Below are positions 1-48,813 of a stretch of 48,813 nt of DNA, one piece after another. Under the pieces are notes generated by a model that ran no database searches, was not told where the DNA came from, and was given only the letters and a program-made list of their open reading frames with translations. The DNA comes from an uncultured Opitutia bacterium (lineage in GTDB: Bacteria > Verrucomicrobiota > Verrucomicrobiia > Opitutales > Opitutaceae), in assembly GCA_903839035.1 (NCBI GenBank), contig CAIMAQ010000039.1:1-48813 (forward strand). Direction: 5' to 3'. Each line of letters opens with the position of its first letter. Position 1 is the first letter of the stretch. A program made the position numbers and the translations under genes.

Positions 1-404
1 CGCAGGTCGTCAATTACGCGGGGTTCTATGACGAGCTGCTGGCCCGCGACCGGCTCGACACCACCGGCCTCGGCAACGGCGTCGCCCTCCCCCACGCCCG
101 CACCGAGCACGTCAGGGAGATCGTCCTCGCCGTCGGCCGCAGTGACCCCGGCATCGCCATGGACCAGGGGGGTGAACTCGTCCGGCTGTTCTTCGTGCTC
201 GGCACGCCCAAGTCCAAGCCCGGTGACTACCTCGCCGTCGTCAGCGCCCTCTGCAAGCTGCTGCGCGAGGCACCCACGCGCGAGGCCCTTCTCGCCGCCG
301 CCACGCCGGAGGAATTTATCGGCGTCATCCGCGCCGCCGAGGAAAAGCTCGCCGCGCCTGCCCTGAGCCCGTCGAACGGGCCGGTCCACCCCCCCCGCCC
401 ATGA
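1..404 (+). CDS. PTS EIIA (fructose/nitrogen type) domain protein, 5' end missing
   Basis: The reading frame is open from base 3 and ends with TGA at 402-404; the start lies outside the window. The visible 133 residues contain the EIIA-2 phosphorylation motif ALPHARTEH, with the phospho-accepting His encoded at 93-95. They also contain the family's C-terminal part (LVRLFFVLGTP, then the helix with LCKLLRE). Such proteins accept phosphate from HPr or NPr. A stand-alone regulatory PtsN-like role is as likely as sugar transport, because no EIIB or EIIC gene is visible. The stop overlaps the corA start in an ATGA, so the two genes are probably translationally coupled. A run of eight C lies at 389-396, just before the stop. 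The family call is firm; the substrate is unknown. Confidence 0.85.
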   Translation, partial: QVVNYAGFYDELLARDRLDTTGLGNGVALPHARTEHVREIVLAVGRSDPGIAMDQGGELVRLFFVLGTPKSKPGDYLAVVSALCKLLREAPTREALLAAATPEEFIGVIRAAEEKLAAPALSPSNGPVHPPRP

Positions 405-1375
405 TCCGCTCCTTTGTCTTCAGCGAGGGCAAGCTCGCCAGCCAGGATCTCGCCATCGAGGCCCTGCGGATCGTGCGCGCCGACAAGGGGCTGATCCTGT
501 GGATCGACCTGGACAACCCCACCGAGGAGGAGATCAAGACCATCCTCTCGGGCGTCTTCGAGTTTCACCCGCTGACCATCGAGGACTGCGTCACCCCGAG
601 CTCACTGCCCAAGATCGAGGACTACGAGGAATACCTCTTCCTCGTCATGCACGCCGTGGATTTCAACCGCTCCGACAAATTCGCCACGACCGAACTCGAC
701 CTGTTTCTCGGCAAGGATTACCTCGTCACCTACCATCGCACGCCGCTGAAGTCCGTCCAGGGGGCCATTGACCGCGCGACCAAGGGCGCCGGCTTTCTCG
801 CCCGCGGGCCGGACCGCCTCGCGCACACCGTGCTCGACCTGCTGGTGGACAACTACCAACCCGTGATGGTCGAACTCGTGCGGGAGCTGGAGGAGATCGA
901 GGAAAGCGTCCTGACGAAGGACTCCTCGTCCAAGGCCTTCATGTCCGAGATCCTCAAGGTCCGGGGCGATTTCTCCCAACTCCGCGCCATCGCGGGCCCG
1001 CAGCGCGAGGTGATCGAGCGGCTGTCCCGGGGGGAAAACAAACTCATCCGGGCGACGATGCTGCCGTACTTCCGCGACCTCCGCGACAACCTCGCGCGGC
1101 TCGACGCCATCGGCGCCAGCCACCACGAACGGCTGATGATGGCCTTCGACATTTTCCTCAACAAGGCGGCCTTCGAAGCCAACGAGGGCATCAAGTTCCT
1201 TACCGCCCTCACCGCCGTCACGCTGCCCATGGTGATGGTCGGCGGATGGTACGGCATGAATTTCGACCACATGCCCGAGCTCCGCTCGCCGCACGGCTAC
1301 CTGTGGGCCGGCTGCCTCACCCTCGTGAGCACTGCCCTGATGGTGATCTACCTGAAGAAGAAAAAGTGGTTCTGA
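401..1375 (+). CDS. corA: CorA family Mg2+/Co2+ transporter
   Basis: This 324-residue protein has the CorA layout: a long soluble N-terminal domain, a long helix rich in charged residues, and two C-terminal membrane segments. The signature YGMNF (residues 284-288) lies at the end of the first membrane segment, where the family forms its selectivity filter. The second segment runs to a KKKKWF tail. Length matches the usual 310-330 residues. The ATG at 401 overlaps the stop of the EIIA gene, which suggests one transcript. A 13-bp hairpin just downstream separates it from the convergent DUF2071 gene. The family assignment is strong; the choice among Mg2+, Co2+ and Ni2+ cannot be read from the sequence. 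Confidence 0.93.
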   Translation: MIRSFVFSEGKLASQDLAIEALRIVRADKGLILWIDLDNPTEEEIKTILSGVFEFHPLTIEDCVTPSSLPKIEDYEEYLFLVMHAVDFNRSDKFATTELDLFLGKDYLVTYHRTPLKSVQGAIDRATKGAGFLARGPDRLAHTVLDLLVDNYQPVMVELVRELEEIEESVLTKDSSSKAFMSEILKVRGDFSQLRAIAGPQREVIERLSRGENKLIRATMLPYFRDLRDNLARLDAIGASHHERLMMAFDIFLNKAAFEANEGIKFLTALTAVTLPMVMVGGWYGMNFDHMPELRSPHGYLWAGCLTLVSTALMVIYLKKKKWF

Positions 1376-1394
1376 GGCATCGCCCGGGGATGCA

Positions 1395-1433
1395 GTGCCC
1401 CACCGCGTCCCCGGTCCGTCCGCGGTGGGGCAC
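1395..1433. terminator. Hairpin between convergent genes
   Basis: A 13-bp perfect stem (GTGCCCCACCGCG at 1395-1407 with its complement at 1421-1433) closes a 13-base loop. It sits between the ends of corA (+) and the DUF2071 gene (-). There is no T-tract, so this is a candidate bidirectional terminator or RNA-stabilising hairpin rather than a classic intrinsic terminator. Confidence 0.55.
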
Positions 1434-1444
1434 CGCGGCACCAC

Positions 1445-2197
1445 CTATCCCGCCCGCCGCAGCGGAAAAACATCCACGTCCACCGCCGCCGCCGCACAGC
1501 GGTGATCCGGCGGCCGGCCTGCCGGGTCGAAGCCCGCGAGCCGCATCATCCCGTCATCCCACACCGGCACCTCCGCTCCGGCCACTTGGTAGGGAGTGTG
1601 CGCCACCCTCCCGGCATAAAGGCGCTGCCGCCGGGCAGCGTGGGCAAACAGCGTGTACCGCTCGATCAGGAAAAATTCCAGCGAGCCCGGCTGCGCCGCC
1701 TGCCCCGGTCCCGCCGGCCGGTAGAGAAACCGGCTCTCCTCCGCCTGACCGCACCGGCACGCGGCATAATCCACTTCGCCCGTCACCGCGCTGATAACCG
1801 CGCTCATGACCGCATGCTCGTAGGGCAGATGGAACAGGCCCCGCGCCACTTTCACCGCCAGCCATTGGTTGCAATCGAGCGAATAAAACCAGACGCCCGG
1901 CCGCCCGGCCGCATCGTGGACATACGTGCGCACGTTCAGCTCGAGGAAATTGGACCCGCCCGGCACCGCCGGAAATCCCGCCGGCCGTACGCGGCGCATG
2001 AAAAACGGCACCAGCCCGATCCACGCCCGGCCCTCAAACGTGTCGACCGTGAGCCCCGCCGGCAGCGTGCCCTGCACCGCCGCGGCGTCCCACGCCCAGT
2101 GCAGGAAGAGCAGGTGCGCCCACTGCTGCCGCATCACCGGCTGCCCCATCGGGCGGTCACGTGCAGCGAGGCGTTGGGCAAGTGTGGGCGTGGACAC
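1445..2197 (-). CDS. DUF2071 (YqjF-like) family protein
   Basis: A soluble protein of 250 residues. Its order of motifs fits the DUF2071/YqjF family: an N-terminal WAHLLFLHWAWD segment, then AWIGLVPFFMRRVRP, then the conserved LNVRTYV strand and a central GVWFYSLDCN strand. The biochemical function of the family is not established. The first start is a GTG at 2197; an ATG at 2149 (MGQPVMRQQ) would also keep the whole conserved domain. It diverges from the M28 peptidase gene, with about 110 bp between them. Confidence 0.8.
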   Translation of the reverse strand: MSTPTLAQRLAARDRPMGQPVMRQQWAHLLFLHWAWDAAAVQGTLPAGLTVDTFEGRAWIGLVPFFMRRVRPAGFPAVPGGSNFLELNVRTYVHDAAGRPGVWFYSLDCNQWLAVKVARGLFHLPYEHAVMSAVISAVTGEVDYAACRCGQAEESRFLYRPAGPGQAAQPGSLEFFLIERYTLFAHAARRQRLYAGRVAHTPYQVAGAEVPVWDDGMMRLAGFDPAGRPPDHRCAAAAVDVDVFPLRRAG

Positions 2198-2306
2198 GCT
2201 TCACGGTGGCATAATTCCCCTTGGCGGCAAGGTGGCCGGGCCCGCCCACCTCGTCATATCGCGGATTCCATCTTGTCTCATTTCCCGCCCGGAAAGACCC
2301 TGAGCC

Positions 2307-3716
2307 ATGCGTCCGTCATTGTTTTTCGCCTCCGGCCTCATTCTCGCCACGCTCGTCGGCGCGGCGGAGCCTGCGGCCCCAGCCCAGCCCACGCCGCCCC
2401 CGGCAGATCTCGCGGCCGAGACGGTGAACCGGATTTTCGCCGAGGCCCTGGCCCACGGGCAGGCCCATGACCAGCTGCGCGAGCTGACCACGCTCTATCC
2501 CGGCCGGCTCGCCGGCTCGAAATCCCTCGAGGGTGCCGTCGAGTGGGGCGCCCAGGTGCTCAGCGGCATGGGCCTTACCCACGTTCGCTTGCAGGACGCC
2601 ATGGTGCCGCATTGGGAGCGCGGGGCGCCGGAGTCCGTACAGTTGCTCGGCGCCAAGGGACCGACGCCGCTCGCCGCCGCCGCGCTGGGCAATTCCGCCG
2701 CCACACCCGCCGGCGGCCTCACCGCCGGCGTCATCGAGGTCCACAGCGTTGCCGAGGTGGAAAAACTCGGGCGCGAGCGCGTCGCCGGAAAAATCATTTT
2801 CTTCAACCGCCCGATGGATCCGACGCTGTTCCGCACCATGCAGGCCTACGGCGGTGCCGGCGACCAGCGCAACCAGGGCCCGGGCGTCGCGGCGAAATTC
2901 GGCGCGGCCGGCGCTCTGACCCGCTCGTTGACCCTCGCCCTCGATGACCTGCCCCACACCGGCAACTCCACCTTCCCCGCCGGTGTCCCGGCCATTCCGG
3001 CCGCCGCCCTCAGCGCGGTCGCCGCCGACCGGCTCTCCGCCGCGCTCGCCACTGATTCGCAGCTGCACGTTCACGTCGAAATCCACGCCCGCAAGCTGCC
3101 CGACGCGCTGTCGCACAACGTTATCGGCGAGATCCGCGGCTCGGAGTTTCCCGACCAGATCCTCCTCGTCGGCGGCCACCTCGACAGCTGGGACATCGCT
3201 CCCGGCGCCCATGACGATGGCTCAGGTGTGGTCCAGTCGTTCGAGGTGATGCGGATCTTCCGCGTCCTCGGCCTCAAACCCCGCCACACGATCCGCTGCG
3301 TGCTCTTCACCAACGAGGAAAACGGCCGGGGCGGCGCCGCCGCTTATACCTCCGCCGCCCGGACAGCCGCGGAACGCCATGTCTTCGCCGTCGAGACCGA
3401 CAACGGTGGCTTTGCTCCCACCGGCTTCAACCTCGGCAGCACGCAGGGCAACATCCACGAGCGCGCCGCCCGCTGGCGCCCGCTGTTCGAGCCGTGGGGC
3501 GTGTGGAATTTCACCAAGGGCGCCGGCGGCGCCGACATCTCCACCCTGATGCTGCAGGGCGTGCCCGTCGCCGGCCTCACCCCCGACTCGCAGCGCTACT
3601 TCGACTACCACCACGCGGTCAGCGACAGCATCGACAAGGTAAACCCCCGCGAACTCCACCTCGGCGCCGCGGCCTGCGCCGCACTTATCTGGCTGGTGGA
3701 TCAGCAGGGGCTGTAG
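2307..3716 (+). CDS. Secreted M28 family zinc peptidase (carboxypeptidase Q-like)
   Basis: A 469-residue exported peptidase. Residues 1-20 form a signal peptide (MRPSLFFASGLILATLVGAA). A PA-like insert follows, and then the M28 catalytic domain. Visible metal-site elements are GGHLDSW (His291), AHDDGSG (Asp303), NEEN (Glu337/Glu338) and the late DYHHAVSD histidine pair. The family uses two zinc ions to remove amino acids or dipeptides from peptide ends, and the arrangement resembles plasma glutamate carboxypeptidase. It probably acts in the periplasm or outside the cell. A HAD phosphatase gene follows 57 bp downstream on the same strand. Confidence 0.9.
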   Translation: MRPSLFFASGLILATLVGAAEPAAPAQPTPPPADLAAETVNRIFAEALAHGQAHDQLRELTTLYPGRLAGSKSLEGAVEWGAQVLSGMGLTHVRLQDAMVPHWERGAPESVQLLGAKGPTPLAAAALGNSAATPAGGLTAGVIEVHSVAEVEKLGRERVAGKIIFFNRPMDPTLFRTMQAYGGAGDQRNQGPGVAAKFGAAGALTRSLTLALDDLPHTGNSTFPAGVPAIPAAALSAVAADRLSAALATDSQLHVHVEIHARKLPDALSHNVIGEIRGSEFPDQILLVGGHLDSWDIAPGAHDDGSGVVQSFEVMRIFRVLGLKPRHTIRCVLFTNEENGRGGAAAYTSAARTAAERHVFAVETDNGGFAPTGFNLGSTQGNIHERAARWRPLFEPWGVWNFTKGAGGADISTLMLQGVPVAGLTPDSQRYFDYHHAVSDSIDKVNPRELHLGAAACAALIWLVDQQGL

Positions 3717-3727
3717 CCCCTGCCCTA

Positions 3728-3763
3728 GGCCATATAGGACGCATAGGACCCATCGGCCCTGTC
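3728..3763. repeat. Short repeat-bearing spacer
   Basis: The 57-bp gap between the M28 gene and the HAD gene holds two tandem copies of CATAGGAC-like words, framed by GGCC sequences (GGCCATATAGGAC ... CCCATCGGCC). The arrangement is partly palindromic. It may be a remnant of a word-repeat element; this is weak evidence. Confidence 0.3.
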
Positions 3764-3773
3764 TCTTCCAGCC

Positions 3774-4421
3774 ATGATCAAGGCTCTCATCTTCGATTTC
3801 GACGGCCTGATCCTCGACACCGAATCCGCCCTCATCAGCGCCTACGCGGATGTCCATGCCGCCCACGGCGTGGCCTTTGACTACGCGCACTTCCTGCGCT
3901 CGGTCGGGCACGCCGACTACGCCTTCGACCCGTGGCATGCCTTCGAGAAACGCGCCGACCGCGCCGCGTTCGAGCTCGAGCGCCGAGCCTTCAACCGCGA
4001 GCGTGACCTGCAGCTGCCGATCCTCCCCGGAGTCGTCGCCCTGCTCGACGCCGCCCGGTCCCACCCGCTGCGCGTCGGTCTCGCCTCCAACTCCGGCCAC
4101 GCCCATTGCGAGCGCCACCTCGCCCGCCTCGGCCTGCTCGACCGCTTCGAGTTCCTCGCCTGCCGCGAGGACGTCCCGCTGCCGAAGCCCGCACCCGACC
4201 TCTACAAGCTTGTCCTAAACCGCTTCGGCCTGCGTGGGCACGAGGCGATCGCCTTCGAGGACTCCCACACCGGCAGCCTCGCCGCCAAGCGCGCTAACCT
4301 CTGGACCGTCGCCGTGCCCAATCCCTCCACCGCCCACCACGATTTCAAGCACGTTGATCTCAAGGCCCCCTCGCTCGCCGAGGTGAAACTCGACGAGCTG
4401 ATCGCGAAGTTCGGAAAGTAG
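3774..4421 (+). CDS. HAD family phosphatase (beta-phosphoglucomutase-like subfamily)
   Basis: A cytoplasmic protein of 215 residues. The N-terminus carries HAD motif I (FDFDGLILDTE), whose first Asp is the nucleophile. Motif II is the SNSG segment near residue 104, motif III the Lys in LPKPAPDLY, and motif IV FEDSHTG. The helical cap between motifs I and II and the overall length fit subfamily IA proteins such as beta-phosphoglucomutases and sugar phosphatases. The substrate cannot be assigned. The TAG stop at 4419-4421 lies inside the terminus of a repeat element (see 4418-4621). Confidence 0.85.
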   Translation: MIKALIFDFDGLILDTESALISAYADVHAAHGVAFDYAHFLRSVGHADYAFDPWHAFEKRADRAAFELERRAFNRERDLQLPILPGVVALLDAARSHPLRVGLASNSGHAHCERHLARLGLLDRFEFLACREDVPLPKPAPDLYKLVLNRFGLRGHEAIAFEDSHTGSLAAKRANLWTVAVPNPSTAHHDFKHVDLKAPSLAEVKLDELIAKFGK

Positions 4422-4621
4422 GACGGGGCTTCGACCCGCCCCGGCTCCCCCCCCCCCCCGCACTGTCATTGCGAGGAAGCCCAACGGGCTGACGTGGCAA
4501 TCCATTCGGCCGGTTCGACAGGCTCAGGCCCCGAGCCAAGTCGGGGGATAGATTGCCGCGGCGGCCCGCAGCGGGTCACCGCGCAATGACAAAGAGGGCG
4601 GGTCAAAGATCCGCCCTACTC
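4418..4621. repeat. Composite REP-like element, copy 1
   Basis: This element fills the gap between the convergent HAD and M3 peptidase genes. The core is an inverted repeat, GTCATTGCGAGG at 4465-4476 against CGCAATGAC at 4582-4590. The ends are short GC hairpins: GTAGGACGGGGC-ttc-GACCCGCCCC on the left, and GGGCGGGTC-aaa-GATCCGCCC followed by TACT on the right. A C13 homopolymer lies at 4447-4459. The left end supplies the TAG stop of the HAD gene. The same design recurs at 6603-6771. Confidence 0.75.
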
Positions 4622-4628
4622 GTTGGCC

Positions 4629-6518
4629 TTATTTGGTGATCTTGGCGGCCTCGGCCTCCATCTGGGACACGAGCTCGTCCATCTGGTCCACCACGGCCTG
4701 CACCGTGGCGCGCTGGGTCAGGTCGACGCCGGCTTTTTGGAGCTGCCCCATCGGGTAGTCGTTGCCGCCGCTGCGCAGCAGCGTGAGGTAGCGTTCCGTC
4801 GCGGCCTTGCGCGCCGCCGGCTCGCCCACCGTCATGTCCTTGAACAGCTTGGCCGATGAGGCAAAGCAGGTCGCATATTGGTAGACGTAGTAGGGCGAAT
4901 TGTAGAAGTGCGGGATACGCGTCCAAGTGTACTTGTAGGCATCGTCGATCGTGACCGCGTCGCCATAGTAATCCTTCAGCAGTTTCAGGTAGATGGCGTT
5001 CAAGGCCGACGACGTCACGGGCCGGCCCTGCTCGACCAGCCGGTGGGCCTGAAGCTCGAAGTCAGCGAACAACACCTGCGTGTAGAAGGTGCCGACGATG
5101 GAATCGACCGCGTGCTGCAGGAGCAGGAAGCGCTCCTTCGGGTCCGTGGTGGTCGCCAGCAGCTTGTTCAGCAGGAACCGCTCGTTGGTCGTCGAGGCCA
5201 CTTCGGCCACGAAAATCGTGTAGCCCGACGTCACGAACGGCTGGGTCTCATAGGACAGCACCGTGTGCATCCCGTGGCCGGCCTCGTGGGCAAAGGTGAA
5301 CACCGCGTCGAGGGTGTCGTTGTAGTTCAGCAGCAGGTAGGGGCCCACCCCGTAGACGCCCGCGCAATACGCGCCGCTGCGCTTGCCGTCGTTCTCGTAG
5401 ACGTCAATCCGCCCGCCGGAGACGAACTTCCGGTATTTCGCCACGTAGTCCTCGCCGAGGGGCGCGACGGACGAGATCACGAGGTCCTTCGAGGTCTCAT
5501 AGGGATAAACCTTCTCGTTCTTGAAGATCGGGATCTGCCCGTCGTACAGGTGGTAGGTCTCGAGTCCCAGCAGCTTCTTGCGCAGCTTCAGGTAGCGCTG
5601 CAGCGGGCCCGTGCCCGCGCGCACCGCGTCGAGCAGCGTGGACACGACCGCCGGCGGGATGTTGTCCCCGTCAAGGGCCGCATCGAGGGTGGTCGGGTAA
5701 TTCCGCGCCTGGGCCGTGAACCAGCCCCGCTCCATCACCCCGTTGTAGATTGCCGCGTAGGTGTGCTCCGTCGCCGCGTAGGTCTTGAGGTAGGCCTCGA
5801 AGGCCTTGGCCCGGTCGGCCTGGTGGTAGTTCGTCGCCAGCACCAGCTGGTAGTTGCCCGGCGACAGGGTGCGCTCCTTGCCGTCGGACAGCGTGACCTT
5901 CGGGAACTTGATGTCCGACGTGCTCAGCTCCTGGAACGTCGCCGTCGGCGTCTGGTTGAAGCGCGAGGCGAAGGAGAGCAGCCGTTCGCCCTTCTCATCC
6001 AGCACGTGGGTCTGCTGGCGGTAGTTGTCCAGGATGGTGTAGCGGTACGGCGCGAGCGCCGGCGTCGCCGCGATCCACTGCTCCATGGTCGCCTGCGGGA
6101 TGCTGAGCAGCTCGGGCGTGAACCACGCGGTGGCCGTGCCGAACTTCGCGAAGATCGCGCCGACGCGCTGGAATTTCCCCGCCACTTCCTGGTCCCGCGT
6201 GTCGGTGTCGCGCTGCAGCGACGGATAGCGGTAGACCTTGTACTGCATCATGCCGATCTCATCGAAGGCCTGGTAGGCCTTCAGCACCGCCGGCGCGCCA
6301 TTCTTCAGTGTGCCCTTCAGCGCGGCAAACGCATCCATCTTCACCTGCATGTCGGCCATCCCGGCTTCCCATGCCGCCCAGTTGGGGTAGATCGCGGTGA
6401 AATCCCAGCGATACTGCGCGGGAATTTCCGCGCGAATGTGCGTCTCCGGTTTGGCCAGGCCGGCCAGGCCGCCGGCCGCGGGAACCAGCGCCAGCAGGGC
6501 GGCGAGGCTACGATACAT
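4629..6518 (-). CDS. pepF: M3 family oligoendopeptidase F-like, exported
   Basis: This metallopeptidase has 629 residues from the chosen start. The zinc-binding motif HEAGH (His411, Glu412, His415) sits in FAHEAGHGMHT, the M3 signature. The C-terminal TRIPHFYNSPYYVYQYA block is typical of the oligoendopeptidase F branch. The ATG at 6518 starts a signal-peptide-like sequence (MYRSLAALLALVPAAGG), so the enzyme is likely periplasmic, whereas many PepF proteins are cytoplasmic. An ATG at 6542 would add eight residues. It would hydrolyse oligopeptides. Both flanks are occupied by copies of the same composite repeat. Confidence 0.88.
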   Translation of the reverse strand: MYRSLAALLALVPAAGGLAGLAKPETHIRAEIPAQYRWDFTAIYPNWAAWEAGMADMQVKMDAFAALKGTLKNGAPAVLKAYQAFDEIGMMQYKVYRYPSLQRDTDTRDQEVAGKFQRVGAIFAKFGTATAWFTPELLSIPQATMEQWIAATPALAPYRYTILDNYRQQTHVLDEKGERLLSFASRFNQTPTATFQELSTSDIKFPKVTLSDGKERTLSPGNYQLVLATNYHQADRAKAFEAYLKTYAATEHTYAAIYNGVMERGWFTAQARNYPTTLDAALDGDNIPPAVVSTLLDAVRAGTGPLQRYLKLRKKLLGLETYHLYDGQIPIFKNEKVYPYETSKDLVISSVAPLGEDYVAKYRKFVSGGRIDVYENDGKRSGAYCAGVYGVGPYLLLNYNDTLDAVFTFAHEAGHGMHTVLSYETQPFVTSGYTIFVAEVASTTNERFLLNKLLATTTDPKERFLLLQHAVDSIVGTFYTQVLFADFELQAHRLVEQGRPVTSSALNAIYLKLLKDYYGDAVTIDDAYKYTWTRIPHFYNSPYYVYQYATCFASSAKLFKDMTVGEPAARKAATERYLTLLRSGGNDYPMGQLQKAGVDLTQRATVQAVVDQMDELVSQMEAEAAKITK

Positions 6519-6602
6519 CAGTCGGATTCCATGAGGGGTCATCCCCCGAACTTGCCCAGCGGGACGGGCTCCGTCCAGCCCGTTGCGACGACCCGCAGAA
6601 CG

Positions 6603-6771
6603 TAGGGCGGGTCTCCGACCCGCCTCGGCTTGGTGCCCCAAGATTGTCATTGCGAGGAGGCCCTACGGGCTGACGCGTCAATCCATCCGGATGGATTGTT
6701 TCGTCATCCCGCCCAGCCGGGACTCCTCGCAATGACAATCCAAGGCGGGGCAAAGACCCCGCCCTACCCCT
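6603..6771. repeat. Composite REP-like element, copy 2
   Basis: It has the same design as the element at 4418-4621: a left hairpin (GTAGGGCGGGTC-tcc-GACCCGCC), a core TGTCATTGCGAGGAGG paired with CCTCGCAATGACA, an inner ATCCATCCGGATGGAT palindrome, and a right hairpin (GGCGGGG-caaaga-CCCCGCC) followed by CTAC. The right end provides the TAG stop of the ABC-F gene (minus strand, 6764-6766). Confidence 0.75.
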
Positions 6772-8563
6772 CCAACTCCGCCCAGCGCGCATAGGCCGCG
6801 GCCAGGTCGGCCTCGATGTCGTGCAGCCGCGTCGTCGCCTGCTTCACCTCGGCGGCGGGCTTCTTGAAAAACGCGGGATCGGCCAGCTTGGCCGTCAGCT
6901 CGGTCTGCTCCGCCTCGAGCTGCTCGATCGTCTTCGGCAGCGCCTCCTGCTCGGCCCGCTCCTTGTTGGAAAGTTTGCGGGCTTTCTTCCCGGGCGCCGG
7001 CGCAGCCGCCGCATCCTTGGCCGCCCGCTTCGCCTGCTCCGCGGCAGCCGCGGCGGCCAGGGCCTTCTGGGCCTTTTCCTTCTGCCAGTCGTCGTAGCCG
7101 CCGACGTACTCGGTGATCTTTCCCTCGCCCTCGAACACGAGCAGGCTGGTGCAGACTTCGTTCAGGAACGCCCGGTCGTGGCTCACCAGCAGCAGCGTAC
7201 CGCCGAACTCCACGAGCAGGTCCTCCAGCAGCTCCAGCGTCTCCGCATCGAGGTCGTTGGTCGGTTCGTCCAGCACGAGCACGTTGCAGGGCTTCGTGAA
7301 CAGGCGCGCCAGCAGCAGCCGGTTCCGTTCGCCGCCGGACAGCGCCTTGATCGGCGTGCGCGCCCGGCCGGGTTCAAAGAGAAAATCCTCGAGGTACGAG
7401 ATCACGTGGCGTGTCTTGCCGTTGATCGTCACCGTCGCATTGCCGTCGGCCACCGCGTCCTGCACGCGCATCGTCTCGTCGAGCTGCGCGCGCAACTGGT
7501 CAAAATACACGACTTCCAGCCGCGTGCCCTGCTCCACTTTGCCCACCGTGGGCGTGAGCTGGCCCAGCAACAGCCGGAGCAGCGTGGTCTTGCCCGCGCC
7601 GTTGGGGCCGACGATGCCGATCTTGTCGCCGCGCTCGATGCGCGTCGTCAAATCGCGGATGATCCAGCGGTCGGCATATTTGAAACCGGCGTCTTCGCAG
7701 GCGATGACCTTGAAGCCGCTGCGGTCCGCCTCCTGCGCCGTCAGCTTCGACGTGCCCGTCTTGTCGCGCCGGGCGGCGCGCTCCAGCCGCATCTTCTCCA
7801 ACGCGTGAATGCGGTTGTTCGCCCGCGAGCGCTGCGCCTTCACACCGCGGCGGATCCAGACCTCCTCCTGGGCGAGTTTCTTGTCGAACTGCGCGCGCTC
7901 GACTTCCTCGGCCTCCAGCACCGCCTCCTTGCGCACGAGGAACGTGTCGTAGTCGCACGCCCAGCCGATGAGCTTGCCGCGGTCCACTTCCACGATGCGC
8001 GTGGCGATCTTCCGCAAAAACGCCCGGTCGTGCGTCACAAACAGCAGCGCCCCGCCCCATTCGAGCAGGAATTCCTCGAGCCACTGGATCGACTCCAAAT
8101 CCAGGTGATTGGTCGGTTCGTCGAGCAGCAGCAGCTGCGGTGCCTCGACGAGCCCGCGCGCCAGCAGCACGCGGCGTTTTTGCCCGGCCGAGAGTGACGC
8201 AAATTCGCTGTCCGCCGGCAGGCCCATCTGCTCCAGCAGCCGCTCCGCGCGGTCATGGCGCTCCCAGTCGTTGTGTTCCTCGTAGCTGCCACCCTCGCCC
8301 TCGACGACGCTGCGCACCGTGCCCGCGAGCCCGGCCGGCACTTCCTGCCGGAGGGTCGAAAAGACCGCCCCCGCCTGCCGGAACACCTGGCCGTCGTCGG
8401 GTTTGATCTCGCCCGCGATCAGCTTCATCAGCGTGGACTTGCCCGCGCCGTTGCGCCCGACCAGGCAGACGCGCTCGCCGCGGTCAATCTGGAGATTGAC
8501 GCGGTCGAGCAGCGGCGGACCGCCGAAGCTCAGGCTGACATCGAGTAAACTGACAATAGCCAT
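6764..8563 (-). CDS. uup: ABC-F family ATPase (Uup-like)
   Basis: A cytoplasmic protein of 599 residues with two ABC domains and no membrane segment. Domain 1 has Walker A GRNGAGKST near residue 36, signature SLSAGQKRR and Walker B LLLLDEPTNHLDLESIQW. Domain 2 has GPNGAGKTT, ALSGGERNR and LVLDEPTNDLDAETLELL. The NDLD in the second domain and the C-terminal Lys/Ala/Glu-rich coiled coil are typical of Uup. ABC-F proteins act on the ribosome or, for Uup, also on branched DNA intermediates. Start ATG at 8563. The stop codon lies in the neighbouring repeat. Confidence 0.9.
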   Translation of the reverse strand: MAIVSLLDVSLSFGGPPLLDRVNLQIDRGERVCLVGRNGAGKSTLMKLIAGEIKPDDGQVFRQAGAVFSTLRQEVPAGLAGTVRSVVEGEGGSYEEHNDWERHDRAERLLEQMGLPADSEFASLSAGQKRRVLLARGLVEAPQLLLLDEPTNHLDLESIQWLEEFLLEWGGALLFVTHDRAFLRKIATRIVEVDRGKLIGWACDYDTFLVRKEAVLEAEEVERAQFDKKLAQEEVWIRRGVKAQRSRANNRIHALEKMRLERAARRDKTGTSKLTAQEADRSGFKVIACEDAGFKYADRWIIRDLTTRIERGDKIGIVGPNGAGKTTLLRLLLGQLTPTVGKVEQGTRLEVVYFDQLRAQLDETMRVQDAVADGNATVTINGKTRHVISYLEDFLFEPGRARTPIKALSGGERNRLLLARLFTKPCNVLVLDEPTNDLDAETLELLEDLLVEFGGTLLLVSHDRAFLNEVCTSLLVFEGEGKITEYVGGYDDWQKEKAQKALAAAAAAEQAKRAAKDAAAAPAPGKKARKLSNKERAEQEALPKTIEQLEAEQTELTAKLADPAFFKKPAAEVKQATTRLHDIEADLAAAYARWAELEG

Positions 8564-8692
8564 GGGAACCGGTCAGCTTGAAGTCCCACCCTGTGCCAGT
8601 GCAAGAAAAGTACGCCGGACATCACCCGACCCCGGGCCGGGCAGGCCGGGGAAGGCCGAATCACCCAGGTCGATGTACGAATCTCCCGAGGC

Positions 8693-8741
8693 AAAGTAAC
8701 CCAATAGGTTACTTTGGTTCGAAGGTTTTTCCGCCTTGGGC
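8693..8741. repeat. GTAACC palindrome element, copy 1
   Basis: AAAGTAACC-CAATA-GGTTACTTT (8693-8715) is a perfect 9-bp inverted repeat around five bases. TTCCGCCTTGGGC follows at 8729-8741. The core 17-mer recurs in reverse-complement form at 30253-30269, and TTCCGCCTTGGGC follows that copy too. The element lies 32-80 bp upstream of the WecG-type gene. It could be an operator, a leader hairpin or a small dispersed repeat. Confidence 0.65.
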
Positions 8742-8772
8742 TCGTGCCCGGCCCCAGTATCGTCCCATTCCA

Positions 8773-9549
8773 ATGTCGGTCTCCCGCTACAACGTGCTCG
8801 GCGTCGGCGTGTCCGCCCTGACCCTCGCCCAGGCGCGCGACCTCGTGCTCGGCGCCCGCGGCGCCCGGCAGCTCGGCTACGTGTGTGTGACACCCGTCCA
8901 TGCCGTGAACGAGGCGCGCCGGGATCCGGCTTTCCGCAAGATCCTCAACGAATCCTTCCTCACCACCCCGGACGGCATGCCCATCGTCTGGTTGGGCCCG
9001 CCGGGCGTCGAACGCGTGTACGGTCCCGACCTCATGCTGGCCGTCTGTGACGCCGGCCGCGCCTCTGGCCTGCGGCATTATTTCTACGGCGGCGGACCCG
9101 GCGTGGCGGAACGGTTGCGGGAGAAACTCTCCACGCGTTTTCCCGGACTCGAGGTCGTGGGCACGTTCACCCCGCCCTACGGGCCGCTCAGCGCCGAAGA
9201 AACCACCGCCCTGCGCGCCGACGTCACCCGGACGCGCCCCGACATCATTTGGGTCGGCCTGGGCACGCCGAAACAGGAGCGATTCATGGCCGAAAACGCC
9301 CGGGTGCTTGAGACCGGCCTGCTGATCGGCGTGGGCGCGGCCTTCGATTTCCACTCCGGTCGTGTGCCGCAAGCTCCGCGCTGGATGCAGCGCAGCGGAT
9401 TCGAGTGGCTCTTCCGCCTCGCCACCGAACCGCGAAGATTGGGACCGCGGTATTTCAAGACGAACCCGCTCTTCGTGCTGCGGATTCTAGCCCAAAAGAC
9501 AGGTCTCAGAAAATATCCGATCCAGATCGCAAAATCCCAAAAGAGCTAA
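8773..9549 (+). CDS. WecG/TagA/CpsF family glycosyltransferase (GT26)
   Basis: A protein of 258 residues with the GT26 hallmarks: LNESFLTTPDGMPIVW near residue 60, the YFYGGGPGVAERL glycine loop, and IIWVGLGTPKQERFMAEN followed by GVGAAFDFHSG. The family transfers ManNAcA or related sugars to a lipid-linked intermediate at the inner membrane face during polysaccharide assembly. The start at 8773 is the first ATG giving the usual N-terminus (NVLGVGVSALTLAQA). It lies outside the main polysaccharide block at 15-22 kb but probably serves the same surface glycans (inference). Confidence 0.88.
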   Translation: MSVSRYNVLGVGVSALTLAQARDLVLGARGARQLGYVCVTPVHAVNEARRDPAFRKILNESFLTTPDGMPIVWLGPPGVERVYGPDLMLAVCDAGRASGLRHYFYGGGPGVAERLREKLSTRFPGLEVVGTFTPPYGPLSAEETTALRADVTRTRPDIIWVGLGTPKQERFMAENARVLETGLLIGVGAAFDFHSGRVPQAPRWMQRSGFEWLFRLATEPRRLGPRYFKTNPLFVLRILAQKTGLRKYPIQIAKSQKS

Positions 9550-9581
9550 AGCGCGAAACGTAATTCCGATTCCCGGTATTT

Positions 9582-9609
9582 CCGCCCTTCCGCCCTTCCG
9601 CCCTTCCGC
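9582..9609. repeat. Tandem 8-mer repeat
   Basis: Three to four consecutive copies of an 8-base word (CCGCCCTT) lie between the convergent GT26 and exonuclease genes. Copy number may vary between strains. Confidence 0.6.
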
Positions 9610-9625
9610 GATAAACTGCCTTGGA

Positions 9626-10291
9626 TCAGAACAGTTTCCGCTGCTGCAGCGCGTCGCGCTTGTCCCCGTCGAGCGTGCTGAACGCCAGCAGCTGCATCAC
9701 GGTTAGCTCCGCCAGCCGCGGCTCCCGCGCAAGCGAGGCGAGCAGCAGTGCCCCAGCCAAAGCATCGTACAGCGCGGCGTGATACCGCCGGCGCTCCGGC
9801 GGACAGTGTTCCTGCGCCAGGGCATCGAGTTCGGGCTGCAGGCCGCTCACGGCCACCAAAGTCTCGAGCCGCCCCGAATCAAACTGCGGATAAAACTGGG
9901 CGTAGAGCCGCGCCGAATCCACCCACGGCCCCCACTCAATCACGCTCTCGCCCGGCCGCGCAAAATCCGGCGAGTTGCGCGGATAAGGCCAGACCGACTT
10001 CAGCAGCCCGTTCTCCACGCCCGCATAATGCGCGGCCAGCGGTCCGCGCTCCCGCAGCCCCGCAAAGTATTCCCATTCATCCGCAAACGGCGGCTCCCCC
10101 GCCAGCGCCGCTGCCTCCAGTCCGTGCACGGCCACATCCTCCGGCCGGATCGACCCCATCGCCCGGCAAAGCCGCGTACGGGTCGACGTCACTTTTCCAC
10201 CGACCACCTCCGCCACGCCAAACTCGAGGATGCCGGACGTCCGGCTCCCCTCAAAGTCCACAAAATAGATCGGCTGGTTAACCCAAGTCAT
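9626..10291 (-). CDS. DnaQ-like DEDDh 3'-5' exonuclease domain protein
   Basis: A protein of 221 residues from the ATG at 10291. YFVDFEGS near residue 10 gives the first Asp-x-Glu pair of the DEDD fold. AHYAGVENGLL supplies the Exo II region, and RYHAALYDALAGA the His-x4-Asp of Exo III. These are the four acidic residues plus His of a DEDDh exonuclease. The substrate could be DNA or RNA. A longer upstream frame exists, but its extra residues come from the repeat at 10294-10494, so the shorter start is preferred. It is divergent from the HisN-like gene. Confidence 0.78.
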   Translation of the reverse strand: MTWVNQPIYFVDFEGSRTSGILEFGVAEVVGGKVTSTRTRLCRAMGSIRPEDVAVHGLEAAALAGEPPFADEWEYFAGLRERGPLAAHYAGVENGLLKSVWPYPRNSPDFARPGESVIEWGPWVDSARLYAQFYPQFDSGRLETLVAVSGLQPELDALAQEHCPPERRRYHAALYDALAGALLLASLAREPRLAELTVMQLLAFSTLDGDKRDALQQRKLF

Positions 10292-10293
10292 TT

Positions 10294-10494
10294 TCGACCA
10301 CGAAAACGTGCTTCGTCGCGGTCGCAACCAAACCTGACACAAAACTTAACCACGAAGAGCACGAGGCGCACGAAGGTTCAGAGGCGTCCGATGGCTTGGT
10401 CTTCGTGCCCTTCGTGGTTAAATCATTCCGCAGTCTACCCCCAGATTCCGTCTTTTTTCGTGTGTTTCGGGAGTTTCGTGGTTTCAACCAAGCC
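10294..10494. repeat. Word-repeat inverted element A
   Basis: The whole divergent gap is repeat. The arms are TTAACCACGAAGAGCACGAG and onward (10346-10376) and its partner CTTCGTGCCCTTCGTGGTTAA (10401-10421). Both are made of degenerate CACGAAG words. A further unit with TTTCGTG and TTTCGGG words lies at 10449-10488 and resembles element B at 11629-11733. Any promoters for the two flanking genes must lie inside this repeat. Confidence 0.75.
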
Positions 10495-11259
10495 GTGGAT
10501 TTGACGCCCTACCGCTCCTTTATCACCGAGCTCGCCACCCAGAGCGGCGACTTTATCCGCCCGTATTTCGGTCGCACGGACCTCGTGGTCGAAACCAAGA
10601 GCGACGCCACTCCCGTCACCCTTGCCGACCGTGGCGCCGAGGAGCTGATGCGGAAGCTCATCAAGGCCAAGTTTCCCACCCACGGCATCATCGGTGAGGA
10701 AATGGGCAGGGACCGGCCCGACGCCGAGTTCGTCTGGGTCCTCGATCCCATCGACGGCACCAAGTCGTTCATCACCGGCGTCCCGCTCTGGGGCACACTC
10801 ATCGCCCTCCTTCACCGCGGCCAGCCCGTGCTCGGCGTCATTCACCAGCCGATCCTGCAGCAGCTCATGCTCGGCGACGGCACCAAGACCACGCTCAACG
10901 GCCGCCCCGTCCGCGTGCGCTCCACCGCCCGGATCGAGGACGCCACCTTCCTCACCAGCGATCCTTTCAATCCTTCAAAATACCAGAACAGCGAAGCGTT
11001 TAACGCCCTCCGCCAGCGCGCCAAGCTCGTGCGCACCTGGGGTGACTGCTACGGCTACCTCCTCGTCGCCGCCGGCCTCGCCGACGTGATGTGCGACCCG
11101 ATCATGAACCCCTGGGACATCGCCGCGCTCGTCCCCGTGATCCGCGGCGCCGGCGGCGTGATCACCGACTGGAAAGGCGGCCCCGCCTACCCCGCCGAGT
11201 CCACCGTTGCCGCCACCCCCGCGCTGCACGCGGCGGTGATCAAGGTGCTGAATCCGTAA
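10495..11259 (+). CDS. hisN: Inositol monophosphatase family phosphatase, probably histidinol-phosphatase
   Basis: A 254-residue protein of the Mg2+-dependent, Li+-sensitive phosphatase fold. Metal-site motifs are GEEMG (Glu68) and DPIDGTKSF (Asp84, Asp87), with the distal PWDIAALVPVIRGAGG motif carrying the last Asp. The spacing and the GGVITDWKG ending resemble HisN-type histidinol-phosphatases more than SuhB or CysQ, but no other his gene is near. A CysQ-like role in removing PAP would suit the sulfur genes elsewhere in the window, although the motifs favour HisN. GTG at 10495 is chosen because every ATG further upstream lies in repeat sequence; TTG at 10501 is an alternative. Confidence 0.75.
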   Translation: MDLTPYRSFITELATQSGDFIRPYFGRTDLVVETKSDATPVTLADRGAEELMRKLIKAKFPTHGIIGEEMGRDRPDAEFVWVLDPIDGTKSFITGVPLWGTLIALLHRGQPVLGVIHQPILQQLMLGDGTKTTLNGRPVRVRSTARIEDATFLTSDPFNPSKYQNSEAFNALRQRAKLVRTWGDCYGYLLVAAGLADVMCDPIMNPWDIAALVPVIRGAGGVITDWKGGPAYPAESTVAATPALHAAVIKVLNP

Positions 11260-11264
11260 TCGGC

Positions 11265-11624
11265 TTAGCTCTTCTTCTTGGCCGCCCAGCTCGCCGTGAT
11301 ACGCGAAGTGAAGCCACCGCGCGCTTTCCAGTTGGCGATGATCGTCAGCTGACGCGGCTGCAGGGCGCGGCCGAGGTCGTCGCAGATCTTGTTCGTCGCG
11401 GCCTCGAAGAAGATACCTTCGTTGCGGAAGGCGTGGAAATACAGCTTCAGCGACTTCAGCTCGACGCACTTCTTGTCGGCCACGTAGCTGACGGTGATGT
11501 CCGCGAAATCCGGGTGTCCGGTCATCGGGCACAGCGACGTGAACTCGTGGTGCGTGTGCTCGATCAGGTAGTCGCGCGCCGGCGAGGGATTCGGGAAGGT
11601 CTCGAGAATTTTATTATCGGCCAT
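11265..11624 (-). CDS. queF: NADPH-dependent preQ0 reductase QueF
   Basis: A 119-residue unimodal QueF that reduces 7-cyano-7-deazaguanine to preQ1 in queuosine synthesis. The SLCPMTGHPDFADI segment carries the catalytic Cys and the nearby Asp. ELKSLKLYFHAFRNEGIFFE is the QueF family motif with its substrate-binding Glu. The start at 11624 (MADNKILETF) gives the usual compact length; residues upstream come from repeat element B. The HisN-like gene ends six bases away and is convergent. No other queuosine gene is present in the window. Confidence 0.93.
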   Translation of the reverse strand: MADNKILETFPNPSPARDYLIEHTHHEFTSLCPMTGHPDFADITVSYVADKKCVELKSLKLYFHAFRNEGIFFEAATNKICDDLGRALQPRQLTIIANWKARGGFTSRITASWAAKKKS

Positions 11625-11628
11625 TTGT

Positions 11629-11733
11629 CCCCACGAAACACGCGAATCACACGAAAGAAAATCCAAAACCACGGAGTCTGGTTCGATCCTGTCTCCGAAC
11701 TCAGATTTTCGGCCGTTTCGCGTGTTTCGCGGG
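11629..11733. repeat. Word-repeat inverted element B
   Basis: The left arm at 11629-11664 (words CACGAAA, CACGCGAAT, CACACGAAAG) pairs imperfectly with the right arm at 11704-11733 (GATTTTC ... TTTCGCGTGTTTCGCGGG). It fills the gap between queF and rny. Confidence 0.7.
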
Positions 11734-11739
11734 CAACCC

Positions 11740-13320
11740 TCAGGTGGCAGTTTCGGTAAAGCGCTGCTCCCGGATCACCGTGATCTTGATCGAGCTCGGG
11801 TACTGCAGCTCCGCCTCGATCTTCGCGCGCAACTGCTTCGCCAGCTCCCGCGCACCGTCGTCGGTCACGGCCTGCGGTGACACCACCACGCGGATCTCGC
11901 GGCCGGCCTGGATGGCGAACGCCTGCTGCACGCCTTCGAGCCCGAGCGCCAGTTTTTCGAGCTTCTCCAGGCGCTGCGCGTAGATCGCGGATGACTCGGC
12001 GCGCGCGCCGGGCCGCACGGCGGAAATAGTGTCGGCGAGGATCACGAGGCCGGCGTAAACCGTCTCGGGTTTCACTTCCTCGTGGTGCGCGGCCACCGCG
12101 TTCACGACGATCGGCGTCTCGCCGTGGCGCTTGATAAACTCGGCGCCGATGTGCGCGTGGCTGCCCTCCAGCTCGGCATTGGCCGCCTTGCCGATGTCGT
12201 GCAGCAGGCCCGCGCGCTTCGCCACGTTCGGGTCGAGCCCGACCTCGCTCGCCAGCATCGACGCGAGAAACGCCGTCTCGATCGAGTGGTCCAGCACGTT
12301 TTGGTTGTAGGAAAACCGGTATTTCAACCCGCCGAGCAGCTTGATGATCTCGGGGTGCAGGCCGTTGATGTTCAGCTTCGCCACGGCGTCGTTGCCCGCC
12401 TGCGTCACGGTGAGGTCCATCTCGTCCTGCGCGCGCTTCACGAACTCCTCGATGCTTGCCGGATGAATGCGGCCGTCCTTCACCAGCGCCTCGAGGGCCA
12501 CGCGCGCCACCTCGCGGCGCACGGGATCGAACGATGACAGCAGCACCACGCCCGGTGACTCGTCGATCAGGATGGTGACCCCGGTGGTCGACTCGAAGGC
12601 TTTGATGTTGCGGCCCTCGCGGCCGATGATGCGGCCCTTCATGTCCTCGCTCGGCAGCGCGACCTGCGTGGAGGTCATGTCATTCTCCGCCTTGCTCGCG
12701 AGCCGCTGCATCGTCGCGACGAGGATGCGGCGCGCGTCGGTCTGCAGTTCCTGCTCCGACTTCTCCATCAGGTCGCGGCGGAGGGTGCGCAACTCGTCCT
12801 GGCACTCGAGTTGCACTTCCTCGCGCAGGGCGCGGCGGATTTCCTCGGCGTCCATCTGCGAAACACCCTCAAGCCGCTTGCGCACGCTCTTGGACAACGC
12901 GCGGATCGCATCGCGCGCCTGGCGCACGGCGGCGTTCTCGCGGTTCAGGCGCTCCTGCTTCTGCTCAAACTGATAGTCGAGGAGCGCGAGCGATTCCTCG
13001 TGGGCGCGGATCTCGCGCAACCGCACGTCCGCCTCGATCTCATGGCGGTCAAACTCGCGGTTGGCCTCGGCCCGCTTGGCCTGGATCTCAGCCTCGGCCT
13101 TCTGCTTCATTTCCTCGGCCGCCACCGCCGCCTCGCGGCGCGCGACTTCGCTCAGTTCCGCCGCCTGCTCATGCGCCACGCGGCGCGTGTGGCGGGTCAG
13201 CGCCCAGACTACCAGGAAACCGATGCCTCCGCCGACCAGCAGGGCGACGGGTAACGACCAGTCCGTGCGGTCGGGTTCGGCGGTCAGGGCCGTAATCTGG
13301 GCTGCGAAGGCGGAAATCAA
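11740..13320 (-). CDS. rny: Ribonuclease Y
   Basis: A 526-residue endoribonuclease of the RNase Y family. A single N-terminal membrane helix (residues 25-42, PVALLVGGGIGFLVVWAL) anchors it. A long charged coiled coil follows to about residue 200. Then come a KH domain with GREGRNIKAFE and an HD domain with AGLLHDIGKAANAE, whose His-Asp pair binds metal. Length and order match the family. It starts bulk mRNA decay at the membrane in many bacteria. The presence of an RNase E/G gene at 22388 means two initiating endonuclease families coexist here. Confidence 0.95.
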   Translation of the reverse strand: MISAFAAQITALTAEPDRTDWSLPVALLVGGGIGFLVVWALTRHTRRVAHEQAAELSEVARREAAVAAEEMKQKAEAEIQAKRAEANREFDRHEIEADVRLREIRAHEESLALLDYQFEQKQERLNRENAAVRQARDAIRALSKSVRKRLEGVSQMDAEEIRRALREEVQLECQDELRTLRRDLMEKSEQELQTDARRILVATMQRLASKAENDMTSTQVALPSEDMKGRIIGREGRNIKAFESTTGVTILIDESPGVVLLSSFDPVRREVARVALEALVKDGRIHPASIEEFVKRAQDEMDLTVTQAGNDAVAKLNINGLHPEIIKLLGGLKYRFSYNQNVLDHSIETAFLASMLASEVGLDPNVAKRAGLLHDIGKAANAELEGSHAHIGAEFIKRHGETPIVVNAVAAHHEEVKPETVYAGLVILADTISAVRPGARAESSAIYAQRLEKLEKLALGLEGVQQAFAIQAGREIRVVVSPQAVTDDGARELAKQLRAKIEAELQYPSSIKITVIREQRFTETAT

Positions 13321-13354
13321 GGGACGCGCACGGTAGGCGAAGGAGGTTCCATGT

Positions 13355-13418
13355 CACAAGTGGCAAGTACCAGAGCTTGGCCGCTTCAATCGGAAGTCCC
13401 TTGTTATTTGGTACTTCC
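13355..13418. repeat. Word-repeat inverted element J, covering the exosortase stop codon
   Basis: CACAAGTGGCAAGTACCAG (13355-13373) faces CCTTGTTATTTGGTACTTCC (13399-13418). Both arms are built from CAAGTNCC-type words. The TAA stop of the exosortase gene (13404-13406, minus strand) lies within the right arm, so the last residues of that protein are repeat-derived. Confidence 0.6.
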
Positions 13419-15257
13419 GGGCGGCCTTTCAAAGGCCGGCCGGGTTTGATCGAGCACCGTCTGCATCCGCGCCAGTGCCACCGCCTCACCCTCGCGGGCA
13501 TCGGTTTGCATCAGCACATACGCCCAGCGGTCGGCGCGCGCATGGAAAACGCGGTTCCACGCATCGCGCGCCAGCCGGCGCCAGTACGTGCTCTCAATCG
13601 TGTCACCGCCGACAAACGAGTAAACGATGAGCTGCGGCACAACCACGACCCCGCGCGGCGTCTGGACCTCGCGTTGCACGTGCAGGACCGTTGCCGGAAA
13701 TCCCCCCGGCGCGCGGCCCGGCGTGGAGAACCGATGCTCCGTCACCGCCTGGATCGTCCAACCCTGTCCAACCACACACAGCTCCGGCCGGTGAATGGAC
13801 GAGCGGTCGCGTCCGCTCAGTACGATCGAAAAAAACACGCGCTGCGCCGAATTCGACACCGCCACGTAATCCTTGCGCGAGTAGCCCGTATCCGACGGCA
13901 GAATCGCCCGCTCCGCCACCGTCACCTCCGTGCGCCGCCCGATCCACTCCGTGCCGAGAAACACCGGCAGCTCGACCGGATTCAGTTCGTCCGCCGCCAG
14001 CCTCACCCCCACCTGCCCCCGCGGCGGCAATGAGGCGAGGCGCCCAAGGAAAAGCATTTCACCCATCGCCAACACCACGATGACCGCGGCAGCGAGCCAG
14101 ACGGGCGCCTGGCGGAGAGGGGAGATGGAAGATGGGCGATAGGGTGAATCCAATGGTTCGTCCGTCCCAATCTCCGATCTCGCATCTCCCATCTCCGCGC
14201 GCGGGGCCTCAGGCCACACGCGCCTGATCGCGCTCGCCGCGATCATCTCCCCGCCGAGCACGATCACGAACACCCCGAAGCCCATGACTTCGTGCACGCG
14301 TTCGCCCCACCCCTGCCCGCCCCACTGGCCCGCGAACACGATCGCCGAAATCCGCGCGACGTTGCCCAGGTAGATTAGAGGGAAACACAGCAGCACCAGT
14401 GCCCCCCGCCGCCACCACGAGTGGAAATTGAGATAACCCAGCAGCAGCGACAGCGCGAGCAGCGCCATCAGCGAGCGCACGCCCGAGCACGCCGCCGCGA
14501 CGTCGTAGCTGTAGCGTCCATCCGGCGCCAACAGCTGCGTCCCGTTCTGAAACACCCCGATCCCCGCCGCATGCGCGAGCCCGGTGCTCGCCTTGATCAC
14601 CCACAGCCGCAGCCAGAAACCCGCGGAATCGAGGGCGTTGAACGGAATCGCCAGCACCAAAAATCCGAGCGGAAACATCGCCGCCGCGCCCCACCGCCGC
14701 CCGCCCCCGAGCCGCAGTACGCCCCAGGTGAACAACAGCAGCGCCACCACCGATACCCGCGCCTGCTGCGCCGCAAAGCCCACGGCATGCAGCGCGAGTG
14801 CGGCAGCCATGGCCGCGAAAGCCGGCCAGGCGCGCTCTGCGCGGAGAGGAGAGAGGGCAGAGGGTAGATGGACAGAACCCGCAGCAACTTCGGCTTCCAC
14901 CACGGGTGCATGTCCCGCACTTCGCGCATCCGACCCCCTGGCCTGTTCCCCGATCTCCGATCTGCGATCTGCGATCTCCGCCGCACCTCGCGACTCCATC
15001 TTCCCTCTCCCCTCTCCCCTCTCCGTCGTGCGCAAATTGCGCACGACCAGCCAAGCGCTCAGCGCGAGGATGATCAGCCCATGCTCCGTCTCGGATTCCG
15101 GATTCACCCACTGGTAGCCCCACCACCAGAACAACGACGCCGACTTGATGTACCCAAACGACGCGTTGCCGTAAAACTGAAACACCGCCGCCCCCGCCGC
15201 CGCGCAGAGCAGGGCCGGCCACCAGCGACTCCAACGGTTTTCCACGGGAGGATTCAT
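13404..15257 (-). CDS. Exosortase fused to EpsI-like (DUF3485) domain, with two in-frame repeat insertions
   Basis: A 617-residue polytopic membrane protein. The N-terminal part is an exosortase. The catalytic Cys257 is in AACSGVRSL, Arg302 in GNVARISAIV and His322 in VHEVMGFG, the expected triad of this membrane transpeptidase class. The C-terminal part (about 400-617) matches the EpsI partner domain, with GTEWIGRR and IHRPELCVVGQGW. Exosortases cleave and anchor PEP-CTERM-type proteins and are genetically tied to exopolysaccharide. Residues about 78-140 and about 354-382 are encoded by inverted word-repeats and look like insertions in loops. The start overlaps the GT4 stop (ATGA), so the genes are coupled. 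Confidence 0.9.
   Translation of the reverse strand: MNPPVENRWSRWWPALLCAAAGAAVFQFYGNASFGYIKSASLFWWWGYQWVNPESETEHGLIILALSAWLVVRNLRTTERGEGRGKMESRGAAEIADRRSEIGEQARGSDARSAGHAPVVEAEVAAGSVHLPSALSPLRAERAWPAFAAMAAALALHAVGFAAQQARVSVVALLLFTWGVLRLGGGRRWGAAAMFPLGFLVLAIPFNALDSAGFWLRLWVIKASTGLAHAAGIGVFQNGTQLLAPDGRYSYDVAAACSGVRSLMALLALSLLLGYLNFHSWWRRGALVLLCFPLIYLGNVARISAIVFAGQWGGQGWGERVHEVMGFGVFVIVLGGEMIAASAIRRVWPEAPRAEMGDARSEIGTDEPLDSPYRPSSISPLRQAPVWLAAAVIVVLAMGEMLFLGRLASLPPRGQVGVRLAADELNPVELPVFLGTEWIGRRTEVTVAERAILPSDTGYSRKDYVAVSNSAQRVFFSIVLSGRDRSSIHRPELCVVGQGWTIQAVTEHRFSTPGRAPGGFPATVLHVQREVQTPRGVVVVPQLIVYSFVGGDTIESTYWRRLARDAWNRVFHARADRWAYVLMQTDAREGEAVALARMQTVLDQTRPAFERPPGSTK
14114..14197. repeat. Word-repeat inverted element C, in frame inside the exosortase gene
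   Basis: The left arm at 14114-14142 (words GGGAGAT, GGAAGAT, GGGCGAT) pairs with the right arm at 14169-14197 (ATCTCCGATCTCGCATCTCC). It encodes roughly residues 354-382, between the exosortase and EpsI portions. The frame is kept. Confidence 0.75.
14840..15027. repeat. Word-repeat inverted element D, in frame inside the exosortase gene
   Basis: It has GGAGAGGAGAGAGG-type words at 14840-14870, GATCTCC/GATCTGC words at 14950-14984, and CCCTCTCC words at 14990-15027. It encodes about residues 78-140, a charged, low-complexity stretch between predicted membrane segments. It belongs to the same word family as C, E and F. Confidence 0.75.
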
Positions 15258-16456
15258 GGCGTCGCCTTCAACGTTTCCAAGATCGCCGTCACGCGCTCCC
15301 GCGTGAGCCGCGCATAGCTGAAATCCGCCGCGCGCTTCAGCCCCGCCGTCCGTAACTCCGCGGCCAACGCATCGTCCGTGCAGATCCGCCGCAGCGCCTC
15401 GCCCGCCGCCGCCGAGTCGGTGAAATCCACGAACATCGCCGCACTCTTCGCGACTTCGCGCAGCACCGGCAGTTCCTGCAGCACGCACGGGCACCCACAG
15501 GCCATCGCCTCCGTCACGCTCTTGCCAAACGTCTCCCCCGCTGTCGGCAGTACCAGGGCGCGCGCCCCACGGTACAGCGCCGGCAGGGCCGCGTCCTCGA
15601 TCCAGCCGAGAAACTTCACCTGCTCCGCCACGCCCAGTTCCCGCGCCCGCACCTCCGCCCGCGCGCGGCCGCCGTTCCAGTCGCCACCGGCCAGTACGAG
15701 CGGAAATTGCGCCCGCAGCTCCGGCGCAAGCCGCTCATAAGCCGCGAGGGCCAGCTCCGCGCGCTTGTACGGATAAAAATTCGCCGTCCACAACAGGTAC
15801 CGGGGCGGCACCCCTTCACCCCCCGCCGGTCCCTCGGGGCGAAATACGCTGTGATCCAATCCCTCCGGGCTCACGACCACCTGTTCGCGTCGTTCGAGGT
15901 GCGCCGCCGTCCACCCCGAATTGGCGATCACGAGCGCTGCCTTTTTCAGCCCCCGCGCGACCGCTACTCGGCGGTACCACGCGCCGATCCCGCCGCCCGC
16001 CCGCAAATGATGCAGCGAAAACACCTGCATCACCACCGGCAGGCCCGCCGTTCGCAGCGGCACAAATCCCACGGTCAGCAGCGCCGCCGCCCCACGTCGC
16101 TTCGCCTCGGGTGCGACGCGAAAATGATCCGCCCACAGCCGCGTCGTGCGCCGGTCGTTGGCGGGAAAATCCCGCACCACCTCCACGCGCGGGTCGTTGA
16201 TTTCCCAGGGTTGCTCCGGCCCGGCGAACAGCAGCCAGCGCACGTCGGGGAACTGCCGCAGCGCCTCCGCGATAAACCCGTGGAAGAGCGTGGTCAGCCC
16301 CGTGCGCCGGCGCGGATTTTCGCAGAGCAGACTGAAGGCGAGCTTCGGGGCCACTCGGCCAGTGTTGCGGACGCGTCCCGCCGCGCCAGACGAAAATCCC
16401 CCGCCCCCGCAGCCTTGAGTTTCCCGGCGTGCCCGGCATCTCTCGTCGCTGTTCAT
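15254..16456 (-). CDS. Glycosyltransferase family 4 (GT-B fold)
   Basis: A glycosyltransferase of 400 residues if the ATG at 16456 is used. The C-terminal nucleotide-sugar domain is clear: LWTANFYPYKRAELA, then VKFLGWIEDAALPALYRGA, then PTAGETFGKSVTEAMACGCP with the paired Glu of GT4 enzymes. The acceptor domain starts at about KLAFSLLCENPRRRTG. A GTG at 16354 would start just before this segment, drop 34 low-complexity residues and leave 100 bp for divergent promoters. With the ATG, the start overlaps the flippase start on the other strand (CATG). It ends in an ATGA overlap with the exosortase. Confidence 0.87.
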   Translation of the reverse strand: MNSDERCRARRETQGCGGGGFSSGAAGRVRNTGRVAPKLAFSLLCENPRRRTGLTTLFHGFIAEALRQFPDVRWLLFAGPEQPWEINDPRVEVVRDFPANDRRTTRLWADHFRVAPEAKRRGAAALLTVGFVPLRTAGLPVVMQVFSLHHLRAGGGIGAWYRRVAVARGLKKAALVIANSGWTAAHLERREQVVVSPEGLDHSVFRPEGPAGGEGVPPRYLLWTANFYPYKRAELALAAYERLAPELRAQFPLVLAGGDWNGGRARAEVRARELGVAEQVKFLGWIEDAALPALYRGARALVLPTAGETFGKSVTEAMACGCPCVLQELPVLREVAKSAAMFVDFTDSAAAGEALRRICTDDALAAELRTAGLKRAADFSYARLTRERVTAILETLKATP

Positions 16457-17828
16457 GAGTCCTCCCGACCCTTCCGCTGACTCCCCCCACTCCGGCCGGC
16501 GCCGCTGGTGGCGGGTCGGGCAAAACGCCGGGGCCTTGGTGGCCGCCCGCGTGGTGTCGGGGCTCTGCCAGCTCGCGCTAATTCCCCTGCTGCTGCGTCT
16601 CCTGGGCACCGGGACATTCGGTTGGGTCATGGCGCTCTTGGCCCTCGTGGGACTTTCCCAGTTCGCCGATCTCGGCGCGGCCATGGCCCTGCAACAGAAA
16701 CTCTCCGAGGCCTGGGCGCGCGGCGATGCGGCCGGCCTGCGGCGAACCTACGCCAGCGGCGTGCGCCTTCTGCTCGGTCTCGGCCTGGCCTGGTTCATCC
16801 TCGCCGCCCCCGCGGCCTGGTGGCTGGGCAGTCGCCTGCTCGCGGTCCCGTCCGGCGCGCCCGGCCATCAGTCACAACTCTCCTGGCTGCTCATCGCCGT
16901 CGCCGCCACGGCCGGCGTGCCGCTTTCCGCCGGTCCGCGCCTCGCCGCGGCCCTGCAATTCGGTTGGATCGCGGCCGGCTGGACCGCCGCCGCCAATGTC
17001 GCGACCCTCCTCGCCCTCTGGATTTTTACCCGCACCGGCAGCACCGGCCTCGTAACCGTGGTGGCGTTGCTTTGCCTCGGACAGTTGCTGCCCGGCGCGC
17101 TGACCGCATGGCACGTCACCCGCCGGCTCGGCTGGTCCGGCCCCTCCCCGCCGGACTCCGCCACGGTCGGCCAAATCTGGCATGCGGGCAAAAAATTCGC
17201 GGCACCCAACCTCGCCGGCGCCCTGCTGACCGCCGCCGCCCCCGCGGCCGTCGCGCGGTTCGGCGGCTATGACGCGAGTGCCGCGTTTTCCGTGCTGCAG
17301 CGGCTCTTCGGCACCGTCCAGCAGGCGCACGCCATCGCGCTGGCTCCGCTGTGGCCGGCGTGGGCCGAGGCCGCCGGGCGTGGAGAGATTCCGTGGGTCC
17401 GGCACTCATTGCGGCTGGCGTTGGTTTTCACGGCCGCGCTCTGCGCCGGGCTGGCCCTCGTGGCCGCCGGACTGGCGCCGATCATCCATCTCTGGCTCGG
17501 CGCCGGCGCGGCCGTACCGGGAGCCGCCATGGCGTGGCTGGTCGCCACCTGGATCAGCGCCGCCATGTTCGGCCAGACGCTGAGTTATTTTCTGCTGGGA
17601 CTCGGCCGACTGGAGCGGGTGGCGCTGCCAGTCGCGGCCGCCCACGTCTGCACCCTCGCGGCGGTGGGTGGGCTCGGAATCTATATTGGCGGCACCGGCG
17701 TGGTCGCAGCGCTCGCGGCTGGCGCCACCTTCGGCGCACTGCCGTTGTTCATCCGCGCCAGTGTGGCGGCGGCACATGACCTGGCCCGGAAGAATTCGAC
17801 GCCCGGCGCGACTGCCGTCATCCTCTGA
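16455..17828 (+). CDS. Wzx-like oligosaccharide flippase (MOP superfamily)
   Basis: A 457-residue polytopic protein with about 12 hydrophobic helices. The N-terminus (VGQNAGALVAARVVSGLCQLALIPLLLR followed by GTGTFGWVMALLALVGLSQFADLG) resembles polysaccharide flippases of the MOP superfamily. Such proteins move lipid-linked glycans across the inner membrane. It is the first gene of the plus-strand polysaccharide operon and is divergent from the GT4 gene. The methyltransferase gene starts two bases after its stop. The substrate is unknown. Confidence 0.85.
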   Translation: MSPPDPSADSPHSGRRRWWRVGQNAGALVAARVVSGLCQLALIPLLLRLLGTGTFGWVMALLALVGLSQFADLGAAMALQQKLSEAWARGDAAGLRRTYASGVRLLLGLGLAWFILAAPAAWWLGSRLLAVPSGAPGHQSQLSWLLIAVAATAGVPLSAGPRLAAALQFGWIAAGWTAAANVATLLALWIFTRTGSTGLVTVVALLCLGQLLPGALTAWHVTRRLGWSGPSPPDSATVGQIWHAGKKFAAPNLAGALLTAAAPAAVARFGGYDASAAFSVLQRLFGTVQQAHAIALAPLWPAWAEAAGRGEIPWVRHSLRLALVFTAALCAGLALVAAGLAPIIHLWLGAGAAVPGAAMAWLVATWISAAMFGQTLSYFLLGLGRLERVALPVAAAHVCTLAAVGGLGIYIGGTGVVAALAAGATFGALPLFIRASVAAAHDLARKNSTPGATAVIL

Positions 17829-17830
17829 GC

Positions 17831-18535
17831 ATGTTCAACCGGGCCCGGCATCATTTCATCGCGTGGCTGCTGGAGCGCCACCCGCAGGTCTGGTTCCGCT
17901 GGAAAAAGATCGGCAAGCACCGGCTCTGCACGGACCGTGACTTCCTCGCGCTGCACGCCCAGAGCCTCCGCGAGGGCGAGGGCCTGCAGGTGCTCGAGGA
18001 ACGCTACAACCTCTGGATTCTCACGCAGAGCGTGGCCCGCCTGCCCGGCGCGCTCGCCGAGGTCGGCGTGTATCGCGGTGGCAGCGCCAAGTTCATCGCC
18101 GCAGCCAAGGGCGGAGCCGACCTGCACCTCTTCGACACGTTCGCCGGCATGCCCCCCGTCAATACCGCGACCGATGGCGCCTTCCGGGAAGGCGAGTCGG
18201 GCGACACGAGCGTCGAACATGTCCGGGATTATCTTGCGGCCTATCCCGCCGTGTACCTGCACCCGGGATTTTTCCCCGCGTCGGGTGCGATTCTCGAACG
18301 CGAGGCCAGCCTGCGCTTCAAGTTCGTCCATCTCGACGTGGACCTGCTAGCCTCGACGCACGACGCCCTCGCATGGCTCTACCCGCGGATGGTGCGCGGG
18401 GGACTGATCGTCACGCACGATTACGGCGACACGACCGTGCCGGGCGTGAAGCGCGCGTTCGACGAGTTCTTCCTCGATAAGCCGGAGACGGTGGTGCCCC
18501 TGTGGTTCACGCAGGCTGTGGTCACCAAGCTCTGA
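17831..18535 (+). CDS. TylF/MycF-type SAM-dependent O-methyltransferase
   Basis: A 234-residue class I methyltransferase. EVGVYRGGSAKF near residue 78 is the SAM glycine loop, LHLFDTFAGMPP follows, and FVHLDVDLLASTHDALAW with IVTHDYGDTTVPGVKRA is the TylF/MycF/NovP signature, whose Asp residues bind the catalytic metal. The family methylates sugar hydroxyls, so the likely role is capping or decorating the glycan made by this operon (inference from context). It follows the flippase gene closely and precedes the GT9 gene by eight bases. Confidence 0.88.
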   Translation: MFNRARHHFIAWLLERHPQVWFRWKKIGKHRLCTDRDFLALHAQSLREGEGLQVLEERYNLWILTQSVARLPGALAEVGVYRGGSAKFIAAAKGGADLHLFDTFAGMPPVNTATDGAFREGESGDTSVEHVRDYLAAYPAVYLHPGFFPASGAILEREASLRFKFVHLDVDLLASTHDALAWLYPRMVRGGLIVTHDYGDTTVPGVKRAFDEFFLDKPETVVPLWFTQAVVTKL

Positions 18536-18543
18536 CGCCCGCG

Positions 18544-19581
18544 ATGCATCTGCTGATTCTCAAGGTCAACCACCTCGGTGACAACGTGGTCTTCCTGCCG
18601 GTGGTGCAGACGCTCCGCCGGTTGTACCCGGACTGGCGCCTGACGGTCGTCACCGCCCCGCAGGTCGCGGCATTGTATCAGGCGGACGTGGCGGAAAGTG
18701 ACCTGCTGCTGACCAAGCCGGATCGGTTCAAAACCGCGTGGAAGCGGCCGTGGGAACTGGCGGGCTGGGCCGCCCGGCTCAAGGCGCGGCGCTTCAATGC
18801 TGCGCTGGTGAGCTACGATCAGGGCAGCGTGGCCCACTGGCTGGCAAAATTCACCGGCGCGACGATCCGCGTCGGCGCCGCCGGGCTGAAGATCCGCCTG
18901 CGCGATACCCTGACGCAGGAAGTGGCGCTCGCGCCGGACTGGAGCATGGCGCAATGGAACTGGGAAACCGCGCGCTCGCTCGTGGCCCGGCTCGACCCGG
19001 CCAACCGCTGGCCCACGGAACCACCCGCGCCCAAGCTCGACCATCTGGTCAGTGACATCCGGCCGGTGCCCGGCCGGATCGTGATCCATGCCGGTTCCAA
19101 GCAGGCCCACACGCGGTGGCCGCTGGAGCGCTTTGTTGCGTTGGCGGACCGGTTGTCGCGGCAATCTGAAGTGATCTGGATTGATACGCCCGAGACCCGC
19201 GGCGCATCCCTTTCGAGTGGAATTGCCCGGCATGAGACCCGGACGCTGGCGGAACTGGTCAGGGAAATTGCGGGCGCCCGGCTGTTCGTTGGCAACAACT
19301 CGGGGCCGATGCATCTCGCCTCTGGACTCGGCACGCCGGGCGTGGTGATCAGCGGGCCCTCGGCCTACGCCTGGGATCCCGCCTGGCACGCGTCGCGGTT
19401 CCAGATCCTGCGCACTCCGGGCCTCGCCTGCTTGCCGTGCGAGCAGGGGCCTTTTTCACCCGGGCGTTGCATCAATGCCGCGGAACCGATGGCCTGTATG
19501 CAGCGCTGGTCGGCCGAGGCCGTCGAAGCGGCCTGCCGGGCGGCCCTCGCGCGTCCCGCGGAAAAAACCCTAAGCCCATGA
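18544..19581 (+). CDS. Glycosyltransferase family 9 (heptosyltransferase-like)
   Basis: A 345-residue GT9 protein. The start MHLLILKVNHLGDNVVFLPVVQTLR is the family's N-terminal signature (LGD with following alpha helix). RIVIHAGSKQAHTRWPLERF and LFVGNNSGPMHLASGLGTPGVVI form the nucleotide-sugar domain. The tail has cysteines (CLPCEQGPFSPGRC ... CM) common in this group. Heptosyltransferases use ADP-heptose, but the sugar is not predictable here. It sits in the polysaccharide operon, and its stop overlaps the next ATG by four bases. Confidence 0.9.
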   Translation: MHLLILKVNHLGDNVVFLPVVQTLRRLYPDWRLTVVTAPQVAALYQADVAESDLLLTKPDRFKTAWKRPWELAGWAARLKARRFNAALVSYDQGSVAHWLAKFTGATIRVGAAGLKIRLRDTLTQEVALAPDWSMAQWNWETARSLVARLDPANRWPTEPPAPKLDHLVSDIRPVPGRIVIHAGSKQAHTRWPLERFVALADRLSRQSEVIWIDTPETRGASLSSGIARHETRTLAELVREIAGARLFVGNNSGPMHLASGLGTPGVVISGPSAYAWDPAWHASRFQILRTPGLACLPCEQGPFSPGRCINAAEPMACMQRWSAEAVEAACRAALARPAEKTLSP

Positions 19582-21065
19582 ACCCCGCCCATCGTACCGT
19601 GCTGGTGGCCGCCGTGGGAGCGCTGGCGGCGATCATCATGGGCTTCGGCATCGCCGATGAGCACCTGCTGTTCAGTGTGCTGGTGGTCGGCATGCTCCTC
19701 TGGGCGACCATGGAATGGGTCCGCGGCGCCCTGCCCGAGGCCTGGCTGGTGGCGTGGGCGGTCTTCGGGTACATCGTGGGCAACCGGGGCTTTGCGCAGT
19801 TCAGCCTATCCGCGGATGTACCGCTGCTGCCGGCCGAGGCCGTCCTGCTCGTCGCGGTGCCCGCCATGGCCGCGCGCATGGCCTTCGGGCAGGCGCAGGC
19901 GGTGTTCCGCGACGGCCTCAACTACGCCCTGCTCGTGTGGATCCTCATCGGCGCCGCCCGGCTGCCGCTGGACTTCGCCGCGCATGGGTTTTATGCGCTC
20001 CGCGATTTTGCGATGGTGTACTACGCGGTGTTTTTCTTTCTGGCCCAAGCCTGCGCCGGCCATGCGACCTCGGTCCGGCTGCTGCGGTCGACCCTGACCG
20101 TGACCTTTGTCGTGCTGCCCGTGGTCGCCGCCATCGAGCAGCTCGCCCCGGGCTTCTTTTTCGCCCATTTCACGTTCCGCGGCATCCCCTTCGTCTTCCA
20201 CAAGAGCGACCTGCTCGCGGCGTACCTTGCCGCCGGGTTTTTCTGGCTTTGGACGCGCTACGAAAAAAACCACGTGAAGCTCTGGCTCGTGCCCGCGGCC
20301 GCCAGCCTGCTCCTGCTCGGCACCACGGCCTCGTCCCGCGCCGCGATGGTCGCGCTCGTGCTGGTGACGGTGATGTGGCTGGCCGCACGGCGCTGGCGCA
20401 TCGCCGTGGCGCAGACCCTCATTGTTGGAGCCGCGGTGAGTGCGGTGATTTTCGTTTCCGCCCTGAGCAACCGGAGCCTCCAGCAGACGGCGGTTTACTC
20501 GGCGTACGAGCACGCCCTCTCGATCTTCGACCTGCGCGGCACGGGCACCTACGTCAACGAGGAGAGCGGCAATCCCGGCCAGAACAACCGCTTCCGGCTG
20601 ACCTGGTGGAATACGGTTTCGCGCGACGTCTTGGCGCAAAACCCCGTCTTCGGCCTCGGGTTCGGCTACGATTTGGCGGCCCGCTTCCTCGTCGAGTACG
20701 AGCTGCTCGGCGCCGAGGATTTCACCACCCGCAGCCCGCACAGCATGATTGTGTCCGTCTTCGGCCGGATGGGCGCGGTGGGGCTCGCGCTGTGGCTGGC
20801 GGTGGCCGTCGGCATGGGTGCCCTGACCCGGCGCTGCTTCCAAGTGGGCGATCCCGATGCCCTCGGCTTCATCTGCATCGCCTGGGTGCTCTGGTTCAGC
20901 GCGTGCGTCGGCGTCGTGCTTGAGGGCCCGATGGGCGCAGTGGTGTTCTGGACCGGGCTCGGCCTGGCCAACCGCCACCTCGCGGAGTTGAAGGCGGACG
21001 AAGCTATCCCCGTTGCGGACTTGCAGCCGGCCCTTCCGGCGGATGAAGTCGCCGCCTCGCCGTGA
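19578..21065 (+). CDS. O-antigen ligase/polymerase-like membrane protein
   Basis: A 495-residue protein with about 11-12 hydrophobic helices and a large loop before the C-terminal helices. The loop contains NNRFRLTWWNTV, NPVFGLGFGYD and the TRSPHSMIVSVFGRMG segment with the characteristic His. This layout fits the WaaL/Wzy_C superfamily, which joins or polymerises lipid-linked glycans on the periplasmic side. Ligase and polymerase cannot be told apart from sequence alone. ATGA overlap with the GT9 gene upstream and GTGA overlap with rodA downstream. Confidence 0.83.
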   Translation: MNPAHRTVLVAAVGALAAIIMGFGIADEHLLFSVLVVGMLLWATMEWVRGALPEAWLVAWAVFGYIVGNRGFAQFSLSADVPLLPAEAVLLVAVPAMAARMAFGQAQAVFRDGLNYALLVWILIGAARLPLDFAAHGFYALRDFAMVYYAVFFFLAQACAGHATSVRLLRSTLTVTFVVLPVVAAIEQLAPGFFFAHFTFRGIPFVFHKSDLLAAYLAAGFFWLWTRYEKNHVKLWLVPAAASLLLLGTTASSRAAMVALVLVTVMWLAARRWRIAVAQTLIVGAAVSAVIFVSALSNRSLQQTAVYSAYEHALSIFDLRGTGTYVNEESGNPGQNNRFRLTWWNTVSRDVLAQNPVFGLGFGYDLAARFLVEYELLGAEDFTTRSPHSMIVSVFGRMGAVGLALWLAVAVGMGALTRRCFQVGDPDALGFICIAWVLWFSACVGVVLEGPMGAVVFWTGLGLANRHLAELKADEAIPVADLQPALPADEVAASP

Positions 21066-22291
21066 ACCTCCCCTCGCCCACCGATTACATCAGCGTCTTC
21101 AAGACGACGACGCGCGGGCACTGGGATGCGGTGACGCCGCTGTCGATCGTCGGCCTGAGCCTGTTCAGCGTGGCTTTCATCTATAGCGCGCAGCTGACGG
21201 TGCACGGCAACAACTGGATGACCCAGATCGTCTGGCTGGCCGCAGGGGCGGCGATCTACATCGGGGTCTCGCTCGTGGACTACCGCTTCTGGCTGAGCGT
21301 CTCGCACTGGTTCTACGCGCTCTGCATCATCACGCTGGTGCTCGTGCTGCTGCCGGGCGTCGGCACCACCGTTTATGGCTCCCAGCGCTGGATCAACCTC
21401 GGCTTCTTCTCCTACCAGCCGTCCGAGACTGCCAAAATCGCCGTCCTGCTCATGACCGCCAGCCTGCTGGTCCGGTCCGAGATCGGCACCGTCCAGCAGT
21501 CCCTCGGGGTGCTCGGGAAATTGGCCCTTGCGGTGGGTGCACCCGTGCTCTTGATCTTTTTACAGCCCGACTTGAAGTCGGCGATCGTGTTCCCCCCGAT
21601 GGTCTTTTCCATGCTCTATGTCTCGAAGCTCTCCACGCGGTTTTTCGCGGCGGCTTTGGGCGCTTTTCTGCTCATCGTGGGCGTCGTGGCCGTGGATACC
21701 TGGAGCTACCGGAGCTTCATGGAGTCGCATAACTACTCCTACATGAACGATAAGGGGAACTACGAGGCCCAGTCCTGGATCCCCCTGCACGACTACCAGC
21801 GCAACCGCATCATCTCGCTCATCTGGCCCGACAAGATCGACCCGATGGGCGTGGGCTGGAACCAGCGCCAGTCGCTCATCTCCGTCGGGTCCGGCGGGCT
21901 GACCGGCAAGGGCTGGACCGAGGGCACGCAGGCCCAGCTCGGCTACCTGCCTCGCTCGGTGGCGCACAACGATTTTATCTTCTCGGTCATCGCCGAGGAA
22001 AAAGGATTTCTGGGAAGCCTCACGGTTCTCGGCCTGTTTGGTCTGATGTTGTTCAACGGCATACGCATCGCGGGCCTCGCCCGCGACCGTTTCGGCACCC
22101 TGCTCGCCATCGGCGTCACGGTGCTGTTTGCGGTGCATGTGTTTTGGAACATCGCCATGACCATCGGGCTCGTGCCCATCACGGGCATACCGCTTCCCTT
22201 TATCAGCTACGGTGGCTCCTTCGTGCTTAGTTGCTGCTTGCTGCAAGGACTGGTCCAGAGCGTCTATCGCTTCAGGAAGGATTTCGCATGA
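21062..22291 (+). CDS. rodA: RodA/FtsW/SpoVE family SEDS glycosyltransferase
   Basis: A 409-residue SEDS protein with about 10 helices. QRWINLGFFSYQPSE and the late GLVPITGIPLPFISYGG are SEDS signatures. The large periplasmic loop between them, with YQRNRIISLIWPDKIDPMG, is typical of RodA. It polymerises lipid II for side-wall peptidoglycan with a class B PBP. The GTG start at 21062 overlaps the ligase stop. No mreBCD or pbp2 gene is adjacent in the visible sequence, so rodA is here the last coupled gene of a polysaccharide operon, which is unusual. Confidence 0.92.
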   Translation: MNLPSPTDYISVFKTTTRGHWDAVTPLSIVGLSLFSVAFIYSAQLTVHGNNWMTQIVWLAAGAAIYIGVSLVDYRFWLSVSHWFYALCIITLVLVLLPGVGTTVYGSQRWINLGFFSYQPSETAKIAVLLMTASLLVRSEIGTVQQSLGVLGKLALAVGAPVLLIFLQPDLKSAIVFPPMVFSMLYVSKLSTRFFAAALGAFLLIVGVVAVDTWSYRSFMESHNYSYMNDKGNYEAQSWIPLHDYQRNRIISLIWPDKIDPMGVGWNQRQSLISVGSGGLTGKGWTEGTQAQLGYLPRSVAHNDFIFSVIAEEKGFLGSLTVLGLFGLMLFNGIRIAGLARDRFGTLLAIGVTVLFAVHVFWNIAMTIGLVPITGIPLPFISYGGSFVLSCCLLQGLVQSVYRFRKDFA

Positions 22292-22387
22292 AATCGCTTC
22301 TTCGCGCTACCGACCGCTCTGCCGGAATTTCCTGCGCCGCGACTGCCGCACCCCGGGGCCCCGTGAAACCAAACCACACCACCCGCC

Positions 22388-24136
<1,749 letters not shown>

Positions 24137-24221
24137 GTTGGTGTATGAAGACATTAAATCCGTGTTGGTGACACGAATTCCGTGACACCGACATGGATTC
24201 CGTATCACGGTGATCCCCTTC

Positions 24222-24260
24222 AGCCCGCCGCGCGCCACCTGGCCCGGCGGGCTTTCCTTT
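24222..24260 (+). terminator. Intrinsic terminator after rng
   Basis: AGCCCGCCG (24222-24230) pairs with CGGCGGGCT (24245-24253) and is followed by TTCCTTT. It ends the plus-strand transcript of rng and possibly of the rodA operon. The preceding 80 bases hold CCGTGT/CCGTGACACC/CCGTATCACGG repeats of unknown role. Confidence 0.75.
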
Positions 24261-24347
24261 GTCGCCTATTTAAGGATCCTGCACCGGCGGGAACGAAGCC
24301 CCCTGAGCGGCCTAAAACTGCCCCCCGTCCGCTTCCCCGTCATCGCC

Positions 24348-25415
24348 TCATCGCATGGGCCGAGCACTCCCGCTCCCGGAGACTGGCGGGGCCTGGCGCA
24401 AAGCCCGTTGCAGCCCGTAAAGCGCAGGCTTGGGCGCAAGCATCGCATCGAACGGCAAGGCGTCTCCGTAGCCGCGATAGAAACCCGGAACCCATGAGCG
24501 GGCATCGGTGAGACCCCAGACCATAAATGTCCTGCACGCGGGCTGTCGCAAAACCAGTGCCAGCAAGTCATGCTCAAGTGCCGCCTGTTTTTCCAGGTCA
24601 GCAGCGCTGGCGGGCAAGTGCAGCCGGGCGTCAAACTCCGTTACGGCCAGTTCAAGTCCGAGATCGGCCAGTCGTTGCAGGTTGGCTGCCACGGCCTCGA
24701 GATTCGGAGGTGCCGCAACATCAAAATGGCATTGCAGGCCCACGCCGTTGATTGGCACGCCCTGCTGTTTTAGGTCGCGCACGAGCTTATAGACTGCGTC
24801 AGACTTCCGATTGAGCTCCTCCGCCCCATAGTCATTGTAGAACAGCTTCGCGTTCGGGTCCGCTTCATGGGCGTAGCGAAAAGCGAGCGCGATGTATTCG
24901 GGGCCGATGGTATCGAGCCAGAATGATTGGCGCAGCGGTGTCCTCGGGGCGTTGGTGATGGCTTCGTTGACGACATCCCATTGAAAGATCTGTCCCCGAT
25001 AGCGGCCCATCACCGTGAAGATGTGGGCTCGCATCAGTTCCCTCGCCTGTTCAGGCGTGTAGTCGGCGGCCTTGAGCCAATCAGGCAATTGGTGATGCCA
25101 GACCAACACGTGGCCGCGAACCTTTAGTCCGTGATCGGCGGCAAAAGCCATGAGCGCGTCCGCTCGGCGGAAATCGTAATGCCCGAGCCGGGGGGAGAGC
25201 GGCCCAAACTTCAGGTCATTTTCCGCCACGATGGTGTTGGCGTAGACGAGCAAAGTTTCGCGGTAAGCGGCATCGGTGCGGACGACATCCGCATTCGTGG
25301 CGACTCCGAAGTTGAGCCCGGCCGCAGTGGCCAGCGGGCGGAGGGCTGGCCCGGCCGGTGGCTCACCAAACATCACGGAACAACCGCAGAATAGGACAAG
25401 GGATCCGAGGCGCAT
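24348..25415 (-). CDS. GH10 endo-1,4-beta-xylanase, exported
   Basis: A 355-residue protein with an N-terminal hydrophobic leader (residues 1-17). The catalytic domain is a compact GH10 barrel: LKFGPLSPRLGHYDF, the VRGHVLVWHHQLPDWL His segment, the acid/base Glu151 in WDVVNEAITN, YNDYGAE, and the nucleophile Glu260 in LAVTEFDARLH. The late VWGLTDARSWVPGF segment is also typical. It would hydrolyse internal beta-1,4-xylosidic bonds outside the cytoplasm. No carbohydrate-binding module is visible. It stands alone rather than in a polysaccharide-utilisation cluster. Confidence 0.93.
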   Translation of the reverse strand: MRLGSLVLFCGCSVMFGEPPAGPALRPLATAAGLNFGVATNADVVRTDAAYRETLLVYANTIVAENDLKFGPLSPRLGHYDFRRADALMAFAADHGLKVRGHVLVWHHQLPDWLKAADYTPEQARELMRAHIFTVMGRYRGQIFQWDVVNEAITNAPRTPLRQSFWLDTIGPEYIALAFRYAHEADPNAKLFYNDYGAEELNRKSDAVYKLVRDLKQQGVPINGVGLQCHFDVAAPPNLEAVAANLQRLADLGLELAVTEFDARLHLPASAADLEKQAALEHDLLALVLRQPACRTFMVWGLTDARSWVPGFYRGYGDALPFDAMLAPKPALYGLQRALRQAPPVSGSGSARPMR

Positions 25416-25751
25416 AGGTTATGGAAAGAGATCGAGGCTTGAGGTCAAATTCGCTTGGACCGATTACAGCGCCCCGCGCGCCCACTCACGACCTTTCTCG
25501 ATTTGCGTCTGAGCCCGGTAAGTCTCGCGGCCGGAGGTTTTGTCCAAGCGCGCCGCCTGGACCAAGAGCAGGCTCGTGGCCGCGGCTTAGTTCGGTCGTC
25601 GCAGGTCCGGTGGGGTGAATCTTCGATTCAAACCACGAGCGGCCCGTGCCACTGGAGATTGCGATTGATCGCACGGCCGATTGCTCCACCGCTCCGGCAC
25701 CTTGAGCGCCTGATGTCATGACTGCACTTCATCTCAGAGGGGACGAAGCGA

Positions 25752-25807
25752 GAAACAGCATCAACTCCGTTGCCCATGAGCCGGGTTCGAGAAGTTGATT
25801 CTGTTTC
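25752..25807 (+). ncRNA. Candidate structured RNA hairpin
   Basis: GAAACAGCATCAACT (25752-25766) is complementary to AGTTGATTCTGTTTC (25793-25807) with one mismatch in 15, around a 26-base loop. A second hairpin with a T-rich tail follows two bases later. This pairing of a long stem and a terminator suggests the 3' end of an untranslated transcript; the 5' end is not defined. Confidence 0.35.
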
Positions 25808-25809
25808 CG

Positions 25810-25843
25810 AGACCCAGCCGTTTCAGGCCGGGTCTTTTGCTTT
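25810..25843 (+). terminator. Intrinsic terminator-like hairpin
   Basis: AGACCCAGCC (25810-25819) pairs with GGCCGGGTCT (25826-25835) with one mismatch and is followed by TTTGCTTTC. The T-tail orientation is plus strand, although no plus-strand gene lies between it and the rng terminator at 24222. Confidence 0.65.
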
Positions 25844-25956
25844 CGGGGACCGACTGCGCGGATTTTGGCGTGATTTCCCGCTGGGCCGGTGGCGCCCGGG
25901 AATGGCCCTTGCAGGCCTGTCCCTTCCCGCTAATGCCGGTGTCAGGAAACCAGCCG

Positions 25957-26997
25957 ATGACCTCCCGCGAGCGAGTCCTCCAAGCCATTGCGCATCAGCC
26001 GACCGACCGGACCCCGGCCGATTTCGGCGCCATCCCGGCCGTGACCGACGCGCTCATTCGAAAATTGGGCGTGGCCGATGCCGAGGAACTACTGGTCGCG
26101 CTCGGCGTCGATATGCGGCGGATCGGGTTTAATTACCACCAGCCCGAAACCGCCCCGGATGCCGAGGGCTACCGGCAAACGATGTGGGGGGCCCGGCACC
26201 GCCCGGGCGATCCCGACGACGGGCGGCCCAATTTCATCTCACCCTTCAACGAGGACACCACGGTTGAGGAGGTCCACGCCCACGCCTGGCCGGACGCCGG
26301 TCAACTCGACTACTCCGGGGTGCGGGAGTTGTGCCGGAAGCACCATGGGAACTACGCCACCTTCGGCGCCCCGTGGAGCCCGTTTTTTCACGAGGTGGGG
26401 TGGCTGGTCGGCCAGGAGGAGTTCATGATGTGGATGCACACCAAGCCGGAAGTCATCCGCGCCATCATTGACCATGTCGTCGATTACGAAGTCGAGGCCA
26501 CGCGGCGGTTTTTCCAGGCGGCGGACGGCCTGCTGGACATCGCCTACTTCGGCAACGACTTCGGCACGCAACGCGGGATGTTTATCTCCCCCGCGATGTG
26601 GAACGATTTTTTCCGGCAACCGCTGAAGCGTTATTTTGACGCCTCCCACGACTACGGCTGCAAGGTCATGAATCACTCCTGCGGCGCCATCCGGGACATC
26701 ATCCCCAGCCTGATTGCTGACGGCGTGGACATTCTCGATCCCATCCAGGTCGCCGCGACCGGCATGGATTTGCCCGGGCTGGTCCGGGATTTCGGACCCG
26801 CCGTGACCTTTCACGGCGGCGTGGACACGCAACGCACCCTGCCGTTCGGCTCCACGGCGGACGTGCGGGCGGAAGTCCGGGCGTATCTCGACCTCACCCG
26901 GGCGAACGGGGGCTACATCCTCTGCGGGAGCCAGGAATTCATTGAGGACATCCCACTCGACAACATCCTCGCGATGTATGACGAAAACCGGCGGTGA
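25957..26997 (+). CDS. Uroporphyrinogen decarboxylase-like (MtaA/UroD superfamily) protein, paralogue 1
   Basis: A 346-residue UroD-fold protein beginning MTSRERVLQAIAHQPTDRTP. AGGA is correctly spaced upstream of the ATG at 25957. Later motifs include YFGNDFGTQRGMFISPAMW, VMNHSCGAIRDIIPSLIADGVDILDPIQ and VTFHGGVDTQRTLPFG. The group with a distal His-x-Cys includes corrinoid-dependent methyltransferases, and the HSCG here fits that type. True haem UroD is unlikely because substrate residues of HemE are not evident. A related gene lies at 40157-41218. The function of these abundant paralogues is unknown. Confidence 0.8.
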   Translation: MTSRERVLQAIAHQPTDRTPADFGAIPAVTDALIRKLGVADAEELLVALGVDMRRIGFNYHQPETAPDAEGYRQTMWGARHRPGDPDDGRPNFISPFNEDTTVEEVHAHAWPDAGQLDYSGVRELCRKHHGNYATFGAPWSPFFHEVGWLVGQEEFMMWMHTKPEVIRAIIDHVVDYEVEATRRFFQAADGLLDIAYFGNDFGTQRGMFISPAMWNDFFRQPLKRYFDASHDYGCKVMNHSCGAIRDIIPSLIADGVDILDPIQVAATGMDLPGLVRDFGPAVTFHGGVDTQRTLPFGSTADVRAEVRAYLDLTRANGGYILCGSQEFIEDIPLDNILAMYDENRR

Positions 26998-27133
26998 TTC
27001 CACCCCGGCCGATCTTCAGCCACCTGAAAACGCCGCGTTGCCAAGGGGCCACCCGGCTGACTGAGTCCCAGCCCAGCCGCCATCGCCCTGTTCGCGGCCT
27101 CGCTCCCTGTCCAACCCCGCGACTCATTTTCCC

Positions 27134-28936
27134 ATGAAAACCCGCCTCCTTGTTCTTGGAACTGTGTTGCTCTCCCTCCTCGCTGGCCCGCTCCGCTCGG
27201 CCACACCGTCTTTCGACCAGTGGGCCAATGAATTTTCCGCCCAGTGGGTGAAACAGAACCCCCAGTTCGCCACCCGCGCCCAGTACTTCACCGGCGCCGA
27301 GCAGGATGCCCTCGACCGCCAGCTCACGCTCGGCGGCGCGTTCGGCCAGACCTTCGGCGTTAAAGCCGCCCAGGAGCGCGCCGCCCTCGCCCGCCAGGGC
27401 CTGGCCGCCCTCGCGGCCTTTCCCGAGGCCTCGCTCACCCCCGCGCAGCGGACATCCGCCGCGGTGATCAAGTGGACGCTCCAGGACGCCGTCGCGGGCG
27501 CGGAGTTCGCTGACCACCGGTTCGTCTTCGAGCAGTTCGGCGGCCTGCACCTCGGCCTGGTCAACTTCCTCACCACCACCCACCCGATCCGCAACCCGCG
27601 CGACGTCGAAAACTACCTCACCCGCCTCGCCCTCGTGGCGCCGCGCATTGACGAGGGCATCGCCGAGGCGAAGGCCGCGGCGTCCGCCGGTATCCTCCCG
27701 CCGCGCTTCGTCCTGCAGCGCGTAATCGAGCAGCTCGACGGCTTCACCGCCGTCAAGCCCGCGGCCAACGTCTTGGTCTCGTCCCTCGACAAGCGCATCG
27801 CTGCCCTCGGAACGGCCGTGTCGGCCGAGTCGCACGCGAAATCCGTCGCCACCGCCGAGCAGGAGGTCCGTGAACGCATCCTTCCCGCCTACACGCGGGT
27901 GCGCGCATTGCTCGCTGAACAGCTGGCCCATGCGACTGATGACGCCGGCGTATGGCGCCTGCCGCAGGGCGCGGCCTATTACGCGAACAACCTGGCTTCA
28001 CTCACCACCACCCAGCTGACCCCCGCCGAGATCCACGCCATTGGCCTGCGCGAGGTCACGCACCTCGAGACGGAAATGGAAGCGATTCTCCAGCAGCTCG
28101 GCTACAAGGACGGCACCATCCAGTCGCGCATCGAAAAACTGAACGCCAAGCTGAACCCGCCCGCCGAGCCCGACCCGCGTGTCGCGCTGGTCGCCAAGGT
28201 TGAGGCCCTCGTGCACGACGCCGAGCGCCGGTCCGCCGACGTCTTCGACCTGCGGCCCAAGTCCCCGGTCACCGTGCTGCGCGAGCCGGCGTTTTCCGAA
28301 AAGACCGCCGCCGCCCACTATTCCCCGCCCGCGCCCGACGGCTCGAAGCCCGGCATCTACTGGCTGCCGCTGCCTGATCTCGCTCCGCGCACGACCTGGC
28401 TTGGCACCGGCCTGAAATCAACCGCCTACCACGAGGCCGTCCCCGGCCACCACTTCCAGATCGCCTACCAGCAGGAATCCACCGAGCTGCCGCGCTACCG
28501 GAAGCTCGGTGTGTTCGGCTTCAACTCCGCTTACACCGAGGGCTGGGCGCTTTACGCCGAGCGGCTCGCCGCGGAGAACGACTGGTACGACGGCGACCTG
28601 CCCGGGAAACTCGGCTACCTGAACCTGCAGCTCTTCCGCGCCCGCCGGCTCGTTGCCGACACCGGCCTGCACAACCTGAAATGGACGCGCCAGCAGGTCA
28701 TCGACTACGGCTTCACGCCCGCCGAGACCGAGCGCTACATCGTCTGGCCCGGCCAGGCCTGCTCCTACATGATCGGCCAGCTGCGCATCCTGGAACTACG
28801 CGAAAAAGCGAAGGCCGCCCTCGGTCCCAAGTTTTCGATCAAGGAATTCCACAACCTCGTCCTCCGCGGCGGCTCCATGCCGCTCGATGTCCTGGCGTCG
28901 GAAGTGGACCACTGGATCGCCGCCGGCGGCCGCTGA
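27134..28936 (+). CDS. DUF885 family putative metallopeptidase, exported
   Basis: A 600-residue protein with a signal peptide (MKTRLLVLGTVLLSLLAGPL). The C-terminal half contains TAYHEAVPGHHFQIAYQQE, the HExxxxHH-like hallmark of DUF885, followed by FNSAYTEGWALYAERLA with a second Glu-rich metal-site segment. These motifs resemble M3/M32-type gluzincins, and family members are thought to be secreted zinc peptidases, although activity is not well established. It stands alone after the UroD-like gene, with a 136-bp gap. Confidence 0.85.
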   Translation: MKTRLLVLGTVLLSLLAGPLRSATPSFDQWANEFSAQWVKQNPQFATRAQYFTGAEQDALDRQLTLGGAFGQTFGVKAAQERAALARQGLAALAAFPEASLTPAQRTSAAVIKWTLQDAVAGAEFADHRFVFEQFGGLHLGLVNFLTTTHPIRNPRDVENYLTRLALVAPRIDEGIAEAKAAASAGILPPRFVLQRVIEQLDGFTAVKPAANVLVSSLDKRIAALGTAVSAESHAKSVATAEQEVRERILPAYTRVRALLAEQLAHATDDAGVWRLPQGAAYYANNLASLTTTQLTPAEIHAIGLREVTHLETEMEAILQQLGYKDGTIQSRIEKLNAKLNPPAEPDPRVALVAKVEALVHDAERRSADVFDLRPKSPVTVLREPAFSEKTAAAHYSPPAPDGSKPGIYWLPLPDLAPRTTWLGTGLKSTAYHEAVPGHHFQIAYQQESTELPRYRKLGVFGFNSAYTEGWALYAERLAAENDWYDGDLPGKLGYLNLQLFRARRLVADTGLHNLKWTRQQVIDYGFTPAETERYIVWPGQACSYMIGQLRILELREKAKAALGPKFSIKEFHNLVLRGGSMPLDVLASEVDHWIAAGGR

Positions 28937-28978
28937 TCGGCCAACCACCACAATCCACTTTATCTATCCCTCAGGATA

Positions 28979-29311
28979 TTATCGTTCCTGAGGCTTTTCG
29001 TTGCGGCGGCCGAGGACAAGATAACCGGCGAAAATCGTCCATGTCGGGGCCAACTCCACCCCGGGGATGAGCTCGGGAATGACGGCGAGCAGGATTTCCC
29101 AGCGCCGGCCCCAGAGCAGAAGGATCGCGATGACCATCGCGCCATCCCACACCGGCCAGAGAAAGGGCAGCACCCACTGCAGCCCGTCCGCGATCAAGGC
29201 ACACAGCACCGTGAGCACGGCGCGGGCTTTGTGGGAGCGTGTCTGGGGCGCGCCGGGCGTGGCCGCCGGGGCGGACGCATCGGCGTCCCGGATGATGATC
29301 GTCCGTTTCAT
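28979..29311 (-). CDS. Small membrane protein of unknown function
   Basis: A 110-residue protein. The N-terminal 30 residues are polar, followed by two or three hydrophobic segments (AVLTVLCALIADGLQWVLPFLW; WDGAMVIAILLLWG; AVIPELIPGVELAPTWTIFAGYLVL). I do not recognise a family. The start overlaps the stop of the upstream gene (ATGA), so the two form a coupled pair and may work together in the inner membrane. Confidence 0.65.
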   Translation of the reverse strand: MKRTIIIRDADASAPAATPGAPQTRSHKARAVLTVLCALIADGLQWVLPFLWPVWDGAMVIAILLLWGRRWEILLAVIPELIPGVELAPTWTIFAGYLVLGRRNEKPQER

Positions 29312-30132
29312 CAGCGGTGGTTGAATTCCGGGATCGCGAACTCCATGTCGGTCGGGTCTTCGCCCGGGAAAAGCACCTGGATCGCATTGAGACGGCCCGG
29401 GGCCCAGTTGCCGTCCGCCTGGAGCCAGGTTTTGACGAACGCCGCGATCGTCTTGCGCGCCGCTCCGCGGACCGCGATTTCATGGAGCAGTGCCTCGTGG
29501 TTGAGCCGGGGGGTGATGTCGGCGAGGGCCGCATCGGTCATTTCCTGCCGGTTCGTGCGCAGCGTGCCCGTGTCGGTCCGGATCTGCAGGCTGCGGGTGT
29601 CCACATTGACGGGGGTCAGGACGCGCAAGGGCGGTGCGTGCACTACACAGACGCGCAGACCGTTTTTCTCCAGCGCTTCGAGCGTCCACGTGCCCTGCGG
29701 GCCCAACAGCGGCACATAGTAGAACGCCCGGCCGATGGCCGTCACTTCCGCGCGGCTGGTGCCAAAGATGTGCTCGTCCACGTTGGTGAACTTCAGGTTC
29801 AGGTCCTGCTTCGCCACGATCAGCGGCCCGAGCTTGTCCATCGCCGTCACGCGGCCGACCTCCAACTCGCTGGAGGTGCTGACGTGGCTGGTCGTCAGGA
29901 AGTTCCCCACATGCTCCAGGAAGCGCCCGGTCAGCGCCGCGCTTTTCTCGAGCGGTGAAGTCGCGGCATTCATGATTTCCGCCGGCGTGAAATGGCGGAT
30001 GAACAGGTAACCGGTCACGATGAGGACAATGGCGACGACACTGAACGCGATGGACTTCACCGGACTCGGCGGCAGGCGGCGCTGGTCGATGATTTGCAGA
30101 ATCTCTTCGTCGTCCGGATTCGGCGGGGCCAT
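29311..30132 (-). CDS. Membrane-anchored protein, possibly DUF4230-like
   Basis: A 273-residue protein. Residues 1-25 are cytoplasmic and charged, and residues 26-45 form one transmembrane helix (SIAFSVVAIVLIVTGYLF). The rest is extracytoplasmic. The LIVAKQDLNLKFTNVDEHIFGTS segment, a beta-rich middle and a helical C-terminal region (ALLHEIAVRGAARKTIAAF) recall the DUF4230 layout, but the similarity is only by eye. The ATG at 30132 is chosen because upstream residues are the antisense of the PhyH region. It is divergent from phyH and coupled to the small membrane protein downstream. Confidence 0.65.
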   Translation of the reverse strand: MAPPNPDDEEILQIIDQRRLPPSPVKSIAFSVVAIVLIVTGYLFIRHFTPAEIMNAATSPLEKSAALTGRFLEHVGNFLTTSHVSTSSELEVGRVTAMDKLGPLIVAKQDLNLKFTNVDEHIFGTSRAEVTAIGRAFYYVPLLGPQGTWTLEALEKNGLRVCVVHAPPLRVLTPVNVDTRSLQIRTDTGTLRTNRQEMTDAALADITPRLNHEALLHEIAVRGAARKTIAAFVKTWLQADGNWAPGRLNAIQVLFPGEDPTDMEFAIPEFNHR

Positions 30133-30239
30133 GGCGCCAACGTAGGCCGGAGACCGGACTCTGCACGTGAAAAATTTCCCTGTCAGTCCGGCTGGCTTTG
30201 GTTCGGGCACCTTCCTCCATCCCCGCACCTCCGCCGCTC

Positions 30240-30283
30240 GCCCAAGCCCTGTGTAACCTATTGGGTTACATTCCGCCTTGGGC
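30240..30283. repeat. GTAACC palindrome element, copy 2
   Basis: GTAACC-TATTG-GGTTAC (30253-30269) is the reverse complement of the core at 8696-8712. TTCCGCCTTGGGC follows immediately (30271-30283), and its last seven bases pair with GCCCAAG at 30240-30246, giving an outer stem. Another decamer shared with copy 1 (CTTTGGTTCG) lies at 30196-30205. It is 80-120 bp upstream of the PhyH gene. Confidence 0.65.
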
Positions 30284-30363
30284 CCGCGGAACCTTTGAGC
30301 CAGCGCCTTGACCCCGCGGCTGGACAAAACCGGCCTCATCGCGCACGTTTCGGCCGCTCTCCC

Positions 30364-31314
30364 ATGTCCTCCGCCCCCGCGACCGCCCCGAAATCCATCA
30401 GCAAGAGCCAGTTCGTCGACTCGACGCCGCTGCTCGCTGATCCCGCCGCCTTGCAGGCGCGCGCCAAGGAGGACGGTTACCTGTTTTTCAAGCAGCGGCT
30501 GCCCAAGGACGAGGTGCTCGCGATGCGCGCGGAGATGCTCGCCATTATCGAGAAACACGGTTGGCGCCAACCCGGGCAGGATGCCCTCGGCGGTCTGATC
30601 GACTACGACGCGATCAACCGGCTCACCGAGGAGGAAATGCACCGCACGGATGTGGGCGTCACCGCCGACGCCTACCACGACGTGCAGAAGCTCGAGCGTT
30701 TCCACCGCCTGCCCCACCACCCGCGCCTGCTCGAGATTTACCAGAAGCTCTTCGGTCGCGAGGTGCTCGTCCATCCCCGCCACATCGCGCGGCTGGTCAC
30801 GCCGCACACCTGCATGGTGCCGACGCCGCCGCACCAGGATTTTCCCTACATCCAAGGCACCGCGCAGACCTGGACCTGCTGGTTTCCCGTCGGCGACTGC
30901 CCCAAGCCGCTCGGCGGCCTGATGCTGCTGCGTGCCTCGCACACGCAGGGCTACCTCCCGGTCCAGCCCGCCCGCGGCGCCGGCGGTTTTGCCGTGCCAC
31001 TCTGCCCGACCGAGACCGAGTGGCTGGAGACGGAATATGAGGCCGGCGACGTCCTCACCTTTCCCGCCCACACCGTCCACAAGGCCGCACGCTGCCAGTT
31101 CAAGAATCAGATCCGGCTCTCCATGGATGTGCGCTACCAGCCGATGGACGAGGTCGTGGACAACAGTTCGCTCAACCCGCATTGCACGCTGAAGTGGGAC
31201 GAGATCTACGCCAACTGGCAGTCGGACGACCTGAAATACTACTGGCGCAAAGTTCCCCTCAAGATGAGCGCGTGGGACGACGGTTACCTCAAGCCCAGGC
31301 AGCGGATTTGCTGA
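30364..31314 (+). CDS. Phytanoyl-CoA dioxygenase (PhyH) family protein
   Basis: A 316-residue Fe(II)/2-oxoglutarate oxygenase. The metal triad is visible as HQD (His157, Asp159) in TPPHQDFPYIQG, with a distal His in FPAHTVHKAARC (His236 or His239). An Arg in NQIRLSMDVRYQ fits the 2-oxoglutarate site. The substrate is unknown; family members hydroxylate fatty acyl chains, ectoine or other small molecules. The ATG at 30364 follows the GTAACC repeat region. The TGA stop lies in the left arm of a perfect 10-bp hairpin (31310-31332). Confidence 0.88.
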   Translation: MSSAPATAPKSISKSQFVDSTPLLADPAALQARAKEDGYLFFKQRLPKDEVLAMRAEMLAIIEKHGWRQPGQDALGGLIDYDAINRLTEEEMHRTDVGVTADAYHDVQKLERFHRLPHHPRLLEIYQKLFGREVLVHPRHIARLVTPHTCMVPTPPHQDFPYIQGTAQTWTCWFPVGDCPKPLGGLMLLRASHTQGYLPVQPARGAGGFAVPLCPTETEWLETEYEAGDVLTFPAHTVHKAARCQFKNQIRLSMDVRYQPMDEVVDNSSLNPHCTLKWDEIYANWQSDDLKYYWRKVPLKMSAWDDGYLKPRQRIC

Positions 31315-31332
31315 GCGGCCGAGCCGCTCAGC
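31310..31332 (+). terminator. Perfect hairpin overlapping the PhyH stop codon
   Basis: GCTGAGCGGC-cga-GCCGCTCAGC is a perfect 10-bp stem with a 3-base loop. The PhyH TGA (31312-31314) lies in the left arm. There is no T-tract. It abuts element E, so it may be part of that repeat rather than a dedicated terminator. Confidence 0.5.
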
Positions 31333-31449
31333 GGAGATCGGAGTTCGCAGATCGGTGGCTGAGGTCTGAGGGATGCATTCCGCGAGTTCGCGAAGGGACG
31401 CAGACTTCAGGTACGTCGCCAGATGTTTCCGATCTGCGATCTCCGCCGC
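31331..31449. repeat. Word-repeat inverted element E
   Basis: GCGGAGATCGGAGTTCGCAG and onward (31331-31355) faces CCGATCTGCGATCTCCGC (31429-31446). It has the same GGAGAT/GCAGAT words as elements C, D and F. It occupies the gap between the convergent PhyH and esterase-propeller genes. Confidence 0.72.
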
Positions 31450-31459
31450 GATCGCGCGG

Positions 31460-33127
31460 CTAACACCACAGGTTATCCGGGTGGTTGATTTTGCGGCGGT
31501 ACACGCAGCGGTCGTCCGTGGCATAGAGCCAGTCCTGTCCCTTGCCGCCCAGTGCCACGCCGTCCACACGTTTGCCGCGCTTCGGGTAGAGAATGCCGGC
31601 GATCAAGCCGTTGCGGTCGGAAATTTTGAGCCCGAGTTCCGTCGCAAACATGACCCAGCCGTGCCGACTGACCGCGAGCCCGCCCGCCGTCGGACCGGTG
31701 GCCTCGTCGCCGGGCCGGTGCAGTGGAAAATACGGCGCGCCATGCGCCAGTCCGCCATCCGGCAAAACCGTAAACCGGTGCGCCACCCAGCCCTGCGCGT
31801 CGGTCACGATCAGCTGCGTTCCCTCCAACCACAGCGCCACGCCCGCCGGCTGGCCAAAATCCTTCGCCACCACCCGGCGGTCACCGGCGGTGGTGACCAG
31901 CCAGATGCAGCGGTTAACCGGGTCGGTCACGTAGGTGCTGCCGTTGGCCGCAAACGCCACGCTGTGCGCATCAATGTCCGCCAGCCACGTTTCGGTCCGG
32001 CCGCTGTGGTCGCAGGTCAGGATATTCCGGACCGCAGGCTGGCAGGCATATAGTTTCCCACCGGCGCCGCAGCTGAGGCTCTGCACAGTGTCGAATCCCT
32101 CCGCCAACTTTACCGCCGCGCCGTCGCCCGCTACCCGGTAGACGGATTTCTCGTAGGCGCTGAAAACAAACACGTCGCCCGTCGGACCCGCCGCCAGCGT
32201 CGTCGCCGACATGTATTCGCCCGGCACCAGTTCCCATTGCTCACCTGGCACCGTCACCCGCGCGAGGGCCTGCTGGGAATTCACCCCGGCCTGGATCGGC
32301 TTCGGATAATCCCGCCAGAGCCAGCGCAGTGCATCCGGGAAAATCATTGAGCCATGATAATCATCATGGCCGGCGTGCTTCGCCCACGCGTGTTTCACCT
32401 CGTAGCCCGCATATTCCAGTGCCGCGAGCATCGCCTGGTTGGCCGACCACCAGTCACCGCAGAAGATTTTGAAATCCCGCGCCCCGCTTTCCAGGAACAC
32501 CCGCAACGGCTTCGGTTCGGTGATCCGGATCAGCGGCGCCAGCGTGTCCGCCCCGCGCATTGGCGTGTAGGACCCGACGATGCTCAGCACGCGCGCAAAC
32601 GCGTCGGGCCGTTCCCACGCAACGTTGAACGCGCACTTTGCACCACTGCTCCCGCCCATGATTGCGCGGCTGTTACCGTCCGGCGCCAGCGGGTAGCGGC
32701 GGCTGACCTCCGGCAAAATCTCCTCCGTCAGGAAGCGCGCGTACCGGTCGCCAAGGCTGTCGTATTCAAAGCTGCGGTTGTTGAGGGCGGCGACGCCGGC
32801 GACCGACGCTGGAATGACCCCGGGATTGATGAAGATCCCGATCGTCACCGGGATCGCCTGCTGGTGAATGAGGTTGTCGAGGATCGTCGGAATCCGCCAC
32901 CGCCGCTCCGGCTGCCAGTGCGCCTCGCCATCCTGCACCACCAGCACACACGCCGGCTTCGCCGCGTCGTACTGCGCCGGCACGTAGATCCAACAATCGC
33001 GCACGGTGCCGGGAAATACCCGGCTCGTGGACCAGGTGAATTTTTCCAGCCTGCCCGCCGGCACGCCGGGCTGCGGAAACGAGTCGGGGCCCAGCGGAAA
33101 TTCGGCGTCCAGTTGCTCGGGGGTCAT
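31460..33127 (-). CDS. Esterase (Fes/EsterD-like) fused to SMP-30/gluconolactonase beta-propeller
   Basis: A 555-residue two-domain protein. Residues about 30-275 form an alpha/beta-hydrolase esterase: WIYVPAQYDAAKPACVLVVQDG, the nucleophile Ser in IMGGSSGAKCAF, and a late His in AGHDDYHGSMIF. Residues about 300-555 look like an SMP-30/LRE beta-propeller with repeated DVFVFSAYEKSVYRVAG, GKLYACQPAVRNI and TYVTDPVNRCIWLV blades. Such fusions probably hydrolyse sugar esters or lactones. No signal peptide is obvious. ATG at 33127 is preferred; an in-frame GTG lies two codons upstream. Confidence 0.85.
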   Translation of the reverse strand: MTPEQLDAEFPLGPDSFPQPGVPAGRLEKFTWSTSRVFPGTVRDCWIYVPAQYDAAKPACVLVVQDGEAHWQPERRWRIPTILDNLIHQQAIPVTIGIFINPGVIPASVAGVAALNNRSFEYDSLGDRYARFLTEEILPEVSRRYPLAPDGNSRAIMGGSSGAKCAFNVAWERPDAFARVLSIVGSYTPMRGADTLAPLIRITEPKPLRVFLESGARDFKIFCGDWWSANQAMLAALEYAGYEVKHAWAKHAGHDDYHGSMIFPDALRWLWRDYPKPIQAGVNSQQALARVTVPGEQWELVPGEYMSATTLAAGPTGDVFVFSAYEKSVYRVAGDGAAVKLAEGFDTVQSLSCGAGGKLYACQPAVRNILTCDHSGRTETWLADIDAHSVAFAANGSTYVTDPVNRCIWLVTTAGDRRVVAKDFGQPAGVALWLEGTQLIVTDAQGWVAHRFTVLPDGGLAHGAPYFPLHRPGDEATGPTAGGLAVSRHGWVMFATELGLKISDRNGLIAGILYPKRGKRVDGVALGGKGQDWLYATDDRCVYRRKINHPDNLWC

Positions 33128-33133
33128 CGGCAC

Positions 33134-33160
33134 CGCCGACTAAAAGCGATCCGCCCTACT
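33134..33160. repeat. Solo GTAGGGCGGATC repeat terminus
   Basis: On the minus strand this gap reads AGTAGGGCGGATCGC, the same terminal motif found at the ends of the composite elements at 4418-4621 and 6603-6771. It contains the TAG stop of the CbiX-type gene (33156-33158). The rest of the composite element is absent. Confidence 0.6.
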
Positions 33161-34019
33161 TCGTCGCGAGAAATCGATCCGTCAAAATCGCCTCCAGCGC
33201 GGGATCCTCCCCCACCAGCTTGGTCCGCACCGTGCGCAGCCCCGGGGATTTCTCCCGTGCCTGCCGGCAAATTCGCGCAATGTCGCCCCCCGGGCCTGCG
33301 TGCCGGCCCGGCAGCAGGAAAAACTGCGCGACGATCACCGGCCCGGCATTCCATGGCGGAGTCGTCAGCAGGTTTTCCAGCAGGGGTTCGTTAAAGTCGT
33401 ATCCCGCCCCCGGACGCCGCTCCATGCTGCACGGCGCCACGCCCGCCACCGACTGTCCGAGCCGGCGACGTAGCTGGGTCGCGAGCCGGTTCCGGACCTG
33501 CGTCACTGTTTTCACCGGGCTGCCATGGTCCACAAGCGCCACCCGCGCGCGCTGGCCGCGCAAAAATTCCGGCGTGAGTTTCGTCCGCACCTGGGTCTCC
33601 AGGATCCGCGCCAGCCGGTCATCGCCGCCCACCGCCAGCGGCGCGGCGAGACGCACCCTCAGCTTCGGCGCCTGTAAACGCCATTGAGTGATCAGCTCGG
33701 GAATGAACTCCGTCAGCGCGCGGCTGCGGCCAAAAAACAACGGCACGATCACAAACTCCCGCACGCCCTGGTGCAGGCGCTGCCCCACCGCGTCGCGCAG
33801 GATTTCCGCCTTTCGCCCGCCAAGTTTTTTTGCCGGCACCTGCTCCGAGTGCAGCAGCGAGACCGGCGTCACTTTTTTGCCCCATCGCTTTCCCAGCGCC
33901 GCCGCAATCTTGCGCAGCTGCCGGGTCGCGGCCGGTTGCAGCGAACCGTTGTCCACCAGCAGCACGCAGGGAGACTCTGACTCACGCGTCATCTTATGGC
34001 CCGCGGACGCTTTGCTCAT
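33156..34019 (-). CDS. Two-domain CbiX/SirB-type sirohydrochlorin chelatase
   Basis: A 287-residue protein with two CbiX-like halves. The second half keeps the canonical VDHGSP motif and the later FFLLPGRHAGPGGD His. The first half has VDNGSL in place of xHGS, and PLFFGRSRALTEF with no His, so it has probably lost metal binding. The enzyme would insert Fe2+ (siroheme) or Co2+ into sirohydrochlorin. Its place right after cobA, and divergent to cysI, favours siroheme synthesis for sulfite reductase. Its start overlaps the cobA stop by four bases. The TAG stop is supplied by a repeat terminus. Confidence 0.82.
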   Translation of the reverse strand: MSKASAGHKMTRESESPCVLLVDNGSLQPAATRQLRKIAAALGKRWGKKVTPVSLLHSEQVPAKKLGGRKAEILRDAVGQRLHQGVREFVIVPLFFGRSRALTEFIPELITQWRLQAPKLRVRLAAPLAVGGDDRLARILETQVRTKLTPEFLRGQRARVALVDHGSPVKTVTQVRNRLATQLRRRLGQSVAGVAPCSMERRPGAGYDFNEPLLENLLTTPPWNAGPVIVAQFFLLPGRHAGPGGDIARICRQAREKSPGLRTVRTKLVGEDPALEAILTDRFLATK

Positions 34020-34825
34020 GCCGGTAATTCCACCAAGGCCGAGCGGGCCTGCGCGAGGATTTCCGAAAGCCGGACCACTTCACCGACGATGATCAGTGCC
34101 GGCTGGCCCTGCAGTGCCGCCGTGAGCGTTTCCGCGGACTCCAACTCACCGATATGCACCGACTGGTTCGGCATCGTTGCATTGGCCACCACCGCCACGG
34201 GCGTGGTCCCGGGCAATCCGCCCGCCAGCAATTCCGCGGCGATTTCCCCCAGCCGGCGCACCCCCATGTAAATGCACAACGTCGCCCGGGTCCGCGCCAG
34301 CGCGGGCCAGTCCACCAGGGCATCACCGGGTTTTCCGCTGCACTCGTGGCCGGTCACAAACACGACCGCCGAGGCATGCCGGCGATGCGTCAGCGGGATT
34401 CCCGTCACCGCCCCCGCCGCCACCGCCGCCGTCACGCCCGGGACGATCTCAAAGGGTATACCCGCGTCCGCGAGGACCTGTTCTTCCTCGCCACCGCGCC
34501 CAAAAACCAGCGGATCCCCGCCTTTCAACCGGACCACATGCAGGTTTTTCGACGCTTCGCGGACCAAAATCGCCCCGATTTCTGCCTGCGTCGCCCCATG
34601 GCGACCCGCCCGCTTGCCCACGTAGATCCGCTCGATCGCCGCCGGGCAGACCTCGAGTAAGTCGGCATTTGCTAAATCATCATAGACAACGACATCTGCC
34701 TCAGAAAGCACCTTCTGGCCGCGCACGGTGATCAAATCCACCGCACCTGGGCCCGCTCCGACCAGCGTGACACGCCCTCCCGGAGCAGGTTTGTCATAGG
34801 CTCGGTTTAGGTCTTTACTCGGCAT
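34016..34825 (-). CDS. cobA: Uroporphyrinogen-III C-methyltransferase (SUMT)
   Basis: A 269-residue enzyme making precorrin-2 from uroporphyrinogen III with two SAM. Motifs: VTLVGAGPGAVDLITVRG at residue 19, VYDDLANADLL, the YVGKRAGRHG region, VVRLKGGDPLVFGRGGEE and PGVTAAVAAGAVTGIPLTHR. It lacks the CysG N-terminal dehydrogenase/ferrochelatase half. The CbiX-type gene downstream can supply the chelatase step, but no precorrin-2 dehydrogenase is visible in the window. It is divergent from cysI across a 50-bp AT-rich region, suggesting co-regulation. Confidence 0.94.
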   Translation of the reverse strand: MPSKDLNRAYDKPAPGGRVTLVGAGPGAVDLITVRGQKVLSEADVVVYDDLANADLLEVCPAAIERIYVGKRAGRHGATQAEIGAILVREASKNLHVVRLKGGDPLVFGRGGEEEQVLADAGIPFEIVPGVTAAVAAGAVTGIPLTHRRHASAVVFVTGHECSGKPGDALVDWPALARTRATLCIYMGVRRLGEIAAELLAGGLPGTTPVAVVANATMPNQSVHIGELESAETLTAALQGQPALIIVGEVVRLSEILAQARSALVELPA

Positions 34826-34875
34826 AGAATCATTACTTGAGTTCTTAACTTAGTTAATCAACTATAAACTTTCTC
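34826..34875. promoter_or_regulatory. AT-rich divergent promoter of cobA-cbiX and cysI, with 13-bp palindrome
   Basis: This 50-bp spacer is strikingly AT-rich for the window. It contains the palindrome TTAACT-t-AGTTAA (34845-34857), and TATAAA at 34863-34868 just before the cysI ATG. A very short or absent cysI leader is implied if TATAAA is the -10 box. The palindrome is a candidate operator for the Rrf2 regulator encoded at 41416 (inference). Confidence 0.55.
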
Positions 34876-36591
34876 ATGTCCGAAGCCGCCACCCCGACCC
34901 TCACCAAGAACGAGCTGCTCAAGCAGGACGACCCGACCCTCGGCGGCGGTATTGCCCCGACCCTGCTGGACCCGACGACCGACCGTTTTCACGAGGACGA
35001 CGAGCAATTTCTCAAGTTCCACGGCATTTACCAGCAGGACGACCGCGACCTCCGCAAGACCGGAAAAAAGTACATGATGATGATCCGCGGCCGCATCCCG
35101 GGCGGAGTCATGACCCCGGCGCAGTGGATCACTTTCGACGACCTCGCGTCGAACTTCGGCAACAACACCTTGCGCATCACCACGCGCCAAAGCCTGCAGT
35201 TCCACGGCGTCCTCAAGTCCGGCCTCGGCACCCTCGTCAAAAAAATCAACGAGTCGCTCCTGTCGACCCTCGCCGCCTGCGGCGACGTGAACCGCAACAT
35301 CACCGCCTCGCCCACGCCGGCCTACACCAAGGCCCGGGAACAGGTCTTCGCCGACAGCCTGCGCGTCGTCGAGGCCCTCGCGCCAAAGACCCCCGCTTAT
35401 CACTCGATCTGGATCGACCACGTGCAGCTCAATCTCGCCGAACCCGCCAACCATGCGTTCGTCGACCCGCTCTACGGTCCGACCTACCTGCCGCGCAAAT
35501 TCAAGGTCTCGTTCGTCATTCCGCCGGTGAACGACATGGACGTTTACACGAACGACCTCGGGTTCATCGCGGTGGTGGAGAATGACCGTGTCGTCGGCTA
35601 CAATCTCGCGGTCGGCGGCGGCATGGGCCGCAGCCATGGCAACGCGCAGACTTTCCCCCGGCTCGCCGACGTGATCGGTTTCTTCCCACCCGAGCATCTG
35701 GTCGAGGTCGCGAAGGCCGTGCTCACCATCCACCGCGACTTCGGCGACCGCACCAACCGTAAGCACGCCCGCCTCAAGTACGTCGTCGAGGAGCGCGGCA
35801 CCGCCTGGCTCTACGACGAGATCGTCCGCCGCGCCGGGCCGGTGCTCTCCGGCGTCCGCCGGTTCGAATTCACCACCACCGGCGATCTCTATGGCTGGCA
35901 CCGGGCCGTGGACGGCTCCCTTTTCCTCACACTGTTTGTCGAGACCGGTCGCATCAAGGACGTGCCCGGCCACACGCTGAAGACCGCGCTGCGTCAGGCC
36001 GCGGAAAAATTCCCGCGGATCGAGTTCCGCCTCTCCGCCAACCAGAACATCATCCTCGCCAACGTCCCGCCCGCCGAGCGCGCCACGGTCACCGCCCTGC
36101 TCGCAAGTCACGGCGTGAAGGTCGACCAGCAGGCCTCCATCCTGCACGCTGCCGCGATGGCCTGCCCCGCCCTGCCCACGTGCGGCCTCGCACTCGCGGA
36201 ATCCGAGCGCATGTTGCCCGGCCTCATCGACCGCATCGAGAAACTCGGCGGCGAGCTCGGGCTCGGCGGCGAGGAAATCATCATCCGCTCCACCGGCTGC
36301 CCCAACGGCTGCGCCCGGCCGTACATGGCCGAGATCGCGTTCGTGGGGAAGGCCCCCGGACGCTACCAGCTCTGGCTGGGCGGCAATGCCGCCGGCACCC
36401 GCCTTAACCGTGTCTACAAGGAGGTCATCAAGGAAACCGAGCTCGAGGCCGAGCTGCGTCCCATCCTGTCCCGCTGGAAAGCCGGGCGTCAGCCCGGCGA
36501 GCGTCTGGGCGATTTTGCCGCCCGCGTCCTCTGGCCCGAGGTCGCCGCCGCCGCAACGCCGGCCCCCGCCAGTACTGACACCCCCGCCTGA
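34876..36591 (+). CDS. cysI: Sulfite reductase hemoprotein (CysI type)
   Basis: A 571-residue siroheme/4Fe-4S enzyme reducing sulfite to sulfide with six electrons. Cluster ligands are Cys430, Cys436, Cys475 and Cys479 in CPALPTCGLA and TGCPNGCARPY, nearly the E. coli CysI positions. The N-terminal ITTRQSLQFHGVLK and RNITASPTPAY segments line the siroheme pocket. The length equals CysI rather than plant-type ferredoxin enzymes. The flavoprotein CysJ is not in the window, so the electron donor is unresolved. It is the first gene of the cysI-cysH-cysD-S23-cysN operon. Confidence 0.93.
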   Translation: MSEAATPTLTKNELLKQDDPTLGGGIAPTLLDPTTDRFHEDDEQFLKFHGIYQQDDRDLRKTGKKYMMMIRGRIPGGVMTPAQWITFDDLASNFGNNTLRITTRQSLQFHGVLKSGLGTLVKKINESLLSTLAACGDVNRNITASPTPAYTKAREQVFADSLRVVEALAPKTPAYHSIWIDHVQLNLAEPANHAFVDPLYGPTYLPRKFKVSFVIPPVNDMDVYTNDLGFIAVVENDRVVGYNLAVGGGMGRSHGNAQTFPRLADVIGFFPPEHLVEVAKAVLTIHRDFGDRTNRKHARLKYVVEERGTAWLYDEIVRRAGPVLSGVRRFEFTTTGDLYGWHRAVDGSLFLTLFVETGRIKDVPGHTLKTALRQAAEKFPRIEFRLSANQNIILANVPPAERATVTALLASHGVKVDQQASILHAAAMACPALPTCGLALAESERMLPGLIDRIEKLGGELGLGGEEIIIRSTGCPNGCARPYMAEIAFVGKAPGRYQLWLGGNAAGTRLNRVYKEVIKETELEAELRPILSRWKAGRQPGERLGDFAARVLWPEVAAAATPAPASTDTPA

Positions 36592-36628
36592 TCCCTTTTT
36601 CCCAACTTCGCCTTCCGCCTTTCCGTCC

Positions 36629-37294
36629 ATGCCGTCCTCCGCAGATATTTCCCGCTGGAACACCGAGCTGCGCTCACAGTCGCCGCTCGCCATCGTCCGC
36701 TGGGCCATTGCCCAAAGCCAGGGCCGCGCACTCGTCTCGACCAACTTCCGGCCGTACGAAGCCGCCATCCTGCACCTCGCCGTTCAGGCCCAGCCCGACA
36801 TCCCCGTGCTGTGGGTGGACCACGGCTACAACCGCCCGGCCACCTACCTCCACGCCGAGGCGCTGCGGGCGCAGCTGAAGCTGAACCTCAAGCCCTACCT
36901 GCCGCGCCTGACCCCCGCTCACCGCGACGCGATTCAAGGTCCGCTCCCCGAACTCACCGACGAGGAGGGCCTGAAGCGTTTCAGCACGCAGATGAAACTC
37001 GAGCCGTTCCAACGCGGCATGCGCGAGCTCGCCCCCACGGTCTGGCTCACCGCCCTCCGCCAGGTGCAGAACCCCAACCGCGCCGGCCTCGACATCGTGT
37101 CCCTCGACGCGAACTTCGGCGCGCTTAAGGTCAGCCCGCTCTTCTATTCTTCCGACACCGACCTCGAGGCGTACCTTGACCGGCACCAGCTGCCGAATGA
37201 GTGGGATTATTTCGATCCGGCCAAGGCCGACGAAAAGCGCGAGTGCGGGCTGCACGCCGCCTGGGGCGGCCAGGCTGTTGCCACCGCCAGCTAA
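36629..37294 (+). CDS. cysH: PAPS reductase (CysH)
   Basis: A 221-residue thioredoxin-dependent reductase that converts PAPS to sulfite and PAP. It has an N-terminal STNFRPYEAAILHL loop, WVDHGYNRPATYLHAE, MKLEPFQRGM, and the catalytic Cys206 in ECGLH near the C-terminus. It lacks the Cys pairs that bind the 4Fe-4S cluster of APS reductases, so PAPS is the expected substrate. That requires an APS kinase (CysC), which is neither fused to CysN here nor encoded in the window. The ATG at 36629 lies 37 bases after cysI. Confidence 0.88.
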   Translation: MPSSADISRWNTELRSQSPLAIVRWAIAQSQGRALVSTNFRPYEAAILHLAVQAQPDIPVLWVDHGYNRPATYLHAEALRAQLKLNLKPYLPRLTPAHRDAIQGPLPELTDEEGLKRFSTQMKLEPFQRGMRELAPTVWLTALRQVQNPNRAGLDIVSLDANFGALKVSPLFYSSDTDLEAYLDRHQLPNEWDYFDPAKADEKRECGLHAAWGGQAVATAS

Positions 37295-37315
37295 ATTTGA
37301 TTTCTTAATTCCGAA

Positions 37316-37341
37316 GGGCGAAGGACGGCCGTCCTTCGCCC
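37316..37341. promoter_or_regulatory. Perfect 26-base palindrome between cysH and cysD
   Basis: GGGCGAAGGACGG is followed directly by its exact reverse complement. In RNA this gives a strong hairpin 25 bases before the cysD GTG. There is no T-tract. It could be a processing site, a partial terminator setting the cysH/cysD ratio, or a DNA-binding site. Confidence 0.6.
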
Positions 37342-37366
37342 ATCACCTGCCGCATTTTCCCAACCC

Positions 37367-38269
37367 GTGTCCGACTACCATCTCGACCACCTGCAATACC
37401 TGGAGACCGAAGCCATTCACGTCATGCGCGAGGTCGCCGGCGAGTTTGAGCGCCCCGCCCTGCTCTTCTCCGGCGGCAAGGACTCCATCTGCCTCCTGCG
37501 CCTCGCGGAAAAGGCTTTCCGGCCGTCCGACCTGCCGCTGCCACTGCTGAACGTCGACACCGGCCACCACTTTCCCGAGCTGAACACCTTCCGCGACGCG
37601 CGCGCCAAGGAACTCGGCGCCAAGCTCATCATCCGCCGCGTCGAGGACGCCATCGCCTCGGGCTTCGCCACCCCCGCTCCCGGCGAAGTCAGCCGCAACC
37701 GCCTGCAAATCCCCACGCTGCTCGCCGCCATCGACGAGTTCCGCTTCGAATGCTGCATCGGCGGCGCGCGGCGTGATGAGGAAAAATCCCGGGCCAAGGA
37801 GCGCTTCTTCAGCTTCCGCGACAGTTTCGGCCAGTGGGACCCGAAAAACCAGCGGCCCGAGATCTGGAACCTCTACAACGGCCGCCTCAACCCAGGCGAA
37901 AACATGCGGGTGTTTCCGCTCAGCAACTGGACCGAACAGGATGTCTGGGAATACATCCGCCGCGAGCAACTCGCCGTCCCGAGCATCTATTTCAGCCACC
38001 ACCGCACCTGCGTTCGCCGTGGCGGCCAGTGGCTCCCGGTCAACGACATCGTCCCGCCCAAGCCCAATGAGGACGTCCGCGCGCTCGTCGTGCGCGTGCG
38101 CACCATCGGCGACATCATCAGCACCGGCCTGGTCGAGTCCCCCGCCGACAGCGTGGACGACATCATTGTCGAGATCGCCGCCGCCCGGGTGACGGAGCGC
38201 GGCTCCCGGGCCGACGACAAGTCCTCCGAAGCCGCCATGGAGGACCGCAAGAAAGCCGGTTATTTCTAA
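37367..38269 (+). CDS. cysD: Sulfate adenylyltransferase subunit 2 (CysD)
   Basis: A 300-residue ATP-pyrophosphatase-type subunit that forms APS from ATP and sulfate. LLFSGGKDSICLLRLAEKAF is the PP-loop, NVDTGHHFPE follows, and CCIGGARRDEEKSRAKER and FPLSNWTEQDVWEYIRRE are family signatures. The C-terminal SSEAAMEDRKKAGYF tail is standard, so the protein is intact up to its stop. The start is a GTG at 37367. Its GTPase partner CysN is separated from it by an inserted cassette with an S23 gene, whereas the two genes are usually adjacent. Confidence 0.95.
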   Translation: MSDYHLDHLQYLETEAIHVMREVAGEFERPALLFSGGKDSICLLRLAEKAFRPSDLPLPLLNVDTGHHFPELNTFRDARAKELGAKLIIRRVEDAIASGFATPAPGEVSRNRLQIPTLLAAIDEFRFECCIGGARRDEEKSRAKERFFSFRDSFGQWDPKNQRPEIWNLYNGRLNPGENMRVFPLSNWTEQDVWEYIRREQLAVPSIYFSHHRTCVRRGGQWLPVNDIVPPKPNEDVRALVVRVRTIGDIISTGLVESPADSVDDIIVEIAAARVTERGSRADDKSSEAAMEDRKKAGYF

Positions 38270-38273
38270 CCGG

Positions 38274-38821
38274 CGAAGATGGGAGATAGCAGATGGCGGA
38301 TAGGGCCAGGACCGATGAAATTTAACATTACACATACAAGACGGAAGCCGCCTGTGCCTCAGGAATGGCCACGCGGATATGGCAGGGCGCAGATGGCAGA
38401 TTCGCTTCACACCTTCGAAGGATTGGAAGCGTGGCAAAGCGGTCGCGAACCCACCCGATTAGCCTACGGTTGCTTTCGCCGAGGACCCGCCGCCAGGGAC
38501 TTTGGATTGCGCGACCAAGTCCAGCGTGCGGCGGTGTCAGCGATGACCAACATTGCCGAGGGTTTCGAGCGGATGCACCTGCAGGAGAAGACCCAGTTTT
38601 ATAATGTCGCCCGTGCTTCCTGCGGCGAAGTCAGGTCCCTTTCCTACGTGATGCTGGACGCCACGTACATCACCGGAGACGAGCACAACCGGATCCAGCA
38701 GGCCGCTATCCACACTGGGAGACTCCTGACGGGCCTCCTCCGTTCCACCGAAGCGCGCAAACACTAATTTTTCATGTCTGCTCCGTCCCCATCCCCCATC
38801 TCCCATCTCCCCTCTCCGGCG
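38274..38821. repeat. Inverted-repeat-bounded cassette F carrying an S23 gene
   Basis: The left arm at 38274-38304 (words GGGAGAT, AGCAGAT, GGCGGAT) faces the right arm at 38786-38821 (CCCCATC, CCCATCT, CCCCTCT words). Between them lies a single small gene of the S23 family. The left arm begins five bases after the cysD stop, and the right arm lies inside the first codons of cysN. This looks like an insertion of about 550 bp into an ancestral cysD-cysN junction, similar in plan to 23S rRNA intervening sequences. Confidence 0.65.
38393..38767 (+). CDS. Four-helix-bundle protein of the S23 / rRNA intervening-sequence family
   Basis: A 124-residue all-helical protein. FEGLEAWQSGREPTRLAYGC, GLRDQVQRAAVSAMTNIAEG and the downstream VARASCGEVRSLSYVML helix follow the S23 family pattern. 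S23 proteins were first seen encoded inside intervening sequences of 23S rRNA genes, and relatives are accessory proteins of diversity-generating retroelements; their molecular role is unclear. The ATG at 38393 gives the usual N-terminus. Frames further upstream read through the repeat arm. It sits between cysD and cysN and would be cotranscribed with them. No reverse transcriptase is nearby. Confidence 0.85.
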   Translation: MADSLHTFEGLEAWQSGREPTRLAYGCFRRGPAARDFGLRDQVQRAAVSAMTNIAEGFERMHLQEKTQFYNVARASCGEVRSLSYVMLDATYITGDEHNRIQQAAIHTGRLLTGLLRSTEARKH

Positions 38822-40138
38822 GCCGGCGGCGCCGCGCGCCTGACTGACATCCTCCGCTTCAACACCTGCGGTAGCGTGGATGATGGCAAGTCCACGCTCA
38901 TCGGCCGCCTGCTTTACGACTCGAAGTCCCTCATGGAGGACCAGCTCGAGGCGCTCGAGCGCTCCGCCGACATCACCGGCGGCGGCCAGGTCAACCTCGC
39001 CAACCTCACCGACGGCCTCCGCGCCGAGCGCGAGCAGGGCATCACCATCGACGTCGCTTACCGCTACTTCGCCACGCCGCGCCGGAAGTTCATCATCGCC
39101 GACACCCCCGGCCACATCCAGTACACGCGCAACATGGTCACCGGCGCCTCCGCCGCGAACCTCTCCATCGTGCTGGTGGACGCGCGCCTAGGCGTGATCG
39201 AGCAGAGCCGCCGCCACACCTACCTCGCCTCGCTGCTGCGCATCCCCCACCTCGTCGTCGCCGTCAACAAGATGGACCTCGTCGGCTGGAGCGAGGCGCG
39301 CTTCAACGAGATCCGCGCCGAGTTCGAGAAATTCCTGCCGCGCCTCGACATCAAGGACGTCAAGTTCATCCCCATCAGCGCGCTGAACGGCGACAACGTC
39401 GTGGATGCCTCGGTCAACACGCCGTGGTATCCGGGCCCGACCCTCCTCCACCACCTCGAAACCGTGCACATCGGCAGCGACTGGAACCTGAACGGCTTCC
39501 GCCTGCCGGTACAGTGGGTCAACCGCCCGAACAACCCCACCGACCCGCGGCTCCATGATTTCCGCGGCTTCAGCGGCCAGATCGCCGGCGGCATCGTCCG
39601 CCCCGGCCAGAAGGTCATGGTCCTGCCGGGCGGCCAGGTCACTACGGTAAAGGAAATCTGGACCTACGACGGGTCCGTGGCCGAGGCCTTCTGCCCCCAG
39701 TCCATCACGCTGCTCCTCGCCGACGACATCGATGTCAGCCGCGGCAACATGATCATCGGCCAGAACCACCTGCCCGGTTCCAGCAGTGACCTGCTCGCCA
39801 ACGTGTGCTGGATGCATCAGCGCCCCCTGGTTGCCGGGAAAAAATGCTGGCTGAAGCACACCACCCACAACGTCCAGGTCGCCGTCACTGCCCTCAATCA
39901 CCGCCTCGACATCAGCACGTTCGAGACCCTGCCCGCGCCGGCGGAGCTGGCACTCAATGACATCGGCGAGATCCGCCTCCGCACCGCCAGTCCGATCTTT
40001 TTCGACGGCTACGAAACCAACCGCCTGACCGGTTCCTTCATCCTGATCGAGCAGGGCACGCACGCCACCGTCGCCGCCGGCATGCTGCTCCCGCCGCGTG
40101 AGGTCGTGCGGCCGGACGCCACGGATTTCGTGATCTGA
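38774..40138 (+). CDS. cysN: Sulfate adenylyltransferase subunit 1, GTPase (CysN)
   Basis: A 454-residue EF-Tu-like GTPase activating the CysD reaction. Switch and nucleotide motifs are GSVDDGKST, REQGITIDVAYRYF, DTPGHIQYTRNM and NKMDLVG. Domains 2 and 3 follow and the protein ends without an APS kinase (CysC) fusion. The first about 18 residues (SAPSPSPISHLPSPAAGG) are encoded by the right repeat arm and have no counterpart in typical CysN, so the native start was probably replaced on insertion of the S23 cassette. It ends 18 bases before the convergent UroD-like gene. Confidence 0.94.
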   Translation: MSAPSPSPISHLPSPAAGGAARLTDILRFNTCGSVDDGKSTLIGRLLYDSKSLMEDQLEALERSADITGGGQVNLANLTDGLRAEREQGITIDVAYRYFATPRRKFIIADTPGHIQYTRNMVTGASAANLSIVLVDARLGVIEQSRRHTYLASLLRIPHLVVAVNKMDLVGWSEARFNEIRAEFEKFLPRLDIKDVKFIPISALNGDNVVDASVNTPWYPGPTLLHHLETVHIGSDWNLNGFRLPVQWVNRPNNPTDPRLHDFRGFSGQIAGGIVRPGQKVMVLPGGQVTTVKEIWTYDGSVAEAFCPQSITLLLADDIDVSRGNMIIGQNHLPGSSSDLLANVCWMHQRPLVAGKKCWLKHTTHNVQVAVTALNHRLDISTFETLPAPAELALNDIGEIRLRTASPIFFDGYETNRLTGSFILIEQGTHATVAAGMLLPPREVVRPDATDFVI

Positions 40139-40156
40139 CCCGCCGCGTCCCGCGGA

Positions 40157-41218
40157 TCAATACCAGCCCTCGGCCCAGGCGGTCTCGTACATCGCGACGA
40201 TGTTTTCCGTCGGCGTGACCGGCTGGATGTTGTGGCAGGGCGCCAGGATGTAGCCGCCACCCGCCCCCAGCTGGGCCATGCAGTCGCGCACTTCGCGCTG
40301 CACGTCCGCCACGCTGCCGTGCGGCAGCACGTCCTGGTTGTCCACGCCGCCGTGGAAGGCGAGGCTGCCGCCGAAGTCGCGCTTCAGCCCGGTCATCTCC
40401 ATCCCCGGGCACACGTGCTGGATGGGGTTGAGGATGTCCACGCCGAGTTCGACAAAGTCCGGGATGATCCGCCGGATCGCGCCATCGTCATGGTGCATCA
40501 CCAGCGCGCCCGCCGAGTGCGCGAGATCCGTGAACTTCTTCTGCAGCGGCTTGAACCACTGCCGGTAGCACTCCGCGCTGATCATCAGGTCCTGCTGCGA
40601 ACCGTAGTCATCGGTCACTTGTGTCAGGTGAATCTTGCCCCGGCCCGCCTCGAAAAACCGGTTCGCATAGTCCCAGCAGAAACCGCTGATCCGCTCGAGC
40701 ATGTAGGCCGTCAACTCCGGCTCCGCGATCAAGTCGACACAGCTTTGCTCCAGCCCGCGGATGTGGTTGTGCCAGTAAAACGGCGCCACGTAGCACCCCT
40801 CGATCGCATTCTCAGGCCAGGCGTCGCACTGCGCCTCGATGGTGGAGAAGTCATACCAGTCGGCACACGGCCATTGGAACGCCTCCAGCTCCGTCAGCGT
40901 CGTCGCGTCCTTCAGCGCCCAGGCCACGGACTCGCTGTAGCGGCCGGTGCCGTAATCAATTTCGCGCACCGTATTCCACCACGGCGGCACCTGGTAGTGC
41001 CCGCCGCCCAGCTCGCGATGCGGCGGACCGACGTAGCGGGGGGAGACGCCCACGATCTTGTCGAGGTGCAGCTTGGCCCAGAGCTCACGCTCGGTCGCGA
41101 CCCCGAAATGCGCGAGCAGTCGCTCGTTCACCTCCGGCGTCATCCAGATATCGAGTGGAATCCGATCCGGTTTCCCGCGGCGAGCGGCCGTCAGGATACG
41201 TTCGCGCGAAGTCATCAT
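40157..41218 (-). CDS. Uroporphyrinogen decarboxylase-like (MtaA/UroD superfamily) protein, paralogue 2
   Basis: A 353-residue protein related to the one at 25957. It shares TSRERIL at the start, LVMHHDDGAIRRIIPDFVELGVDILNPIQ, GSLAFHGGVDNQDVLPHG and the ending PTENIVAMYETA. Where paralogue 1 has NHSCGAI, this copy has HHDDGAI, so the Cys of the putative metal/corrinoid site is missing. The two may therefore have different chemistry. Start ATG at 41218 or the next codon. Context: between cysN and the Rrf2-cysE pair but on the opposite strand. Function unknown. Confidence 0.8.
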   Translation of the reverse strand: MMTSRERILTAARRGKPDRIPLDIWMTPEVNERLLAHFGVATERELWAKLHLDKIVGVSPRYVGPPHRELGGGHYQVPPWWNTVREIDYGTGRYSESVAWALKDATTLTELEAFQWPCADWYDFSTIEAQCDAWPENAIEGCYVAPFYWHNHIRGLEQSCVDLIAEPELTAYMLERISGFCWDYANRFFEAGRGKIHLTQVTDDYGSQQDLMISAECYRQWFKPLQKKFTDLAHSAGALVMHHDDGAIRRIIPDFVELGVDILNPIQHVCPGMEMTGLKRDFGGSLAFHGGVDNQDVLPHGSVADVQREVRDCMAQLGAGGGYILAPCHNIQPVTPTENIVAMYETAWAEGWY

Positions 41219-41399
41219 GGTAGGGGTTTTGGCGTCCGGCCTAAGCCCACCCGGAGCCAGACGCCGGATGACAAAGCGGCCAACGCCAATCTCACCGTCC
41301 CGCCGGGATATTAAGCACCCCACCGCTGCCTGATGGATCCGCTTACGCCTTAAGCTCCGGCGCGAAGCGGAAAAGGGATTGCCCCGATGGCCCCGGGGA

Positions 41400-41411
41400 C
41401 TACTTTAGTAC
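41400..41411. promoter_or_regulatory. Small palindrome before the Rrf2 gene
   Basis: TACT-tt-AGTA lies at 41401-41410, five bases before the GTG of the Rrf2 gene. It is of the same type as the ACTTAGTT core of the cobA/cysI palindrome. It could be an autoregulatory site; the match is short and may be chance. Confidence 0.3.
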
Positions 41412-41415
41412 TTCG

Positions 41416-41829
41416 GTGAAGATTTCCGTCAAAGTGGATTATGCCTGCCGCGTGCTGGCCGAGATGGCTCGGCTGCACGGATCCGGCGAACTGGCCCAAA
41501 TCGAGCAACTCGCGCGCGTGGAAGCGGTCCCGGCCAGTTTTCTGGCGCAGATCCTGGGCGAACTGCGCAATGGCGGGCTGATCATCAGCAAGCGCGGCAT
41601 CCAGGGCGGCTACGCGCTCGCCCACCCGCCCGAGCAGGTCTCGCTCTATGACATCATGCAGGTCATCGACGGCGAGCTGATCGAGTTCAGCGGCAATTTC
41701 TCGGGCCGGACCGGCCGCCGCATGAAGGAAATCTGGACCGGGCTGCGCACCGGCCTCGACCAGCAGGCCCGCGCCATCACCCTCGACACCTTCGTGACCA
41801 AGGCCGGATCGGCGATGTATCACATCTGA
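41416..41829 (+). CDS. Rrf2 family transcriptional regulator (CymR-like, no Fe-S cysteines)
   Basis: A 137-residue winged-helix regulator. It has the Rrf2 N-terminus (KISVKVDYACRVLAEMARLH), the recognition region (VPASFLAQILGELRNGGLIISKRGIQGGYALAH) and the SLYDIMQVIDG dimer helix. The three-Cys cluster motif of IscR/NsrR is absent; the only Cys is near residue 11. This matches CymR-type Rrf2 proteins, which sense cysteine status with CysK in Firmicutes. Position just before cysE and near the cys operon suggests control of sulfur genes (inference). Start is GTG at 41416. Confidence 0.87.
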   Translation: MKISVKVDYACRVLAEMARLHGSGELAQIEQLARVEAVPASFLAQILGELRNGGLIISKRGIQGGYALAHPPEQVSLYDIMQVIDGELIEFSGNFSGRTGRRMKEIWTGLRTGLDQQARAITLDTFVTKAGSAMYHI

Positions 41830-41833
41830 AAAG

Positions 41834-41961
41834 GAGCGAGTAGCAGGTAGTGAGCATACCGGCCGGAACGCCGTGCCGCCACCACCCGGCAGTCGAAGCC
41901 GTTCCCGCCAATTCGCGCGCTTGCGCTACTCGCTACTCGCTACTCACTACTCGCTACTGCC
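41834..41961. repeat. Word-repeat inverted element G
   Basis: The left arm GAGCGAGTAGCAGGTAGTGAG (41834-41854, extending to 41859) faces a longer right arm at 41923-41961, made of five or six CTACTCG/CTACTCA words. It separates the Rrf2 gene and cysE and ends ten bases before the cysE ATG. Confidence 0.72.
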
Positions 41962-41970
41962 CTCCCCGCC

Positions 41971-42900
41971 ATGAACCTGACCCCCATCAAGCAGGCCCTG
42001 CTGGACTCCTACCAGAAGCACGGCGGCATCAACCACCTCGACGGGGTTAATCTCCCCGCCCAGGACTCGGTGCAGCAGCTGGCCTCGGACTACATGCATC
42101 TGATGTTTCCGGGTTTCTTTGAGGCGACCGCGCTGACCAAGAAAGACGTGCCGGCGCATGTGGACGCCCTGCTGGCCGGACTCGAACGCCGGCTCAGCGC
42201 GGAAATCGAGAAAAGCCTCCGTTTCGCCCAGGATCCCGACCCGGTGGCCCGCGCCCAGACCCTCACCGCCGATGCCCTCGGCCAGCTCCCTGCCTTGCGC
42301 GAGATCATCCAGACCGACGTCACGGCGGCCTTCCGCGGCGACCCCGCGGCCCGCAACGTCGAGGAAATCATCCTCGCCTACCCCTGCGTGCTTTCCATTT
42401 CGGTCCAGCGCTTCGCCAATGTCCTGTTTCGGCTGGGTGTACCGCTGCTGCCTCGCATGCTCACGGAATACGGCCACGAGCGCACCGGCACGGATATCCA
42501 CCCGGGCGCCACCATCGGCACGAACTTCTTCATCGACCACGGCACCGGCGTCGTCATCGGCGAAACCGCCCGCATCGGCAACCACGTGAAACTCTACCAG
42601 GGCGTCACCCTGGGCGCGAAATCCTTCGAGACCGACGACACCGGCCATCCCGTCAAGGGCACGAAACGCCACCCCGACATCGGGGACCGCGTCACGATCT
42701 ACGCGCACGCCTCGATCCTCGGGGGCGACACCCAGATCGGCGCGAACTCCGTCATCGGCTCCAATGTCTGGATCATGAAGTCCGTGCCCGCCGGCTCCGC
42801 TGTCTATTTCAAGAGCGACCAGCTCGTCGTCCGCCCCCGCCGCACCCGGGCCGGTTCTCCCGACCTCGGGACCGACGACATGGCCAACTGGGATATCTGA
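41971..42900 (+). CDS. cysE: Serine O-acetyltransferase
   Basis: A 309-residue enzyme making O-acetylserine from serine and acetyl-CoA, the carbon acceptor for sulfide. The N-terminal helical domain is followed by the left-handed beta-helix with hexapeptide repeats: HPGATIGTNFFIDHGTGVVIG (with the catalytic His-Asp region), NHVKLYQGVTLGAKS, KRHPDIGDRVTIYAHASILGG and NSVIGSNVWIMKSVPAGS. It is the EpsC/long-insert form, with an insert after GAKSFETDD. No cysK is adjacent. Element G lies immediately upstream and may carry its ribosome-binding region. Confidence 0.93.
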   Translation: MNLTPIKQALLDSYQKHGGINHLDGVNLPAQDSVQQLASDYMHLMFPGFFEATALTKKDVPAHVDALLAGLERRLSAEIEKSLRFAQDPDPVARAQTLTADALGQLPALREIIQTDVTAAFRGDPAARNVEEIILAYPCVLSISVQRFANVLFRLGVPLLPRMLTEYGHERTGTDIHPGATIGTNFFIDHGTGVVIGETARIGNHVKLYQGVTLGAKSFETDDTGHPVKGTKRHPDIGDRVTIYAHASILGGDTQIGANSVIGSNVWIMKSVPAGSAVYFKSDQLVVRPRRTRAGSPDLGTDDMANWDI

Positions 42901-42922
42901 CCGGCGCGATCCATCGCACCGC

Positions 42923-43015
42923 CGGGTTAGGTTTACGTGTTAAGAGTTACGCGGGCCCATGCGTCAGGCGAACGCCGGCTCTTTCCTAACACCTAAAACG
43001 TAACACCTGACACTC
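42923..43015. repeat. Word-repeat inverted element H
   Basis: GGGTTAGGTTTACGTGTTAA and onward (42923-42954) faces TCCTAACACCTAAAACGTAA and onward (42984-43015). The words are GTTAGGT / GTTACGT / GTGTTA. It fills the gap between the convergent cysE and b562-like genes. Confidence 0.68.
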
Positions 43016-43033
43016 TGTTCCGCCCGTGGCCGC

Positions 43034-43507
43034 TCAATGATGCTCGTTCTCGTCCGGCTTCTTGAATTCCTTGTGGCCGCCCTTGATCAAGGAGCCAGCG
43101 TCACCCACGAGCTTGGTCGCGGCGGGAATGTCATTCGCGGTTAGCGCGGACTCCAGCTTGGTCAGGGTCGCGACCAGTTTCTTGAGCTGCGCCTGATAAT
43201 CAGCGCGGAACTTCGCCCGCTCCGCCGCGGGCTTCTCCGCCTCGAGCGCGGGAGTGAGCTTGGACGCTTCCTCGGCGCCCTGTCGGACGGTGGCCACCAA
43301 CGCGGCATCCGCCGGGGTCAGCTTGCCTTCCTTGGCCGCCTTGCGGACGTGACGCCACGCCTTGTTCATCTTGCCCATCGTCTTTTCCAGTTCCGTCTCC
43401 GGCTTCTCCGCCTTGGCCCCCGGAGCCGGTTTGGGATCCTCGGCCCGCAGGCTGGAGGAGGCAATCAGGGCGAGGCTGAGCGAAAGCAGCAGGAAACGGA
43501 TTTTCAT
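43034..43507 (-). CDS. Periplasmic cytochrome b562-like four-helix protein
   Basis: A 157-residue exported protein with a signal peptide (MKIRFLLLSLSLALIASSS, then RAED). The mature part is helical and Lys/Glu/Ala-rich. ELEKTMGKMNKAWR aligns by eye with the haem-Met region of cytochrome b562 (Met44), and LIKGGHKEFKK supplies a late His (His145) in the place of its haem His. EEASKLTP in the middle also resembles that family. Haem binding is inferred. The partner and role are unknown. It lies downstream of the aldehyde dehydrogenase gene on the same strand. Confidence 0.65.
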   Translation of the reverse strand: MKIRFLLLSLSLALIASSSLRAEDPKPAPGAKAEKPETELEKTMGKMNKAWRHVRKAAKEGKLTPADAALVATVRQGAEEASKLTPALEAEKPAAERAKFRADYQAQLKKLVATLTKLESALTANDIPAATKLVGDAGSLIKGGHKEFKKPDENEHH

Positions 43508-43590
43508 GGGAATGGGCGCAAAGGCTGGAACAAGACCCGGGCCGGAGGCGAATTTTTTCCGCCTGCAGGAGCCGCGTGATTTTAGGGTTT

Positions 43591-45138
43591 TCAGCCGCCG
43601 AACTTGATGCCCTGCGCGAGCGGAAGGTCCTTGGAGTAATTCACCGTCGCCGTCTGTCGGCGCATGTAGGCCTTCCAAGCATCACTGCCGCTCTCGCGGC
43701 CGCCGCCCGTCTCCTTTTCCCCGCCAAAGGCCCCGCCGATTTCCGCGCCGCTCGTTCCGATGTTCACGTTGGCTATGCCGCAGTCGCTGCCGCGCGTCGC
43801 CAGAAACGTCTCGGCCTCGCGCAGGTCGTTCGTAAAAATCGCCGAGCTCAGCCCCTGCGGCACGCTGTTTTGGAGGGTGATGGCCTCGTCCAGCGTGCGG
43901 TACGTCATCAGGTACAGGATCGGCGCAAAGGTCTCATGCTGCACAATGCTCCAGTGGTTCTCCGCCTCGATGATGCAGGGCGTCACATACAACCCGCTGG
44001 CATAGCCGGCCCCGGTGAGTCGCTTCCCGCCGGTGAGTACCCGCCCACCGTGCTTCTTCGCAGCGGTGATGGCATTCGTGAAGTTTTCCACCGCCGCAAA
44101 ATCAACCAGCGGCCCCATCAGCGTATCCGGGTCGAGCGGGCTGCCGATCCGCACCTGCTTGTAGCCGTCGAGCAGCGCCTTGGTCAGCTTCAACTCCATC
44201 GACTCGTGGACCAAAACCCGCCGCGTGCTCGTGCAGCGCTGGCCCGCCGTGCCCACCGCGCCGAACAGGATGGCCCGGACCGCCAGCTTCAGGTCGGCCG
44301 AATGCGTCACGATGATCGCGTTGTTGCCGCCCAGCTCGAGCAGCGACTTCCCAAACCGCTTCGCCACCACCTCGCCCACCCGCCGGCCCATCCGGGTCGA
44401 GCCCGTCGCCGAGATGAGCGGCACGCGGTGGTCCGCCGCCAGCAACTCGCCGGCATTGGCCGCATCGCCGTTCACCAGCGAGAAGATTGCCGGATCCACG
44501 CCGCACTCCTGGCAGACCGCCTCGGCGATCTTGATGCAGGCCACCGAGGTCAGCGGGGTTTTCTCCGACGGCTTCCAGAGCGTCGCATCGCCGCAGACCG
44601 TGGCCAGGGCGCTGTTCCACGCCCAGACCGCCACCGGAAAATTAAACGCCGAGATGATGCCCACCACGCCGAGCGGGTGCCATTGCTCCATCATCCGGTG
44701 GCCGGGCCGCTCGGTCGCGATCGTCCGGCCAAAGAGCTGCCGCGACAGCCCCGTCGCCAGGTCGCAGATGTCGATCATCTCCTGCACTTCGCCCACGCCT
44801 TCCGCCAGGATCTTGCCCGTCTCCAGCGTCACCAGCCGCCCGAGGTCGCGCTGGTGCGTGCGCAGCGCCAGCCCCAGCCGCCGCACCACCTCGCCGCGCT
44901 TCGGCGCCGGCACGTCGCGCCACGCCAGGAACGCCCGCTGCGCCGCCGCGGCCGCGCGGTCGTAGTCGGTGTGCGTTGCCGTGGAGACGTAGCCGAGGAC
45001 GCTGCCGTCGATCGGCGAGTATTTTTCGATTGGCGTGCCCGACCCGAACCACTCGCCGGCAAACACGCCGCGGTTGTGCACCTTCAGTCCGAGCCGGGGA
45101 AAGATCTCCGCGGCGGTTTTCTTGACGTTAGTGGCCAT
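43591..45138 (-). CDS. ALDH7-type aldehyde dehydrogenase (probable alpha-aminoadipate semialdehyde dehydrogenase)
   Basis: A 515-residue NAD(P)-dependent dehydrogenase. The catalytic Cys302 is in GTAGQRCTSTRR and the general base Glu268 in LLELGGNNAI. ISAFNFPVAVWAWNSALA and GAFGGEKETGGGRESGSDAWKAYMRR are typical of the ALDH7A1/AmaB branch, which oxidises alpha-aminoadipate semialdehyde in lysine breakdown. The adjacent saccharopine dehydrogenase-like gene supports that role. A 114-bp gap holding repeat element I separates the two genes. Confidence 0.88.
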   Translation of the reverse strand: MATNVKKTAAEIFPRLGLKVHNRGVFAGEWFGSGTPIEKYSPIDGSVLGYVSTATHTDYDRAAAAAQRAFLAWRDVPAPKRGEVVRRLGLALRTHQRDLGRLVTLETGKILAEGVGEVQEMIDICDLATGLSRQLFGRTIATERPGHRMMEQWHPLGVVGIISAFNFPVAVWAWNSALATVCGDATLWKPSEKTPLTSVACIKIAEAVCQECGVDPAIFSLVNGDAANAGELLAADHRVPLISATGSTRMGRRVGEVVAKRFGKSLLELGGNNAIIVTHSADLKLAVRAILFGAVGTAGQRCTSTRRVLVHESMELKLTKALLDGYKQVRIGSPLDPDTLMGPLVDFAAVENFTNAITAAKKHGGRVLTGGKRLTGAGYASGLYVTPCIIEAENHWSIVQHETFAPILYLMTYRTLDEAITLQNSVPQGLSSAIFTNDLREAETFLATRGSDCGIANVNIGTSGAEIGGAFGGEKETGGGRESGSDAWKAYMRRQTATVNYSKDLPLAQGIKFGG

Positions 45139-45146
45139 GACAGGGG

Positions 45147-45240
45147 TTTAGTAACCGCGAATAGACACGAATGAACGCCAATTCAGGGCAATATTTCCGA
45201 AAATAGGTTCGCGTTCATTCGCGTCCATTCGCGGTTAAAA
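45147..45240. repeat. Word-repeat inverted element I
   Basis: TTTAGTAACCGCGAATAGAC and onward (45147-45179) faces CGCGTTCATTCGCGTCCATT and onward (45210-45240). The words are CGCGAAT / CACGAAT / GAACGC. It lies within the probable lysine-catabolism operon, between the saccharopine dehydrogenase-like and ALDH7 genes, and could affect their relative expression. Confidence 0.75.
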
Positions 45241-45252
45241 TATTCCGCTCTA

Positions 45253-46341
45253 CTATTTTTCGCCATAGACCTTCCCGCCCCACTGGGTGCCGAGGAAGTC
45301 CTTCAGCGGGACGGACTCCTGTTTGACAAAGCCCGGGCCGAGCTTGCCCCGGGCAAACAGCTCGAGCACGCCGGTGACGCCCGCGGCGGTGGTCAGCTGG
45401 ATGGCGTTGAGCTTGCGGCCGTGGACGGTGCCGCCGTGCATTTTCTTGATGAAGCTGCGCTGCTTGAGGCCGCCGCCGGGCTCGTTGCCGACGACGCTGA
45501 CATAAAACACCACGACGTCGGACTCGGTCAGTGGCACTTCCTGGTCGAAGATCTGCGTCACGAGGTCCTGGCGCGGCGCCAGGTTCAGGTCCTGCAGGAG
45601 GAACTTCATCAGGTCGCGGTGGCCCGGATAGCGCATCGTCTTGTAGTTCAGCTCCTGCACCCGGCCCTCGAAGGTCTCGCACATGGTCGCGACGCCGCCC
45701 GAGGTGTTGAACGCCTCGTACTCCGTGCCGTCGATCGTGATGCGCTCCACGCCGTCGAGCGGCATGGTCGTCACGCGTCGGCCCGCGTGCAGCGCCTCGC
45801 CGACCTGGCAGTACTCGTTGATCAGGCCGGCCGTGCTCCAGCTGAGGTAATACTTCATCTGGTTGCTCGCGTTGAGCGGCAGCGCGCCCACCCGCATCTC
45901 ACAGTGGCGGACCGAGGACAGCGACGCCGCCAGCGACCCGCCCACGATGTTGATCGCGCCCGGGGCGAGCCCGCACTGCGGCATAAACGTGGCCCGGCCC
46001 TTCTTCGCCGCCAGCTTCCGCACGAAGTTCGTCGTGTCCACGTCCTCCGTCAGGTCGAAATACGACACCCCCGCCTTCGCGCACGCCTCGGCGATGGGCT
46101 TGTTCAGGAAATACGGCGCCGCGCTCACGATGGCGTCCACGTCGCCCACGAACGCCGCGAGCTGCGCCCGCTTGGTCACGTCCACCTGACGCAGCTTCGA
46201 CTTCTTCAGCCCGCGCAGGTCCACCTTGGCGCGTGAGTCCGCGAGCCGCACACCGGAGCAGAACCGGCACGATTCCAGGAGGGTCGCGATGGTGGCTCCC
46301 ACCTTGCCGGCGCCGATGATGCCAATTTTCAGGGATTGCAT
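45253..46341 (-). CDS. Saccharopine dehydrogenase family protein
   Basis: A 362-residue protein with an N-terminal Rossmann fold (KIGIIGAGKVGATIA) and the middle VDAIVSAAPYFLNKPIAEACAKAGVSYFDLTED segment typical of the saccharopine dehydrogenase (glutamate-forming) family. FMPQCGLAPGAINIVGG and YYLSWSTAGLINEY follow, as in LYS9-like enzymes. It would split saccharopine to glutamate and alpha-aminoadipate semialdehyde, the substrate of the ALDH7 encoded downstream. Its ATG (46341) overlaps the upstream gene by 13 bases, so the two are coupled. A lysine-ketoglutarate reductase is not visible. Confidence 0.85.
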   Translation of the reverse strand: MQSLKIGIIGAGKVGATIATLLESCRFCSGVRLADSRAKVDLRGLKKSKLRQVDVTKRAQLAAFVGDVDAIVSAAPYFLNKPIAEACAKAGVSYFDLTEDVDTTNFVRKLAAKKGRATFMPQCGLAPGAINIVGGSLAASLSSVRHCEMRVGALPLNASNQMKYYLSWSTAGLINEYCQVGEALHAGRRVTTMPLDGVERITIDGTEYEAFNTSGGVATMCETFEGRVQELNYKTMRYPGHRDLMKFLLQDLNLAPRQDLVTQIFDQEVPLTESDVVVFYVSVVGNEPGGGLKQRSFIKKMHGGTVHGRKLNAIQLTTAAGVTGVLELFARGKLGPGFVKQESVPLKDFLGTQWGGKVYGEK

Positions 46342-47744
46342 GGCGCGGAGTGGCCAGCCTGGACGAGCCGGGGATCGGTCGCGGCGATGATCGCACTGAC
46401 GGCCTTCTGGTTGAAACCCTTGAAGCCGCCCTTGCGCTGGAGGTTCTCGAGGTGGCTGCCGAGCGCGCCGTTCCGGATGAACCCGTCGGCCTGCTCCGGT
46501 GTGATCAACCCGGTGAGCAACAGCGTCGCCACGCGCTCCGGCCGCACCGGCCAGCGCTCGCCCTCCGTGAACGCCTGCTTGAGGAAGGCAAAATCCGAGA
46601 AGGGCCGCATCGTGGCCACGCCCTCCGCCGCGAGCTGTTCGCACAGCCGGGCGAAGTCGAAGCGCGCCTCCAGGTGGTGCATGCCCGCCTGCAGGAAGCT
46701 GTCGCCATGGAGCGCACACCACAGCCCCACCGTGCGCAGCGCGGGCAGGTCGGGCAGCCGCTCTTTCGCAAAGTCGATGTCGATCTCCCCCGGCTGCAGG
46801 TCCACGTCGGCAAACACCACGATGCCCGCCCCCGCCGACTCCATGATCTGCGCGCCCCAGCCCGCCTCCTCGCCGGCGTAGTAGCGCTCGCGTTTTTCCA
46901 GTCCCAGCCGGGTGAGAAATTCGATCACGTCGGCAAAGCGCGCCCGCGAGCAGCGGAAAGTGTGGTGGTCGTGGTTGCCCCAGCCGAGGCCCAACAGGTC
47001 CTGCCGGCGTTTTTGCACGCGGGCGGCCCGGTTCCGGAATTCCCAGAACGCCCGCTCTTCCGCGAAAAACAGCTCGCAGGCCACGTCGCGCGGCACGAGC
47101 GCCAGCACTTGGTCGAGGACCGCGAAGGCGTGCTTCACCCCCGCCGCATCCTCGGCGAAGTCGCGTTTGCGCAGGTGGAAGAGCTCGCGGGCCTTCACCA
47201 CCGCCGCCGTGAATCCCGCCGCCGGGGCCTCCGGCACGAATCCGCGCCAGCCGAGCCGCTCCACGGCCTCGAGCCGCGTGCCCTGTTCCTCCGCGACCAG
47301 GGCCCGGCGGAAACGCGAGCCCGGCTCCCCCTGGATCGGCGCGGCGAGGTCGTGCCGGGCCAGAAAATCAGGCAGCGCTTCCGGCCGCAGGGCCACCACC
47401 GACGGCACCCCCGGGGCGCCGCTGCCCAGCCGGAGCAGCACGCGCGGCATCATCGCCCGCGGGTGGTGCAGCACGATGGTGCTGAAGGGCGCGTGCACCT
47501 TCTCCACCACCAGCCCCACCGCGTCGAGTTCCGCCGCGTGTTCCGAGCCCAGCACCAGGTGGTCGACCCATTCATAAAAATCCGTCCCGGTCTCGTCGCG
47601 CATCCGTTCCGCCAGCCGCCGCGCAAAGCCGTTGCGCTCCAAAAACGCCCCGAGGAAACGCCGCAGCAGCTGTTCCGTCTCATAGGCCAGCGGCCAGTCA
47701 AACGGGCCCGGGGATTTTTCAAACTGGGACGAAGGGGTGACCAT
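46329..47744 (-). CDS. VOC-like protein, possibly DUF1338 / 2-oxoadipate dioxygenase-related
   Basis: A 471-residue soluble protein. I see two halves: an N-terminal part with TDFYEWVDHLVLGSEH and VEKVHAPFSTIVLHHPRA, and a central GWGNHDHHTFRCSRARFADV block followed by RLGLEKRERYYAGEEAGWGA. The His-rich block resembles the DHIAFRTF-type metal site of DUF1338/HglS enzymes, which convert 2-oxoadipate to 2-hydroxyglutarate. That reaction would fit the lysine cluster, but the usual HGAIR motif is not evident, so identity is uncertain. It is the first gene of the minus-strand trio. Confidence 0.5.
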   Translation of the reverse strand: MVTPSSQFEKSPGPFDWPLAYETEQLLRRFLGAFLERNGFARRLAERMRDETGTDFYEWVDHLVLGSEHAAELDAVGLVVEKVHAPFSTIVLHHPRAMMPRVLLRLGSGAPGVPSVVALRPEALPDFLARHDLAAPIQGEPGSRFRRALVAEEQGTRLEAVERLGWRGFVPEAPAAGFTAAVVKARELFHLRKRDFAEDAAGVKHAFAVLDQVLALVPRDVACELFFAEERAFWEFRNRAARVQKRRQDLLGLGWGNHDHHTFRCSRARFADVIEFLTRLGLEKRERYYAGEEAGWGAQIMESAGAGIVVFADVDLQPGEIDIDFAKERLPDLPALRTVGLWCALHGDSFLQAGMHHLEARFDFARLCEQLAAEGVATMRPFSDFAFLKQAFTEGERWPVRPERVATLLLTGLITPEQADGFIRNGALGSHLENLQRKGGFKGFNQKAVSAIIAATDPRLVQAGHSAPCNP

Positions 47745-47916
47745 GGCGGGGACAGGCGGCCGTTGACCAAGAGTAATGCCCCTTTCGGGGGCGGCGGAGA
47801 AGTTTAAAACGGCCGCGGGCGGCGAGGTGAAATGAAACCAACCCGGGTCTTAAGTTCCGTAGAATCGCGCGGCGTTTTGCCTTGGCGGCAGGGAGGCGGG
47901 GCCCTTCGCTGCCCGC

Positions 47917-48366
47917 ATGAGGAACGAGGATCCGCTGGGGCCGCCGGAGCCGGAACCCCCGCCCCGCACGTTTCAGTTCAAGCCCACGGCGTTCGAGGTC
48001 TCCAACCGCCGGGCCGGTGCAGCGCCCGCCGACCAGCCCATCGATGTGCGCCAGCTCAACCGCCTGGCCGGCCCACCCCCGTCCTCGGCGGCGGTCCCGG
48101 CCGAGAACGAGGTCCACGCCATCCTGCGCGCCAACCTCGCACGCGCCGAGGCCCAGGGCGAGAACGCGATCATTCTGCCACCCCGCCGGCCTTCCCGGCG
48201 CAAACGCGATTTCTGGCTGCTGTTCATCGGCGGCAACCTGCTGGCGGCGGCCACCGTGGGTGGACTCCACAAGAACGTCGTCACCGTGGTCTTTGGATTC
48301 AGTGCCATGGTCTTCTTCAGCCTCGGGCTGATCTGGGTGATGTGGTTCGTGATGGACGACTATTGA
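47917..48366 (+). CDS. Small two-helix membrane protein of unknown function
   Basis: A 149-residue protein. The first 95 residues are Pro/Arg-rich and probably disordered and cytoplasmic. Two transmembrane helices follow after RRPSRRKRD (WLLFIGGNLLAAATVGGL; VVTVVFGFSAMVFFSLGLIW), and the protein ends MWFVMDDY. I recognise no family. It may be lineage-specific. Confidence 0.6.
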   Translation: MRNEDPLGPPEPEPPPRTFQFKPTAFEVSNRRAGAAPADQPIDVRQLNRLAGPPPSSAAVPAENEVHAILRANLARAEAQGENAIILPPRRPSRRKRDFWLLFIGGNLLAAATVGGLHKNVVTVVFGFSAMVFFSLGLIWVMWFVMDDY

Positions 48367-48423
48367 GCCGCCCGCGATTGCGCCTTGCTTGAACCGGGGG
48401 CGGCGGCATTTGAATGGCGTCCC

Positions 48424-48813
48424 ATGAAGCCTCTCCCCGACCTGAGTCGCGTGCACCCTCAGCGGGTGCTGTCGCCGGCGGACGGCATGCTCGTCCCGGG
48501 ACTGGAACAGCAGTATTTCGACCTGGGTCAGCGCGCGCTCGAGTTGGTGATGCTGTCCGGCCAGCTCTGCGACAAGCCGCACTACCCCGACATCCTCGAC
48601 CTGCCGTGCGGCCACGGCCGCGTGCTGCGCTGGCTGCGGGCGCACTACGATTACGCGAAGATCACCGCTTGCGACCTCGACCGGGACGCCGTGGATTTTT
48701 GCGCCGCGGAATTCGGCGCCATCCCGGTTTACTCCCAGCCGGATCTGAACGCGCTGCCGTTCACCGCGCAGTTCGACCTGATCTGGGTCGGCTCGCTGCT
48801 CACCCACCTGCCG
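48424..48813 (+). CDS. Class I SAM-dependent methyltransferase, 3' end missing
   Basis: The window ends inside this gene after 130 codons. ILDLPCGHGRVLRWLR is the SAM glycine loop (motif I), ITACDLDRDAVDF holds the acidic residue binding the ribose, and FDLIWVGSLLTHLP is the motif IV region. The substrate cannot be inferred. The ATG at 48424 is 57 bases after the preceding stop. Confidence 0.82.
   Translation, partial: MKPLPDLSRVHPQRVLSPADGMLVPGLEQQYFDLGQRALELVMLSGQLCDKPHYPDILDLPCGHGRVLRWLRAHYDYAKITACDLDRDAVDFCAAEFGAIPVYSQPDLNALPFTAQFDLIWVGSLLTHLP

Follow-up and report, generated by a model that had tools for sequence, protein, structure and literature searches.

The genes cysD and cysN of an uncultured Opitutia bacterium are separated, in the 48,813-nt stretch of DNA analysed here (hereafter the window), by a short segment that holds an S23 four-helix-bundle gene. 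What kind of segment is this, and how did it come to lie inside an operon? As detailed below, it is probably a resident copy of a small mobile element that carries only the gene for the Avd-like S23 protein and ends in inverted arrays of 7-nt words.

An S23 gene between inverted heptad arrays

An earlier note on this DNA had described S23 as the only gene in the segment separating cysD from cysN, flanked by inverted arrays of GGGAGAT-type words. Both descriptions were borne out: open reading frames (ORFs) and Pfam matches reveal S23 as the sole gene between the two arrays, and the region's longest and best inverted repeat is the claimed pair (38270-38305 with 38787-38822; 36 nt, 81% complementary, 481 nt apart). 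The segment and its host genes comprise the following features:

37367..38269, plus strand: cysD, sulfate adenylyltransferase subunit 2, upstream host gene (ORF; Pfam PAPS_reduct, E 7.6e-37)
38255..38274, no strand assigned: outer hairpin GCCGGTTA-TTTC-TAACCGGC, over the cysD stop codon (perfect 8-bp stem; forms in the RNA fold)
38270..38305, plus strand: 5' heptad array of GGGAGAT-type words, left end of the element (inverted-repeat search; arm score 23)
38373..38401, plus strand: second, partial copy of the 5' array, at the S23 start codon (76% match to 38273-38301)
38393..38767, plus strand: S23 four-helix-bundle gene, 124 aa from its most likely start codon, which lies within a word array (ORF; Pfam)
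38787..38822, minus strand: 3' heptad array, reverse complement of the 5' array, right end of the element; read as CysN codons (inverted-repeat search)
38774..40138, plus strand: cysN, downstream host gene, start codon within the element (ORF; Pfam GTP_EFTU, E 1.8e-42)

Throughout, we express the match between the two arms as an arm score: the 200 nt preceding the S23 domain were compared with the reverse complement of the 200 nt that follow it, and the best local match was taken. The cysD-cysN element scores 23; among 84 small ORFs of matched size, drawn from 438 kb of this genome, five reach 14. The 3.39-Mb genome contains the pattern GGGAGATNGNNGATNG 6+6 times, three of the 12 occurrences being of a GGGAGATCG type, and the reversed pattern 0+0 times. 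The outer hairpin (38255-38274) overlaps the outer edge of the 5' array. Judging from relatives (e.g., locus L091), S23 most likely starts at the ATG at 38393 and not at 38279. The cysN start (38774) lies 6 nt past the S23 stop, inside the segment, so that the segment is partly coding for CysN, and translation of the 3' array adds an N-terminal extension to this protein. The arms had also been proposed to form an RNA stem. This held in part: the minimum-energy and centroid structures predicted for the RNA both pair 19 of the 36 bases in the 5' array with bases of the 3' array, but the fold of the segment as a whole is of unremarkable stability (z -1.41, with 1 of 20 shuffles as low).

The encoded protein is a member of the S23 family (PF05635, 23S_rRNA_IVP; E 5.9e-24, 84.8 bits against a cut-off of 33.8), and its AlphaFold2 model is a four-helix bundle (pLDDT 95.2). 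The structures closest to the model are 2gsc (Z 18.2), that of XCC0516, the S23 protein of X. campestris, then 2rld (Z 16.2), followed by the Avd protein of diversity-generating retroelements (Z 13.5-14.5; rmsd 1.7-2.1 to 4DWL and 8UBE), in a list where unrelated bundles reach Z 13.0. The modelled fold thus appears similar to that of Avd, and one publication links PF05635 with Avd (PMC10053308). Unlike a diversity-generating retroelement, the element contains no reverse transcriptase, S23 being the only gene between its arrays. The searches for other known classes were likewise negative: no Rfam family, including group I and group II introns, matched positions 38000-39200 up to an E of 1; the ORF list and Pfam gave no transposase gene inside the inverted repeats, as an insertion sequence or DNA transposon would have; and the element encodes no known mobility enzyme.

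Inverted word arrays around S23 genes in general

The earlier note had suggested counting, in this genome, the S23 genes that lie between these same word arrays. S23 genes elsewhere do mostly lie between inverted arrays, usually of other words. In the bacterial family, 122 S23 domain hits yielded 106 loci with full domain and flanks (weak S23 genes are under-sampled, because the list was score-ranked), and 97 of these 106 score at least 14, with a median of 20, compared with 28 of 409 shifted windows and 252 of 2650 arms swapped between loci. A cross-phylum set, the best 80 of at least 558 confirmed stretches in public genomes, gave 73 of 80 named loci at this score, compared with 23 of 301 shifted windows and 146 of 2000 swapped arms. 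Control rates for inverted arrays were 5-10% overall; nine of the 106 family loci and seven of those best 80 of at least 558 fall below 14. The titles of the cross-phylum loci (again, the best 80 of at least 558) name Verrucomicrobia, Acidobacteria, Planctomycetes, Bacteroidetes groups, Proteobacteria, Chloroflexi, Gemmatimonadetes, candidate-phylum bacteria and archaea; of the four loci from archaea in this set, L205, L212 and L222 reach 14 and L204 does not.

Plasmids and close relatives gave a similar picture. Thirty plasmid S23 genes were found, 20 of them listed and ten fetched (nine cyanobacterial and one from Gemmatirosa); all ten score at least 17, with 2 of 40 in shifted windows, and two of nine annotated plasmid copies are antisense to both neighbours. 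For the genus of the window's bacterium (12 genomes), 32 of the 53 matches listed were taken; 21 loci passed the filter, and 17 of these score at least 14. When ten of the remaining 11 were rescored with wider windows and without a control, eight reached 14, the other two being L004 (9-nt word; score 13) and L063 (score 10); the eleventh, L061, sits at a contig edge.

The arrays share a period. Arm identity at lag 7 is 62% in the family set and 61% in the cross-phylum set (best 80 of at least 558), falls to 54-59% at lags 14 and 21, and is 0.21-0.33 at lags that are not multiples of 7. The 5' arm is best fitted by a period of seven in 89 of 97 family elements and in 62 of 73 cross-phylum elements; read in the S23 sense, the 5' array is rich in purines in 83 of 89 and 60 of 65, respectively (the cross-phylum counts again from the best 80 of at least 558). 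The outer hairpin was dropped as a defining part, since only a minority of elements show one and the cross-phylum set lacks it: a stem of at least 8 on either side occurs in 13 of 88 family elements versus 2 of 695 control windows, and a stem of at least 7 in none of 65 cross-phylum elements (best 80 of at least 558).

The words themselves vary between elements, contrary to the expectation that the same words would recur at other S23 genes. We found GGGAGAT, GAGTAGC, GTTGAGA, GGAGTCA, TAAGCTT, GGCTAGA, GTGACGA and others. Even at the cysD-cysN junction they drift when read by eye, with GGGAGAT in the window's genome (G000) and in G052, GGAAGAT in G124, GGAGATC/GGAGTTC in G015, and GCAGTTC in G152 and G141; both arms are largely complementary within each element despite this drift. 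Since words differ between elements, what defines the ends seems to be their period and self-complementarity.

We sorted the loci by both neighbours, and 88 of the 106 fall into 15 recurrent sites. These include the junctions pheS-pheT, gyrB-gyrA, gatA-gatB, nuoF-nuoG, sdhA-sdhB, rfbB-rfbA, and substrate-binding protein-livH (several neighbours were named by eye; NCBIfam checks covered 20 fragments, two without a match). S23 genes also occur in a cas6-cas4 operon. Among copies at the same site, an element's own arms outmatch crossed arms in 256 of 311 pairs (mean 21.6 vs 16.3), with co-change failing or nil at three of the 15 sites (loc 6, 8 and 14). Such copies differ in 1890 columns, where pairing holds in both copies in 885, is broken in one in 865 and in both in 140; when one copy is paired the other is paired too in 885 of 1372 columns. 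All these figures lean upward because the arms were chosen by pairing. Sequence comparison thus suggests that change in one arm of an element tends to be accompanied by change in the other.

Words were also counted over 150 genomes. Six genomes with a typed S23 of the corresponding word hold 24, 20, 9, 2, 1 and 0 matches to GGAGTCAGGAGTCAGG, and the other 144 of 150 genomes hold 18 in total; these counts come from related genomes, include overlapping and S23-adjacent matches, and rest on incomplete S23 typing. The word GAGTAGC is less clean, with 41 matches in G122, which has an S23 of that word, none in several genomes that also have one, 31 in G077 (S23 untyped) and ten in G020, whose fetched S23 genes have other words. 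For GAGAGTTGA, the reversed-pattern control is invalid, since reversal yields the identical array.

Patchy presence and the ends of a mobile unit

The view that the S23 segment is an insertion, also put forward earlier, gained support from S23-less junctions within the genus. CysN of this type is found in 11 of the 12 genomes; S23 lies at the junction in six of the 11 and is lacking in five. It is accompanied by arrays in G000, G015, G124, G141 and G152, and in G150 it precedes CysN at a contig edge, with the 5' side missing. Among the S23-less genomes, G085 encodes a CysN 99% identical to that of the window and has 55 nt from the cysD stop to the conserved CysN start region; the gaps in G154 and G059 are 58 and 91 nt, and G151 and G153, counted here as S23-less, bear apparent S23 remnants by eye. 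Presence at this conserved site is thus sporadic, as with rRNA intervening sequences, in six of 11 congeners. Of 27 further family loci, 18 were parsed, and L091 alone among these has S23; the unparsed L087 and L098 have, by eye, S23-less inverted arrays of other words. In G020 (L159), S23 precedes CysN with an arm score of 11. The cysD-cysN leaders are too diverged for a base-exact empty site, and no target-site duplication was shown. The S23 of G000 and G150 is 63% identical to that of G052, from another genus, and 50-55% to those of congeners, versus 86% and 90-96%, respectively, for CysN. We do not claim horizontal gain at this junction, because a single genus clade was not rejected (p-AU 0.318).

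Phylogeny gave further information on residence and movement. S23 forms one clade per site at seven of nine sites tested (four rows each, eight for cysD-cysN), so that most copies look old and mainly inherited. A lineage with GAGTAGC words, however, occupies three junctions: pheS-pheT, gyrB-gyrA and gatA-gatB. Its tree, with nuoF-nuoG as outgroup, requires seven site changes over four sites, where the minimum is three; a single pheST clade is rejected (p-AU 1e-4), the value for gatAB is 0.043, and a single gyrBA clade is not rejected (0.156).

We compared the unit ends in 11 of the 18 copies at these three junctions (L027, L054, L103, L112, L134, L139 and L158 were omitted, and pieces lying 60 nt or more out of register were dropped). 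Each of the 15 pairs that share a site is alike on both sides of the element, for 415-500 nt beyond it. Pairs from different sites (40) behave otherwise: homology stops within 15 nt of the boundaries of both arrays in 37 of them and in none extends more than 10 nt past the arrays. As homology runs from array to array and stops there, the arrays are the termini of a mobile unit of about 430 bp. The GAGTAGC lineage is thus a discrete unit with the same ends at different sites, as expected of an insertion sequence or DNA transposon, and the alignments show, on this related lineage and not on the copy at cysD-cysN, that a unit with array ends has moved between operon junctions.

The unit mostly sits closely between stop and start codons. 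From the upstream stop to the 5' array the median distance is 5 nt (n=102; middle half -4 to 15; ORFs were taken mechanically within a set distance), and from the 3' array to the downstream start it is 4.5 nt (n=34; middle half -10 to 10), a value that leans low because the start nearest the array was taken. The start follows the 3' array by 2-6 nt in seven of nine pheT and three of four gatB cases and lies inside the element in rfbA and most cysN cases.

S23-less arrays of this kind also occur. In 438 kb of G000, a de novo scan recovered nine period-7 inverted elements, one with S23 and the others of 87-188 nt, compared with 0, 2, 0, 1, 1 and 0 elements for periods 5, 6, 8, 9, 10 and 11. The window contains the following solo elements, none with an assigned strand:

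14112..14198: solo inverted heptad element, GGGAGAT words, in the minus-strand ORF 13404-15494 (de novo scan)
14840..15027: second solo inverted heptad element in ORF 13404-15494 (de novo scan)
31310..31460: solo inverted heptad element, GGAGATC words, outer hairpins on both sides (one arm by scan; partner and hairpins by eye; absent from the nine-element list)
41831..41961: solo inverted element, GAGTAGC words (one arm by scan; pair by eye; absent from the nine-element list)

The elements at 14112-14198 and 14840-15027 are missing or have other words in aligned relatives. The words of the element at 41831-41961 belong to the word family of the S23 elements at pheST, gyrBA and gatAB. In G151, which has a GAGTAGC S23 element, 17 of 19 other fetched places carry, by eye, a dispersed element of about 170 bp, with GAGTAGC arrays inverted around a loop and a shared outer hairpin, most with a GTAG foot.

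Mechanism, alternatives and relation to known repeats

How might such an element live within an operon? S23 would ride on the message of the host operon and hence need no promoter, and the purine-rich 5' array may act as its ribosome-binding region. In the RNA, the arms would close a stem with the S23 message as its loop; by isolating the insert, this would leave the flanking host genes usable, by analogy with 23S rRNA intervening sequences, for which release by RNase III is established (PMC4990558), and RNase III may likewise free the S23 stem-loop. The host would tolerate the insert because it lies between a stop and a start and closes on itself. S23 may aid the movement of its own element and of S23-less hairpin copies of the same word. 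As the unit has no recombinase, movement would need a partner in trans, putatively a reverse transcriptase, which the modelled Avd-like fold makes attractive, or, as a rival candidate, a Y1 transposase.

Such a transposase is central to one alternative, which we regard as unlikely: the elements would be REP/BIME-like hairpin repeats mobilised in trans by a Y1 (RAYT-type) transposase, with S23 as a trapped passenger. S23-less hairpin elements are indeed common (eight of the nine in the scan of G000), 17 of the 19 S23-less G151 places show by eye an outer hairpin, mostly with the GTAG foot, and Y1 transposases occur in nine of the 12 genus genomes, that of the window included. Yet the six Y1 genes that we fetched have no flanking inverted heptad arrays (one has a single short period-7 stretch), and the three congeners without Y1 (G141, G107 and G154) include the S23-rich G141, with 11 matches listed. 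Outer hairpins with a stem of at least 7 were, moreover, found in 0 of 65 cross-phylum elements (best 80 of at least 558), and a passenger would not be expected in most such cassettes across phyla, with the proviso that S23 was the query, that cassettes with other genes were not sought, and that the set is the best 80 of at least 558.

About equally improbable, in our estimation, is an immobile regulatory module, in which S23 would bind the arrays of its own mRNA and adjust how strongly the operon partners are expressed, which would explain why it lies between genes whose products are subunits of the same complex. The single S23 clade at seven of nine tested sites and the arm match retained at most sites despite word drift agree with this proposal, as do neighbours that are partner subunits at several sites (pheS-pheT, gyrB-gyrA, gatA-gatB, nuoF-nuoG, sdhA-sdhB and cysD-cysN); this excess is biased, the sites having been clustered by conserved neighbour pairs. 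The proposal is contradicted by the patchy presence of S23 and its apparent decay at cysD-cysN, together with one lineage at three unrelated junctions. That the arrays are ordinary heptamer microsatellites produced by polymerase slippage, with an incidental S23 association, is hardly credible. Several bacteria do have an excess of heptamer repeats, and an origin by slippage has been put forward (PMC4692102), but the inverted layout is found in 97 of 106 S23 loci versus 5 of 84 size-matched ORFs, arms match their own partner better than those of other elements, and homology ends at the arrays in different-site pairs. We rejected chance or microsatellite origin based on the shifted windows, swapped arms, size-matched ORFs and other periods.

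The favoured mobile element has several known relatives or look-alikes. REP/BIME and MITE palindromes are short, dispersed and hairpin-forming, the RAYT type having GTAG/GGAG-footed hairpins beside a Y1 gene. The S23-less G151 copies resemble them, but here the ends are element-specific word arrays, and a coding version with S23 exists. The short tandemly repeated heptamers (STRR) of cyanobacteria are also heptamer arrays, for which we know of no S23 link; the nine cyanobacterial plasmid S23 genes (among ten of the 20 listed) lie inside inverted arrays, most of them heptads. Closest among open-access descriptions are the intervening sequences of rRNA and the heptamer arrays known from xanthomonads and Nostoc (PMC4692102). 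The S23-encoding intervening sequences of Coxiella and Leptospira 23S rRNA, termed selfish or parasitic, are sporadic in strains at sites conserved across species (PMC4990558). Like the cysD-cysN element, they have S23 as the sole ORF and complementary, stem-forming ends; unlike them, the present element lies in a protein operon and not in a 16S/23S rRNA helix, and S23 elements here end in 7-nt word arrays that differ between elements. PMC4692102 describes GGGAATC arrays in Xanthomonas and GGGGATT arrays in Nostoc, with 70 inverted pairs in X. campestris, mostly intergenic; these are heptads, as here, and X. campestris also has the S23 protein XCC0516. That paper treats the arrays as quadruplex repeats, and the words S23, four helix and intervening are absent from it. 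Searches of the open-access literature, with subscription journals mostly outside, found no publication that we recognised as linking S23 genes with heptad arrays or describing the unit.

Taken together, these observations allow a broader reading, which we offer tentatively and consider possible rather than probable: the elements could form an unrecognised mobile class of Bacteria and Archaea. Its ends might have no fixed sequence but a 7-nt period and self-complementarity, each element having its own evolving word; it might move through an RNA intermediate into the translation stop-start junctions of operons; and S23 might work like Avd, as a partner of an enzyme supplied in trans that binds RNA and reverse transcriptase. 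Under the same tentative reading, rRNA intervening sequences could be members inserted in rRNA, and cyanobacterial and xanthomonad heptamer repeats could be non-coding offspring.

S23 genes are annotated across prokaryotes as four helix bundle proteins with, to our knowledge, no known role, and we know of no accepted explanation for bacterial heptamer repeats. The present analysis connects S23 genes with these repeats, which can form the termini of a mobile unit that carries S23 and may also descend from it. It places rRNA intervening sequences in a wider context and suggests why S23 genes occur inside operons such as cas6-cas4, gyrB-gyrA and pheS-pheT. It also provides a test case for how an end that varies in sequence and is defined by its period may be recognised, and how both arms are kept matched.

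Array positions within one reading frame

Two solo elements, which are inverted word arrays lacking the S23 gene, lie inside a single window ORF, whose reading frame remains open:

13404-15494, (-) strand: ORF carrying two solo inverted heptad elements
14112-14198, inside this ORF: first solo inverted heptad element
14840-15027, inside this ORF: second solo inverted heptad element

At the spots matching 14112-14198 and 14840-15027, relatives carry arrays built of different words, and in some of these the period is 9 nt. The two positions look as if they were hypervariable array slots.

Varied, crowded and possibly decaying copies

Elsewhere in the window genome (contig C9, L004), a divergent S23-like gene is accompanied by an inverted array of 9-nt rather than 7-nt words, of the TATGGGACC type; the best period is 8 or 9 nt in a minority of the other S23 loci as well. 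Around the nuoF-nuoG S23 copy, several GGAGTCA arrays fall inside ~8 kb in both G002 (L101) and G051 (L104), a crowding that looks as if the element jumps locally. In G015, a genome of the window's genus, the S23 gene at L051:1501-1815 is interrupted by an in-frame TAG and is perhaps a decaying copy, comparable to the apparent cysD-cysN S23 remnants of the congeneric G151 and G153. The loop of a solo GAGTAGC element in G151 (L312) contains an apparent insertion-sequence transposase stretch, as read by eye.

S23 between cas6 and cas4

Array-flanked S23 genes are found between cas6 and cas4 on plasmids of Anabaena sp. 90 (L327) and Pseudanabaena galeata (L328), a position common to two genera; in Anabaena, a type I-D cas1 lies downstream of this stretch. 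A figure legend in a CRISPR survey (PMC10910872) enters 23S rRNA IVP, the S23 family, as a CRISPR-associated domain, and this entry may be due to S23 residing at cas6-cas4.
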